From positions 7,289,001-7,353,000 of the forward strand of contig NC_083515.1 of the NCBI RefSeq assembly GCF_032362555.1: 64,000 bases of DNA, written 5' to 3'. Made by a program: the position numbers and the translations under genes. The notes beneath the pieces are model-generated. The model had not been told where the DNA came from. It searched no databases and saw nothing but the letters and a program-made list of their open reading frames with translations. The stretch is from Amyelois transitella (lineage: Eukaryota > Arthropoda > Insecta > Lepidoptera > Pyralidae). Of this stretch, positions 1-64,000 are shown in pieces (position 1 is the stretch's first letter; each line of letters starts with the position of its first letter).

Positions 1-470
1 TGAAATAACCTTTTTTTACTAAAATTTTTGAAATTGCATCATGTCTTACCTATTAGTAAATAAGATTGCTTAATTTAGTAGGTTTCTTAAACAGTTGGTG
101 CAAGGATGGTATGTAAATAGACTATAGTTTTTATAAATTCTTACCCAATATGCTTCAATCATAATCTCATACCTTATTAAGGGTAAACCTGTACTATGAA
201 AATTTAAAATTGTAAGAATGAAAGTGTAATTTTTTGGAAATTGTTAATACTACATGCACTTCCAACCAAAATTACATAAGCCATGCTATTTAGAAGAAAA
301 TTGGTTTTAATCCAATCAATTTGCTAAGCTTTGTCTTTATTTTTAATATAATAACAACTGAGTCATAACTTACTACTAGTAAACCAACTGTACTGATTTA
401 TTAATCTATAAATTTGTGGCTTTGAGACCAGAAACCTGAATTTATACATGTTATTGGATGTTCTGCAAGA
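1..470. other. AT-rich DNA, no gene seen
   Basis: AT-rich sequence with no supported exon, splice pair or recognisable repeat. It may belong to the intron 5' of the first visible CPSF6 exon, but nothing in the bases proves this. Confidence 0.4.
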
Positions 471-600
471 CTAGCACGGCACGCGCGACGCAGTTTATAC
501 GCGCGATAAACTATCCCTGTTTTGCGTTTTATTATGACGTGAAACAGGACAGTGATAGTTTTATCACTCGACAAAACCGTTGTCGCACGTGCCATGCTAG
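471..600. repeat. 130-bp near-palindromic MITE-like hairpin
   Basis: The left end CTAGCACGGCACGCGCGAC is mirrored by the right end, whose reverse complement starts CTAGCATGGCACGTGCGAC. The pairing continues inward: GATAAACTATCCCTG pairs with a reverse complement reading GATAAAACTATCACTG. The whole unit is therefore an imperfect hairpin with a loop near 530-540. No transposase is encoded, and I cannot fix a target-site duplication. The form fits a small non-autonomous DNA element. Confidence 0.6.
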
Positions 601-667
601 CAGCAGCTGGTCGATTATAAAGTCAAATTATAATTCCAAAAGTTTTCTTTTGGTGTGTTAGATATAT

Positions 668-1092
668 AAAAACCGGTAAAGTGCGAGTAGGACTCGCGCA
701 TTAAGGGTTCCGTACCATCATCACGTTTGTTACTTAAATATTTATTTGTTATATTCACGTATCTACCTGTTTATTAAAATCGACCAAAAAATGCCGTTAA
801 ATTATGTATTTATTTTAAAATATTATATATAAGTAAATATTCTGTCAAAATTTTAAGCAGGTACAGGTAGGCACCTGTAACCGTTATTAATATTGAGCAA
901 AAAAATACGATTAAAACACGTTTATCGTATGTGGACCCTCCTAATATATTAATTTTAGTATTTGTCGTTAAAACATACATAATTTGTAATAAAATCAGTT
1001 TCCTAACTATCACGTTTTATGAGGTATAGACTGGTGACAGACTTAATAAAAAGGTCCCGATTTTACTTTTAAGGTACGGAACCCTAAAAAAA
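668..1092. mobile_element. Lepidoptera-type GGGTTCCGTACC repeat (non-autonomous)
   Basis: Inverted ends AGGGTTCCGTACC at 704-716 and GGTACGGAACCCT at 1073-1085 bracket about 370 bp. The left side is preceded by AAAAACCGGTAAAGTGCGAG and ACTCGCGCA, the usual outer block of this repeat in Lepidoptera. The segment CTAACTATCACG...GACTGGTGACAGAC at 1004-1041 also occurs in diverged form at 22173-22215. There is no coding capacity. The family assignment is recalled knowledge; the inverted ends and the second copy are visible here. Confidence 0.65.
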
Positions 1093-1235
1093 TAGTAAAA
1101 ATAATAAGTTATCCCAAACAAAAGGTAAGGTGTGGGGATTACGATTCTCACGCGTTTTTCAATGCTACATTATAGCAATATCATTTAAAGCATGACCAAG
1201 GCTAATTATTGGTCTTATTCCTGTTTTTCTAAAAA

Positions 1236-1312
1236 TTACATACATACATATAATCACGTCTATATCCCTTGTGGTGTAGACAGAGCCAACAGTCTCGAAA
1301 AGACTGAAAAGC
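1236..1312 (-). repeat. SINE-like fragment, 3' end (minus)
   Basis: ACATACATACATATAATCACG followed by the reverse complement of the GTTGGCTCTGTCTAC block. This is the 3' part, with (TATG)n tail, of the short repeat seen complete at 17389-17652 and 39175-39415. Confidence 0.6.
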
Positions 1313-4300
1313 CACGTCTGTAAATTGAGCAATTTTAACACATTATTTTCTGTTTTTGTCTTCCAGGAAATAGTGCTGTGAATAATATTAGATTGCTCTG
1401 AATAAAATAAATTTTTGTATAGTAAGAATATACCTATATTCAGAAGCATCATTAATATCATGTATTGCTCTGCTCCTATAAATAAATATAAAAATTTAAC
1501 TACATGTTATACCACAGAAAAGTAAAAACGTGGAAATTGCTTCTCAACCTATTGTTGTGTGAGTGATGAAACTCACAAACCAAAAAAGTCAAATCAAAAA
1601 GTAATATTTATAAAATATAGGAATACTATATGTTAAGAATTAAAAGACCAATTGTAATAGTAAATTGTATTATTGGGTAAGTTTGGATCCGCAATTATCT
1701 TTTGAGACCACTATTTCTACTGTTTTTTCTTTTCTGTCCAATTCATATATAATTATATTAACATTTGGTATATTTTATATGTTTATTTCACGAAAACAAA
1801 GAGATATTTTCATGCATATTGATATTGTTTTGTAAATAAACAAAATAATATCAACATGCATTAATGTAGAATGTAGAAATTAAAGCTTTAAAATATATTT
1901 ATATAACTGACATACCCACCACCATTTACATTATTGTGTTATTATTAGATAACTTGTCCATTGTATCACAACTATGTACATATATTTCCACACATAGTAA
2001 AAACTAAAGACACTTGGCATGTTATAAATTAGTCTTAGAATAGATTAAATTGTGACTGCAATACAATATTTGGCAGTTTAATGGCAAAAACATGTTACAA
2101 TATGTGAATATCTCTTTGTTATTTTACGTTGTATATGTGACAGTAAGTTTGCCTTCCATTCATGCTACTTAGTTTAAAATGTATTGCATGTGTTTTCAGT
2201 GGTGAAGTATGAACCAAGATGATGAATGACTTATTTGTTGCCATATTTCGCCCATATGACTATATGTCCCTCACCGAACATATGTTGACTGTAAACTTGG
2301 TAGGTCAGTTTTAATCAATCAAAACACTGCACAAAACATTAACATAGGTGATAATAGTTACCAACATAATTGTTATACACATTTTACTTGCAATACTGCA
2401 GTTTGCAAGTATTATAAAATGTCTAGTAATTAGAGTGGTGTTTTCTATCTTAGATAATATTGTTCCACTTCGGTCTTGTTAAATTGCATACATTATTTAT
2501 TCATCATACCTTATGTGTCGATATGACTGTAGTTTTTAAAATGTTTTTTTTTAAATGAAATACCGGCGTTGACATATCAAATTGCTATTTGAATTTCTCG
2601 TTGAGCTCTGTATTTTCTAAATGAAAGGAAGGAAGGATTTGATTTTGATGAAAAAACAAATAGAATATGCTAGGAAGTTATTGCGGAATTGCGATTAATC
2701 CATTGGTCGCAGAAAATATTGATTTTCACAATTTATGTATTCGAAGCAATCGCGTAAGATGTGTGACTACTATGAACCTTCACAGATATAGAATAATCAG
2801 TGGACCACAAAGGTTTTGTGCCGGAGACGCTGTAGTGGTATTTATTTAATACTTTGTTCCAATATAAATCTTTATATATTACATTTTTTTTACATAATAC
2901 TTTTAATTTTCATTGAAATAAAAAAAAACTGTCTTTTTTATTCGAATTTTTGTTATAGTTATCAAATGATACATACATGGTAGACACTCTGAAAATCTAG
3001 TCATAAATAATACTAATTACTTGGGCTTATAACAAGATAATCTCTTTTTTTTTAATTACACCTGCAAATTATATAATCTCATTTATTTATTCCTAAGAGA
3101 ATTATTTACCTAGAAATGCTAAATACTCTGATTTTTAGTTAATGTAGTTTTTTTGCTGGATAAACTAAAATAGTTTTATTTAATTTTGCTAAAAGCTCAT
3201 CTTTAATTGTACGCTTTGGCAAACACACAAATATCTGTATTGACATTTACAACAAATTATAATTTTTGAGATTAACAACTATTTTTTTTATCAGGTTTTC
3301 ACGGAGGTAAGAGATTTTAATGCTTGTTTAATGAGATCTTTAAAAACGTATATATTACGTTTTTTGTTGACGGTCGCACACTTATATTTATGACAGGACT
3401 GTATATTTTTTTATTTAAGTACTTGTAAATTTTCAACTTCGGTGTTTTGTTAATTGAGGCGGTATATTGTAATCCAATATAATAATATAATGTCTGGTTA
3501 AATTATATGCCAATCATCAAATGATTAAAAACAATGTTGACCTATTTGGTGTTATATGCATGTTATAGTTAATTTTAATTTGAGAAAGATATTCATTAAA
3601 ATGTCCTGTGAAACATAATGATAAACTCAATTATTATTGATATGAAAATACCTAGTCTAAATCTGGAATAATTCAATACCAACGGCATCTATGCCTGTAT
3701 TGTTTTCTTTCTTTTTATTTAAATTTCCGAAATAAAATGTCCCGTTTCTTAAAAAAAAGTATAATAAATCTGTTTCTTTCTCCATATTGTTTTAAATGTT
3801 TGTATGCATAATTGGGTCGAAAAGCTAAACTTTTAAATTTTAGCGTTTAAATTGTACACTCGTCAGTCATAGAAAACATCTGTGTACTTAATATTAAAAT
3901 ATTTTACTACTGTATCGGATAAATAAAAATATTTTCGAGTTGTAAATAATTTAGATTTGAAGTTGTGTAAAAATATATTTTACAAAACTAATGTTTTAGT
4001 ACAAATTTAATGTTTTCGTTGAACCATTTGTGTCAATCTTGGCGGTATTTTAGTTACCATTGAATTAATGCAAATTATATCTAAATAGTATAGGTATTAC
4101 TAATGACAAATCTGTGATAAAGAAAATAAAACGATGGTAACGAAACAAACTCTTTCCTTTCACCCAGCGGCTTTCCTGTCGTGGATAAAAGTAAAAAAAT
4201 ATAGGTAAATTGGAATGAGAGAATGTATGAATAATGAATGGTTACTACGTATTAGGAAAAAACTACGGAGCAACTAGTGATTAATAAAAATTAGATAGGC

Positions 4301-4743
4301 ATTTTATCTTTTTTGATTGCGAGAGATAGGATCCTTTTTATTTGAATAGCTCAGATTAATTATCATCTTACGCTAGGTCAAGTCTTGCTAGGATTACAGC
4401 TTACAATTATCATTAGGTAGGGAAAATGAACGACTACCTACCCTTTACATTTTTCGGTGTGATTCAGTCAAAATCGCTACGTTTTACAGTAAGTCATGAT
4501 CGGAAGATTCCTTTTCAGATCACGTATGTATTCCAAAGTTTAACAAAATTAAGTTGAAAGTGCATTGTTAAAAATTTCACCCGTTTCATACTAAAAAATT
4601 AGTATCTACTTGGTCACTAAAACTTTCACTTTGATTTTGTTACGTTGTTTGGGTTAATATTATACTACATGCGCAAAAGCATCTTAAGCACACGTTACAA
4701 CTTTCGTGTATTCCATAGTTGAGTTTTCGGTACAATGTTCCAG
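1313..4743. other. AT-rich stretch 5' of first visible CPSF6 exon
   Basis: About 3.4 kb of AT-rich DNA. The exon at 4744 opens in the middle of the RRM domain, so this is probably CPSF6 intron. I looked for an upstream exon ending in the conserved N-L-T-W of the RRM before a GT donor and did not find one. A short open stretch at 2667-2849 has no recognisable domain. Confidence 0.5.
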
Positions 4744-7700
4744 TGGGCCACAGATCAAGACATAGCCAATGCCGTGGCTGACGTAGGAGTGAACGATTTC
4801 CAAGATGTGAAGTTCTTCGAGAACAGGGCCAACGGTCAGTCGAAGGGATTTTGTATCATTTCCCTCGGTTCTGATCAGTCTGTTCGTATGGTTCTGGACC
4901 GTCTGCCGAAGAAAGAGATACATGGGCAACATCCAGTAGTAACAATGCCTACTAAACAGGTAATTTTGAATAATTGCAATTTAGTTTGTAAAATGCTTTT
5001 GCATTAAAGCTAAAGGGTCTGCAGTAGATTTCTTTCCTAACAAACCAAAGTCGATTAAGACAATCAATAGCTAAAAAGATTCAATAAAACAAACTACAGC
5101 TCCTTATATCAACAGCTTTAATAGTCTAATTATATAATTAGGGAGTAATTAAACCTTATCATAAGAAGTTAAGGGATGACATAAAAGTGTTCTCGTGATA
5201 AAATACAAATAATATTCAACAGGCTTTGAATCAATTTGAGAGTCAGTCGAAAACGCGGTCCACTCCGCCCGGGCCCATGAGAGGGCCGCATCCAGGAGGG
5301 CCACCGGGACCACACCCAGGAGGTAAGAAATAAAAACTCGGGACTCCAGAAAAGAGGCTTGACTATATATAGTAAACGTGAGGATGATATGTTCGTAAGG
5401 AACCTATCTGCCATATGTGAGTTACGCCTTTGAGGTCGCGCCAAACAACGGATTATGCATATTATGTATCATATTCCTTCTGGTGTTGCACAAGGTTATA
5501 TTGCGTGCGTTAAAAGTGTAGGTTCGTTTTTGCAAATGAATAACTAAGCTAATAAGCATCAAGGTGAATTGTTGAAAACAATCAAACATTCCTTATTCAT
5601 ATGACTTTTATCCCTTACGGAGTTGCAAAGGGATGAAATTGAAATTTAGATCGTAACAGGTTCCTACCCCATTGTCTAAAAGAAAATGTACAAGATTTAT
5701 TAGCGGACGATAAAACGGATATCGTATAGGTATTTTTATTTAATTCTTCATTCAAATACAAAAAATATAGAGTGCTATAAATATCATAACATTTGATCAG
5801 ACTTCTTCGGAGGCGGTCCCAACGGTCCAGGTCCGAACGGTCCTCGCATGATGATGCCAGGACCCGGACCTCATCACCAACTGCGCGGGCCCCCGCCCGG
5901 GTTGCCGCACGGACCCCCGCACCACATGCCGCAGCACCAGGGGCCCCCGCCGCATCACATGCAACACCAGGGCCCGCCACCGCATCAGGGCCCACCGCCG
6001 CATAGGCCGCCCATGCAGGTATTTGTCTTTTTCAAAATTCCATAAATTTAATTATTCCCATAGAAGAACAAAGAATACAACCAATAACGCAAACATGTGA
6101 ATTGCAGTTCCAGGGCCCGCCTCAAATGCAGCGCGGGCCGGGGCCGCGGCCGGGCCCGGAGTGGGGCCCGCGCGGCCCGCCGCACGCCCCGCACGCGCCG
6201 CACCACATGCCGCAGCCGCAGTACGGGCCGCCGCAGCACCAGCTGCCGCCGCATCAGATGCCGCCGCCGCATGCGGTCAGTGTTTTGTACTATGTTTGAA
6301 ATATCTTTATTGCACAGAAATTAAAACAGTTACAAGAAAATGTAGATACTTATAAAGAAATTATCAGTAGCAAAGGCGAGCTTATCCCACGAAGGGATCT
6401 CTTCCAGTCAACCGGCAAAAAATAGCGGAACTAGATAATAAAAGTCGCTGTGTTATTAGCAATAATATACTAACATAAATACAAATAATAGATAAATACC
6501 AACCCACTTAATAAGTATTTATAAACTTATTAATAAATTTAAAAAAACATACATAAATTATGTTAATTTGCCTGATGTTCGATCCAGGTGCTTAAGTGGA
6601 AAGGAACTTAAGTACATTATTTTTTAATATGTTGAGGGTAGTAGTTTTTGGACTGTGTATAATGCGTGAGGTAAGTAGCTACAATACAACCCAAAGGTTC
6701 GACATGATTTCGGAAATCCCCTTTACGCTTGTAAGTCCGCCTTTTGTACATTTTATTTTGTGCAATTAAGTCTTAAATACGTTAATAAATAACAGCAGAG
6801 TCACAGCATATATAAGAATCAGGTTAAACAAAAATATGGGACTAAACAAATATACAAGGAGAGTGTGAATAGGAAAGTTGGAGTGGGAAGGTTTAGATTA
6901 ACGTCCAGAAGAAGGCCTGATTATATATGTTTATAATATTTTTAACCACCGGTTTGTCCGCGGTTATCTCGTGTTTCGCTATACCGATTTTGATGCTGTT
7001 TTCACGAAAGTATTTGTTACGTTTAGAAGAAGGTTTTAGAAATTTAACCATTTGAAAAGGAGGATATGAATTGTATGCTGTTCTCTTTTTTTACAAAATA
7101 GTTTCGTTTGTTTCAGCCGCCTGGCCAAGGCCTGCCGCCGCCGCACCACCAGCTGCCGCACCAGGGCCCGCCGCGAGGGCCCGCGCCCATGCCGCAGCAT
7201 CCAGGTATGGACATTAAAAATATAGTTCCTTCTCTTAATATGCCAAAGCAGATCATATTTGCAAAGACCACCGATATGGCATTATCAGACGTATCATACG
7301 TCTGATAATGCCAGATATAGATTTACCAGTGTGCTGGTGGTAAGACATGCAGGCCACTAATAAGTGCATTAACGTCTGAGAAGATATAAATCTAGTAGTC
7401 GTTGACCTCAATCATGTTCTCTGGATTTCATATTTACAAAATGATCCCATAGATTATCGCTATTTTGGCGTTGATTGTATTGATATTAATTTTAGCGTCA
7501 ATGGATTTACTTGTGTGTAAAATTCGCTATCAAAAGGGAGCGGAATAACATTTCACACAAGTAATTCCATTGATTTATTTCATAAAACCACACATAACAT
7601 AAAATTTCACAAGAAAGTGGCCTTTTGCATAGAAAGGAACTTCTTTTAAGGAACTTTTATAAAATATTTGGTCTGGTAATTTTTAATCTGTAGGTCCAGC

Positions 7701-10700
7701 GTCCTTGTATTTATAACATCACTGCGGTCGAGTATTTTACTACACACGAGATCGTATTGCCCTTCACAGAGCAACAAACAACAACGTGCGGCCAGATCTG
7801 TTCATTAAATGTGCTTGTTTTCCCCCAGGAGTGGGTCCAGGCGCGCCGGCGCCGCACGTGAACCCCGCGTTCTTCAACCAGCAGCCGCCGCAGCCCGCGC
7901 CGCAGCCGCCGCAGCCCGGACCGCCTGGTAACTAATTCCAAATGTAAACTATGATGACTTAATTCATCATTCACTCAAATTAACGTATATAACTTAGAAA
8001 CATTCATTAATACTTGGCCGAGGTGGTATTTGCAACTGTGCCTCTTATGCTTATCAAGCATCTATTAAATCGGGCATCTTATCGATTCGACTACCGAAGC
8101 TCAAACGTCGTCTACAATTAAGCTAATGTACAGAATAAATCAAACACCTATTTTTAGTTAGATATCTTACACGCTCGACTTGTACTAGAGGGCTTTAATT
8201 AAAATCACACATTCATAAAAGGTTTTTAATTCTTATAATAATGTAAACGTCAAAGAGTATAGTAAAAAGAGTTTTACTATACGGCAAAATGAGGCACCAA
8301 TAGTATACCGGCCCACTGTATATATATATGTATATACGCCTCACTCACACACTGTCACCAATAGTGTGAGAGCAGGCCGCCATTACGTCATAGATGCGTC
8401 ATAGATTATCTCATTTTCTGTTACTCACACATGCTTACAATGCCGCCATTAGGAAGTTTCACTTTTTTTTCAAGCCACACTACGTCTACCTTTTTTTACG
8501 CCTATAGTTAACATTGAATGTTTGTGTAGGACCTGGAGCACCGTACGGCCACCCGCCGCCGACCGCACAGGGCCCGCCGCCCGGAGCGAGGCAGCCGTAC
8601 GGCCGTCCGCCACAGGTAATACAATAAAATTTATTTATTTTTATTGTAGGCTTTTAATCAAATTAAAGTTGTGCTAAATTAATAAGTGTTTGAGGAAATT
8701 ATGTAGTTTACTTTAGCTATATTTTATGGCTTATTATTCATCATATCTGCCTTAAAGAATATAAATATTTATTTAACACCCTGGTCTGAATGTGTTTTTT
8801 CCATTCACCCTAAAAAGGTTCTATTATTAATATGATTTGTATTTTACCTATGTACATTGTTCACGTAATTGTTAGAATGTGGTATGTATAAATGGAGCAG
8901 TATGACGGGTTACAGAGCTACCCGCCGGCGGAGGCGGCGCGCGCGCCGCTGCACGCCGCGCCGCACGCGCCGCTCGCCGCGCCGCCGCACGCGCCCGTGC
9001 CCGCCATCTCCGAGGCTGAGTTCGAAGAGGTACGTCTCGTTACTTGTACAAAGCAAATTGCCGTGTGGTTCCCTTTAGGATAAGACCAGTCCGTATCAAT
9101 CCCATGGATGTCGTTAAAGGCGACCCAGGAAAAGACTTATAAACATGGGATTCTTGTAGGCGAGTGGCCAGCAACCTGTCACTATTTGAATCTTAATTCA
9201 GCTCAATGTGGCTTTTCTGGTTCTATTTACCCCATAAGCCATATTGATATGATTATAAGTATGTAATTTTCAAATATAAATTCGTAAATATTAAAATAAC
9301 TTGTTACAGTTACACGGATAAAAACAGCTTGTTCCTAGTCAAAAAGTCTGACAATATTGGGTTCTCAAAGGGTATAGCCGGATAAGTATGACGATCTGGC
9401 CTCCAAATGAGAACCTTTATCGAAACTTATGTTCTAATATCGCCTTGATGTACAAACACAATTTATGTACTTTTCGCGGCCAGCTTTCGCTTTTACCTTG
9501 AGATATGGGAAAAAATAATCGCACGCATGACTTTTATTCAAAGTCATATATCTCAAAAATTAATTACGCTAGAGAGATGAGACCAACGCGAGTTTTTAGA
9601 TTACATTGCAGAGTATATCATATATTATTTTCAAATTTTTAGAGTATATTTATATATAAAAAAAATTAAAAAATAAGTTAATCATAATTTTTTTTTCATG
9701 TTCTCTGAGACTTACAATCACGAAAATAATATATGTTATGCTCCTTTACGTGCTCTATTACTCATAAAAATTTGGTAAAAAAAAAGTTGGTGCAACACTT
9801 TGAAAAAAAAAATAATGTGATTAGCGCCTTCTACTATACCCTTGTTCTATAAGGCCTACATTACATTTTATTCATTTTTTCGAAGTGTTGCACCAACTTG
9901 ATTTTATTCACAGGCTCGTATCAATTTTCACAGGCTTTATCTTACTTGGCCGAAATAATGGACGATCAAAATAATCTTTTAGTACAATATGTGAAATCAG
10001 CATCTAATATCATTAAAGCAGAAGTAAAATCAAGGCATATAAATAGTAAAGTCTATCGTATTTACATTCACTATATTTCCGATGGTAATGATTACAATAG
10101 TATTCTCCGTTATTGGTGTGATTGTCCCAATGGCAACCGTACAGTGGGGTGCTGTTCACATACAGCAGCTATTATTTATTATCTGTCATATGGACGATAT
10201 TTGTCCAAAATTTTGCGTCCTTCTGAAGTCCTCACTAAAATATTTGCTACTCAAAATGTTCCAGTAATAATTAATTACAATAGTGACGATGATTAATTTT
10301 TTTCTCTTTTTGCTATTTTGATTAACACGAAAAGTAATAAAAGTTGTGATAAATATTGGACATTGGTTATTTTTTCTTTTCTTTTTGAACAATTATTCCA
10401 ACCCTTATCAAGTTGGTGCAACACTTCGAAAAAATGAATAAAATGTAATGTAGGCCTTATAGAACAAGGGTATAGTAGAAGGCGCTAATCACATTATTTT
10501 TTTTTCAAAGTGTTGCACCAACTTTTTTTTTACCAAATTTTTATGAGTAATAGAGCACGTAAATGAGCATAACATATATTATTTTCGTGATTGTAAGTCT
10601 CAGAGAACATGAAAAAAAAATTATGATTAACTTATTTTTTAATTTTTTTTATATATAAATATACTCTAAAAATTTGAAAATAATATATGATATACTCTGC

Positions 10701-13624
10701 AATGTAATCTAAAAACTCGCGTTGGTCTCATCTCTCTAGCGTAATTAATTTTTGAGATATATGACTTTGAATAAAAGTCATGCGTGCGATTATTTTTTCC
10801 CATATCTCAAGGTCAAAGCGAAAGCTGGCCGCGAAAAGTACATAAATTGTGTTTGTACATCAAGGCGATATTAGAACATAAGTTTCGATAAAGGTTCTCA
10901 TTTGGAGGCCAGATCGTCATACTTATCCGGCTATACCCTTTACGGCACTGATCAGATCTGATCAGTCTAACTTCAAAATTCGACTGCTATTTTCTCGTTT
11001 TTTGATAGTCTAAATAAATCCATAGAATTCTTAAATTATAAAAATCATGCTATGGGACTCCAAAATTACTTGAAAACATACAGTTTTAATACAATACCAT
11101 ACTTTTGTTCACTGCAGGTGATGAATCGCAACAGAACTGTATCTTCGAGTGCGATAGCTCGCGCGGTGAGCGACGCGGCGGCTGGCGAATACGCTTCCGC
11201 CATAGAGACGCTAGTCACTGCTATATCACTCATCAAGCAGAGCAAGGTAAATAATGAGATCTTCTTACATCTTGTGCATCATCATACGTAGGATGTATGA
11301 AATGTGTGTATGTATGAATCTTTGGTATGCCTTGAATCTGGTTATGATAGCAGTGTTGTTTATGAGGTTTCTAAACATGTATTATATTATATGGTAAAAC
11401 ACCATTTATTGTGATATTGATTGAGGCAGTGAATAACTAACTCCAGGCTCTGAAGTTTGTTGAGACTGCAACTGAAAATTTCAATTTCTACGATGAAAGA
11501 GTGAGAGAGTATTTATAACAGAGAGGGTCACAGAGTTCGAACAGCAGTATAATGATAATAATTCTGACCAAGACTGAATACTCAGTCATATGCGACTCTG
11601 GGTTCTCACTTCAACTTCTAAAAAAGCAGTGCTCCGTCAAAATTTGAATCCTTTCAAATTTTAAGTCAACTGTTCTTTTTTTTAAGGTGGCCCACGACGA
11701 CCGTTGCAAGATACTTATCTCGTCCCTCCAAGATACACTGCACGGTGTCGAGACTAAATCCTATAGCAGCGGTGAAAGGAGGCGTTCTCGTTCCAGAGAA
11801 AGGGATGCGCGTGCGCACCACAGAGCACCGCGCCGCAGGGAACGCTCCGCCAGCAGATACCGGGAGAGGAGTCGCGAGCGAGAAGAGAGGGACCGGTATG
11901 TACTAGAAGATATCTTGCACACCACAAAGTATATAATATCTGGAAACCATGGTTTATTTACTATAAGGATTTATTCTAGAAGAACAACTTACCTTGAAAA
12001 TTTTTGATATCCCAATTTTGTGTTTAATAAGGAGATTCGCTTCCAGACTTTATGTACTGTAATGTACATTCACATCCCGTTTTTATCTCTTAAGCATTCT
12101 TCTCTATAAGCACATTGTCGTATGAAATGCACGCCTCTTTTAAACGCTTCAAAAGACAACCTTCGCCTATTCTTGTCTTGTATGTAATGCGTCAAAACTT
12201 AGCCGGACCCTGATTGGTTGCAGGTACAGGGAACGGTCCAGAGACCGCGATCGTGAACGCGAGCGTGACGCGTAAGTGCAATCAATTGTACACAAGTCGT
12301 GGACCGCATACCGCTTGTATATTTTTGAAGCCCACCGATCACGCTTGCAAATTGAGCTGAAACGCGAATGAACTTCGATCGTTTTGGAATTTTACCATCA
12401 AGAATTCAATTTTTACTTTAAATTTTTACCGTTTATCTGATATTCTCTTTAAAGATATGTTATGTATTGTTTTCGATCTAATCAAATCTACAAAACTATT
12501 GTTCCGATGCCAACATGGTAGAAATCATGGAGAGGTTCAATTGCGTTTCAGGTCATCTTATTAGCGCGGTCGGAGGCAGTCATGTGAAGATGAAACTTGA
12601 CCTTGTGAAAGGAGATTAAAAATTTAAAATTTGTCACAATAATCAAGCTTTATTTTCATAATACTGTTACGTGAAAAAGAATAGAAGATGATTTGCAATA
12701 TAGATTAAGCTTTTCAAACGCATTTTTCATTCTGATACTACAATAATTACAAATACATAAATTTTGTTTGGATGAGCCGTCTCTGAGGAAATGAAAGCTA
12801 AAACGCCCAGAAATGCCGTGAAAGTGATAAGTGCCTTGAGAAATCTTGTTGGAGCCTAAATAGGACCTAAGAGAGAAAAAAGACGAAATGACATTTGTGG
12901 TACTTTATTTATATATTTATATAGTGGTTTACATTGTTCCAGGTATTACAGGGACTATAGGGAGCGTGAACGTGACCGCTCCAGGTCGCGGGACAGGGAA
13001 CGCACTGACCATTACAACAGGGGACACAGTAGGGAAGAGAGGTAATTCTTATAGATTACTACTTTCGCCGGCGGTCCGCCTGTACGGACAAATAAATACT
13101 GTCACATACTAAGATTTATAATCTTAGTATTGTTCGAAGATATGATTTAGATGTCTATCAATGACTAATTTAGTAAAGAAACGAAAACTACTTCCTACCC
13201 CTGGCGTCATTTGAATCTCAATTCCATCATAAAGCCATACAACTGTATGCGATCTCTCAGTATTTTCAAAAATGTTGGCTCTGCTACCTCGCAAGGGATA
13301 AAGTAGACGTAATTATATGTATGTATGTTTTCCCTCATCGCAAGAGCATCAGTTATTTATAACTCGAAGAGATTCCTCTCCTATTCGTCACGCTTTTTTA
13401 TTCAGGGGCCCTAACGAGGAAGTGACATAATGTGTCTGTATCTCCATCGCAGGCCCCGCAAGTCGCCGGTGGAGGCGGCGCCGGAGGCGGGCGCGGGCGA
13501 CGCGGGCGGCAAGGCGCGCGCGGCGCCCTACTACGACGAGCGCTACCGCGAGCGCCGCGAGCGCGACGCCGCGCCCACCGAGCGCGAGCGCGAGCGCGAC
13601 CACCGCCGCGACCAGCGCCACTAG
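4744..13624 (+). CDS. CPSF6: CPSF6, cleavage factor Im 68-kDa-type subunit (5' partial)
   Basis: CPSF6 pairs with NUDT21 in cleavage factor Im, which binds UGUA elements and directs poly(A) site choice in the nucleus. Thirteen exons are seen: 4744-4959, 5223-5322, 5801-6018, 6108-6275, 7117-7204, 7829-7927, 8530-8615, 8901-9029, 11118-11246, 11687-11895, 12224-12271, 12943-13041, 13453-13624. They join in frame to 586 residues. Exon 1 gives the second half of the RRM ([14 protein letters not shown], then [14 protein letters not shown]). Exons 2-8 give a long Pro/Gly/His/Gln-rich region including APHVNPAFF. Exons 8-10 give the conserved [25 protein letters not shown] and ISLIKQSKV block. The rest is an Arg-Ser/Arg-Glu-rich tail typical of SR-like proteins. 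The N-terminal acidic part and first RRM strand are missing, probably upstream of the window. A foldback transposon sits between exons 8 and 9. Confidence 0.93.
6288..6421 (-). repeat. Retroelement 3'-end fragment (minus)
   Basis: TTTATTGCACAG, the complement of a TGTGCAATAAA-type 3' end, is followed by GATCTCTTCCAGTCAACC. The latter motif recurs at 37009-37028 and, in plus orientation and diverged form, at 57202-57220. This points to one LINE- or SINE-type family. It lies in a CPSF6 intron and has no coding capacity. Confidence 0.45.
6841..6930 (+). repeat. RTE-like LINE 3' fragment
   Basis: ACTAAACAAATATACAAGG, then GAGAGTGTG and GGAGTGGGAAG, matches the 3' coding end of the LINE at 21873-21923 with several mismatches. 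It is an old fragment in a CPSF6 intron. Confidence 0.6.
7277..7313. repeat. Perfect 17-bp hairpin in CPSF6 intron
   Basis: TGGCATTATCAGACGTA, loop TCA, then its exact reverse complement. Nothing around it suggests a transposon end. Confidence 0.75.
8257..8282. repeat. 11-bp-stem hairpin in CPSF6 intron
   Basis: GTATAGTAAAA, loop AGAG, TTTTACTATAC. A TA-rich tract and an unassigned block containing two copies of CCGCCATTA follow at 8311-8470. Confidence 0.6.
9060..9216 (+). repeat. SINE-like fragment, 5' part
   Basis: GCCGTGTGGTTCCC, then CCCATGGATGTCGTTAAAGG, then GCAACCTGTCACTATTTGAA. This is the 5' two thirds of the SINE seen complete at 17389-17652, diverged and lacking the tail. Confidence 0.65.
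9368..9900. repeat. Left inverted arm of foldback element
   Basis: Reverse complement of 10409-10941 over its full 533 bp. It contains the inner motif pair at 9784-9800 and 9883-9899. Confidence 0.88.
9934..10296 (+). pseudogene. SWIM zinc-finger fragment of a MULE-type transposon protein
   Basis: An open frame follows a plausible acceptor (TTTTCACAG, ends 9933). The first ATG is at 9958 and the stop at 10294. The translation contains W-C-D-C-P-N-G, eight residues, then C-S-H. This is the CxC...CxH pattern of the SWIM domain, followed by [12 protein letters not shown] and an acidic NSDDD C-terminus. SWIM domains accompany the DDE transposase in Mutator-like elements. No DDE core is present, so this looks like a captured 3'-terminal exon that cannot transpose the element by itself. 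Its frame is intact, so it is either recent or still selected. Confidence 0.7.
10409..10941. repeat. Right inverted arm of foldback element
   Basis: Pairs with 9368-9900. The outer end CCGGCTATACCCTTT abuts ACGGCACTG of the flank. Confidence 0.88.
10947..10966. repeat. 20-bp perfect palindrome beside the foldback element
   Basis: ACTGATCAGATCTGATCAGT, five bases outside the right arm. It may have marked the insertion site, but the left flank has no copy. Confidence 0.7.
13205..13330 (+). repeat. SINE-like fragment, 3' part with (TATG)n tail
   Basis: TCATTTGAATCTCAATTCC, TGTTGGCTCTGC, CCTCGCAAGGGATAAAGTAG, then ATATGTATGTATG. This is the 3' half of the same SINE family, in the last CPSF6 intron. 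Confidence 0.65.
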
Positions 13625-13729
13625 CGCCACTAGCGCCACTCGCACCACCAAATATATCTTGAAGACAATAGCGTGCATCACCTACAAGTGTATAGTTAGT
13701 TTTGAGCAAAACAATTTTACAAGTGGGAA

Positions 13730-13735
13730 AATAAA
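13730..13735 (+). terminator. Probable CPSF6 poly(A) signal
   Basis: AATAAA 106 bases past the CPSF6 stop codon, the first canonical hexamer downstream. Confidence 0.6.
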
Positions 13736-13900
13736 ATTTCGTTGATTGAAGATCTTCAGAAGAAAATATGTTTGTAATCATAAGTGTCAAACTTGGTTAT
13801 AGAGTCTACAGGTAACTTGTTTAAGTTTTGATAGTTGGCGGATCAGCCAATTAGCTGTATCCCGAGACCCTATCTCATACTACAGTAAAAAACGCTTGTA

Positions 13901-14922
13901 CAGTAGAAACTCGAGTAACCAGACTAATTGTTGTTAAAAGACATTCGGATAATCAAAAATCCGGATAATCGAAAGTATGAAGAAAATCGGGTACCCTGAT
14001 ATTTTTAAAACGTCTGGGTTCTTTTGATTTTCCGATGAGAAGCAAAGGTATTTTATGGGTCCCGGTAGCGTTAGGGCAAACTAATATTGTTACTCGCTCT
14101 TTGCTAATTTTATATCCTGGAGCTGATTCTCTCGCCTAGAAACTAAAGATTTTGAAGGCAATGACTACCAGTTTAATCCGGTTTCATCAGCATTATAAAC
14201 AAAATCTACCTAAGCCATAGTTATTTTCGTTTCTTGAAATCATCTTTAAAAGAGTTTTCTTCATCTACATATTAGCTGACATTTTTTCACCTTGTATTTC
14301 CAATTCTCGAATTCCATGACGAGATTTAAATCTGTATCCTTACTTGCCACAAAAGATTCATCGCCCCCTATTTTTTTACTTAACTGTAATGCTTCTTCAC
14401 ACAGCAAAGGACCAGAAATTGGTTGCCCAGTTGATCGTTTTTGTAAAAACCAGCAATACAAAGCGTCTTCTTAAAGTTCATTTTTCGGTTTCTTCATCAT
14501 TCTCCGATGTTTACTCACTATCTAATTTGCAGTTGTACAACAAAATTGAATCGGTATTCTTCTTAATATCACTTATCGTGGATGTACCTACACCATACTT
14601 ATCAGCTAACTTACGACCTGTTTCTCCTTTTTTTAATGAATTAATAATATTCAATTTTTCTTTAACTTATAACACCACTCTCTTACGCTTTGACATTTTA
14701 AATATGTAGCTAGTTGTGACACGCACGTCAGGACAGAGTAGCAATTGCTAACCAACTAAAACAATAACGAAACGCGTGAGGCAGCGGTCCCGGGCGGGGT
14801 GATGCCAGTTCCGACATCTTCATGCTTGCAAAAATACGATAGGTACATTTAATGCGGTTTGTCTGTAGGCCGAATAATCGCGAATCCGTATAACTGAGGG
14901 CCGGATAATCGAGTTTCTACTG
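13901..14922 (-). mobile_element. Deleted Tigger/pogo (Tc1-mariner) transposon
   Basis: Ends CAGTAGAAACTCGAG (13901) and CTCGATTATCC-type CGAGTTTCTACTG (to 14922) form terminal inverted repeats flanked by TA on both sides (13899-13900, 14923-14924). TA is the expected target of this superfamily. Motifs like CCGGATAATCGA repeat near both ends. The minus strand carries broken transposase sequence. At 1,022 bp it is well under half the length of an autonomous Tigger, so it is an internally deleted, inactive copy between CPSF6 and ASRGL1. Confidence 0.85.
13990..14697 (-). pseudogene. Tigger transposase remnant
   Basis: Read on the minus strand from 14697: MSKRKRVVL, then KLNIINSLKKGETGRKLADK (pipsqueak-type helix-turn-helix), a CENP-B-type block WFLQKRSTGQPISGPLLCEE, then, in shifted frames, the start of the DDE domain (NADETGLNW with the first catalytic Asp) and CPNATGTHKIPLLLIGKSK. 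Several stops and frameshifts interrupt it, and the middle and end of the DDE domain are missing. Confidence 0.8.
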
Positions 14923-14924
14923 TA

Positions 14925-15796
14925 TCGCATTTTCGGTCAACATACTAAGGATGTTTTCCATAGTGAAATCCTAAAAGACGACCTCTTTAATTTTTGTGTC
15001 AAATTTTCATTATGGTAATATCCAAAATTTCCTATTGATATCACCAGATATTATAAGCAATGTATTTTTATACTACCACCGTAAAGAATTCAATATAAAA
15101 AATTATAAGCACTTAGTGAACTGTCTGTTCATGAGTGTGCAACAGTTGAAATGTTCAGTATTTCTCTTACTTACGTATATCTTCTCTTATCTCTGTCACT
15201 GTCTTATTGCTCGTTTTAAAGTATATATATTTACTGAAGTGGAAAAAAAGAAAATTTTATATTTTCATGTGATTTAAAAATTTTTTTCCATGTTATGGAT
15301 TATTTGACTTTAAAACATATAGGTTAACTTTGAATGCAACACCAATTGGAAGGGATTCTACATTCCAATTAGCCATTTTTCTTTCAAATTGAATATAAAA
15401 TTTACACATTGTAAATGTTAAATAAGCTTTCATCAGTTTTGACATAAACATGTTTAATTAAGTATTAGGTTATAGTCATAGTTTTACCATTTGTATGGAG
15501 TTTTCCATACTATACTGATTTAGGATTTAATTTGTGGAATAAATTGATGTACCAAAAGATAAGTCATTATTTTTTCTAACCCTTTTTAAAGTTGCTATAT
15601 TGTTAAAGCAGTCTGAAAATTAAGGATAAATCAATAATGAACAGCTCATTATTTTTCTGTTTATATATTGAAAGTATTTACAAAATAATAATATAATATT
15701 CAATAATTCAATAATAATATATAAAATCTTTCTTGTTTCAGTCTAAATATTTTTTCCACTTTGTTATACATATAATATAGCTATACATAATATAGC
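14925..15796. other. AT-rich spacer
   Basis: Lies between the Tigger element and the ASRGL1 stop codon and should contain the ASRGL1 3' UTR on the minus strand. No clear AATAAA on the minus strand and no exon were seen. Confidence 0.4.
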
Positions 15797-18700
15797 TCAA
15801 TATGATTCTTCAAAGGTCTCATTATGATTGATACCATAGACAGTCTTATTGTCCTTGACATACGCCCAGGACATTCTTTGGGAACTGAAATGGACCCCAA
15901 CTTCGCCATCCTTGGACAATGTAATGGCACCAGCAGTGTTCTTCAAACGCGATGTCATGCCTGGAAGAATAAATATAAGTTGCTTTTTATTTTATTAGGT
16001 TCAACATGTTGATTAATTACAACCAAAATTACTAAGTTTGAATAAATATACGTTGCTTTTTATTTTATTAGGTTCAAAATGTTGATTAATTACAACCAAA
16101 ATTACTAAGTTTAAATTAGAAATACATAGGTACACAGGAAAAGCAATCCCTTCCTAGTAAATTTATTAGAGACTAGCTTTTGCCCCGATTTCGTTCGCCG
16201 TAAAAGTTCACTAAACCTATAGTATTACTTATTATTAGTTAAAAACGCATTCAATACGTGACAAGAGTGACTGTGATCTATGAACAGACATTGGTAAGAT
16301 ACTATTTTATTATATTATTATGTATGTATTCTCACCTTCTACAGCTTTATTCGTCGCAGTTTGTGCATCAACTCCACTTTCCATTAGCTTTATGATGCTA
16401 TGTGCCAAACAGTATTTTAGAATAGATTCACCATGCCCTGGAAGCAAATCGGAATTACTGGTGAAATATGTAGGTATATATTTTTTTTATTTCATGCACT
16501 GATTTAATTTTTTTGTTAAGTAATCAAAAATTATACTGTGTGAGCGTTTGCAATTCGAAGCGAGAACAAATGGCAACTTGAACTTCGTTTCCCTCTTAAC
16601 AAGGCCAGCGCACTTTATTACGCACGTTTCGTTGGCTCTCGAGTGTAGGATAAGGTCTCCGATACGTATTGTACGAACCTGTAGTGGACACCCCGCCCAC
16701 AAGGTCATCAGCATACGTGCCGCTTCCTATTTGCGGGGTGTCTCCGATGCGGCCGACCGCCTTGCCGCTCATGCCGCCCGTACTGGTGGCCACCGCCACG
16801 TGGCCGGCAGCGTCCACGGCTACGGCGCCAACCGTGCCCACGCCACCCTACAACAGATTTATCTAAACTTATTTCATAAAAAGATAATATTAGTATTTTT
16901 TTTATTAATACTCTTTAAACCCGAATTTGGTGAAATCACTGAGCTACTTTTGTTTCTAAATTACCACAAACCCTGGACAAAAGTCTAGTACCTAACCACT
17001 AAATGTTCTCATATTCTTCAAATTAATTAAAGATTTTAATTAAGATTTCAAAATTTTGTAACATTTTGGAAGCCCCACTTATCTCCACCAACAAGAGTTA
17101 GCACTAAATGAAGTAATATATAAAAAGAAGAAGACTTTATATTTCCTCCAGACCTCATCCTTTTCACCTATTTCAGTCCTTCCAAAATCTCCATGTTTGA
17201 GGAAATTGTTCAAAGCTTGCTTTGCGTGTTCACTAATTAAAGACTCTGGCTTGACTGTTGGAAATCCCTAGAAATATAAAATATATTGTCATCAAGCAGG
17301 TATTATAATATGTATTGTCATCAAAATTTTTAAGGTAAAATTGCAGTGTGATTTCCAGCACTTTAAAATTGAACTACTTCATATTTCTTAGTGCCATGTG
17401 GTTCCCGGTACCAATACAAAAAAGAATAGAATCACTCCATTTCTTTCCCATGGATGTCGTAAAAGGCGACTAAGGGATAGGCTCACAAACTTGGGATTCT
17501 TTTTTAGGCGATTGGCTAGCAACCTGTCACTATTCGAATCTCAATTCTATCATTAAGCCAAATAGCTGAACGAGGCCATTCAGTCTTTTCCAGACTGTTG
17601 GCTCTGTCGACCCCGCAAGGGATATAGACGTGACCATATGTATGTATGTATGTCATATTTCTCCCATAGATGTCGTGAAAGGCGATTAAGGTATAAACTT
17701 GGGATTCTTCTTGTAGGAAATGTGCTAGCAACCTATCACTATTTGAATCTCGCATGAAGCCATATAGCTGAATTCTTCTACACTATATGTATATATAATT
17801 TAGTGCTTACATTCCAACAAGTACCTTATATCACAACACAACAAAAACTAAAAATTCCCTTTCCCCACTGAACAGGGAAAGAGAACGGTATAGAAAATAT
17901 TTCACAGTGGATCAGATAGGACAAAAGTAATAATAATGAAAAGTGGATTCGATTAGCTCAGACAGGAATAATTTTATTTAGCTGTACTTGTGAAATAAGA
18001 GTACAAGTACCTTTTCCAATGCAAACAACTTGGCTCCCTCTGCTCCTAATAAAGAATGTGGTGAGTCAGTGAGCACTTTGTGTGCAATACTTATTGGGTG
18101 TAAAAACTCTTTCACCAACGTAACAGCTCCAACATTAAGATCAGAGCCTCGCATTATGCTCGCCTCCATCTCTACTTCCCCACGTAAATTCAGTACGGAA
18201 CCATATCCTGAAATAGGGATAGTTTTCTTAAAAGATGGTTATGTGGTACCACCAATATTCATTATAAAATATTTTGGGTTAGTTTAAAAACCGACCAAGA
18301 GCGAGTCGGACTTGTGGAGGGAAAGGTCGGAGTGGGAAGACCTAGACGAACGTATCTTGATCAAATTAAGGATGTCCTGGTAAAGGGTCAGGTCAAAAGT
18401 ACCCGATACCGCCGAGCTTGCATGAAGAAAGTTATGAATGAGGATGAAGCGAAGGAAGCATGCAGAGACCGTGGCAAGTGGAGGTAGTATCTGCCTACCC
18501 CTCCGGGAAAGAGGCGTGATTTTATATATGTATGTATAAAAATGTTGCATTTCCGAAGGGGCAAACTGGTGATACTATTAAATGTATTCCCATCCACATG
18601 GCTACACAGTGATGCAATAAATATTTCTAAGTTTGAGTTTGAAACATGTTCAATGTATGGTGAAACCCCTTAATATTTCTTTTAAATTTTTAATAGTTGT

Positions 18701-21700
18701 TGTTATAGTTGCCGTGTGGTTCCCGGCACCATTACAAAAGAATAGGACCACTCCATCTCTTTCCCACGGATGTCGTAAGAGCCGACTAAGGGATAGACTT
18801 GGGATTCCTCTTTAATGTAAATCCCTGCCAATCTAAGGTCTGCCGCGCCGATGGATGCATGGCTAGGGGCGAGCCTAGTCTCGAGCGTGCCACTTCCGCC
18901 ATGGGGTTGGGCGACCCCCAGGTAATGGCTAGCCTTACCCTGGCATGCGGGGCTCTGCTGGGGCGGACAAAATTTTTCCCTAGCGTCTCGTGGGAATCGC
19001 ATTATGAACCTTAAAAAGCATATAAATGGCGGCGATGGTGTCCGCACCCCATCACGTCTCGTTCCCGGCGGGAGCGGTATGCGGTCTGCTGAAAGCCGCT
19101 TTGCGACGATGAATGTAAGAGGAGGAATGAAGGATAAGATTGAGGAAGTATGCCAGATGATGGATGAAAGACGTTTGGATGTGTTGTGCGTGAATGAAAC
19201 GAAGCGGAAAGGATGCGACGCGACGCAGCACGGCCCTTACACGGCGTATTGGTCTGGAATTTCCCGTACCAGCCGAGGCTGTCAAGGGGTCGGTCTAATT
19301 CTTTCTGCACGAATGGCTGAGTGCGTGAATGAGTATGAGTGTGTCAGCCCTCGTCTTCTATGGATTAGGCTGAAAGTTGGAATCACTCGGATCTTCGTTC
19401 TAGGTGTTTATGCACCTTGGGATGTGGGTTCGAGGGGTACAACATCAGCAAAAAGCGAAAACGAGGAGTTCTGGAATAGTGTAAGAGAAGTATTGAAAGT
19501 TACCAAGCCAAATGAGAAGATTATTATGTTAGGTGATTTTAATGGATGGGTGGGTGTAAAGCGTGATGGATATGAAAAGGTGCTTGGTGCGTTTGGTGAC
19601 GAAAAGGTGAATGATAATGGAAGAAGTGTATTAGAAATTTGTCTAGAGTGGGATCTTTTTGTGTCGAACTCAATGTTTCAACATAAAGAGATCCACACCT
19701 ACACAAGAGTGGAAGGTATTTTAAAAAGTATGATAGACTTTGTGATTGTAGATGAAAGATTGAAGAACAAAGTGCTGGATACCCGTGCATATCGCGGTGC
19801 TGGCATTGACTCGGACCATTTACTGGTGATATCCCGGATAAGGGGTATCTTCAATCGCTGGCGGCACAGGGTAAGGGAGCAAACCAGCGCTTTGGAAAGA
19901 GTAAAAGTAGAAAATTTGCAAGATATGGATGTAGGTAAGAAGTATATTAATAGACTGAAGGATGAATTTGAAGATTTAGATGAAATGAGCGATATTGAAG
20001 ATGGATGGAAGGAATTTAAAGAAAGAATTGTGAAAGTAGCTGTTGAAGTGTGTGGTGTAAGTAGGAGAAGGAAAGGAAAAAATCACAAAAATGCGTGGAT
20101 GAGTAAAGATGTGCAAGAACTTGTGCGATTAAAGAAGAAAGCATGGCTGGATTTGTTGGCAGCAAAAGCTAACTTAAGAATGCAAGAGGTTATAGATGAA
20201 GATGTGAATGAAGCACGTAAGGAATATAAGAAAATGAAAGATTTGGTTAAGAAAGCTGTGATTAGAAAGAAAGAAGAGTATAAAGAGGATTTTGATAAAA
20301 GGCTATCAGAAGACTTTCAGCCAAATCTGAAAGTATTCTGGAAATCCGTAAGGTCAGCCCGAGGAAATACTATAACCGGAGAGCTGACTAGGATCAGATG
20401 CCAGGATGGCAGCGTTGTGAAAGGAGAAGAATGTGTACTAAAGATATGGAAGGACTATTTTGAAAGTTTATTTGAAAAAAGGAAGGAAATAAGAAAGATT
20501 TCTGCTATAGCGAAGAAAAAGAGAATGAGATGGAAGGCGAAATTGAAATGTTCGAAATTGTGGAAGCACTTAAGAGTATGAAAGCGGGAAAGGCTGCTGG
20601 GTGTGATAGAGTGTCGGTCGAGATGCTTAAAGCAGGAAAAGGCGTAGTAGCTAGTCAGTTGTACTGCCTTTTCAATTTGTGTTGGAGAAGCGGCCGAGTA
20701 CCAAAAGATTGGTGTAAGGCTGTTATCGTGCCACTTTACAAAGGAAAAGGGTCACAGCTGGACTGCAAAAATTATCGTGGTATAAGCCTGCTTAGCGTCG
20801 TCGGCAAATTGTATGCTAAGGTATTGATTAATAGAGTCAGGAATGAAACTGATGACAAAATATGGGATGCTCAAGCGGGATTTCGAAAGGGAATGGGATG
20901 TACTGATCAGGTCTTTTCCTTGCGGTGCATAGCCGAAAAGTTTTTGGCCAAGAGTCAAAAAGTCTATTGCACATTCGTAGATCTGGAAAAGGCCTATGAC
21001 AGAGTTGAGAGGAATGAATTGTGGTCAGCACTTTCTATGCATGGGGTGAGCAGTCTCTTAATACGAGCACTGAAATCCTTATATGAGGATTCGAGTGCTT
21101 GTGTCAGGATAAACGGAGCGCACACTGAGTGGTTTAAGATTGAGAAAGGCGTTAGGCAAGGATGTGTTGCGTCACCGTGGCTGTTCAACCTATTTATGGA
21201 TAGCTGTTTGACAGATTTGAAAGAGTCTAAAAGTGGATTAAGGATGAATGAGTTACTCGTCAAATGTCTGCTCTATGCCGACGATCAGGTTTTACTGGCG
21301 TCATCAGCGGAGGAGTTACAGGAGATGGTAAACTGTATGCATGAAGCTTTAAAAGAGAAAGGAATGAAAGTGAACGTAAGGAAAACTAAAACACTGGTTT
21401 TTGAAATGGAGAAAGAAATGACAGCATGTAATATTTTGATTGGAGGAGAAAAAGTGGAGCAAGTGAAAGAGTTTGTATATCTAGGATCAAAGTTTACATC
21501 AGATGGCAAGTATGATAGTGATATTGAAAGGAGAGTGAACGCGGGGAACATGGTGAATGGAGCTTTGCATGCCTTTATGAGCAGTCAGAAACTATCCAAA
21601 AAGGCTCGACTGGCTGTGCACAGGGGCGTGTTGGTCCCGACATTAATGTATGGGAGTGAAAGTTGGGTATGGCAAAAGAAGCATGAAAGCAGATTAAATG

Positions 21701-22708
21701 CAGTGGAAATGAGAGCGTTAAGGAGTATGATGGGTGTGAAATTGAGTGACAGGATAAGGAACAGCGTGATAAGGGAATGTTGTGATGTGAAAGAAGATGT
21801 AGTTACAGGAATAGAAAAGGGTATGTTAAGATGGTTCGGTCATGTGGAGAGGATGAATGAAAGTAGGTTGACTAAGCAGATATACAAGGAGAGTGTGGAG
21901 GGAAAGGTCGGAGTGGGAAGACCTAGACGAACGTATCTTGATCAAATTAAGGACGTCCTGGTAAAGGGTCAGGTCAAAAGTACCCGAAACCGCCGAGCTT
22001 GTATGAAGAGAGTTATGAATGTGGACGAAGCGAAAGAAGTATGCAGAGATCGTGGCAAGTGGAAAGAGGTAGTCTCTGCCTACCCCTCCGGGAAAGAGGC
22101 GTGATTTTATGTATGTATGTATGTTGTTATAGTGGCAATGGAAATAGATCATTAGTAAAAAAATTCAGCTATCTAACTATCAGTGTTTAAGAGATACAGT
22201 CTAATGACAGACAGACAGATTACTAATAGGGTACCGTTTTTACCAGGGTCACAATTCAAGTTTGATTTGCCAAGCAGTAAGCTAGCTTAAATTAGGTTTT
22301 ATTTCACTGGGGTGATTTTTACCTAGCAGTGATATTGTGGCGAACCTAGGTGTTACTATTTACATTGTAGGTACTTTCTTAAAACTATTACCTCCATAGT
22401 ATTTATTTCGATTTCTACAATACATACAGGTGCAAGGTGGACAGAGCCAATAGTCTTGAAAAGTATTTCAATATTTGAAGAAAAATTTTGATTCTGTTGT
22501 TCAGCAGATAACACTTACCTGCATTGAAATTTTCATCTTTTTCCATAGAGACCACAGCAGCTTCCACAGCATCTAAAGCAGTTCCACCTTTTAGCAGGAT
22601 TTCGTAACCAGCTCTTGCAGCTGCTTTAGATCCATCTAACTTTCCCTTTACTCTGCTTGAGGGAATATCTCCAGCGCCACCATGAACAATAATTATGGGC
22701 TTCATCAT
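15797..22708 (-). CDS. ASRGL1: Isoaspartyl peptidase/L-asparaginase (ASRGL1 type)
   Basis: An Ntn-hydrolase that cleaves itself to expose an N-terminal Thr, then hydrolyses asparagine and isoaspartyl dipeptides. Six exons on the minus strand: 22519-22708, 18011-18207, 17154-17267, 16679-16847, 16336-16437, 15797-15960. They join in frame to 311 residues, the usual family length. Visible motifs are [11 protein letters not shown] at the N-terminus, [22 protein letters not shown], then GTVGAVAVD with the nucleophile Thr about residue 172, [26 protein letters not shown] and VSTTGHGE. All catalytic motifs are intact. The start is ATG-ATG at 22708/22705. Intron 1 (18208-22518) is almost entirely nested retroelements, and intron 5 holds a 73-bp tandem duplication. 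The exon 3 donor (GAG then GTCTGG) is weak but keeps the frame. Head to head with Smurf. Confidence 0.93.
15968..16113. repeat. 73-bp tandem duplication in ASRGL1 intron
   Basis: Unit AATAAATATA[A/C]GTTGCTTT... at 15968-16040 is repeated at 16041-16113 with about three differences. It starts 8 bases from the exon 6 acceptor, so it duplicates the polypyrimidine/branch region. Confidence 0.85.
16174..16290 (-). repeat. Helitron-like repeat end (minus)
   Basis: CTAGCTTTTGCCCCGATTTC is the reverse complement of the CGCGGGC...CTAG terminus shared with 36093, 45455 and other copies. Only the 3' end of the element is recognisable. Confidence 0.45.
17344..17772 (+). repeat. Older SINE interrupted by a younger SINE
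   Basis: The older copy runs 17344-17388 (GTGTGATTTCCAGCA...) and resumes at 17663 (CCCATAGATGTCGTGAAAGG) to about 17772, ending without a (TATG)n tail. The break contains the complete SINE 17389-17652. Both parts match the family in order, so this is a SINE inserted in a SINE. Confidence 0.7.
17389..17652 (+). mobile_element. Complete SINE-like element with target duplication
   Basis: 264 bp from GTGCCATGTGGTTCCCGG to (TATG)n. It is flanked by a 10-bp direct repeat TCATATTTCT at 17379-17388 and 17653-17662. Its first ~100 bp match the 5' end of the LINE at 18710, and its tail matches the LINE tail. It encodes nothing. I see no clear tRNA-type promoter boxes. Confidence 0.8.
18314..18537 (+). 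mobile_element. 5'-truncated RTE-like LINE copy
   Basis: GTGGAGGGAAAGGTCGGAG onwards is nearly identical to 21895-22121 of the full LINE, including GGAAAGAGGCGTGAT and the TATG tail. There is a short deletion near 18485. It is a separate insertion of the same young family. Confidence 0.85.
18710..22121 (+). mobile_element. Near-intact RTE-like LINE with 12-bp target duplication
   Basis: 3,412 bp, plus strand, in the first intron of minus-strand ASRGL1. It is flanked by TGTTGTTATAGT at 18698-18709 and 22122-22133. The 5' end (TGCCGTGTGGTTCCCGG) is shared with the SINE family, and the 3' end is a short (TATG)n tail, typical of RTE elements rather than poly(A). One endonuclease plus reverse transcriptase frame is broken by a single frameshift. 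The clean duplication and open frames indicate a recent insertion. Confidence 0.9.
19004..22104 (+). pseudogene. LINE endonuclease-reverse transcriptase, one frameshift
   Basis: The first frame, 19004-20581, carries an apurinic-type endonuclease: [13 protein letters not shown] with the catalytic Glu, LGDFNGWVG with Asp and Asn, and DSDHLLV with the Asp-His pair. The second frame, about 20515-22104, carries reverse transcriptase: [65 protein letters not shown] and the catalytic [13 protein letters not shown], then a conserved thumb and C-terminus with WFGHVERM and [17 protein letters not shown]. The reading must shift near 20515-20530 (AIAKKKRMR becomes [10 protein letters not shown]), so about 1,030 residues need one small indel repaired. 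Otherwise there are no stops. Confidence 0.88.
22415..22465 (-). repeat. SINE-like 3' fragment (minus)
   Basis: ATACATACAGGTGCAAGG, then GGACAGAGCCAATAGTCTTG, the reverse complement of the SINE block GACTGTTGGCTCTGTC. It lies just inside the exon 1 donor side of ASRGL1 intron 1. Confidence 0.5.
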
Positions 22709-24085
22709 AGTAAGGCCGGCACTCTTTGTCTTCTGAAATAAGTAACATAGAGTACATAAACAAAAACTTTTCTTAAGTCTATGTTTTTGTTGTATGTTTT
22801 CATAAATAAATCTAAATACATTAAAGAAGAAAATGAATGGCTGACTGACATATCAATGCTTAGCCTAAACTGCTATGTCTAGAGACTTGAAATTTGGTTT
22901 GTAATTTATTTACACAAGTATGTACTTTATAGAAAAGATTTATTTTCAAAATTGGATACAAGGTAACATTTATTGACGTCACATAACTTAAATCTAATTA
23001 TATCTACTACCACTTTCAAAGCCCATGTGTAGAAGAAGCAGCAGAACAAACTAGATTGCAGCATTGATTGATTGACAGTGATATCAATATGGGTCTTGGG
23101 GTGCACTAATGGACGATTTCATGAAATACCTGCGGGATCGGGAATAATGGCGCTTTGTGGTTTTACTCTGGCTGAGCATAATAATACGATTTGTGGTTTT
23201 ACACATTGAAATTGTATTTATTGATGCATAATCAATGGGAATCGAACCATATTCAAACCACTTAAACTTAACCACTACAAAAGATACACTTCAATTGGTT
23301 TGGTTGAAATTCAATCAACTACACTGAAATAAGTTTGACTGTGATGTGAAACATACTTGCCCAGGGTGGAAAATAATATTGAAAGGGTAAAACTAAAATC
23401 TGTAAAAGTAGACAAGTTAAACAATGTTGGTAAAAAAAGTTAATATAGATAGTATGGTGCACTTTGGTAATTCTAAATGATAATATAATTAAGATATCTT
23501 TTATAGTCTTTGTTATCTAAATTACACAATATATATTTAAACTAAACTTTACTGTGCTTTGTCCACAAAATAATCTTTGTTTACATCTTGGGTTTACTTT
23601 ACATGTTTTGTTTACATTTTTTTGTTTTCTGTCAATGTCATGAATGTCAAACATTAACTCGGATCGCACCAGCTGACATTGACATACATTCACTTCACAT
23701 TTTTTTTTACATTCTTCCTTAGAACAAGCATTATAGTGGAAATATAAAAAACACAGGGAAGCTGAAAAATTTCTCGGTCTCTTTCAAATTGGTTTAGAAG
23801 CTTTAGAATATATATTTGATCTATTTATTATTGTTAAATTAAATAATAATTTATATTTTTTTATTTCACATTTAATTGTAATTTGACCATGGTTTGTGCC
23901 TGTGCCATGTTTGTGCCGAGAGAGATACTTTCAATCATTCCACAGTCATTCGTTTTCATATTTTCATTCATTCAGTTAGATAAAAATGGTGGCTTGATTG
24001 AAGTTTCCTTTACTGTACGCAGGAAATGTGTTATTTGTAAGAAATTGTGGTGTTTTGTGATGATTAGCTCTAAAATAATATCAAA
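22709..24085. promoter_or_regulatory. Head-to-head spacer between ASRGL1 and Smurf
   Basis: 1,377 bp separate the two start codons on opposite strands, so both promoters and 5' UTRs must lie here unless either gene has a further 5' exon. TGACATTGACATAC at 23673 and GTCAATGTCATGAATGTCAA at 23632 form related inverted copies of a TGTCAATGTCA motif. No TATA box stands out. Confidence 0.4.
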
Positions 24086-30097
<6,012 letters not shown>

Positions 30098-32409
30098 TAC
30101 AATTTTGACTCGTCAGGAAAATGGTTGTGTTCATTATCATTCGATTACTATGATGCTCGATATATTACAGATACTAGAAGTGATAGATGTAAAAAATATA
30201 GATACGAATTTACGGAATTGTTTCGCCGTAATGTAATCGCTAATCTTATAGTAAAGTTTTATTTACAATTTGTATGTATATTTATATAGTGTAATCGATT
30301 TTATATTATATTTAAACTTAAACACCTCGTTGATATTTTTTAAATGATAAATGACCTTGCAAATTTATTTCATGGAATAGCGTGCAGCTTTTGAAAGTTT
30401 GATCTTTATTTAATAATTTATTATTTGTTTGGTTGTAAGTGGCGAATTGGCATGGTGGTAACTAGTCCCGCAATGGTTATGAGACTGATGGATATAACGG
30501 AATGAAGCCACATGACAAAATTATTAACTTTGTATGATATTCTTTTCTGATAGTTATATTTTTATACTATATAGTGCCAGCCGTTGTCTGGGCCAGATAT
30601 TGTAACGACAGCACATTGCTTTTAAAAAAGTAACTGGTTATTTAAATTGGCTTTGTGCATTATGCTCAAATATTTCGCATATTCCTAGAATTTAAGTTAA
30701 CATTGTATAACTGGAGTGTGTGTTATTTGTTTTGGCCTAATTCCATGTTCAAAGCTAGTTATTTTATAAGATATACTGCGGAATGCAATTGTTAAAGAAG
30801 TGTATGTACAGTGAGCCGAGGCCGCATAAAAAGGTAAACCACCTTCGTATTGGGGTGGCATGTTTTGTATGGACATACTGTACGTAAATTAGTTTGTTTT
30901 TCATTTTATCTTCTACACGAGGTGTGTATCGAAATTAATTGCATCGCAGCGACAAAAATAACATATGTAGTTATAAAATTATTGATTGTATTCTATGGAC
31001 AAAATTTTAACCCGAAAACATTTTTACATTTTATGACTATATTAATATATGAAACCTATGTATAAATCCCATCTATTACCGTTTTGTCGCGCAAAAAAAT
31101 CTGTTTCTTTTTTATTCCAGTGAATTATATTTTCCATATAATATTATAGGGCTTCCGTAAATATTTCTCATGCCAATTTCATTTTGTAAACATATCTAGA
31201 ATTACCTAAAATGTCATAATATAAGATGTTGTACCTTATTTTTGTAATATGTTTTTCAACTATTTACATGTTCAGTACAAAACACAAGTATTCAGTGTAT
31301 TTTACAAGATACATTAGTTTAATATATATCTTCAAACCAATTTGGTTTTCTGAAATTTATTTTCAATCATATCTTCTAGCGAATGTGTTCACCAGAGGGC
31401 CTCTTCATATAATTATTTATATACAACGAAAATAACACTTTTAATGATGCCTAATCTTGATAAAAAATCTAATGGGCAGCCTAGGAACATTTCCATGTCA
31501 TAATAAAATTTAAATTATATTCATTGTTTATAAAGGTACCATCAGTGGAGAAAATTGAGGTGATTGCTCACTCTCTTGGTGCCTTATGGAGAATTAAATT
31601 TGTAAATATATATAATATGTATCTATATATTGCAGTTAAGCATATGTACTGTTCTGTGTTTGTATTTTCTGACTGATTGATATAATAATTATACAGTAAT
31701 ATAAGGTTTTCATAGTTTGTGGTATTAGCTGATGTATTTTGTTTGTATATAATAATTTTGAAACGAGACCTGCTGATAATAATATCTACTACATTGCTAC
31801 AGTATGCATGAGCTACGGAACACTATATTTCTAAAAATATATAGGCCAGAATTTAAGCAGAGAAGGACCAACACTCATTAAGTACCTTTGCAGTAGTTAT
31901 TTTGTTTTAAAGTGCTATATGTGAGTAAATTGTTTATTTATGTTTATACATATATTTTTGGTTGTATAAAAATCTTAATTCTGATAATTTTGGTATTTTG
32001 CCTTTACATTCTTTGCCGTAGTTCATGTAATTATGAGTGCAATGTGCAAAAAAACAAGGATGAGTGCCTTTTACCTGTTTAAGTATAATTAAGTTAGATG
32101 TAATTTTTAGATAATGACTGTTTAGTGATATGAAATTATATATTTGTAATGTAACATGAACTTCAGTTTGTTTAAAATTATATTATTACAATATTTTTGC
32201 ACAATATCTGCTGTTTTAATATACTTAAGAAATATCTGTAGCTCCTTCCTTAAGTCTCATCCTACATTCTGTACTGGTTGGTCATTCTAACTAAATTAAA
32301 AAAATAAATATTTTGAGTTTGAAAAAACTTCAAAACACAGAGTTTATGATGTTTCGTTGATATCCAAGTTGGATTTAAATGGAAAAACGTGGAAAACCAC
32401 AAGAAAAAC
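30098..32409. other. Smurf 3' UTR and AT-rich intergenic DNA
   Basis: No exon or clear repeat. The Smurf 3' UTR must begin here. AATAAA-type hexamers occur (for example near 31502), but none can be chosen from sequence alone. Confidence 0.4.
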
Positions 32410-32410
32410 A

Positions 32411-32813
32411 AAGGCTTGAAATAACGTTAAAAAATTGGTATTGTATTTACTGCCAAACAGGGTTACCAACCATTATAAATTTAGTACCGTTATGCTGGGT
32501 AACGATATTTTTGGCTTAATTTACTGTTATGCGCATATAACGTTACCAGTAAATTTACGGTAAGACGTATCGTTGAGACACTTTAATTAATAGGAACGCA
32601 AGGGATGCGCGCGCGGCACAGATAGACAACAACGCTTTGGTATCGATATTTATAAAGTTAATTGGTGTATAACGAATACACGTTAATTGGTAATCATATA
32701 TAACGTAATTAATATCCTTATATAACGTTACAAGATTGCCTTACCATTATCATGTCTATAACGGTTATTTTTTTTAAAACAACGTAAATTTTTTAACGGT
32801 TATTCAAGCCCTG
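32411..32813. mobile_element. hAT-type MITE
   Basis: The left end AGGCTTGAAATAACGTTAAA is mirrored by the right end, whose reverse complement reads CAGGGCTTGAATAACCGTTA. About 25 bp of inverted terminal repeat bracket 403 bp rich in TAACGTTA-like motifs (for example 32538, 32703, 32725). CAGGGCTTGAATAAC-type ends are characteristic of hAT elements. There is no coding capacity and I could not define an 8-bp target duplication. Confidence 0.6.
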
Positions 32814-33289
32814 GTTGCGTTTCGTCCGTTCCTTTTCTTCATAATTTAGTGTTTCCAACTCTACGTCTTTTTATGTAAATCAGATCTTATAGATAGCTTG
32901 AAAAGGGATCTGCTAGATCTAAGTCCTGTTCCTGCAAACTCAAGCCACGTCCTAGATTAAAGTAATTTAGATTGGTTAAAAGCTTGGTCAATTAGCTAAT
33001 GAACTTGGGTGATATGAAATTTTATAAGTGCCAAGCCAAGCCAATCTTCTTGCATTTACGTTTCCTAGGTAAGTATGTATGTGAAAAACGTCAAAAGCAA
33101 ATTACCTATGTATACTACTTTCATTAATTCTAACCTTAAACCCGATGAAATTAAAATTAATTATATACAAGTGGAAATTTATTAACCCTTTTATTACACG
33201 ATGCATATTTTTAAATAACAGAAATAAAATAAATTAATCTCATATTATCTACGAACTTACTTATCACACGTAAAAACTAACAAACACCC
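32814..33289. other. Intergenic, nothing recognised
   Basis: AT-rich sequence between the MITE and the LINE 3' end, with no supported exon. Confidence 0.4.
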
Positions 33290-33742
33290 TTGACTTGACA
33301 ACTACGGTATCACACTTCAAAGATAAACTGAAAAGTCACTTACTACAATCTCAATCCAACACATAACAGCAAACCTTTACATACCCTTTGCATTTTTCTG
33401 TAGTTTCCTTCTGCCTACCTTTTGTCTACTTTGCTTCAACAATAAGAACATAGTTACACTCACGCTCATACTCAACATATATTAACTCCCTAGCACTGCT
33501 GTCTTCTTGTTATTTTGTGTTGATATTTTTAATATGTATCCTTCATATTGAATGGCAAAGCCTCCGTACTAGGTTCCACTGAAAATCAGCGCATTGTGTA
33601 ACCTCATCATACACATGCATATGCTGAGTGGAAACCCTTTTGGTCGCATCATGTATTTTTTTTTTATTTTTATCTCTGTTTATGAATGAAAATGTTATAT
33701 TACATCTTGCGCCAAATAAAGATTTTTCTTTCTTTCTTTCCT
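33290..33742 (+). mobile_element. LINE 3' end with AATAAAGATT and (TTTC)n tail
   Basis: It begins near TTCAAAGATAAACTGAAAAG (a plausible reverse-transcriptase C-terminal end), then a long 3' UTR ending GCGCCAAATAAAGATTTTTC and (TTTC)n. CR1/Zenon-like LINEs of Lepidoptera often end in AATAAAG plus a short microsatellite. Only the 3' end is here, as expected of a 5'-truncated copy. Confidence 0.5.
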
Positions 33743-34247
33743 TTGTTTGTAGTTCATGTTCCTTTTCAAACGGTATTGTGTAGGTAAAAAGTACCTAGAT
33801 AAGAACTGGCTCAACTCTTTTTTAAATTCTGAGCTGGCAACACCTCATTCTGTCATTCATTCATTCATTTACTGTTTGTTGTGGTTTTGGGTTGTGTCTG
33901 CTAGATATTGTGAAAATTATTCGCTCGCTCGGTGATACATTTATCTACGATTGCACAGAGAGTTAGTTAAACACATTTTGTATTATTATTTTTTTCTATT
34001 TAGAGTTTAATTTTAATCGAAAGTCTTGCAACGATTTGAAATTCTAGCTGGAATCGACCGTTCGTTGCGCATCGCGCGTCGCATGCTCCCTCACCTAGGT
34101 TCCGAGCCTGGAGGCTGTATTTTGAAATCATCGCACTTGCTTTGTGTTTTGACTAAAGCTATGTGTTCTTGTTTATGAGGTGTTAAGTGGTCTGAAATTT
34201 AATTGATAATCAGAAGTTAAGTGTCAAGTGCTTCTAAACTCGTCATA
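33743..34247 (+). promoter_or_regulatory. 5' flank and probable 5' UTR of two-TM gene
   Basis: About 500 bp before ATG 34248. A more GC-rich stretch near 34040-34120 (GCGCATCGCGCGTCGCATGC) may be promoter or 5' UTR. No TATA box is clear. An upstream ATG at 34221 is in another frame position and was not chosen. Confidence 0.35.
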
Positions 34248-37200
34248 ATGCCTGCAAGTGCTGTGTATCAACCAACAACAGTGACATACGAACAGCAACC
34301 CAGTGACCAGAGATGGAACTGCCCCATGAGTTACTTCTCACGCCGAGTCACAAGCAGCCTGAACCGAGCCATTTGGATACGAATTGGTTTGTGCCTCATG
34401 GGAAGCACACTCTTCATTATTGGTAAGCACAAGAGCTTCACAGCACTTATTATTTGAACCAATGCATCATCTACCAATATATTTAAGAATAAGAGACTTA
34501 AGCATCCATTCCTAGTAACCATTATTTATACACACTTGATCATCACATTTTATCACATAGGGATAGCATAGATGGAGCTTTGAAAGGCTACAATAAGCTG
34601 GATTTTAGATAAGTGGCCTTGCAACTTGTCAGTATTAGAATTTTGATTCCATCAATAAGCCAAACAGCTGTACATGGTCTCTCAGTCCTTTTAAGACTGT
34701 TGGCTATGTCTACCTCCTAAAAGCTTTTTGAAAAACAGTTTTTAGATAACATTAAAGCAATTAAATATTGTACTTAAAATTATGATGCAAAGCTTCAAGG
34801 AACCTTGATTTTTAAAATGTTAATTTATTGTCACCTTTTTGGGAGGAAGGGTAAGCCTATGACAAAAATGTGCAAGTTACCTCATAATGTTTTCCTTGTT
34901 GAATAAATAATTAAAATAAATCAATTAATGCATAATAATCAAATTTCAAAAAACTGCTTTTGATTATACTTTTTAAATATGAAATAGTATTTTAGTTTAG
35001 TGTAAAAGTTATAAAAACACCATGGAGCTGGTAATTTTGTCTGTACCACTGAACTGAGATATTCTCAATCACAAAATTATACTGTGACACCCTACTAAGA
35101 ATTTTGTAAAATATGATGTTTTTACAAAATTCTTATGACCTTTTTGTACATACATACATTACATATGGCGTAAGACATTATGTTGTCACTGCCTGCATAA
35201 GAACTTGAAATGAGCCTTGTTTGGAAGATAAAAACAAGTTTTTGCTTACATGAGGACTAGTCGATGCATACTACTAGTATAACAATAATATAATAATATC
35301 AAGAAAAAAAATCAAAACGCCAAATCAAGAATTACTAAATCAAACTTTATAATGCTACTTACTTACAAGACAATTGACTCAATTTAATGTTACACTACAA
35401 ACAGTGAGTAACACTCAATGTATTGTTATGTGACCCATTTACACTTGTTCACAATATTAATGTATGATAATGATCATAAAAATGTTTTCTGTTCATTCAT
35501 ACCATACTGTTTTGTTTTTAGGAAACATTGCCAATTTGCCAAAATATAAGTGTTCACTGAGTGGAAAATTCTAGGCATTGGGAACTTGCATTCAGCATTT
35601 GTGACTACCTGATTCATGTTATCTTCTTTCTCATAGTATTTTCTTTGTTTTGTATAGTCCTGATGTCGTAAAAGGCAACTAAGGGAATGGCTAATAAAGC
35701 TGAACATGGCCTTTTAGTCTTTGCAAGACTGTTGGCTCTATCTTCCCCACAAAGGATAAAGATGTGTTTATATTGTATACATAGTCTATCAGTGCGGCCT
35801 GTCACAGGTTCGCCCGTAGTACAAACCTACATACCTATAACACCTGCGGATAATGGACTTTTTTATGGTGAAACTATTTTCTTGGTTCAATCCTACTACT
35901 ATTATAAAGGCGAAAGTTTGTATGGATGTATGGATGTTTGTTACTCTTTCACGCAAAAACTACTGAACCGATTACCATGAAATTTGGTATGTAGGTAGCT
36001 GAAGACCCAGAATAACACATAGGCTACTTTTTATCCCAGTTCCCGCGGGATTGATAGGGTTTCCATGCGGACGAAGTCGCGGGCGGCCTCTAGTATCCTA
36101 TATATTTGAAGATTATCCCTCACAAACAAAATTACAATTATATTTATGTATAGATTTAGATGTAAAAAATCCGTAAAATTTCTGGGCCGTTTGATAGTTA
36201 CTATTTTTTAATTATTCTAGAATATTCACATTGTTTACTCTAGAACGTGAGTGTTTCTCTGTTTCCTTCAAGATCCAGTAAGAGCATAGCTGACCTGCAA
36301 ACAAACGAGCGATTTACATACTTAATTTATGTACCGTCACGATCACGAGCTTAGTACGTCAGCTTTTGTTTCCTTTTGTGAACGCTTCCATTAATGGATT
36401 CCTTGGTGAATGGTTGTCGACTTCCGGACACTAGCGTAAGGCTCCGAGCAGCCGCAATATCAGGTCACCTTGACAGCGTGTTTTGCTTGAATACATTATT
36501 TTACGAGCTGTGCGTTGATGTTTTACAGAATAATACGGTTGCTATTTTGCTTGTAAAGTAAACAGGTTTCAACTTTTCAATAAGTAACAAGTACAACTAT
36601 AATAGGCACAAATGAAACTACTTTTTCGATCATGTATGATCTTGGAAGGTGATCTTACACTTTTTCACAACGTAGAAAACTCTGACACGAAGTTTCCATT
36701 GTACCAATCTTGGCTTCCTTGAGTGTAATGAACTTACATTTGCTCTTATCACACTAAATATTCGTTTATGCTTAATTTTTATCTACATTACTGACTGACT
36801 AACAGACAACGCACATACCAAACTGCTGGGTCTAGAAATTTTAAATTTGGTAAGTCCCTTACGTGGTCTCTGGTTGCTCTAAGAGAGGGTTAGAGGGGTC
36901 CCGAAATTTACGCAGACATCCATAAGATTACCAAGAGAGAATGATAAAAAACAATATCAACATAAAAGCGTCAGAGATGGTACAAAGGCGGAATTATAGC
37001 TTAAGCAATCTCTTCCAGTCAACCTTTGGGTGGGGCAACCAAATGCAGCTTCCATGATCAAGGTAGAGTTAATGTCTAGTTACTGGGTTACAAGTAGTAA
37101 GTAAGATGGGAGTCGCATTGTGTAATCAACTGACTTACCCGATTAACTAACCCACGTTGCTAAAATCAATATGTAAAGTCAGCAACCTCTTAAGCTCAGA

Positions 37201-40200
37201 CTAGACGCAATTTGCGTAGGCGTATCCTGTTTCCCGTCCGGATATCTCAGCGGCGAAGCCCTTGAAATCAAGTCAAAGAGTTCACGATCCAACGGAAATC
37301 AATATTATACCCTTTCTTCGACTGACGCCATTGCAAGGTTTCCTAAGTCGTAAATATAAGCCTCCGCTCTTAGGTGTTTATCCTCTTAAGTATAATAGGT
37401 ATACAAAATATATCACCGAATACAGTGATTACATTAGAAATGCCTCAGAACACTTATTTTACGTTAAGACGTAAGAGTCAAATTTATCGTTTGAATTATT
37501 TCCTTGAATTAAAATCATTTTTTTTTCTTTTCTCAGAACTATATACTTACAGCCTTTTCTACTTTAGCGCAAAATTTATTCTATTAACGAAATTAAAAAC
37601 GCCGTTAGTCATTAAATTTTACTACTTTGTAGCTACATAAGCAACATAGGCGTATGAATTCACGATTATTCTTGACTTGACCACTGAATTAGATCCGACA
37701 AACCGATCGAAAGCGACCGTATATAGTAATCATTTCGTTCGCCTTTTACAAGCTTATAAATGAAACTGTTATTGATGTTGATGTGATAGCTACTAGAACA
37801 GTAGTACCAAATCCAATACGATTGTGCGTATCAATTTGATACCAACTTTAGATTGCAAATGGCAATGGTATATCTGGCCGGGTGTCCGGTGACCGGCGCC
37901 TGCGGCCGGTGACTCATCCGGCGGCTGCTACGTGATCACAATCGGACGTAGACCTCGACGCGGCGCAGACATGACCATCACAATAAATAAACCTCTCAGC
38001 CGTCATAATTTTATATCAAACATATTCAATGTACCTGCTTGATTGATTATATCCGTTGCTGATTGTTTCATAGAATGTTACACTAACTCCACTGTTAGAT
38101 CAGTTTGGCAAAAAGACGACGTGAGAAAAATTAGATCTTAGTTTCGAAAAATATTCAACCTTTTTTTACATGTTTTGTAAGTAACTTAACTTTCACCGGG
38201 CTTCACATACTAACTAACCCTTCTAGTACTTTGATCTTTATTTTGCGTCGAAGGGGACCTATATTTTATCTCAGTTACGAACATCTAACATATAATATAT
38301 TTTTATATTTTAACTTCTAATAGATCTTTATATCTATCGCGGTGTACAAAAGAACAGGCATCGGCGAAGGTCATCAAACTCCCTCAAGCTTGCTTTACAA
38401 CGTTTCCGCAACACTTCTCTCGCATCCAATTTGTTCACCAGATGAGGTCACACAGTAGGCTTATTGGGCAAAAATCTTTAGGTAGGTACTGCCTTTTGCC
38501 GGAATAAACACTAGGAAACAGTGATGTATCTTCGTGCTATTCTTATACTTTTCTTATTCCTTATGAAGTGTCTTTCCTGGCACCAAAAGAAAAATAATAC
38601 TCATAACCACTCCATCTCTTTCCAATGGATGCCTTTTTTCTCATCAGTCTTTTCAACACTGTTGGCTCTGTCTACCCCGCAAGGGATATAGACGTGGATA
38701 TATGTGTGTATACCTATTGGTTTAGTATCGTAACTTTCTATGATTTTGAACCTAGGCTAGGGACACGCGAGTGGCGAAGTTCTTAATTTAAAACACTGTA
38801 GTAAATGAAAACAAAATACATACTAGTAATACAATGAATACCTGTAAGTATGTAAGACTTTTTTTATCCGTCACCAAAAATGCAAATGCAATTTTTGTCT
38901 TTTTTTAAATGTCGTGTCGTGAGTAAGCGTGAAAGCTACTTTCATCTTTTAACAGTGATCGTTGTTTTCCTTTTTTAGGCTTCTGTACTTTAATAGGGGA
39001 AATAGAACTTTTACACCGCTATAAAAGTTGGTAAACTTAACAGTAATGACCCTAGAGTCTTTTAGGAACACATAATTATAGTTTGATATACCAAGAAAAT
39101 AAACCAACATTTGTAAGTTAGACATGTTTTATTTGATAAAGGCATTTGTGAGTGCCTTGCACTTATTGACACTTACATATATTCACGTTTAGCGGGGTAG
39201 ACAGAGCCAACAGTCTTAAAAAAACTGATTGACCTCGTTCATCTGTTTGGCTTATTGGTAGAATTGAGATTCAAATAGTGACAGGTTGCTAGCCCGTCCC
39301 CTAAAAGTAGAATCTCAAGTTTATAAGCCTATCCCTTAGTTGCCTTTTACGACATACATGGGAATGATAGGGAGTGGTCCTATTTTTTTTATTGGTGCCA
39401 CCACACGGCACATAAATTGACACTTGCAAGTAATAAAAATAGTTTACGAATGAACAGAACCTTCACGACTGATATTCGCACTTGACCGGTTAATTTATTT
39501 TAAAATCAATGAACAAAACCAGTTATTTTGTAGGTGTGCTTTCGTTCTCTGATAATTAAATGGAAATCTGCTCAATAAAAAAAGAACAGGAAAAATTTAC
39601 TTTCCTTCTTGATATTTTACATCTATTATCTCAGAAATGTATGAATAATAAAATATTTTCTAAGGTTTTTTCTAATTTTAGACGGAGAACTAGTAGCTGG
39701 AGAGCTAGTGAACCCTCCGAGTAACGGTGTTCCTGTAAGGCTAGAAATTTGTAGAGTGATGATTCATAGCACACCAAGGCCAAAAATCATGACCTGGCAG
39801 GCATCTGCCCTGCACGTCATCATCACTTTTATTTCTTAAAATGTAAAAAAAATAGGAAAAATAAACTTCCTGCTGTAAGCTTCAAAATTTAATATCATCT
39901 ATTTTATTTATTGATAATTATAAAAAAAAAATTGCCAGGCGATTAGAGTAAGCACAAGTACCTGCCAGGTGCATCGAGAACTGCACATTTTAGGAAGAAA
40001 AATAAACTTTCTTCTGTAAAGTTGAAATTTAAGTATATGTTTCAGTATATCATTTAGAAGAAATGTGTACAATGACAGGCGGTTCTGAACAGCATAAGAC
40101 CTTGACAGGCGAGGGGAAAGATGCTAAGAGCGTGCTAGTAAGAGGCGTAACGTAATTGCATGTAGAGTCAGTGACATGAAAAAAAAAATTAAAGATGCAA

Positions 40201-43200
40201 TATCTTTTACTAATTGTTATGTAATTTAAATTATTTTTCACATTAATTAGCATCTTCATCCGACTCTTCCTCCTCTGAAAAGAAAAATATATTTCAATCA
40301 ATTAATAATGTGATTAAGAATGGAAACTCGCGTTCAATTATAGTATATTGAATCAAATAACTGTATATTACCTGAAATATATTCTTCAGTTTCAGTTGAC
40401 TGTGCTTCGGCAGTATCAGCATTAGTTGGTTCTTGTAGTAATATGTCATATATAGAAGAGGGAACCGTATCCCCTTGAAACCAATTGAAATCGTAGAGGT
40501 CATCGATTAAGTTCCAACCGTTATTTTCAGGAGTAAGAAACGTTGGTTCCTTTAAATGACTATTTCGCCAGATATTTGTAATATATGCAGCCCTTAATAA
40601 TTGTTGTTGCAGTTCGCGTTGACACGGTGGTAGATTTGGTGCATCATAACTTATTATTTTTTTCATAAATATTTTGGTGTTATTCGTGTCGTAGGTGGTA
40701 AGGAACTTCTCATAACGTGCCTCATTCAATTTTTGACATTTTCAACCGTACATTTGGCACACAAATTTCTCTAGTATTGAAAAAATCTCTTCTTTCTTCT
40801 CTATTATTTCTGCACTTCCTAATGCTGCAAATGCCTTTTGATACTGATGAGATTTTTCTAATAGTTTTTTTTTCCTCTTCTTAAAAAGGACGGGTTAAAA
40901 TCGCAACCGTTAAATGCATGAAATCCTGGTAAGCTTTGACATATCGAGGGTCCCAATTTTTCGTATACTTCAGAAATGTTGATCCATTTTTAAAAATTGT
41001 TGGTGCCATATTAGATGTAGATTTTTTATTTATTACAACAGAAAACAAAAACGCATCGATAATTCTTTTTTCATTTTTTTTATCAGAAACAAAAACAGCC
41101 ATTCTTAAAAAAAGAAATAAGAATATGACTTAATCTACTCACTACAACACATTTCCGGCCAAAACGTAGATTACCACATGAAAACAATATACACCTTTTA
41201 TGTAACACTTTATAAACTTATACACTTAAATATACCAATCTACGTAGTATAAACTAGGAACCCACCTCAAGTGACGCCAATAAGTTACGAGTATAAATCA
41301 TTTCAACGATACCCAGCAACACAGCTTTAAGCAAGTTGCACTTTAAATTTACAATAATACATAAAATGAACATTATAATCAATTACACATGTATAATAAT
41401 AATATTATACCTTAAAAATTTGCACATATGTATATATTCATACTTACTTATTACATTATCAAACAAAAGAGCGTATAGCAACACCCGCATAGCATCCAAA
41501 TAAATAACACACATTACCTTCCTCGAAAGTATTTCCTTCACATTACTCAAGATAGCAATAAATAATAATATATATAAAAGAAAGTCGTGTTAGTTACACC
41601 ACTTATAACTCAAGAACGGCAGAACAGATTTGGCTGAAAAATGGTAGGGAGGTAGCTTAGAGCTAGGAGACGGACATAGGATACTTTTTATCCCGTTCGA
41701 CAGCGTTCCCGTGTGACTTGACATGAAACGTCAGTCACTATAAAACGTGGTATAACAAAAAAGAATCAGACTTGGAATAACAAAACGCAAATGACAGTTA
41801 TGTAATTGACGTAAATTCAAAAAAAAAATCCTATTAATATTATAGATGCGAAAGTTTGTGAGTATGTCAGTATGGATGTTTGTTACTCTTTCACGCAAAA
41901 ACTACCGAACCGATTATGATAAAATTTGATACGTAGGGACGACGACGACCGACGACGTGATTATTTGTTTGTAATTTGTAAACCACATTAATATTGAAGA
42001 GAAAAGATTTATATATTTGTATCTTTGTTACGAAAAAACTACTGGAGTGATTTTCATTAAATTTGGTACAGATCTTCCGGAGTAACATAGGCTACTTTTA
42101 CTGTAATTTCTCACGGGGCGGAGCTCCGCGCAAAAGATAGTTAAGCATATATAACGAAAAATACAAATGTAAATAGCGAATCACTACATAGTATAAAACA
42201 AAGTCGCTATTTTAGTCTGTTTGTCTGTATGCTTAAATCTTTAAAATTACGCAACGGATTTTGATGCGGTTTTTTGTAACAGGTAGAGTGATACAAGATA
42301 CATAAAAACCTTCCGTTTTTATGTATCATAACATTTATAATTTTGCACCCGTGCGAAGCCGGGGCGGGTCGCTAGTAATAATATAAAATTTAAATTTTCA
42401 AAGTCACTCAAAATATGCAGCGTAGTAATTCAAAAGTAGGATTCGTCTTTATATAAAAATCGTTGACACTCGCACGCTCTTAGCATCTTTCCCCTCGCCT
42501 GTCAAGGTCTTATGCTGTTCAGAACCGCCTGTCATTGTACACATTTCTTCTAAATGATATACTGAAACATATACTTAAATTTCAACTTTACAGAAGAAAG
42601 TTTATTTTTCTTCCTAAAATGTGCAGTTCTCGATGCACCTGGCAGGTACTTGTGCTTACTCTAATCGCCTGGCAATTTTTTTTTTATAATTATCAATAAA
42701 TAAAATAGATGATATTAAATTTTGAAGCTTACAGCAGGAAGTTTATTTTTCCTATTTTTTTTACATTTTAAGAAATAAAAGTGATGATGACGTGCAGGGC
42801 AGATGCCTGCCAGGTCATGATTTTTGGCCTTGGTGTGCTATGAATCATCACTCTACAAATTTCTAGCCTTACAGGAACACCGTTACTCGGAGGGTTCAGT
42901 AGCTCTTAGACTATAGCAATCTCACTATCTGTACTATCAATTCCGTTATTAAGTCTATCTATCCATCTGAACGTGGCCTTCGAATCTTTAGACTCTTAGT
43001 TCTCTCTACACCGTAACGGATAAAGACGTGATTAAGTTTGTATGTATGGTTGTGGCGTTTTACGTAAGACGTCACAGGTAAAAGAGATGAGAGATAATGT
43101 GAAGATCAATAGAATAACTACATCAACCTTTATGAGGCCTATTTTTACAAATTGAAGAGAGCGTAGGTTTAGCTATAGACACGAGATCCAGCAAGTAGTC

Positions 43201-46200
43201 AGAATATAGCGAGCTACTTAACTTGGTGAAAGCTGTAATAGTCCAAGGTCCAAAGGTCCGAAGACCCGAGGCGCGCACGCCACCTTTTATAGGGCTCCCG
43301 AGCTGTGAAGAGGACGCAGAGGATACACAAGCGGCAAAACCCTCCCCCTCAACCTCTCGTTAGGCCAGAATTTCTCTTAGTAATTCTCGATTGCTCGAGA
43401 GCTGGAACAGGCGTCTAAAGGGCACTGGCAGGCAGCTGGTAGGAGGCTGTCCGGACCGGTAGGCAGCTGGTACCGGAACTACCAACCTAAGGGAATAAAA
43501 AATGAAATCACATTTTTCGAACATGAGCTAACTGCATATTATATCGCCTACGTTAGAAACCGCTCTACATATCAAGCAGTATGATGTGGGTGGTTATTGT
43601 TAGGAGCCAGTGAAAGCTGTATAATGAATCAGAGGAGCCCCGGGCCCCACCGGAAGTGAGCCCGGCGGCGACAGTACAGTGCAGTGGCCCGTTTTCGCAA
43701 CACTCTTGATTCATTAGGGACCCACCATTTGTCGCTTGTGAAAGCAGAGTAACGAACCAGGGGATTTTCACGAACGTTGGAAGGCGATCCTACTAATAAT
43801 CTTCCGTTACTTACAGACTGAGTGATTGAAGGGCAACGCGCAGCTGAAAGTACTGAGCGTAGAAAGTTGAAATTTGGTATGAAAACTCCTGAAGGAGCAC
43901 TAACAGAGGGTTTCCCGATTTGGGAATATCAGGTGGGAACCCGAACGGGAATTAATGGTATTTTCCATTTATGTATATTAATGGGATTTTCCATATAAAG
44001 AGTGAGAAGATAAGACATGCCCTGACAACGTTTGTGAATAAGGGCGCAGAATAGTAACTACTCATTCGTTATGTAGTTATTGTAGCAGTTCATTTACAGT
44101 AGTTTACTTATATGTACTAGCTTTTGCGCAGGTCCAGACTTCCAGGGAAATTTTCCAAAAAAAAAGGAAGCTATGTATCGGTGCTGGTGGTGGTCGTTAC
44201 AAACAAAATTACAAATATGTTCTCTTTATAATATTAGTGCGGTATGGATTTGTGTAGATTATTGTGGGTAACATTCGTTTTATCAATTAATAATTAAATG
44301 CATTATCGGTGAAGTTGGCAGTATGAAACTCAGTAATCTAAATAAATTTACATTTATGTGACATGAGGTTAAAAAACAATATAAGTATTTTCTTGATTCC
44401 GATGGCACTACCTTGCGAAAGTATTTCGAGGCCTTGTCGTTTAATGGTGGTGTTTGTTATCTTTTCAGTTTTATTATTAGCACGCTTTTGTTTGCGTACG
44501 CTTAGAATAGAACATGAAATAAAGTAGCTTTCCGCGACTGAATCTGTTTATCCGCTTACAATATGGCTTTACACCAATCACATAATGGAATATTGGTGGA
44601 CCATACAAAATTGATAACTATTTATTGTGGAAGAGATGTAATGTACTTCAAGTACTTACGTTTAATACGTATATGTATAGCGTAGCTAGTGTAACAAGCT
44701 GTCTGTATTGTACCAATTCATTTGATATTCTTGCAAGGACTCAAACTATTAATTGCTAAAATACTTGTATTCGTTCGCCTTCAGAATCATAATTTATTTC
44801 AATACTAACGACGTAGTTGCCTCAGAAGTGGCTCGATCGGTCAATCTGCATTATTAATGCAGTCTATGTATGTACCCACGCGATAGCGTTATATCACCGC
44901 TATTTGTGGTTTGTGGCACATTATGCAATTTCCAGAAAGTTGACATTTCATTCAAGTTGTACAAAACCTGATATAAGAGTCACTTTTGTGAGATCTTGTT
45001 GGTGGCGTTTGTGGTGTGCATCAGGTTATCATGGTGTTGGATTTTATTCGATTTTTAACTATTTTTTCATTTCTTTACTCTGCCAAGCAGTAGACAGAGA
45101 GCATCATGGTTTTTACGCAGAGAATTTGATTGATTGATTCCAATGATTTTTCTTTCTTTATTTTCTTTATCAGTAACTCCTTGTTTAGATAGAATTATCT
45201 ATACTTATATTATAAAGCTGAAGAGTTTTTTTGTTTGAACGCCGCTAATCTCAGGAACTACTGGTTCGAATTAAAAAAATATTTTTGTGTTGAATAGACC
45301 ATTTATCGAGGAAGGCTTTAGGCTATATAACATCACACTGCAAGGAGCGAAAAAATAATGCAATATGTGAAAAAAACGGGGAAAATTATCCTTAAGGGGG
45401 TTCAATGATGCCCAAAATAAATATTCCACGCGGACGAAGTCGCGGGCACAGCTAGTATAATATAAAACAAGAAGCTTCTTAATATTTTACATAATAGTTT
45501 TTCTACATAATTTTACAAGGTTGTCAATATTCTTGATGCAACTGTAGAAAATGAGGCCTTTGATGTTTTTGTTTAACTATATACATACAATTTATCTACG
45601 GTTAAGCTAATGAATATCACCTATGTTTAATAATTACATGTCCTCTGGATACACGTGACACAGTACTGTTAAAAACAAAATAAACAATTGAGCATCGCGT
45701 GATCATTGTACTACATTTCTATTTATGTAACAGGTACTATACCTACCTTTGTACCACGTAACAGAAACTACAAATGTGTATTATTTTTATTGTATTTTCT
45801 ATAGAGAATGATAACCGATGTACAGACGTATCGCTTAGCTGTCTACTACATACTACTACTATATTCAATATTAAATAAAACATTATAAACATTACTTCCC
45901 AAAATTACACTTTTATACCGAGGATTGAATGAGTATCTTACAATATGTGCAGATATATATTTGTATTATACATATACCGTAGTAGAATAAATTACATATT
46001 GTCATAGGTACGGTACAAGTCAAGGCGAACCTTATTATGTTGATGTACTTACTTACATGTTTCTCCGGCGTCATATCGTGTCATCGTATTTATTTCATCA
46101 AATTGTAGCGTTGAATGACATAGTTCCTTTATAAATATAATAACTAATAAAAATTTTGTATCTATTCCAAGATATAGATATAATAAGAAAAATTGCGATG

Positions 46201-49200
46201 GTCTAATCGGGCTGCCCCTAACACTCCACGTGTGCAAATGTGTGTCTAATCGATACAAATATTGTAAAGAGAATTGGTGTTTTAATATTTATTTGTGAGT
46301 AAACTTTATAAACTTCCTAGTGGAACAATTTGACGAAAATTAACGAAGAGACTATTGAAGAGTAGATATTATTAGTCTTCAATATATTGGCCACAACCTT
46401 TTTATAAAGGACTGGAGAGAAAAAGCTTTACATTTTCGTTAAGTGTAACTAATACCTCATAATAGTTAATACCTTTAATTCAGCCCAGACCCAGGCACGG
46501 AAATTACTTGATACCATGCGAGTAGTCTAAGGAAATGGAAGTAGGCGGAACCTGATTAGTTCTGTAATTTATATCAGACTCGTGTAGGGTTACCAGTTTT
46601 TAGATGTTATCTCAAAAATATCTGAATTTGCATGGCTTCTTTTCGCTCCACCACCACTTATAAGGGTTGCCACTCTGTGACTTATATTTTGGTTTAGGGC
46701 TCGGCCGAGATTAAAATAATAATATCAGTAGTAGAGGGCGATATTGCAATGCACACACACAGTCAGAACAAGTGCCGACCTTAGTGGGGCAGAACAGATC
46801 AAATTAAGAATAGTGAAAACTCGCTCTGCTTTTAAAAAATGCTGATATCTTGCATGGTAACCCTGTAGTCATGAATTTATATGGAACAAATGCGTTGTGG
46901 GCGAATGCCCCAACACGTGGGCTGATATCCGGTACCGATTGAGACCTGACTTGTTAAAGTGCAACCCATGTCTGTCTACTACTGAGTGTACCATGCATAA
47001 AGATTACTAAAACGTTGAAAACTTATCTTCAAGTTTAGTGACACCGAGTTACTTTACTTGCTTACTACATATAGTGTAGTTATATTTTATTGGTCATTAA
47101 TATTATATTTCACAGGTTAACCTTATGATCAGGATCATGTTACCCACAAGCGCAATCGAACCAAGTCGTGGTATTGGCAAAGAGGTACTCATGTCCCCAC
47201 GTGATTTTGAATTGGCACAGTTTAATACATCGTTGTGATGATGCAGTTTCTTTACAATAAACAGGAAGTGGTCCATTTATTATTATTATATTCATTCATG
47301 ATTGGTTCCCAGAGCCCGGCGTAGTTATGCTGTATATGTGTATGTGCACAGTCAATTTACAGAAAATACTTATTCCTCCTTGCGTTAATCCCGGGGTGCA
47401 CTTTTCGACAATTGAAGATTTGACTAGGACAAAAATTGCTTCGTGTTTTTAATATTTTTAGAACGTGCATTGATTTTCTACTCAGTATAACAAAGGTTAT
47501 TATTTAAAGAACATGTTTAACTAAACACGACAAAAAATTTAACGTAAGTTCTGATTCAGAGGTAGATGCCCGCGAAGTGATTCAAATTGTAATTAATGAC
47601 TAGCTTGAACGTTACAGTACAAATCATACATAGATATCTTACGAGGTCGTATAATTATTTCATTTTTGAATGGTTAATTATAGTGTGATGAACCGATGAC
47701 TCAGTCTTTGAACATTCGCCTTTAGTTCAAAGTACTAAGAACCAGGTACCTATATTGTATTAACTTCTTATATGTTATGTATTGTATAACTGAGACTAGA
47801 CAAGGCTAGACAGTATACCTATTAAGTATTTCAGTAATCGGTTCAGTACCTATGTATGAAGATCCTAACAAACAAACAATACCTCTTTATAATATTAATA
47901 AGTTTAATACGAATAAAAACAACCCGTACAACCTATTTTGTTAGCGTAGGTTATTTCTGTATTTTGTGATTTCTTCTGAATAATCTGCTGTTATTTTTGT
48001 AATTATATCACAACCCAAGTTTATATTGATTAGCCTAATGAGACTTCAGTATCTGCCAAGAATGTATGGTTGTTTGGCAACAGATACACCAGAAGATATT
48101 AAATTTTCAGGGAAATATAACATTTCACTTCACTATTTCTGAATCTCTATTTCGTTTCATCGACGTTTTTGTCAGCTGAAAACTTAACAAATACTATAAC
48201 GTACTTCGTCATCTAAAATTTGTTCGTAGGTACTTACCTATTCGATTCTCAGCCAATTCTTAGTAATAGACAGGTTCATGGGAATAATTCATTGAGCATC
48301 ATATGTTCACAAACATATTGCACTTTTTATAACTCTGCGATAATATATAATGTTTTATGGATTTTGTGATAAGATGTGATGTCAGAAATGTAATGCCAAT
48401 AGATGAATTGTACATATATTTTTAATTGTAATTTCATTTTCTTAACAAAGTCTTTCTTTGTGATGATGTCATAATAAAGAATAGACACAAACTTTTAGTA
48501 ATTGATTGAATTTAAGTGATTATAAGTAATTCTACTCATACATAGGTGTTAATAAATAATTAAATTTATTATTATAATCGTTTCAGGTCTCGCGATGCTG
48601 ATAGCAGGAGGTGTCCAGTACTCGAACGCGCCTCCACCGGACACCCCTGACACCACGGAGAACGGTGTTGGGACCCTCATTGCTGGAGGTGTCATCCTCT
48701 GCATTGGCCTGCTGTTTGCTGGTATGATGTTATTTTATTGAAGATTTATTTATTTAGGTACACCAACAGGTTACATTAAATAAATTTAGGAGTAACATTC
48801 AATTTATGTGCTAGCATGCAACCCAATTACAGGTGAACACAACTTTCAAGCAAACAGGCGAGTGTTATTTATTATTATTATTAAAATCAGGTAACTATTA
48901 CTATTAAAATTATAGTCTAGAGAATACATTTCAGAAATTAATTAACAATTATTATTTAATATATGAATTTATACCTTATATTTGTGAAATACATTACATT
49001 ATTACTTTCAAACTTTTATACATTTGTCATTGATGGCATGACAGTAGATGATAAGAATATAATATTGATTGGCGTATAGATGTCGCCACAATACCATAGA
49101 TAGAAGGTTTTCTATCTAACACCCTTGAACAACTAGTACGTGTTTCCCGATTCTCGGGAAAAGAAAAAGCGATATTTTCTTATACATACTAGCTTTCGCC

Positions 49201-51389
49201 CGTTTAAAAAGCTTATGCCCTTCTTCGTACTGCACATTATATGTTCTTGCAAAATTTTGTTCAGTGGTTTTGACGTGAAAAACGGACAAACAAAAACTTT
49301 CTTATCATTGAGTCTAAGAAGGTGGGGTTGAGGTGGTGGAGACCACGCCTTGACCTTTAGATAAAAATAAACGAAGCGAGGCGAGAAACGATGTATGCAA
49401 TAGCTCTGCTTTATCAATATTAAATTTATTAACGTGCAAATCAAGATTGAAATGTACCAAAATATATTTTTAACGTCGTAGTTGTTTTGTCACCTTGAAC
49501 TTGGTAAATGATAATTTTGTTGTAAATTTCTGTTACATCGTCAAATCGTTCGCGAGCTGCGACAGTGCCGAATCGTGACTTTGAAGATCAAGTATATAGC
49601 TTCTAAGTATTTTTTGATACAACCTACTTTTCACAGTCACGTTTTTCATACGATTTTTTCTTCAACATCTCTCGATTGCACTCCATAGTTTATTTTTTGT
49701 ATAAGAAATACTAAGGATACATTTTTGTGAAGGAAGGAATACAGTCTGCAAGTTCTGCAACGGAGTAACTTATTGTTATAGATTACGAAAAAAGAAGATC
49801 CACCGAATGCATTTCCTTTTCTAAGCGCTTTCCCGATTGCAATTAATTGTACTTATGCATATTTGGAGAGACAACATTTAAAGATAATTGATTTGAAAAG
49901 AATTGGCAAAGTTTTTTAAATGTAGCCTTTGTTTGAATTTTGGCATTTTAAATATTTAAAGGCGTCGGCGGCTGGGCTTGGTCGTCACGATGGGGAGGCG
50001 GCAAGGAAGCCCCGGCCAGTGGCGCCGCAGCCCTCACGGCCCTGAACCCCTCCACCGACCCCCTGGTAGCGGCCCAATACGCCCCCGTCAGAGATGCCCC
50101 GCCAGCTCCAGACGATGAAATGCGCAACCTCATGGACAATAAAGAATGGTAAGTTGTATGGTCATGATAATGAATTGAGGTTTACCTTACGGCTATGCCT
50201 TAAATCCAATCTTGCCTTTACCGCTCACTCGCTCGGATGCATTTCGAAATGGTAACATCTGGCTGGACTAGATTGCATATTGGAACCGTTGTGCAATAGG
50301 TATACGAAGTTATCCAGAAACTTGTGTGGTACTACAGCACAACCAACGAGACATTATTATAATTGTAAGGTACTTGGGTACTATTCTCATTAATTAATTA
50401 ATAATAATATAATTATTAAGATAGTGTCATAGAAATCAAAATAATATATGGCAAAAGAAATACCATATTGAAACTTTAGTAATGATTTGTAGTCTGGGGT
50501 AGACTTTCATCGCCGTTTTCTGCGCTAAATGCACCATACAATAAGCACCATTTGTTATAATGGCGCATGTCATCAGCTTTATGATCTGTTTACTTGACGC
50601 CGGTAGTCACACAACCATTGTCACCAGCGCAGGTGGCAGCAGAGTTCACGTCCGCTACCTATTGTCTCCGACTAACTTGTTTGCTTACCTACTACCTACG
50701 CAAGTAAATTTGTTCTACGCAACTGAGCCGATTCACTGTTACGTAATGAAAAAATGTTAATAAAACATCGACATAAATACTAAACATTAAACTTAGATTT
50801 AAAATCGTATTTTCGTATAATTTTACTAGTGACCCGCCCCGGCTTCTCACACTCGCTTCCTCTTGAATCACTCTATCTATAAAAACTGCAAAACCCTTTG
50901 CGTTGTAAACATACAGACATAAGGACACACGCGGGAAGCGTCGTTTTGCTTTATACTACATGGTGATAAGAAAAAACGACGCTTTCCAAATAATTCTCAG
51001 ATGAATTATGTTTATTGCTTATACAAAAATACTATTGCACAAAATAAGCTGTTAGTCCAGTGGATTAGCAAGTTTTACTGGGTACTATTGTGTGCAGTAG
51101 TACTGAGCATTTATGCGTAAGTTCCTAACACTGAGGCAACGGCACTTATTATTCACGTTTGCACAGAAAGTGTTAATTGCGTTGCAATTGTGACGAATGA
51201 TTTCTACCGTTTGGGGTGAATCATTCTGCCTTGGATACTAATTGAGTCTGCTAATTCCGGCAGTTTATTAAGTTCTAAAATAAACAAAATACGTGCGAAG
51301 GTATATAAATGTATTGTTTATTTTGTTCCAGTTTGAGCAGCGCTGAAGAGAGTGATAAAATGTTGGACGGCCGGCCTTCGGTTGCGTAA
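34248..51389 (+). CDS. Unrecognised protein with two membrane segments
   Basis: Four exons, 34248-34422, 48587-48721, 49962-50148 and 51332-51389, join in frame to 184 residues. The N-terminal ~40 residues are polar. Two hydrophobic segments lie near 46-68 (GLCLMGSTLFIIG plus LAMLIAGGV) and 86-106 (GTLIAGGVILCIGLLFAG), joined by a short PPPDTPDTTE loop. The C-terminal tail is Ala/Pro-rich and acidic (DAPPAPDDEMRNLMDNKEW-like, then SAEESDKM). I do not recognise the family and assign no function. There is no cleavable signal peptide. Intron 1 is 14 kb and full of insertions. The last codons read GTTGCGTAAGC, so GTAAGC could be a donor and the stop could differ in another isoform. Confidence 0.75.
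34602..34719 (+). repeat. SINE-like fragment
   Basis: GCAACTTGTCAGTATTAGAA, ATAAGCCAAACAGCTGTAC and AAGACTGTTGGCTATGTCTA match the 3' half of the SINE at 17389. The (TATG)n tail is absent. Confidence 0.6.
35660..35768 (+). repeat. SINE-like fragment, internally deleted
   Basis: TGATGTCGTAAAAGGCAACT is followed directly by CTAATAAAGCTGAACATGG and GACTGTTGGCTCTATC. The middle of the SINE is missing. Confidence 0.6.
35891..36093 (+). mobile_element. Helitron-like non-autonomous repeat
   Basis: Begins TCCTACTACTATTATAAAGG, contains TTGTTACTCTTTCACGCAAA and AACTACTGAACCGATTACC, and ends GACGAAGTCGCGGGC...CTAG. TC start and CTAG end without inverted repeats or target duplication is the Helitron pattern. 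The same body recurs at 41843-41920. Confidence 0.55.
36094..38576. other. Intron 1 DNA with a GC-rich island
   Basis: Mostly unassigned intron. 36970-37045 carries the motif CAATCTCTTCCAGTCAACC also seen at 6390 and 57202 (retroelement fragment). 37878-37965 is strongly GC- and CpG-rich (GGTGACCGGCGCCTGCGGCC and following) in an otherwise AT-rich intron and could be a regulatory element or alternative promoter. Confidence 0.35.
38577..38712 (+). repeat. SINE-like copy, internally deleted
   Basis: CTGGCACCAAAAG, CCACTCCATCTCTTTCCAAT, then TTTTCAACACTGTTGGCTCT and CCCCGCAAGGGATATAGACG. The middle third is missing. Confidence 0.65.
39175..39415 (-). mobile_element. Complete SINE-like element (minus) with target duplication
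   Basis: 241 bp, in reverse orientation, from the tail side (ACATATATTCACGT) to the head (complement of GTGCCGTGTGGTGGCACC). It is flanked by a 10-bp direct repeat ATTGACACTT at 39165-39174 and 39416-39425. Same family as 17389-17652. Confidence 0.8.
39701..40135. repeat. Left inverted arm of 435-bp-arm element
   Basis: Pairs with 42472-42906. Within the arm, GGAAAAATAAACTTCCTGCTG (39853 on) and GGAAGAAAAATAAACTTTCT (39992 on) begin two degenerate direct repeats, each preceded by a CCTG(G)CAGG-like motif. Confidence 0.85.
40243..41102 (-). pseudogene. Broken transposon protein with LPPC / NGW / WF-GD motifs
   Basis: On the minus strand an open block (40372-40741) encodes NEARYEKF, APNLPPCQRELQQQLLRAAY, NNGWNLIDD and FNWFQGDTVPSSIYDILL. 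It is spliced (donor 40371, acceptor 40275) to an acidic tail EEEESDEDAN and stop at 40243. This motif order is one I associate with transposon-encoded proteins of many invertebrates. Upstream the frame continues as ALGSAEIIEKKEEIF, LEKFVCQMYG, then a TGA at about 40742, and a shifted fragment reaches 41102 (VLFS..., NWDPRYVKAYQDF). One nonsense codon and at least one frameshift make it non-functional. I cannot name the superfamily. Confidence 0.65.
41560..42145 (+). mobile_element. Helitron-like repeats nested in the long-arm element
   Basis: Two pieces: 41575-41760 (AAAGAAAGTCGTGTTAGTTA, ACTTATAACTCAAGAACGGC, ACATAGGATACTTTTTATCC) and 41843-42145 (GCGAAAGTTTGTG, TTGTTACTCTTTCACGCAAA, then CACGGGGCGGAGCTCCGCGC). 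Both share body motifs with 35891-36093. Confidence 0.5.
42180..42375 (+). mobile_element. Non-autonomous repeat ending GGGGCGGGTCGCTAG
   Basis: ACTACATAGTATAAAACAAA, GTCTGTATGC, TGCGGTTTTTTGTAACAGG and a terminus GAAGCCGGGGCGGGTCGCTAG. An inverted copy lies at 50825-50970. The CTAG terminus again suggests a Helitron-like element. Confidence 0.55.
42472..42906. repeat. Right inverted arm of 435-bp-arm element
   Basis: Reverse complement of 39701-40135 along its whole length, with only scattered differences, for example at the outer CTAGT/CTACT position. Confidence 0.85.
42928..43048 (+). repeat. Diverged SINE-like 3' fragment
   Basis: ATCAATTCCGTTATTAAG, TGAACGTGGCCTTCGAATC, TAGACTCTTAGTTCTCTCTA, CGGATAAAGACGTGATTAAG and TATGTATGG follow the SINE order with many changes. 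Confidence 0.5.
43049..45197. other. Intron 1 DNA, partly GC-rich, no exon
   Basis: 43240-43480 and 43630-43700 are GC-rich. GGCAGCTGGTA occurs at 43431 and 43462. A Helitron-like end CTAGCTTTTGCGC (minus) is at 44118. 43830-44000 contains GAAAGTTGAAATTTGGTATG and a repeated TTAATGG(T/G)ATTTTCCAT block, of unknown type. No splice-bounded exon was found. Confidence 0.35.
45198..45455 (+). mobile_element. Helitron-like non-autonomous repeat, complete ends
   Basis: Starts TCTATACTTATATTATAAAG directly after an A and ends GACGAAGTCGCGGGCACAGCTAG directly before a T. Helitrons insert between A and T, start with TC and end with CTAG. The internal ATCTCAGGAACTACTGGTTC and TATCGAGGAAGGCTTTAGG are widely repeated in Lepidoptera (recalled). 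Confidence 0.65.
45456..48586. other. Intron 1 DNA, nothing certain
   Basis: AT-rich, with no exon joined in frame to the neighbouring coding exons. 46490-46960 is somewhat less AT-rich but shows no domain. Confidence 0.4.
49188..49320 (-). repeat. Helitron-like fragment (minus)
   Basis: CTAGCTTTCGCCCG, then CAGTGGTTTTGACGTGAAAA and CGGACAAACAAAAACTTTC. This is the reverse of the 3' end of the CTAG-terminating repeat family, with the body decayed. Confidence 0.45.
50825..50970 (-). repeat. Inverted copy of the 42180-42375 repeat
   Basis: CTAGTGACCCGCCCCGGCTTC, TGAATCACTCTATCTATAAA and TTTGCTTTATACTACATGGT mirror the repeat at 42180-42375, with internal deletion. Confidence 0.6.
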
Positions 51390-53178
51390 GCACAACACCA
51401 AACCATTTCTTTTGCGACTTTGGATTATTCCTAATATCCCCCTAAATGAATTGATTGAGGCACGTTAGACAGGTAGTGTGGTACATAGTGTACTGAGGTA
51501 TGATTTACTACTGAATTTATTTTTCAGATAATTTCAAAAGAGTAAGGTTAATGTATCTTTGCTACAGTTCTTGCGTGCCTGTTTCGTGTCCATAAAGATG
51601 TTGCATTTGTGGTACAAACTGTAGACATTGCAAGACAGGAGTCTTGCGCCTATAAATGTAGACGGCGTAAATAATTGCCTGTATAATTTATGTTAGTATG
51701 TAACATTGAGCTTTTATTTTTTCTCTTATTGCTAAAATAATGACAGACACGTCTATTTTAAAATAAAGGTATAAACTGATAACACGTTGATAAGTGTGGA
51801 GGCACAAATTTCTTTTTCATACGGATTTATCAATTGCTTGATATAATTAAGGTATTTTAAAAGTGTTCAGATATATGAAATCATATTTACTGTTATAATT
51901 TATATACTTCTTAACACACCGTGTAGTCTTCTGACTTTTGTTGCAATATTTAACTTAGCTTGGTATTTGTCCTAATTATTAGAAGTAATTAGTAAAGACA
52001 AGTGGCCAAATTATCGTCCAGAGTTAGATTATATTAAAAATGTGGATAATTTATCTACTTACTAGCTCGATATATGATATCTCGAGTTAAATTTGGTTCT
52101 CAAACCACATCTCACGTACGCCGATAATTAACAACGGTTTATTTTAAATAAGTATGATATAAAAATTAAGCTATATTTTAGGATAGTGACGGATATTTTT
52201 TTATCAGAAAATCTTGTAACAATAATGAACTTATATCCATTCTTAACCGCCAATTTAAATAAAATTAATCAATAGGCATTCCTTTTAGTACAGAAGCAAT
52301 AAAAAAAGAATAATTTTGTGTAATCAATTGTAATAATCTAATTCTCGGTTTGTAGCATAGCAAATATTCTTAACTTCGACGCTCTCTTTGAAGATCTGAC
52401 GAAAAAATCATAAAAAAGTAGTGTAAAAAAAAATAGATTATTTTATCATATTATTTTTTTTAAACCGTCCTTTAGTTTTAAGTTAATGTAATAATCTAAA
52501 TGATATAATAAGCTTGTTTTGAGTGTAATGGTTGCATTCCCGACTTAATTGAATATTTTACTTCCCTTTATTGAAATTTGTTCCTGTGAAAATGTGTAAT
52601 CGCATTTATCATACATTAATAATTTTATCTTGAATTTATTGTAATTATTGCTCTCTTTTCTCGTCAATATTGTAGATGAAAGTGTTTTTTCCAAATTATT
52701 TATGTTATTTTTAAAGTATAGTTATAATTTATAAGTTTTGCCTTAGAAATGTTAAATTTTCTCAGTTTCTGAATCTTTACTCAGATTACATAATATATTA
52801 TTATTTAAGGTTTTTTTTTTAAACTATATTGATACATGGTGCATATGAAATTGGAAATTAATGAGGTTATGTAAACTTTATTTGAAGACAATATTGTATG
52901 TACTTAACAATTTTCTTTTTTGGAATGTTTACTAATTAAGTAAAAATAATTTTCATTCCTGATGGTTGTTTTATTTTTAAGATATTATACCACCTAAACT
53001 TTTTAATAAATATGCAGTACAGCAAAGAAGTTAAATTCTGTAAATGATATAAAAACACTGTTTATGTATAAAATAACGGTATAATTATAAAATAACAAAA
53101 TTGTGTGTCAACCTTTCTTGTTATTGTACAAGAAAAAATACATTTTCACTTTACATATTTTTGGAAACTTAAAGCTAA
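51390..53178. other. Convergent 3' regions of the two membrane-protein genes
   Basis: Lies between the two stop codons, so it must hold both 3' UTRs. A minus-strand AATAAA (TTTATT at 52970-52975) is a candidate signal for the gene on the right. No exon or repeat was recognised. Confidence 0.4.
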
Positions 53179-55228
53179 TCAGTCTCTGTTAGTGCGGCGC
53201 CACCAGGGCACACCAGTCACATCCTCTTCGCTGCAAACATTTACTGTAGGCCTATAAACAAATATTATGGTGATTAAATACTTAATACTCTAGAATAAAA
53301 TATGTTAATCCTGAAGATTATCTGCCCAGAATCAAAAATGGTCCAGAATTTTTGAATTAATTACAAAAATATTTTTTGAGAAATTGTCTGTGTTGTCCCA
53401 TGAGACATTGGGTTAATATTGTCAAAAAAAGACAGATTTAACTTGAGTTCTAGAAAATTTGAAAACAAAGCAATCCGTAGACTTGTAACTAACCTGTATA
53501 TTTGACTATGAGGTAATGTCGACGTCAACAAAGGGCAAGATGTGGCTGGCGGTTCCTGAAATACAAAAAGATATGTGAACACTTTGTTCTATTTCCTCAT
53601 GGCGTAAGTAAACACTTTGATAGATATAAATAAACAGTACAAAAAATAAAATGGTAAGGTAAAATTCTAAAATTAAAAAAACCTTCCCAGTTACTCTATT
53701 TTTTTTTGTTGTCTGCTCTGGTGTTAACTTTATTATTGTTATGCAAAATATGAGTCCAATGCATTGTGTTCATAACATCACCTTTGAAATTTTCCAATTG
53801 GCTAAGAAGTCTTTTTTTTAAATAAACACTATAGTGTTTATTTATTAAAGTTTATCCATTGGGGCCCTTCTCATTAAGAAATATTTCTTATCTTTTCTCT
53901 CTTTATCTGTTTAGAGAACAGAGTTGATGATGGTTGAGTAAGTTAGGCAGTGGGTAAACACATTACCTGTATGGCCTGCATTGGTATGTGCATGTTGTTT
54001 CGGAGTTTTCGCTGACGGATTTCGCGGCGCACGCAGCATTGAACGCCGAGGAGAACAGCGCACACACACGATGACAGGCATCCTTACCAGAAATAAATAA
54101 AGAATTTTAAAAAAAAAGTAGCATTCTTTGCTAATATATGGTGTATACAATTTTTTATTGGAACTAGTGGCAGGTAAGTTGACATCAAATTCTTGTCATT
54201 TTAAATTTGAACTTATAGCTGTGCCATGAGAGATGCTAGAATGATGTCATAGAATCACAAAAAATTTTAGATCACAAAGTGCAATGTAATAAATTATACT
54301 CACCAATATAAACTAAAACCCCAAGATCACCATTGCGATTTGTGCGTCTCAGAACAATACCAGCAATACACAGGGAAATGCCAGTTAAAATACCTACTAC
54401 AAATATTACCTGAAAAAAAAAGAAACAAAAATAATTGGAACATCAGTTGACAAAAACTTTTTGTTGTTGAATACAAAAAAAACAACTTTAAAACAAAAAA
54501 GAAACACCATTCCACTACAGTGTAGTAAAGTAATAAATTACCTGTAAAATATAATAGCACACATATTCAAACCCAGGGCAATGGCCTCCACAAGCCCCAA
54601 TAATTGGCACCTCAGGGCTCACCGAGGACGGAATAGGAGATCGGCTGACCGGTTGTGTGTGCAGGTCTACATCACACAGTGGCAAAGAAAATGCTGAAGC
54701 ACATTGTGGAAATGTGTAAGTTTCAGGCAAATGAGTGAGAACTTTTTCAGCTTTCTTATTGCTACGCCATGTACCTCCTCCACCATAGGGAGATTGGTAA
54801 ACAGGAGATGGTGGTCCATATTCTCTCAACGCAGTCCCATTGTAGTAATGAGGCATCTGAAAGGTAAATTTATCTGCTTTATAAAAATGGACACTGTGCG
54901 CTGAGACAACAATTATTGCTAGGCTAATAGTATATAAAAACAGTGGTTCTTGTCATGTTTGATAGCGTTTGTTCATGATGCAACCGACGAAAGGAAGTGT
55001 CATAAAACACTAAAGAGAGAAAGTATTATATTTACGGCTTACTTGATACGCGTTGTCTGATGTGGAACTGTCAGTCCCCGTAACCTGGTACACTGGGGCA
55101 TTAATGTCCTCTACCCATGGGTATTTGGCTCTTTGATGGGCAGCATTAGAAAGCTGCTGTTCGCTGCGTGGAACAACAGTCGTTTGGTAAGGATGGACAC
55201 TACGCGGAGACAGTTGTTGTTTGAACAT
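53179..55228 (-). CDS. Unrecognised proline-rich protein with two membrane segments
   Basis: Six exons on the minus strand, 55043-55228, 54542-54856, 54304-54409, 53967-54082, 53494-53555 and 53179-53251, join in frame to 285 residues. The first ~155 residues are soluble-looking and rich in Pro, Tyr and Ser (EYGPPSPVYQSPYGGGG). Hydrophobic segments lie near 162-187 (YYILQVIFVVGILTGISLCI) and 196-221 (GVLVYIGGCLSSCVCAVLLG), joined by a short RRTNRNGD loop. A basic juxtamembrane stretch RREIRQRKLRNN follows, then a Ser/Thr-rich tail ending VPWWRRTNRD. No signal peptide is seen. The architecture recalls small two-pass TMEM proteins, but I do not recognise the family. The start ATG at 55228 opens the longest in-frame exon. 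Confidence 0.8.
53821..53842. repeat. 22-bp perfect palindrome
   Basis: AATAAACACTA followed by its exact reverse complement TAGTGTTTATT, in intron 4 of the minus-strand gene. It includes AATAAA on both strands. Confidence 0.7.
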
Positions 55229-55544
55229 GGTTATTTCGCATATGTTTGTAAGCTAAAAAAAACATGCATCATTATTCTAAAGTTTCATCTCCATGTTTTA
55301 TAATCCCAATGTGTTTACAAACTAACCTCATTATGCAACAATTATCCAATTGCTATCTTTCTAAAACCATCCGAATTTAAACTAACAATCTCACATTAAC
55401 TATTACTGTTAAAAAAGTAGACCAAAAAACATCTCATGAAACCGCCATATTTGTTTTGTTTGATTACTTTCTTTCTTTGGTTACCACTTTGGTTTGGTTG
55501 GTTGGTTTAGAAGATTGATTAGTGTTGCCGTTTCAATTGATCAC
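55229..55544. promoter_or_regulatory. 5' flank of the 55228 gene
   Basis: About 300 bp upstream (higher coordinates) of the minus-strand start codon. It should contain its promoter and 5' UTR. No TATA box is evident. Confidence 0.35.
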
Positions 55545-57155
55545 TACATACATACATACCATCACGCCTGTTTCCCATTGGGGTAGGCAGACTATGGATT
55601 TCCACTTGCTACGATCCTTACAGATCTCTCCCGCTTCTTCCACACTAATTACTCTTTTCATGCATATTCGACGATTATGGGTACTCCTAACATCTCCCTT
55701 TTACAAGACATCGAAATTTGGTATTTAAGTTCGACGAGGCCGGCCCTGTCCCTCATTTACAGTCAGCTTTGCCTTATATATTCCTTTCGTTAGCCTGTCC
55801 TGTCCTGTCATCCATTCTCTCGACATGTCCAAACCATCTTAACATACTCTTTTCAATTTTGGTCACCACATCCTCTTTCATTTCACACATTTCTCTTATG
55901 TCTGTCTCTTCTTCTAATTAGATCTTTTACACCAAACATTACAGTTACAGCTCTCATTTCAACTGCGTTAACTCTACTTTTATTTTGTTTCTGCCATACC
56001 CAACTCTCAGTCCCATACATACCTACATAAGTGTAGGCAGTAACACACCATAATGAACGGCCAATCGGGCATTTTTTCATACCCTCCTACTTCGCTTAAA
56101 GGAATAATAGGATAACTCATTCATTCTTAATCTGCATTCAACTTCTTTCAAAGCACTCAAACAGTTGTCCATGAATAGATTGAACAGCCACGGTGACGCT
56201 ACATATCTTTGACTAACACCTTTCTGGATATCAAACTAGTATGTGTAGCTGCCATTCACTCTGACACAAGCGCTGGAATCCTTGTAAAGAGATTTCAGCG
56301 CCTGGATTAGTAGACCACTCAAACTATACTTGGACAAAACAGACCATAATACACTTCTTACTATTCTATCATTAGACTTTTCCAAATCCACGAAAACGCA
56401 ATGCTTTTTGACTCTTAGCCAAAAATTTTTCTTTAATGTTTCGTAAGGAAAATACCTGATCTGTACATCCCATCCCCATTCTTAATCCCGTTTGCAAATC
56501 CCATATTTTCTTTTCTGTCTCTTTCACAACTCTTTTAATCAATATCTTTGTAGCGGGAACGATGATTCGGCTCGACCACCACCAAAGGGAAGATTTTCCG
56601 CCAGGCTAGGTGTTATGCCTGGGGAACCGCGGCTTCAATGAGTAGTGTCGGAGGTTGTATTTATGCTCCAATCCATGAAATCTTTGCAATCGCGATTTAG
56701 ATTCTTCGCTGCTATTGGTTGAGACAGACAGTAGTTGTTTGATTGGATGTTGTGACGAGTGGCGTAGAGATGCTCTTTGCATATAACTTACCAACCTCTT
56801 GAAGACTAATGCCTCAATAACTTTTGAATTCTTGCTGTGATCCCTTTATAAAGAGGTACAATAACGGCTTTGCACCAATGTCTCGGCACATTTCCGTTTC
56901 TTAGCCAAAAGTTAAAAGGCGACACAGTTGAATAGCCACGAAGCCCTGTCCAGTCTTAAGCATTTCGACGTTAATCCTATTATATCCCGCAGATTTGCCT
57001 ATTTTCAATCCATCTACAACAATTGTTATTTCATCTATACAATCTTCACTTTTATCGGATTGTGTTTCATTCTCATGAAAATTTTTATCCTTTTTAAATA
57101 TTTCCCTTTCAATAAATTCCGTGTGCATTGTATCTTTAAACATTTATTTATCTTG
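55545..57155 (-). mobile_element. Decayed RTE-like LINE (minus)
   Basis: From the tail (ACATACATACATACCATCACG, complement of CGTGAT plus TATG repeats) upwards, pieces of the same LINE as 18710-22121 read on the minus strand: YGTESWVWQKQNKSRVNAVEM near 56000, fragments around 56150-56500 corresponding to the polymerase domain, and ITIVVDGLKIGKSAGYNRIN plus VEMLKTGQGFVA near 56940-57040. Frames are broken many times. An unrelated 250-bp block interrupts it at 56549-56795. It occupies the spacer between two divergent host genes. Confidence 0.8.
56549..56795 (-). other. Unassigned insertion inside decayed LINE
   Basis: About 247 bp with no LINE similarity, opening a short minus-strand frame (SLRHSSQHPIKQLLSV, KYNLRHYSLKPRFPRHNT). 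It looks like a fragment of another retroelement, but I cannot place it. Confidence 0.35.
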
Positions 57156-57159
57156 CTCT

Positions 57160-57290
57160 GCGCCAACGCTAATCTTCCGTTTGGTTTCCTTCCACCCAAA
57201 GGTTGACTAGAAGAGATTGCACTAGCGAGTCCGAGTCTCTGCCTGTTTTACTCTTATGGTGCAATAATGAGTTTTATCTATCTATCTTAA
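57160..57290 (+). repeat. Retroelement 3' fragment (plus)
   Basis: CCACCCAAAGGTTGACTAGA, AGAGATTGCACTAGCGAG and TGGTGCAATAATGAG give the plus-strand version of the motif at 6390 and 37010, ending in a GCAATAA-type 3' end. Confidence 0.45.
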
Positions 57291-57768
57291 TTTAATTAGA
57301 TTTATAATAAGTCATATTCGCAGTTCTCAATATTTTTATAATTATTCCATCTTTTAAAATTAATAACATTATTTTTTGAATAATTATGAAACAGGCGCTC
57401 ACTCGTACGTCATTGTCATTTTTGTTTGATGTTGGTACTCTTTTCTTTTTTTTTTTGTACTTTACCATACCTGTCAAAATTAAGGTCGAAGTCGAAATCG
57501 TAGCTTTTGTATTTGTACCATTTCCTTGAAAAGAACAGAACAAAATTGTTCAATTATTTTGTTTTAATTTGTTTATTCAATCAATTCCATTTTTGTTATT
57601 ATTACCTTACCTATACTTGGCATTATAAATGTGAATAATTGGCAGCAACTTGAATATGTTTTGATGTTACATGTACATCGAATAACACCAAACAAATATT
57701 ACTTGTAATGAAGTTTAAACCGGTTTTCCTCTTTCCCGTATAACATACCCACCTGGATTCATTTAATC
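57291..57768. promoter_or_regulatory. 5' flank of ZC3H10 gene
   Basis: AT-rich, with no exon. It should contain the promoter and 5' UTR of the gene starting at 57769. In-frame stops precede the start codon. Confidence 0.35.
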
Positions 57769-59295
57769 ATGATTGGTAAAGGGCTAGAAAAAACAATGCC
57801 CGATGATGGAGATAAGTTGATGTCTACAGGCAACAATTTTTGTAGAGATTATGTTCGTGGTTGTTGCAGTCGTGACAATTGTAGATTCTTACATGAAATC
57901 CCACCTAAAACCTGTTTAAAAGAATTGTTTCGCTTTTGTCATGATTTCCAGAACAAGGGTTGCTTTAGGAACAATTGTAAATTCATACACAGTACTGTGG
58001 AAGATGAGGAAAAATTCTATTCAACAGGGATCTTCCCTCGAGAAATCCGTAACACACCTGTGTGTAAATCGTACCTGCGAGGTTCGTGCTCTAATCACGA
58101 GTGCCTTTTGATGCATCCACCAGATATGGTTGGAAATGAATCAATACCTATGCATGTCGCACTACCGCCACCTAACTTCAGCAGGCCTCCACCACCTATT
58201 AGGGATGATGATTCTCCTCCAGAGGCAAAATTAAGAAGATATGCTTATGAAGACAATTTTGACCAGCAAGTGTTGAATGCAACAAATTTGTGTGCTAATT
58301 GTGAAAATTTAGATCATAAGGTGAAGTTACTACATGATAATATTAGTGTGTTACTGAAGAAGGTTGCAGATTTGACTGAAAAAAATGTGCAATTGACATC
58401 AATGAATGAATTTCTGCTAGAACAGACTGCATCTGTAAGGAGTGAACCATCAGCATGTGTTATTACTTCACGTCATGGCACTTCTGCTCCAGTCTCATTA
58501 GCCACAGTCAGTGTTACACCTGTAGTTAGCCTGGCAGGAGCTCTGCCAACATTAGTTCCTGCTGCAGCTACCCCTAATTTAGCTCTAGGCCCTGCAGCAT
58601 CTCGAGCGCAGCTGTTGACACCTGCCCCACAATTACTCACAGTGAGTACTACACAGCAACTTGTTGGTAATTCTGGTGCTCTGATAGTTACAAGTGCTGG
58701 TGCACAACAATTAATGCAAGTCAGTGATTCTGGCACATTGATGGGCGGAGGACAGACAGTTGTGGCAGTGCCAGCTCAGTTGACATTAGCTCCACCAGCC
58801 CAACAGTTAATGAGCAATGCTTCTCAGACTGCAGTACAGCAGCTGGTTCAACAGTCTGCATTGCAGCCTCAGGTGGTGTCACAACACCAGGCTACTCAAT
58901 ATGCAGCTCAACAGTCTGTGCAACATTTGGCAGCAGCCCAGCAGTCCGCACAGCACTTGGCAGCGCACCAATCAGCTCAACGTTTAGTAGCCCAGCAGTC
59001 TGCACAGCACTTGGCTGCACAACAGTCGGCACAACTGGCAGCCCAGCAATCTGCGCAACAACACTTGGCTGCACAGCAGTCAGCACAGCAAATGGTAGCC
59101 CAACAATCGGCTCAGCAGCTTGCAGCTCAGCAATCTGCCCAGCAGCAACTAGTTCCCTCAGCCCAGCACCTGGTGCATCAGACCTCTACCCAGCAGATTA
59201 CCATCTCAAGCACTAGTCAACCAATGGCACTGCCTAATTCACAAGCTCAGCCAATAACATTTCCGATAATTTCACAAAGCATTCTCCCACATTAA
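57769..59295 (+). CDS. ZC3H10: ZC3H10-type CCCH zinc-finger RNA-binding protein
   Basis: Single uninterrupted frame of 508 residues. Three CCCH fingers of the form C-x7-C-x4-C-x3-H lie at 25-42, 57-74 and 99-116. The middle one reads CHDFQNKGCFRNNCKFIH, close to vertebrate ZC3H10. A Pro-rich stretch (PPPNFSRPPPPIRDD) and an Arg-Arg motif follow, then a Leu-rich coiled coil near 175-220 (VLLKKVADLTEKN, NEFLLEQ). The second half is low complexity, Ala/Thr/Val/Gln-rich, with a tandem QQSAQ repeat near 375-465. It ends FPIISQSILPH, matching the conserved family C-terminus. CCCH fingers bind RNA. Mammalian ZC3H10 has been linked to microRNA and mitochondrial control, which is family knowledge only. 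The lack of introns could reflect an ancient retrocopy or intron loss. Confidence 0.88.
   Translation: MIGKGLEKTMPDDGDKLMSTGNNFCRDYVRGCCSRDNCRFLHEIPPKTCLKELFRFCHDFQNKGCFRNNCKFIHSTVEDEEKFYSTGIFPREIRNTPVCKSYLRGSCSNHECLLMHPPDMVGNESIPMHVALPPPNFSRPPPPIRDDDSPPEAKLRRYAYEDNFDQQVLNATNLCANCENLDHKVKLLHDNISVLLKKVADLTEKNVQLTSMNEFLLEQTASVRSEPSACVITSRHGTSAPVSLATVSVTPVVSLAGALPTLVPAAATPNLALGPAASRAQLLTPAPQLLTVSTTQQLVGNSGALIVTSAGAQQLMQVSDSGTLMGGGQTVVAVPAQLTLAPPAQQLMSNASQTAVQQLVQQSALQPQVVSQHQATQYAAQQSVQHLAAAQQSAQHLAAHQSAQRLVAQQSAQHLAAQQSAQLAAQQSAQQHLAAQQSAQQMVAQQSAQQLAAQQSAQQQLVPSAQHLVHQTSTQQITISSTSQPMALPNSQAQPITFPIISQSILPH
58880..59160 (+). repeat. In-frame tandem repeat coding (QQSAQxLAA)n
   Basis: About ten imperfect units of roughly 24-27 bp built on CAGCAGTCTGCACAGCACTT encode QQSAQHLAA-like blocks within the ZC3H10 C-terminal half. 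Units vary in length by whole codons, so the frame is kept. Confidence 0.85.
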
Positions 59296-60049
59296 TATTA
59301 TAAGAATGCCAGTCTGGCTAACTACCAAATTGAACATGAATGAACATAATTTTTGTAATATGTACACTCATGGTAACCCTAGATTGGGGGCTGATTGCCA
59401 TTCACACAGGGAAAAGTGTACAGATTGAGCTAGCCCCAAGATAAGTTTGAAGTTGAAGGGGTACTCCAAACAAATTAAGGATCATACTTCAATAGTTACC
59501 TAAATTTACTGATTTGATTCAAATCTATACACAAACTTCAAAAGGTATTGTTTATTGTTGCATAGTAAATTTTTGCATGTAATAAGACTAGCTGCTGAAA
59601 TAGATATACTATAGTACCTATAAAATTGTTAAGGCTTGTCAATGGCATGTCTATCGACTTAATTATAAATAATTAAGAAATAGTGAGGTACTAGATGAAT
59701 GACAGTATTTTTGTTTTTTTAAGTATAGGTAGGTTCGTAATTGTAAAATGTTATATTAAGAAATGGTCTCATTATCTCTTCTTCCTGTAACTACTTCACA
59801 AGTTTCAGAATTTTATTGTAAGTGAATGGACTATTGTATATTGATTTTAGTGTAATACAATCAGTTGAAATGTTTGTTTTTAGCTACGATGTTATTTTTG
59901 CCAATGCAATGTGACTTTCATCTCATCAAGTGATATTGATATACCTTATTATACATATTACCTATTGATTAACAGGAACCGTAATTTATTTTTAATATTA
60001 AAAGCAAAATTCAGAAGATTAAGGTATTTTATTTTACAATAAATATTAT
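59296..60049. other. Convergent 3' ends of ZC3H10 and OBP-like gene
   Basis: A plus-strand AATAAA at 60038-60043 and a minus-strand AATAAA (TTTATT at 60028-60033) overlap in position only 7-12 bp from the minus-strand gene's stop codon. If both are used, the two transcripts overlap at their 3' ends. Confidence 0.5.
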
Positions 60050-61231
60050 CTATAAATTATTCTGCAATAGTGTTTGATCCGCATTATTCTCATTGTTTGT
60101 ATAACAGTAATTCTTTTTGTACTTAATAAGCTTACCATGGACTCCCAATATAAAATCACCCGTTTTATCAAAGGCGATCGCCGTAACCTTCCCAGGAGTA
60201 TTCGTTACTAACTTTAGTATTACATCATTTATGTGGATGTAAGTTAAATTTTCGCTTGCAATGAATACTTTGTCCTCGTGAAAAGATATCTGAGCTATAC
60301 CGTTGTAGGAAATATTCCCCATACAATTGGGTTCTTTTGTATCAGCTTTAAGAATACACAATTTGTCATTTTTTATGAAATATAAATTATTTTTGTCGTC
60401 GATAGTCATTCCATTCAAAGCATCCAGATTCTTGTAATGAACTTTTTTCTCTCCATCAAGGCGATATAGCTCGTCGACGCCGTTGTTACTCTCTGTAATG
60501 TACCTTTTACCATCTTTGTCCACAAAAATCATACTCAGTTTGAAATAAACGGTCGAAAGAGGACTAGCAGTGTGGCTTTCATAATCATATGTATAAATTC
60601 CTTTGGCTGTGCCAAAGAAAACCTTCGTGTTTTTCTTATCTACGGCGATAGAATAGCTAAGACTTTCTGGCAAACCTGAGAATACAAAAATAAAATTATT
60701 GAGAACGTACCTAGTTGTAGTACCTGCATTATTGGCCTCTCGGTTGGATAAATGGGAAAGAGCCCCGGAAGCAAAACAGTAACAATAAATAAACAAAAAA
60801 AGAAGTAAATAGATGTGTGTTCTTCAAACCTAGACCAGGTTTAAGACAATATAAGAAAGGTGATTAGGCCACTGGTAATATTTCCTTCCTATTCAACTCT
60901 TATGTAAACAAATCGTCAAATGGTCTCTTTTGGCTAATGAAGGAAATGAAAATTTAAAAATACCTTTCACTTTTTGAGGAGCACTAGTCTCGAATCTTAT
61001 CACATGAACATTGAAAAAAAATCCCTCGTCGTTTCTCCCGGACTCTACGTAGAAAAGATTTCCGTAGACATCGTAATGTGCGTCTGTTGGAAACGCGTCT
61101 CCTACGAAGTATGTATTTGAGGCATTGTAGTGATCGTTATTTATCCTCAAGTCTGAGTTGCATCCATCTCTGGGAAGATCGAACGCTAGGCCCGCCCTTA
61201 GGAATAATAAGAGCAGTAATATCATGGTCAC
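60050..61231 (-). CDS. Secreted ommochrome-binding-protein-like protein
   Basis: Two exons on the minus strand, 60964-61231 and 60050-60675, join in frame to 297 residues. The N-terminus MTMILLLLLFLRAGLAF is a clear signal peptide. The rest consists of repeated strands typical of a beta-propeller-like fold, with blocks such as SIAVDKKNTKVFFGTAKGIY, GKRYITESNNGVDELYRL, MTIDDKNNLYFI and AIAFDKTGDFILGVHGKLIK. This pattern resembles lepidopteran ommochrome-binding proteins (haemolymph carriers of ommochrome pigment, first known from Manduca). Several possible N-glycosylation sites (NAS, NIS, NLT) are present. A TATA-like TTTATATAGG lies about 42-50 bases upstream of the start codon. Ligand binding is inferred from family likeness only. 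Confidence 0.65.
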
Positions 61232-61272
61232 ACACTCAACAGACTAGTGGGTAAAACAAACAATAACCTCCC

Positions 61273-61279
61273 TATATAA
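61273..61279 (-). promoter_or_regulatory. TATA box of OBP-like gene
   Basis: TATATAG on the minus strand, 42 bases before the ATG at 61231. That leaves room for a short 5' UTR. A strong TATA box suits a tissue- or stage-restricted gene. Confidence 0.55.
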
Positions 61280-61410
61280 ACGACTTTATCTTAATAACTT
61301 CTTATAACCAACAGAATAAGACCAATGAAGATAAATACATTCACCTCTTCGATAATACAAACAAAGCAATTGCCTCAAGTATCTTTATTATTTTAATTAT
61401 TTACTATTAA

Positions 61411-61490
61411 CCCTTCAGCTGCGGCGGCTATACGCAAACTGCGCACCTCGTCTGCGGCGTTCAAGCGCCGCGGCGGACGGGCGCGCAGTG
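61411..61490. mobile_element. TTAA-flanked GC-rich transposon end (piggyBac-like)
   Basis: TTAA at 61407-61410 is followed by CCCTTCAGCTGCGGCGGC, then a GC-rich hairpin GCGGCG-TTCAAG-CGCCGC and GCGGACGGGCGCGCAG. piggyBac elements insert at TTAA and begin with CCC. The opposite end is not visible unless it belongs to the transposase at the window edge. Confidence 0.4.
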
Positions 61491-63327
61491 TCTTAGATTT
61501 TGTTGTATATCTGTATATAATTATTTGGGACCTACCCAAAAATTTATTTTTTTTTAAAGATATATAAATGAAGAATCATATGCAATAAATTTTGATGCGA
61601 AAAAACACTTGCGTTTATTATATTTAGGTCACTGAATTCAAAACTTACCGAAAAATTATCCATTGTAAATATTTTACTGATTTTGCAATTTACATCTTTC
61701 ATATATTCTGTTTTTGTTTACTATTCCACAAAGTCCAATAATTGAGGAATTTAATGGTGCCAAAAAGTTATTATGTCCCAAGTAAAATTCTCTAAAATCG
61801 TCTTCACAAATAATCCAGTAAGAATCACGATTTCGCCATTTTGCAACTTCTACAACGCAAACTTTATACTTCTATTACCATGAAAATATTGAAATGTAGA
61901 TTTATTTGAGGCATTGTAATCGTAAATAATGTATTTGGCTTCACAAAACAACAAGTAAAATGTATCTAAATGTCTTAAAATAGTATATTTCTACTAAAAA
62001 CTGAAAACTTACCTAGAAAACTATCATTTTTTCAATTGGCTCGTTCATTCACTTACATTTGTCTTTGCTCAACTGTAAGGGCAGTGTGGCAAACACGAAA
62101 AATTGTAGTTTCGTTTTTATATCAGACATATATAGCTTGCCTAGAGAAAATGAGCGAAAAACCATAGCCAAAAACTAGAAAAATGTATGTCTGTGTGCGT
62201 GACTTGTTTGCCTTGCTTGTCTGCTGATGGCCGTATCTGGACAAAATGGCGGCATGTGGTTAACGCCTAACTGCTGATGGCCGTATCCGTCCACTGTCAA
62301 TGTTTGTCTAACTGCTTTAGGTCGGATCTGGGCATATCTACAGGATGTTTGTTTTTAGTTGTGCACGTTAGTAATTTGGAAAAGAGTGTCTTGTAAAAAT
62401 AAAAATAAAATGTTGATTAAAATGTTTCTTTTATTGGAATACAAAAATGTACAATGTTTATTGGTTTCCACTACTCTAAACCTATTCAATTCATAGTACA
62501 TACTAGTAATTATTTTTACCAATGATTCATAGTACATACTAGGAATTATTTTTACCAATGAAAAAATAAAAATAAAATTACAATTTTGTAAAAATAATTA
62601 CTGAACTGTTTTTGATAAGTTTTTTTTTTCAATAAATCTATAATGATAAGAACTATGTAATATATAAAGACTTATTGAAAAAAAATACTTTCATCAAAAT
62701 CGGTTCAGTAATTTTTGAGATAGGGAATAGTGTTGAAGTCGGTTGTTTTGTAAAAAAAAATACTTATTTTTAATGAATTATGAATTCAAATTAAACAAAA
62801 AAATTTTGCGTAGGAATCGAAATTTTAGATTCCCATCATTTCACTTTACTGATAACAACAACGTTTTAAAAGGGTGTTATTTAAACAGTCTGCAGAATAT
62901 TCATATGCAAAAAAGTTTACACAAATTCAGAAGCGCAAGTGAAGAATAGGATAACAGAAGAATAGGCACCAAACTGCACTGCAGCAGTGTCTCTAAATGA
63001 CGTCAACTTAAATTTTAAACAAAGCATGTTTGGACTCAAAACACGCATGCGTTCGATCGAGCTCAAGCCGACTGTAACCAAACTCAAACGTTTATTCAGA
63101 AAATAGGCCTTTGTAGGCACTTTTTTACGTCAAATTACATGTAAAAATTATCGATTTAGATAAATTAAATAGATATGTATTCAAAACTCAAATTTAAAAT
63201 TATTAATTCTTTCAAAGCTAAAGACTACTAGCGCTTCGTAACCGACCACTGCAAGAGAAGAAACGCCGAAAGAAACTCTTTTCAACAGTATTGGTCGCCT
63301 ACTCGCCTGAAGGGCTTTGAATTTTTT
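61491..63327. other. AT-rich DNA, no gene, short repeats
   Basis: No exon recognised. CTGCTGATGGCCGTATC occurs twice 50 bp apart (62221, 62271). TAGTACATACTAG(T/G)AATTATT with ACCAATGA flanks occurs at 62493-62522 and 62530-62559. ATCAAAATCGGTTCAGTAAT at 62694 is a motif common in lepidopteran repeats. Confidence 0.4.
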
Positions 63328-63603
63328 TTTTTTTTATTTTATTTGTATATTCATTCTATGTATCTTATAACCCGTAGACCAAACCAGTGCAGTCCTAAGA
63401 AAGAAGGGATCAAAGAGAAAAAAGTATTTTTAAACAATAATCCTAATATTAATATTTAAAAATAAAATAATGTATACATAAATAGATAAACACCCAAGAT
63501 CAGAAGTCAATATGAAAAAGATAATTTACCAACTTGACCTGACTGGGGATCGAACCCGAGACCTGGAAGTAGCAGTCTGGTGTGTTGACTACTACATCAC
63601 ACA
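63328..63603 (-). mobile_element. tRNA-derived SINE (minus)
   Basis: On the minus strand a tRNA-like head ends in the B-box-type GGGTTCGATCCCC (plus strand 63547-63559). An AT-rich body follows, then AAATAAAATAAAAAAAAAAA (plus 63327-63350), a poly(A) tail. The head lacks a tRNA cloverleaf that I can fold, so this is a SINE and not a tRNA gene. Confidence 0.55.
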
Positions 63604-63692
63604 TTTTATATAAATATATAACTAATATAAATAAATAGATAATATTTAATTATATATTTTATATATATGTAACTACAGAAGTAATTTACAAA

Positions 63693-64000
63693 CTATAGAT
63701 TTTCTAAAGTATGATACTCAAGCCAACATTGGCCAACACAAATATACACCGTGCAATGACTGCACGCGATGTTACATTTTTGCCTGCATCTAACACAACG
63801 TCCCCTCTTAAATTTATCTTGTTTTTTGGTTCGCTCCTCGGTCACCTCATTATGAACAGGGAAATGATTAAAATCCCTGTTCAGCCTGCTACAGGTGGGG
63901 ATGGGGACCTGGCGCGAACGTGAGGAGACGTTTTGTCCGAATTCTAAGCAGAGCTCTTCAGCAAGCTTGAAACGAAATTGGCGGTGAGTCATTTTTTTAT
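63693..64000 (-). pseudogene. piggyBac-type transposase C-terminus (partial)
   Basis: Minus-strand frame running off the window edge. It gives THRQFRFKLAEELCLEFG, a linker with HFPVHNEV, and then a Cys-rich zinc-binding tail: RGRCVRCRQKCNIACSHC, ICVGQCWLEYHT, ending LENL. This is the C-terminal ribbon/cross-brace finger of piggyBac-derived transposases. No stop lies inside the visible part, but the DDD core is outside the window, so I cannot say whether the gene is intact. Confidence 0.75.

Follow-up and report, generated by a model that had tools for sequence, protein, structure and literature searches.

The foldback element in a CPSF6 intron of Amyelois transitella belongs to a Spy-type (PHIS) family of non-autonomous transposons that lies between AAA and TTT without target-site duplication. 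We are confident that this family is a trans-mobilised deletion derivative of the Spy group with expanding, mutually corrected arms. It is ordinary in kind, a long-armed Spy-type family in which a piece of transposase rides along as a passenger, and not a new kind of system. The copy described here lies in the window, the whole 64,000-nucleotide stretch that was analysed (C11:7289001-7353000 of a 327-Mb genome in 33 contigs). Copies elsewhere are given as L-numbered loci.

Self-comparison of the window places the foldback at 9367-10941 (1575 bp). Its arms, 9367-9902 and 10407-10941, measure about 535 bp each. One comparison aligns them as two gapless blocks, 445 and 99 nt in length; another, over 536 columns, shows 2 mismatches and 1 gap (99.44% identity). 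The core between them is about 504 bp long. Its structure, a short core flanked by very long and near-identical inverted arms, makes it a foldback-like element. The earlier note had described a foldback inside a CPSF6 intron, and this placement is borne out by the arm alignment, the GT and AG splice sites, and the joined ends of the flanking exons (EAEFEE / VMNRNR...), which match Pfam RSLD_CPSF6 with an E value of 1.1e-24. Minus the element, the intron would be about 513 bp long. The frame with the SWIM zinc finger is on the same strand as CPSF6. Near-identity of the arms was correctly noticed (99.4%), but they are neither perfect nor exactly 533 bp, the core is not 508 bp, and the start at 9368 was one base late. 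The best reading of AAA (9367-9369) and TTT (10939-10941) is as two halves of an AAATTT target, which leaves 9370-10938 as the element proper. The features are as follows.

9030-11117, + strand: host CPSF6 intron, 2088 bp, with GT at 9030 and AG at 11117 read directly
9367-10941, + strand: whole element, Spy-type (PHIS) non-autonomous transposon, from the family ends and the empty sites of other copies
9367-9902, + strand: left arm (inverted repeat), from the arm alignment and comparison with L019
9784-9899, + strand: inner imperfect palindrome of the arm, 116 bp, from inverted-repeat search and RNA fold
9900-10296, + strand: remnant of a transposase C-terminal module, 44% identity (E 1.7e-18) to the SWIM end of the L046 frame
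about 10090-10185, + strand: SWIM part, with the stop at 10294-10296 and the first in-frame ATG at 9958, from the frame and a Pfam scan
9901-9936, + strand: supposed acceptor region; the L019 equivalent codes (12 residues) and aligns with the L046 transposase frame
10297-10406, + strand: 3' untranslated part of the lost gene, common to the sister subfamily (L078, 78.4% over 116 columns; L077, 79.3% over 121 columns)
10407-10941, - strand: right arm, aligning with the right arm of L078 (element positions 1-540, 78.8%)

The inner end of each arm forms a strong 116-bp hairpin by itself. An RNA fold of 9784-9905 gave -51.9 kcal/mol (z -10.6), and none of 200 shuffles folded equally well.

The earlier note had staked its transposon reading on further copies with the same ends, and a pattern search of the genome found them. 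The 15-bp end occurs 37 times, and 34 of these occurrences form 17 facing pairs, including the window copy; three are lone ends (C2, C3:7872034 and C30). The reversed pattern has no match in the same genome. Paired copies are 1297-1893 bp long, and 11 of the 17 measure 1575-1590 bp and have the window layout. Here and below, copy and match counts are lower bounds.

AAA precedes all 37 GGGTATAGCCGGATA ends. The first pattern had included AAA, and the search repeated without it returned the same 37 GGGTATAGCCGGATA places. At the other end, CCC/TTT is found in 17 of 17 paired copies. With AAA/TTT taken as the target, a test for repeats of 1-12 bp revealed no target-site duplication at any of 20 sites (17 paired copies, 2 sister copies and 1 SWIM-bearing relative); the flanks alone match by 1 or 2 bp at five of these sites and never by more. 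Two sets of empty sites were compared. Copy L021 sits within a dispersed repeat, and the sequence obtained by joining its flanks matches across the junction, in register, at no fewer than 40 places scored among 3504 candidates. Twelve listed empty places of this type, from 9 of 12 loci, comprise 10 with AAACTT, one with AAATTT and one with AAAATT, and more diverged ones vary further. For the L053 relative, AAATTT stands at all six empty sites, and the junction contains no additional base. Since empty places do not lack these six bases, AAA and TTT are better taken as target than as element. Insertion between AAA and TTT occurs without duplication, as seen at empty sites of L021 and of the L053 relative, none of them from the window copy. 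Against AAATTT as the target stands AAACTT, the sequence at most empty relatives of the L021 site. The dispersed repeat that hosts L021 is also present in the window, at 17464-17640 and 39196-39399.

The SWIM frame (9853-10296) encodes 147 aa from stop to stop. It is the longest frame of the element but not the sole one, as had been claimed: 19 frames of at least 40 aa lie in or across the element. Its SWIM identity was upheld by Pfam at E 0.0013 and 18.7 bits, just below the cut-off of 19.6. A genome search with this protein gave 29 matches, namely the family copies and eight other places at 33-45% identity. The SWIM end and a DDE region share one frame in L046, L048, L051, L052 and L053, and occupy different frames in L049; L050, truncated, belongs to the L051-L053 family, and L056 is a decayed relative of L046. 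Pfam scans, made for L046 and L053, identified DDE_Tnp_4 (E 3e-12 and 6e-16) and no MULE domain; an autonomous member with the arms of the window family was not found. The six other places were assigned by similarity or reading. Because the Pfam SWIM matches of L046 and L053 are weak (E 3.4 and 0.019, both under the cut-off), the SWIM link rests on the 44% match and on alignments with shared Cys/His positions. The frame of L019, a less deleted family copy, corresponds to residues 390-583 in the L046 frame (E 8e-24), and its whole length can be aligned with the region that follows the DDE part in L046, L048 and L053. Sequence comparison identifies the SWIM frame as the C-terminal module of transposases of the DDE_Tnp_4 type that occur elsewhere in this genome. 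The earlier note was thus right to derive the frame from a transposase, given the 44% match to L046. Its "MULE-type" label fails: duplications are absent, and none of the eight non-family SWIM places is MULE, mostly by comparison with L046 and L053. A splice acceptor before a "SWIM exon" was rejected too, as the stretch is continuous coding sequence in L019.

The L053 element is 3.8 kb long, with AAAGAGCTATGGCAG and its inverted copy as ends (AAAGAGC..GCTCTTT). Its frame comprises 616 aa, of which 588 aa match DDE_Tnp_4 (E 6e-16) and, weakly, SWIM (E 0.019); short paired-cysteine pieces lie toward the 5' end. Comparison of this protein with solved structures returned chance-level matches, the best at E 0.18. 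The AAAGAGCTATGGCAG ends mark a second Spy-like family (C32:1428007-1431780 and elsewhere) with 23 ends; three of its facing pairs span 3774, 3390 and 2559 bp, and another six about 810-1025 bp. Among the 150 DDE_Tnp_4 matches that were scored, many are concentrated in narrow spots on C7, C19, C20, C23, C27, C30 and C32, for example near 2.9-3.0 Mb on C27 and near 4.8 Mb on C23, as if in transposon-rich islands. The main Spy paper is reportedly Han 2014. In the other literature that was surveyed, we saw no description of a SWIM finger in a Spy or Harbinger transposase, and the word SWIM does not occur in the main text of PMC4482050 or PMC11304231.

How the window layout arose can be approached through copies with other arm lengths. 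In L019, a left arm of about 465 bp is followed by about 365 bp that the window copy lacks. This extra stretch holds an in-frame ATG and the start of the module, and the L019 frame contains one stop. In the window copy, the arm passes into the module at element position 533/534, which is the inner end of the 116-bp imperfect palindrome. L012 carries inverted copies of much of the SWIM module within arms of about 900 bp, and L013 is a palindrome over its whole length (97.7%). The right arm of the window layout appears to have overwritten the left one and, with it, the start of the gene. We read the left arm as a copy of the right arm that reaches the end of the inner hairpin and replaces the 365 bp present in L019, and the right arm as the older, full-length one. 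This right-to-left direction is suggested by one less-deleted copy and the sister subfamily. The earlier note had mentioned a by-product of arm expansion into the gene, which is what the series of L019, the window layout, L012 and L013 suggests.

A genome search with the 536-bp arm gave at least 82 matches, many of them to the arm's own inner palindrome. It also revealed an older subfamily at 75-80% identity, whose ends, GGGTTTAGCCGGATA, are 14 of the 51 matches of the end pattern without AAA. The places examined are L077, L078, L081-L084 and L100, the last a remnant of about 327 bp. L077 and L078 have arms and 3' end in common with the window family, and the sole shared 5' side found between L019 and L078 is a 32-column stretch (84%) in the left arm. 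Where the window family has SWIM, L077 and L078 have zinc-finger-like pieces. The SWIM protein has no match in seven further places of the older subfamily (C8:2991489, C8:11177128, C10:9230733, C10:11103813, C13:5791141, C16:5953807-5954485 and C22:7187457). The older sister subfamily likely carries the N-terminal zinc-finger end of the transposase, a grading we keep at likely because the pieces match intact frames weakly (best E 0.002-0.009 for five pieces compared).

The two arms of a copy are more alike than arms of different copies. Over the outer 470 bp, left and right arms diverge by 0.60% within copies and by 0.91% for shuffled partners (10,000 shuffles, p 1e-4). All 17 copies entered this comparison, among them two of ambiguous orientation, L012 and L013. 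If arms did not exchange sequence, left-right distances should be alike within and between copies, so that the arms of a copy probably correct each other. Divergence among the 11 copies with the window layout is 0.75% in the SWIM frame, 0.62 and 0.76% in the arms, and 0.50% in the 3' core. The frame has accumulated 8 replacement, 3 silent and 2 stop changes, compared with 71, 24 and 5% expected, although 13 changes afford little power. Two of the eight replacements and one of the two stops adjoin small insertions (L009 and L016). Residue 62 is Trp in the reference copy, Cys in other copies, and Tyr or Cys in intact relatives. As far as 11 copies can show, the SWIM frame evolves in the manner of neutral DNA.

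This neutrality bears on a proposal of the earlier note, that the SWIM fragment is a maintained trans-acting protein that binds the arms and titrates, represses or guides the transposase. The frame is open in 9 of the 17 copies, which could be read as retention, an in-frame ATG is kept in L019, and two sister lineages each seem to retain a different candidate DNA-binding end. But since the frame changes like neutral DNA in 11 copies, 3 of which have stops or frameshifts, a maintained titrating or guiding factor is not supported; moreover, the frame is broken or truncated in 8 of the 17 copies, its start is lost from the window layout, and a stop interrupts it in L019. We therefore regard such a factor as very unlikely. 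A different role would have the intronic copy act on its host: transcribed as part of the CPSF6 pre-mRNA, the arms would fold into a 535-bp hairpin, to be edited or to be diced to give small RNAs that target the family. The geometry of near-identical arms inside a host gene would permit this, but the same applies to any long intronic foldback and leaves the 16 other copies unexplained, and we consider this role unlikely.

MULE transposases usually have SWIM fingers, and this commonness speaks for a foldback MULE (Mutator-like) that retains a SWIM exon. Foldback-like arms are also known in MULEs such as Tm1 (PMC3169594), and arthropod MULE arms are described at 13-1193 bp (PMC13359780). Tm1 and other foldback MULEs, as described in PMC3169594, resemble the present family in their foldback-like arms of variable length and short non-autonomous copies, but they have a MULE transposase and 9-bp duplications; for MULE and Phantom elements, duplications of about 8-12 bp are described (9-12 in PMC11304231). 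Here, neither is seen: all 17 paired copies lack a duplication of up to 12 bp, and the SWIM-bearing relatives are DDE_Tnp_4 and not MULE by Pfam (L046 and L053) or by similarity or reading (the others). As far as present data go, the absent duplications and the SWIM relatives led us to reject a MULE origin, which we hold to be extremely improbable. ISL2EU-type elements (PHIS, with an A/AT/T target and an AT duplication) have a related transposase and an AT-rich target. In favour of such an element are the TIRs, usually starting with GG, and the THAP-domain transposases described for ISL2EU, which also has an AT duplication and a second gene, YqaJ (PMC4482050). Such a duplication would be expected to leave AAT/../ATT, but no AT duplication is found here, the ends being AAA/GGG (37 ends) and CCC/TTT, and the SWIM-bearing L053 relative has none at six of six empty sites. 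We consider ISL2EU instead of Spy very unlikely.

Among other elements with very long, expanding arms, Galileo of Drosophila makes duplications, and it belongs to another superfamily with another transposase. Its arms, as described for this P-superfamily element in PMC3573991 and PMC4168063, grow by recruiting neighbouring internal sequence, are longest in non-autonomous copies and have been proposed to attract recombination and conversion. The closest match is Spy (PHIS), for which an AAATTT target without duplication is described (PMC4482050, PMC11304231). cgSpy of the bee Colletes gigas has 467-bp arms, and Lepidoptera are among the known hosts (PMC11304231). Target, lack of duplication and long arms agree with the present family, and its relatives here have a DDE_Tnp_4-type domain. 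Unlike Spy, the copies here are non-autonomous and retain only the C-terminal SWIM module.

An element with the same arms and a DDE core, the full-length relative that the earlier note suggested looking for, was sought with the 536-nt arm, two end patterns, the SWIM protein and DDE_Tnp_4 (the best 150 of 532 candidates scored), and none was found; for this reason, we infer the source of the transposase. By analogy with Spy, a transposase from a relative elsewhere would bind the arms, excise the element and insert it between AAA and TTT of AAATTT, leaving no duplication. Best kept among the 20-base steps of the arm, compared with six older-subfamily arms, are 361-380 (0.97), 241-260 (0.89), and 1-20 and 81-100 (both 0.88). 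Of these, 361-380 and 241-260 overlap the opposite halves of an inverted repeat within the arm and are, with the outer end, candidate transposase binding sites. To judge from the relatives, the ancestor probably carried a gene for a transposase with zinc finger, DDE and SWIM parts. A deletion would have taken the front of this gene, so that what remained was a short frame encoding the C-terminal SWIM module, as seen in L019. The longer right arm, with the 116-bp hairpin at its inner end, was then probably copied across the left side through gap repair or template switching, which would have given both arms their length of about 535 bp and cost the frame its start. In this form the element multiplied to at least 11 copies, with the SWIM frame as a passenger and the two arms of each copy probably still correcting each other.

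These observations move the foldback family from the MULE guess to the Spy group on the direct evidence of empty sites, and point to a C-terminal SWIM zinc finger in Spy-type transposases. Further reaching, and in our view improbable, is that Spy-type transposases of this lineage are modular (zinc finger, DDE and SWIM), with deletion derivatives split into N-terminal-finger and SWIM lineages; each end alone may still bind the arms or AAATTT, short proteins of decayed copies may once have tuned the transposase, and SWIM may allow this group to join ends without duplication. Contact of the SWIM module with the target, if it occurs, would be relevant to the question why Spy inserts without duplication. 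The graded series of arms, from about 465 through about 535 and about 900 bp to a whole element, suggests how elements with long arms come about, one side being copied onto the other. The family also provides a neat example of decay in small parasitic DNA elements.
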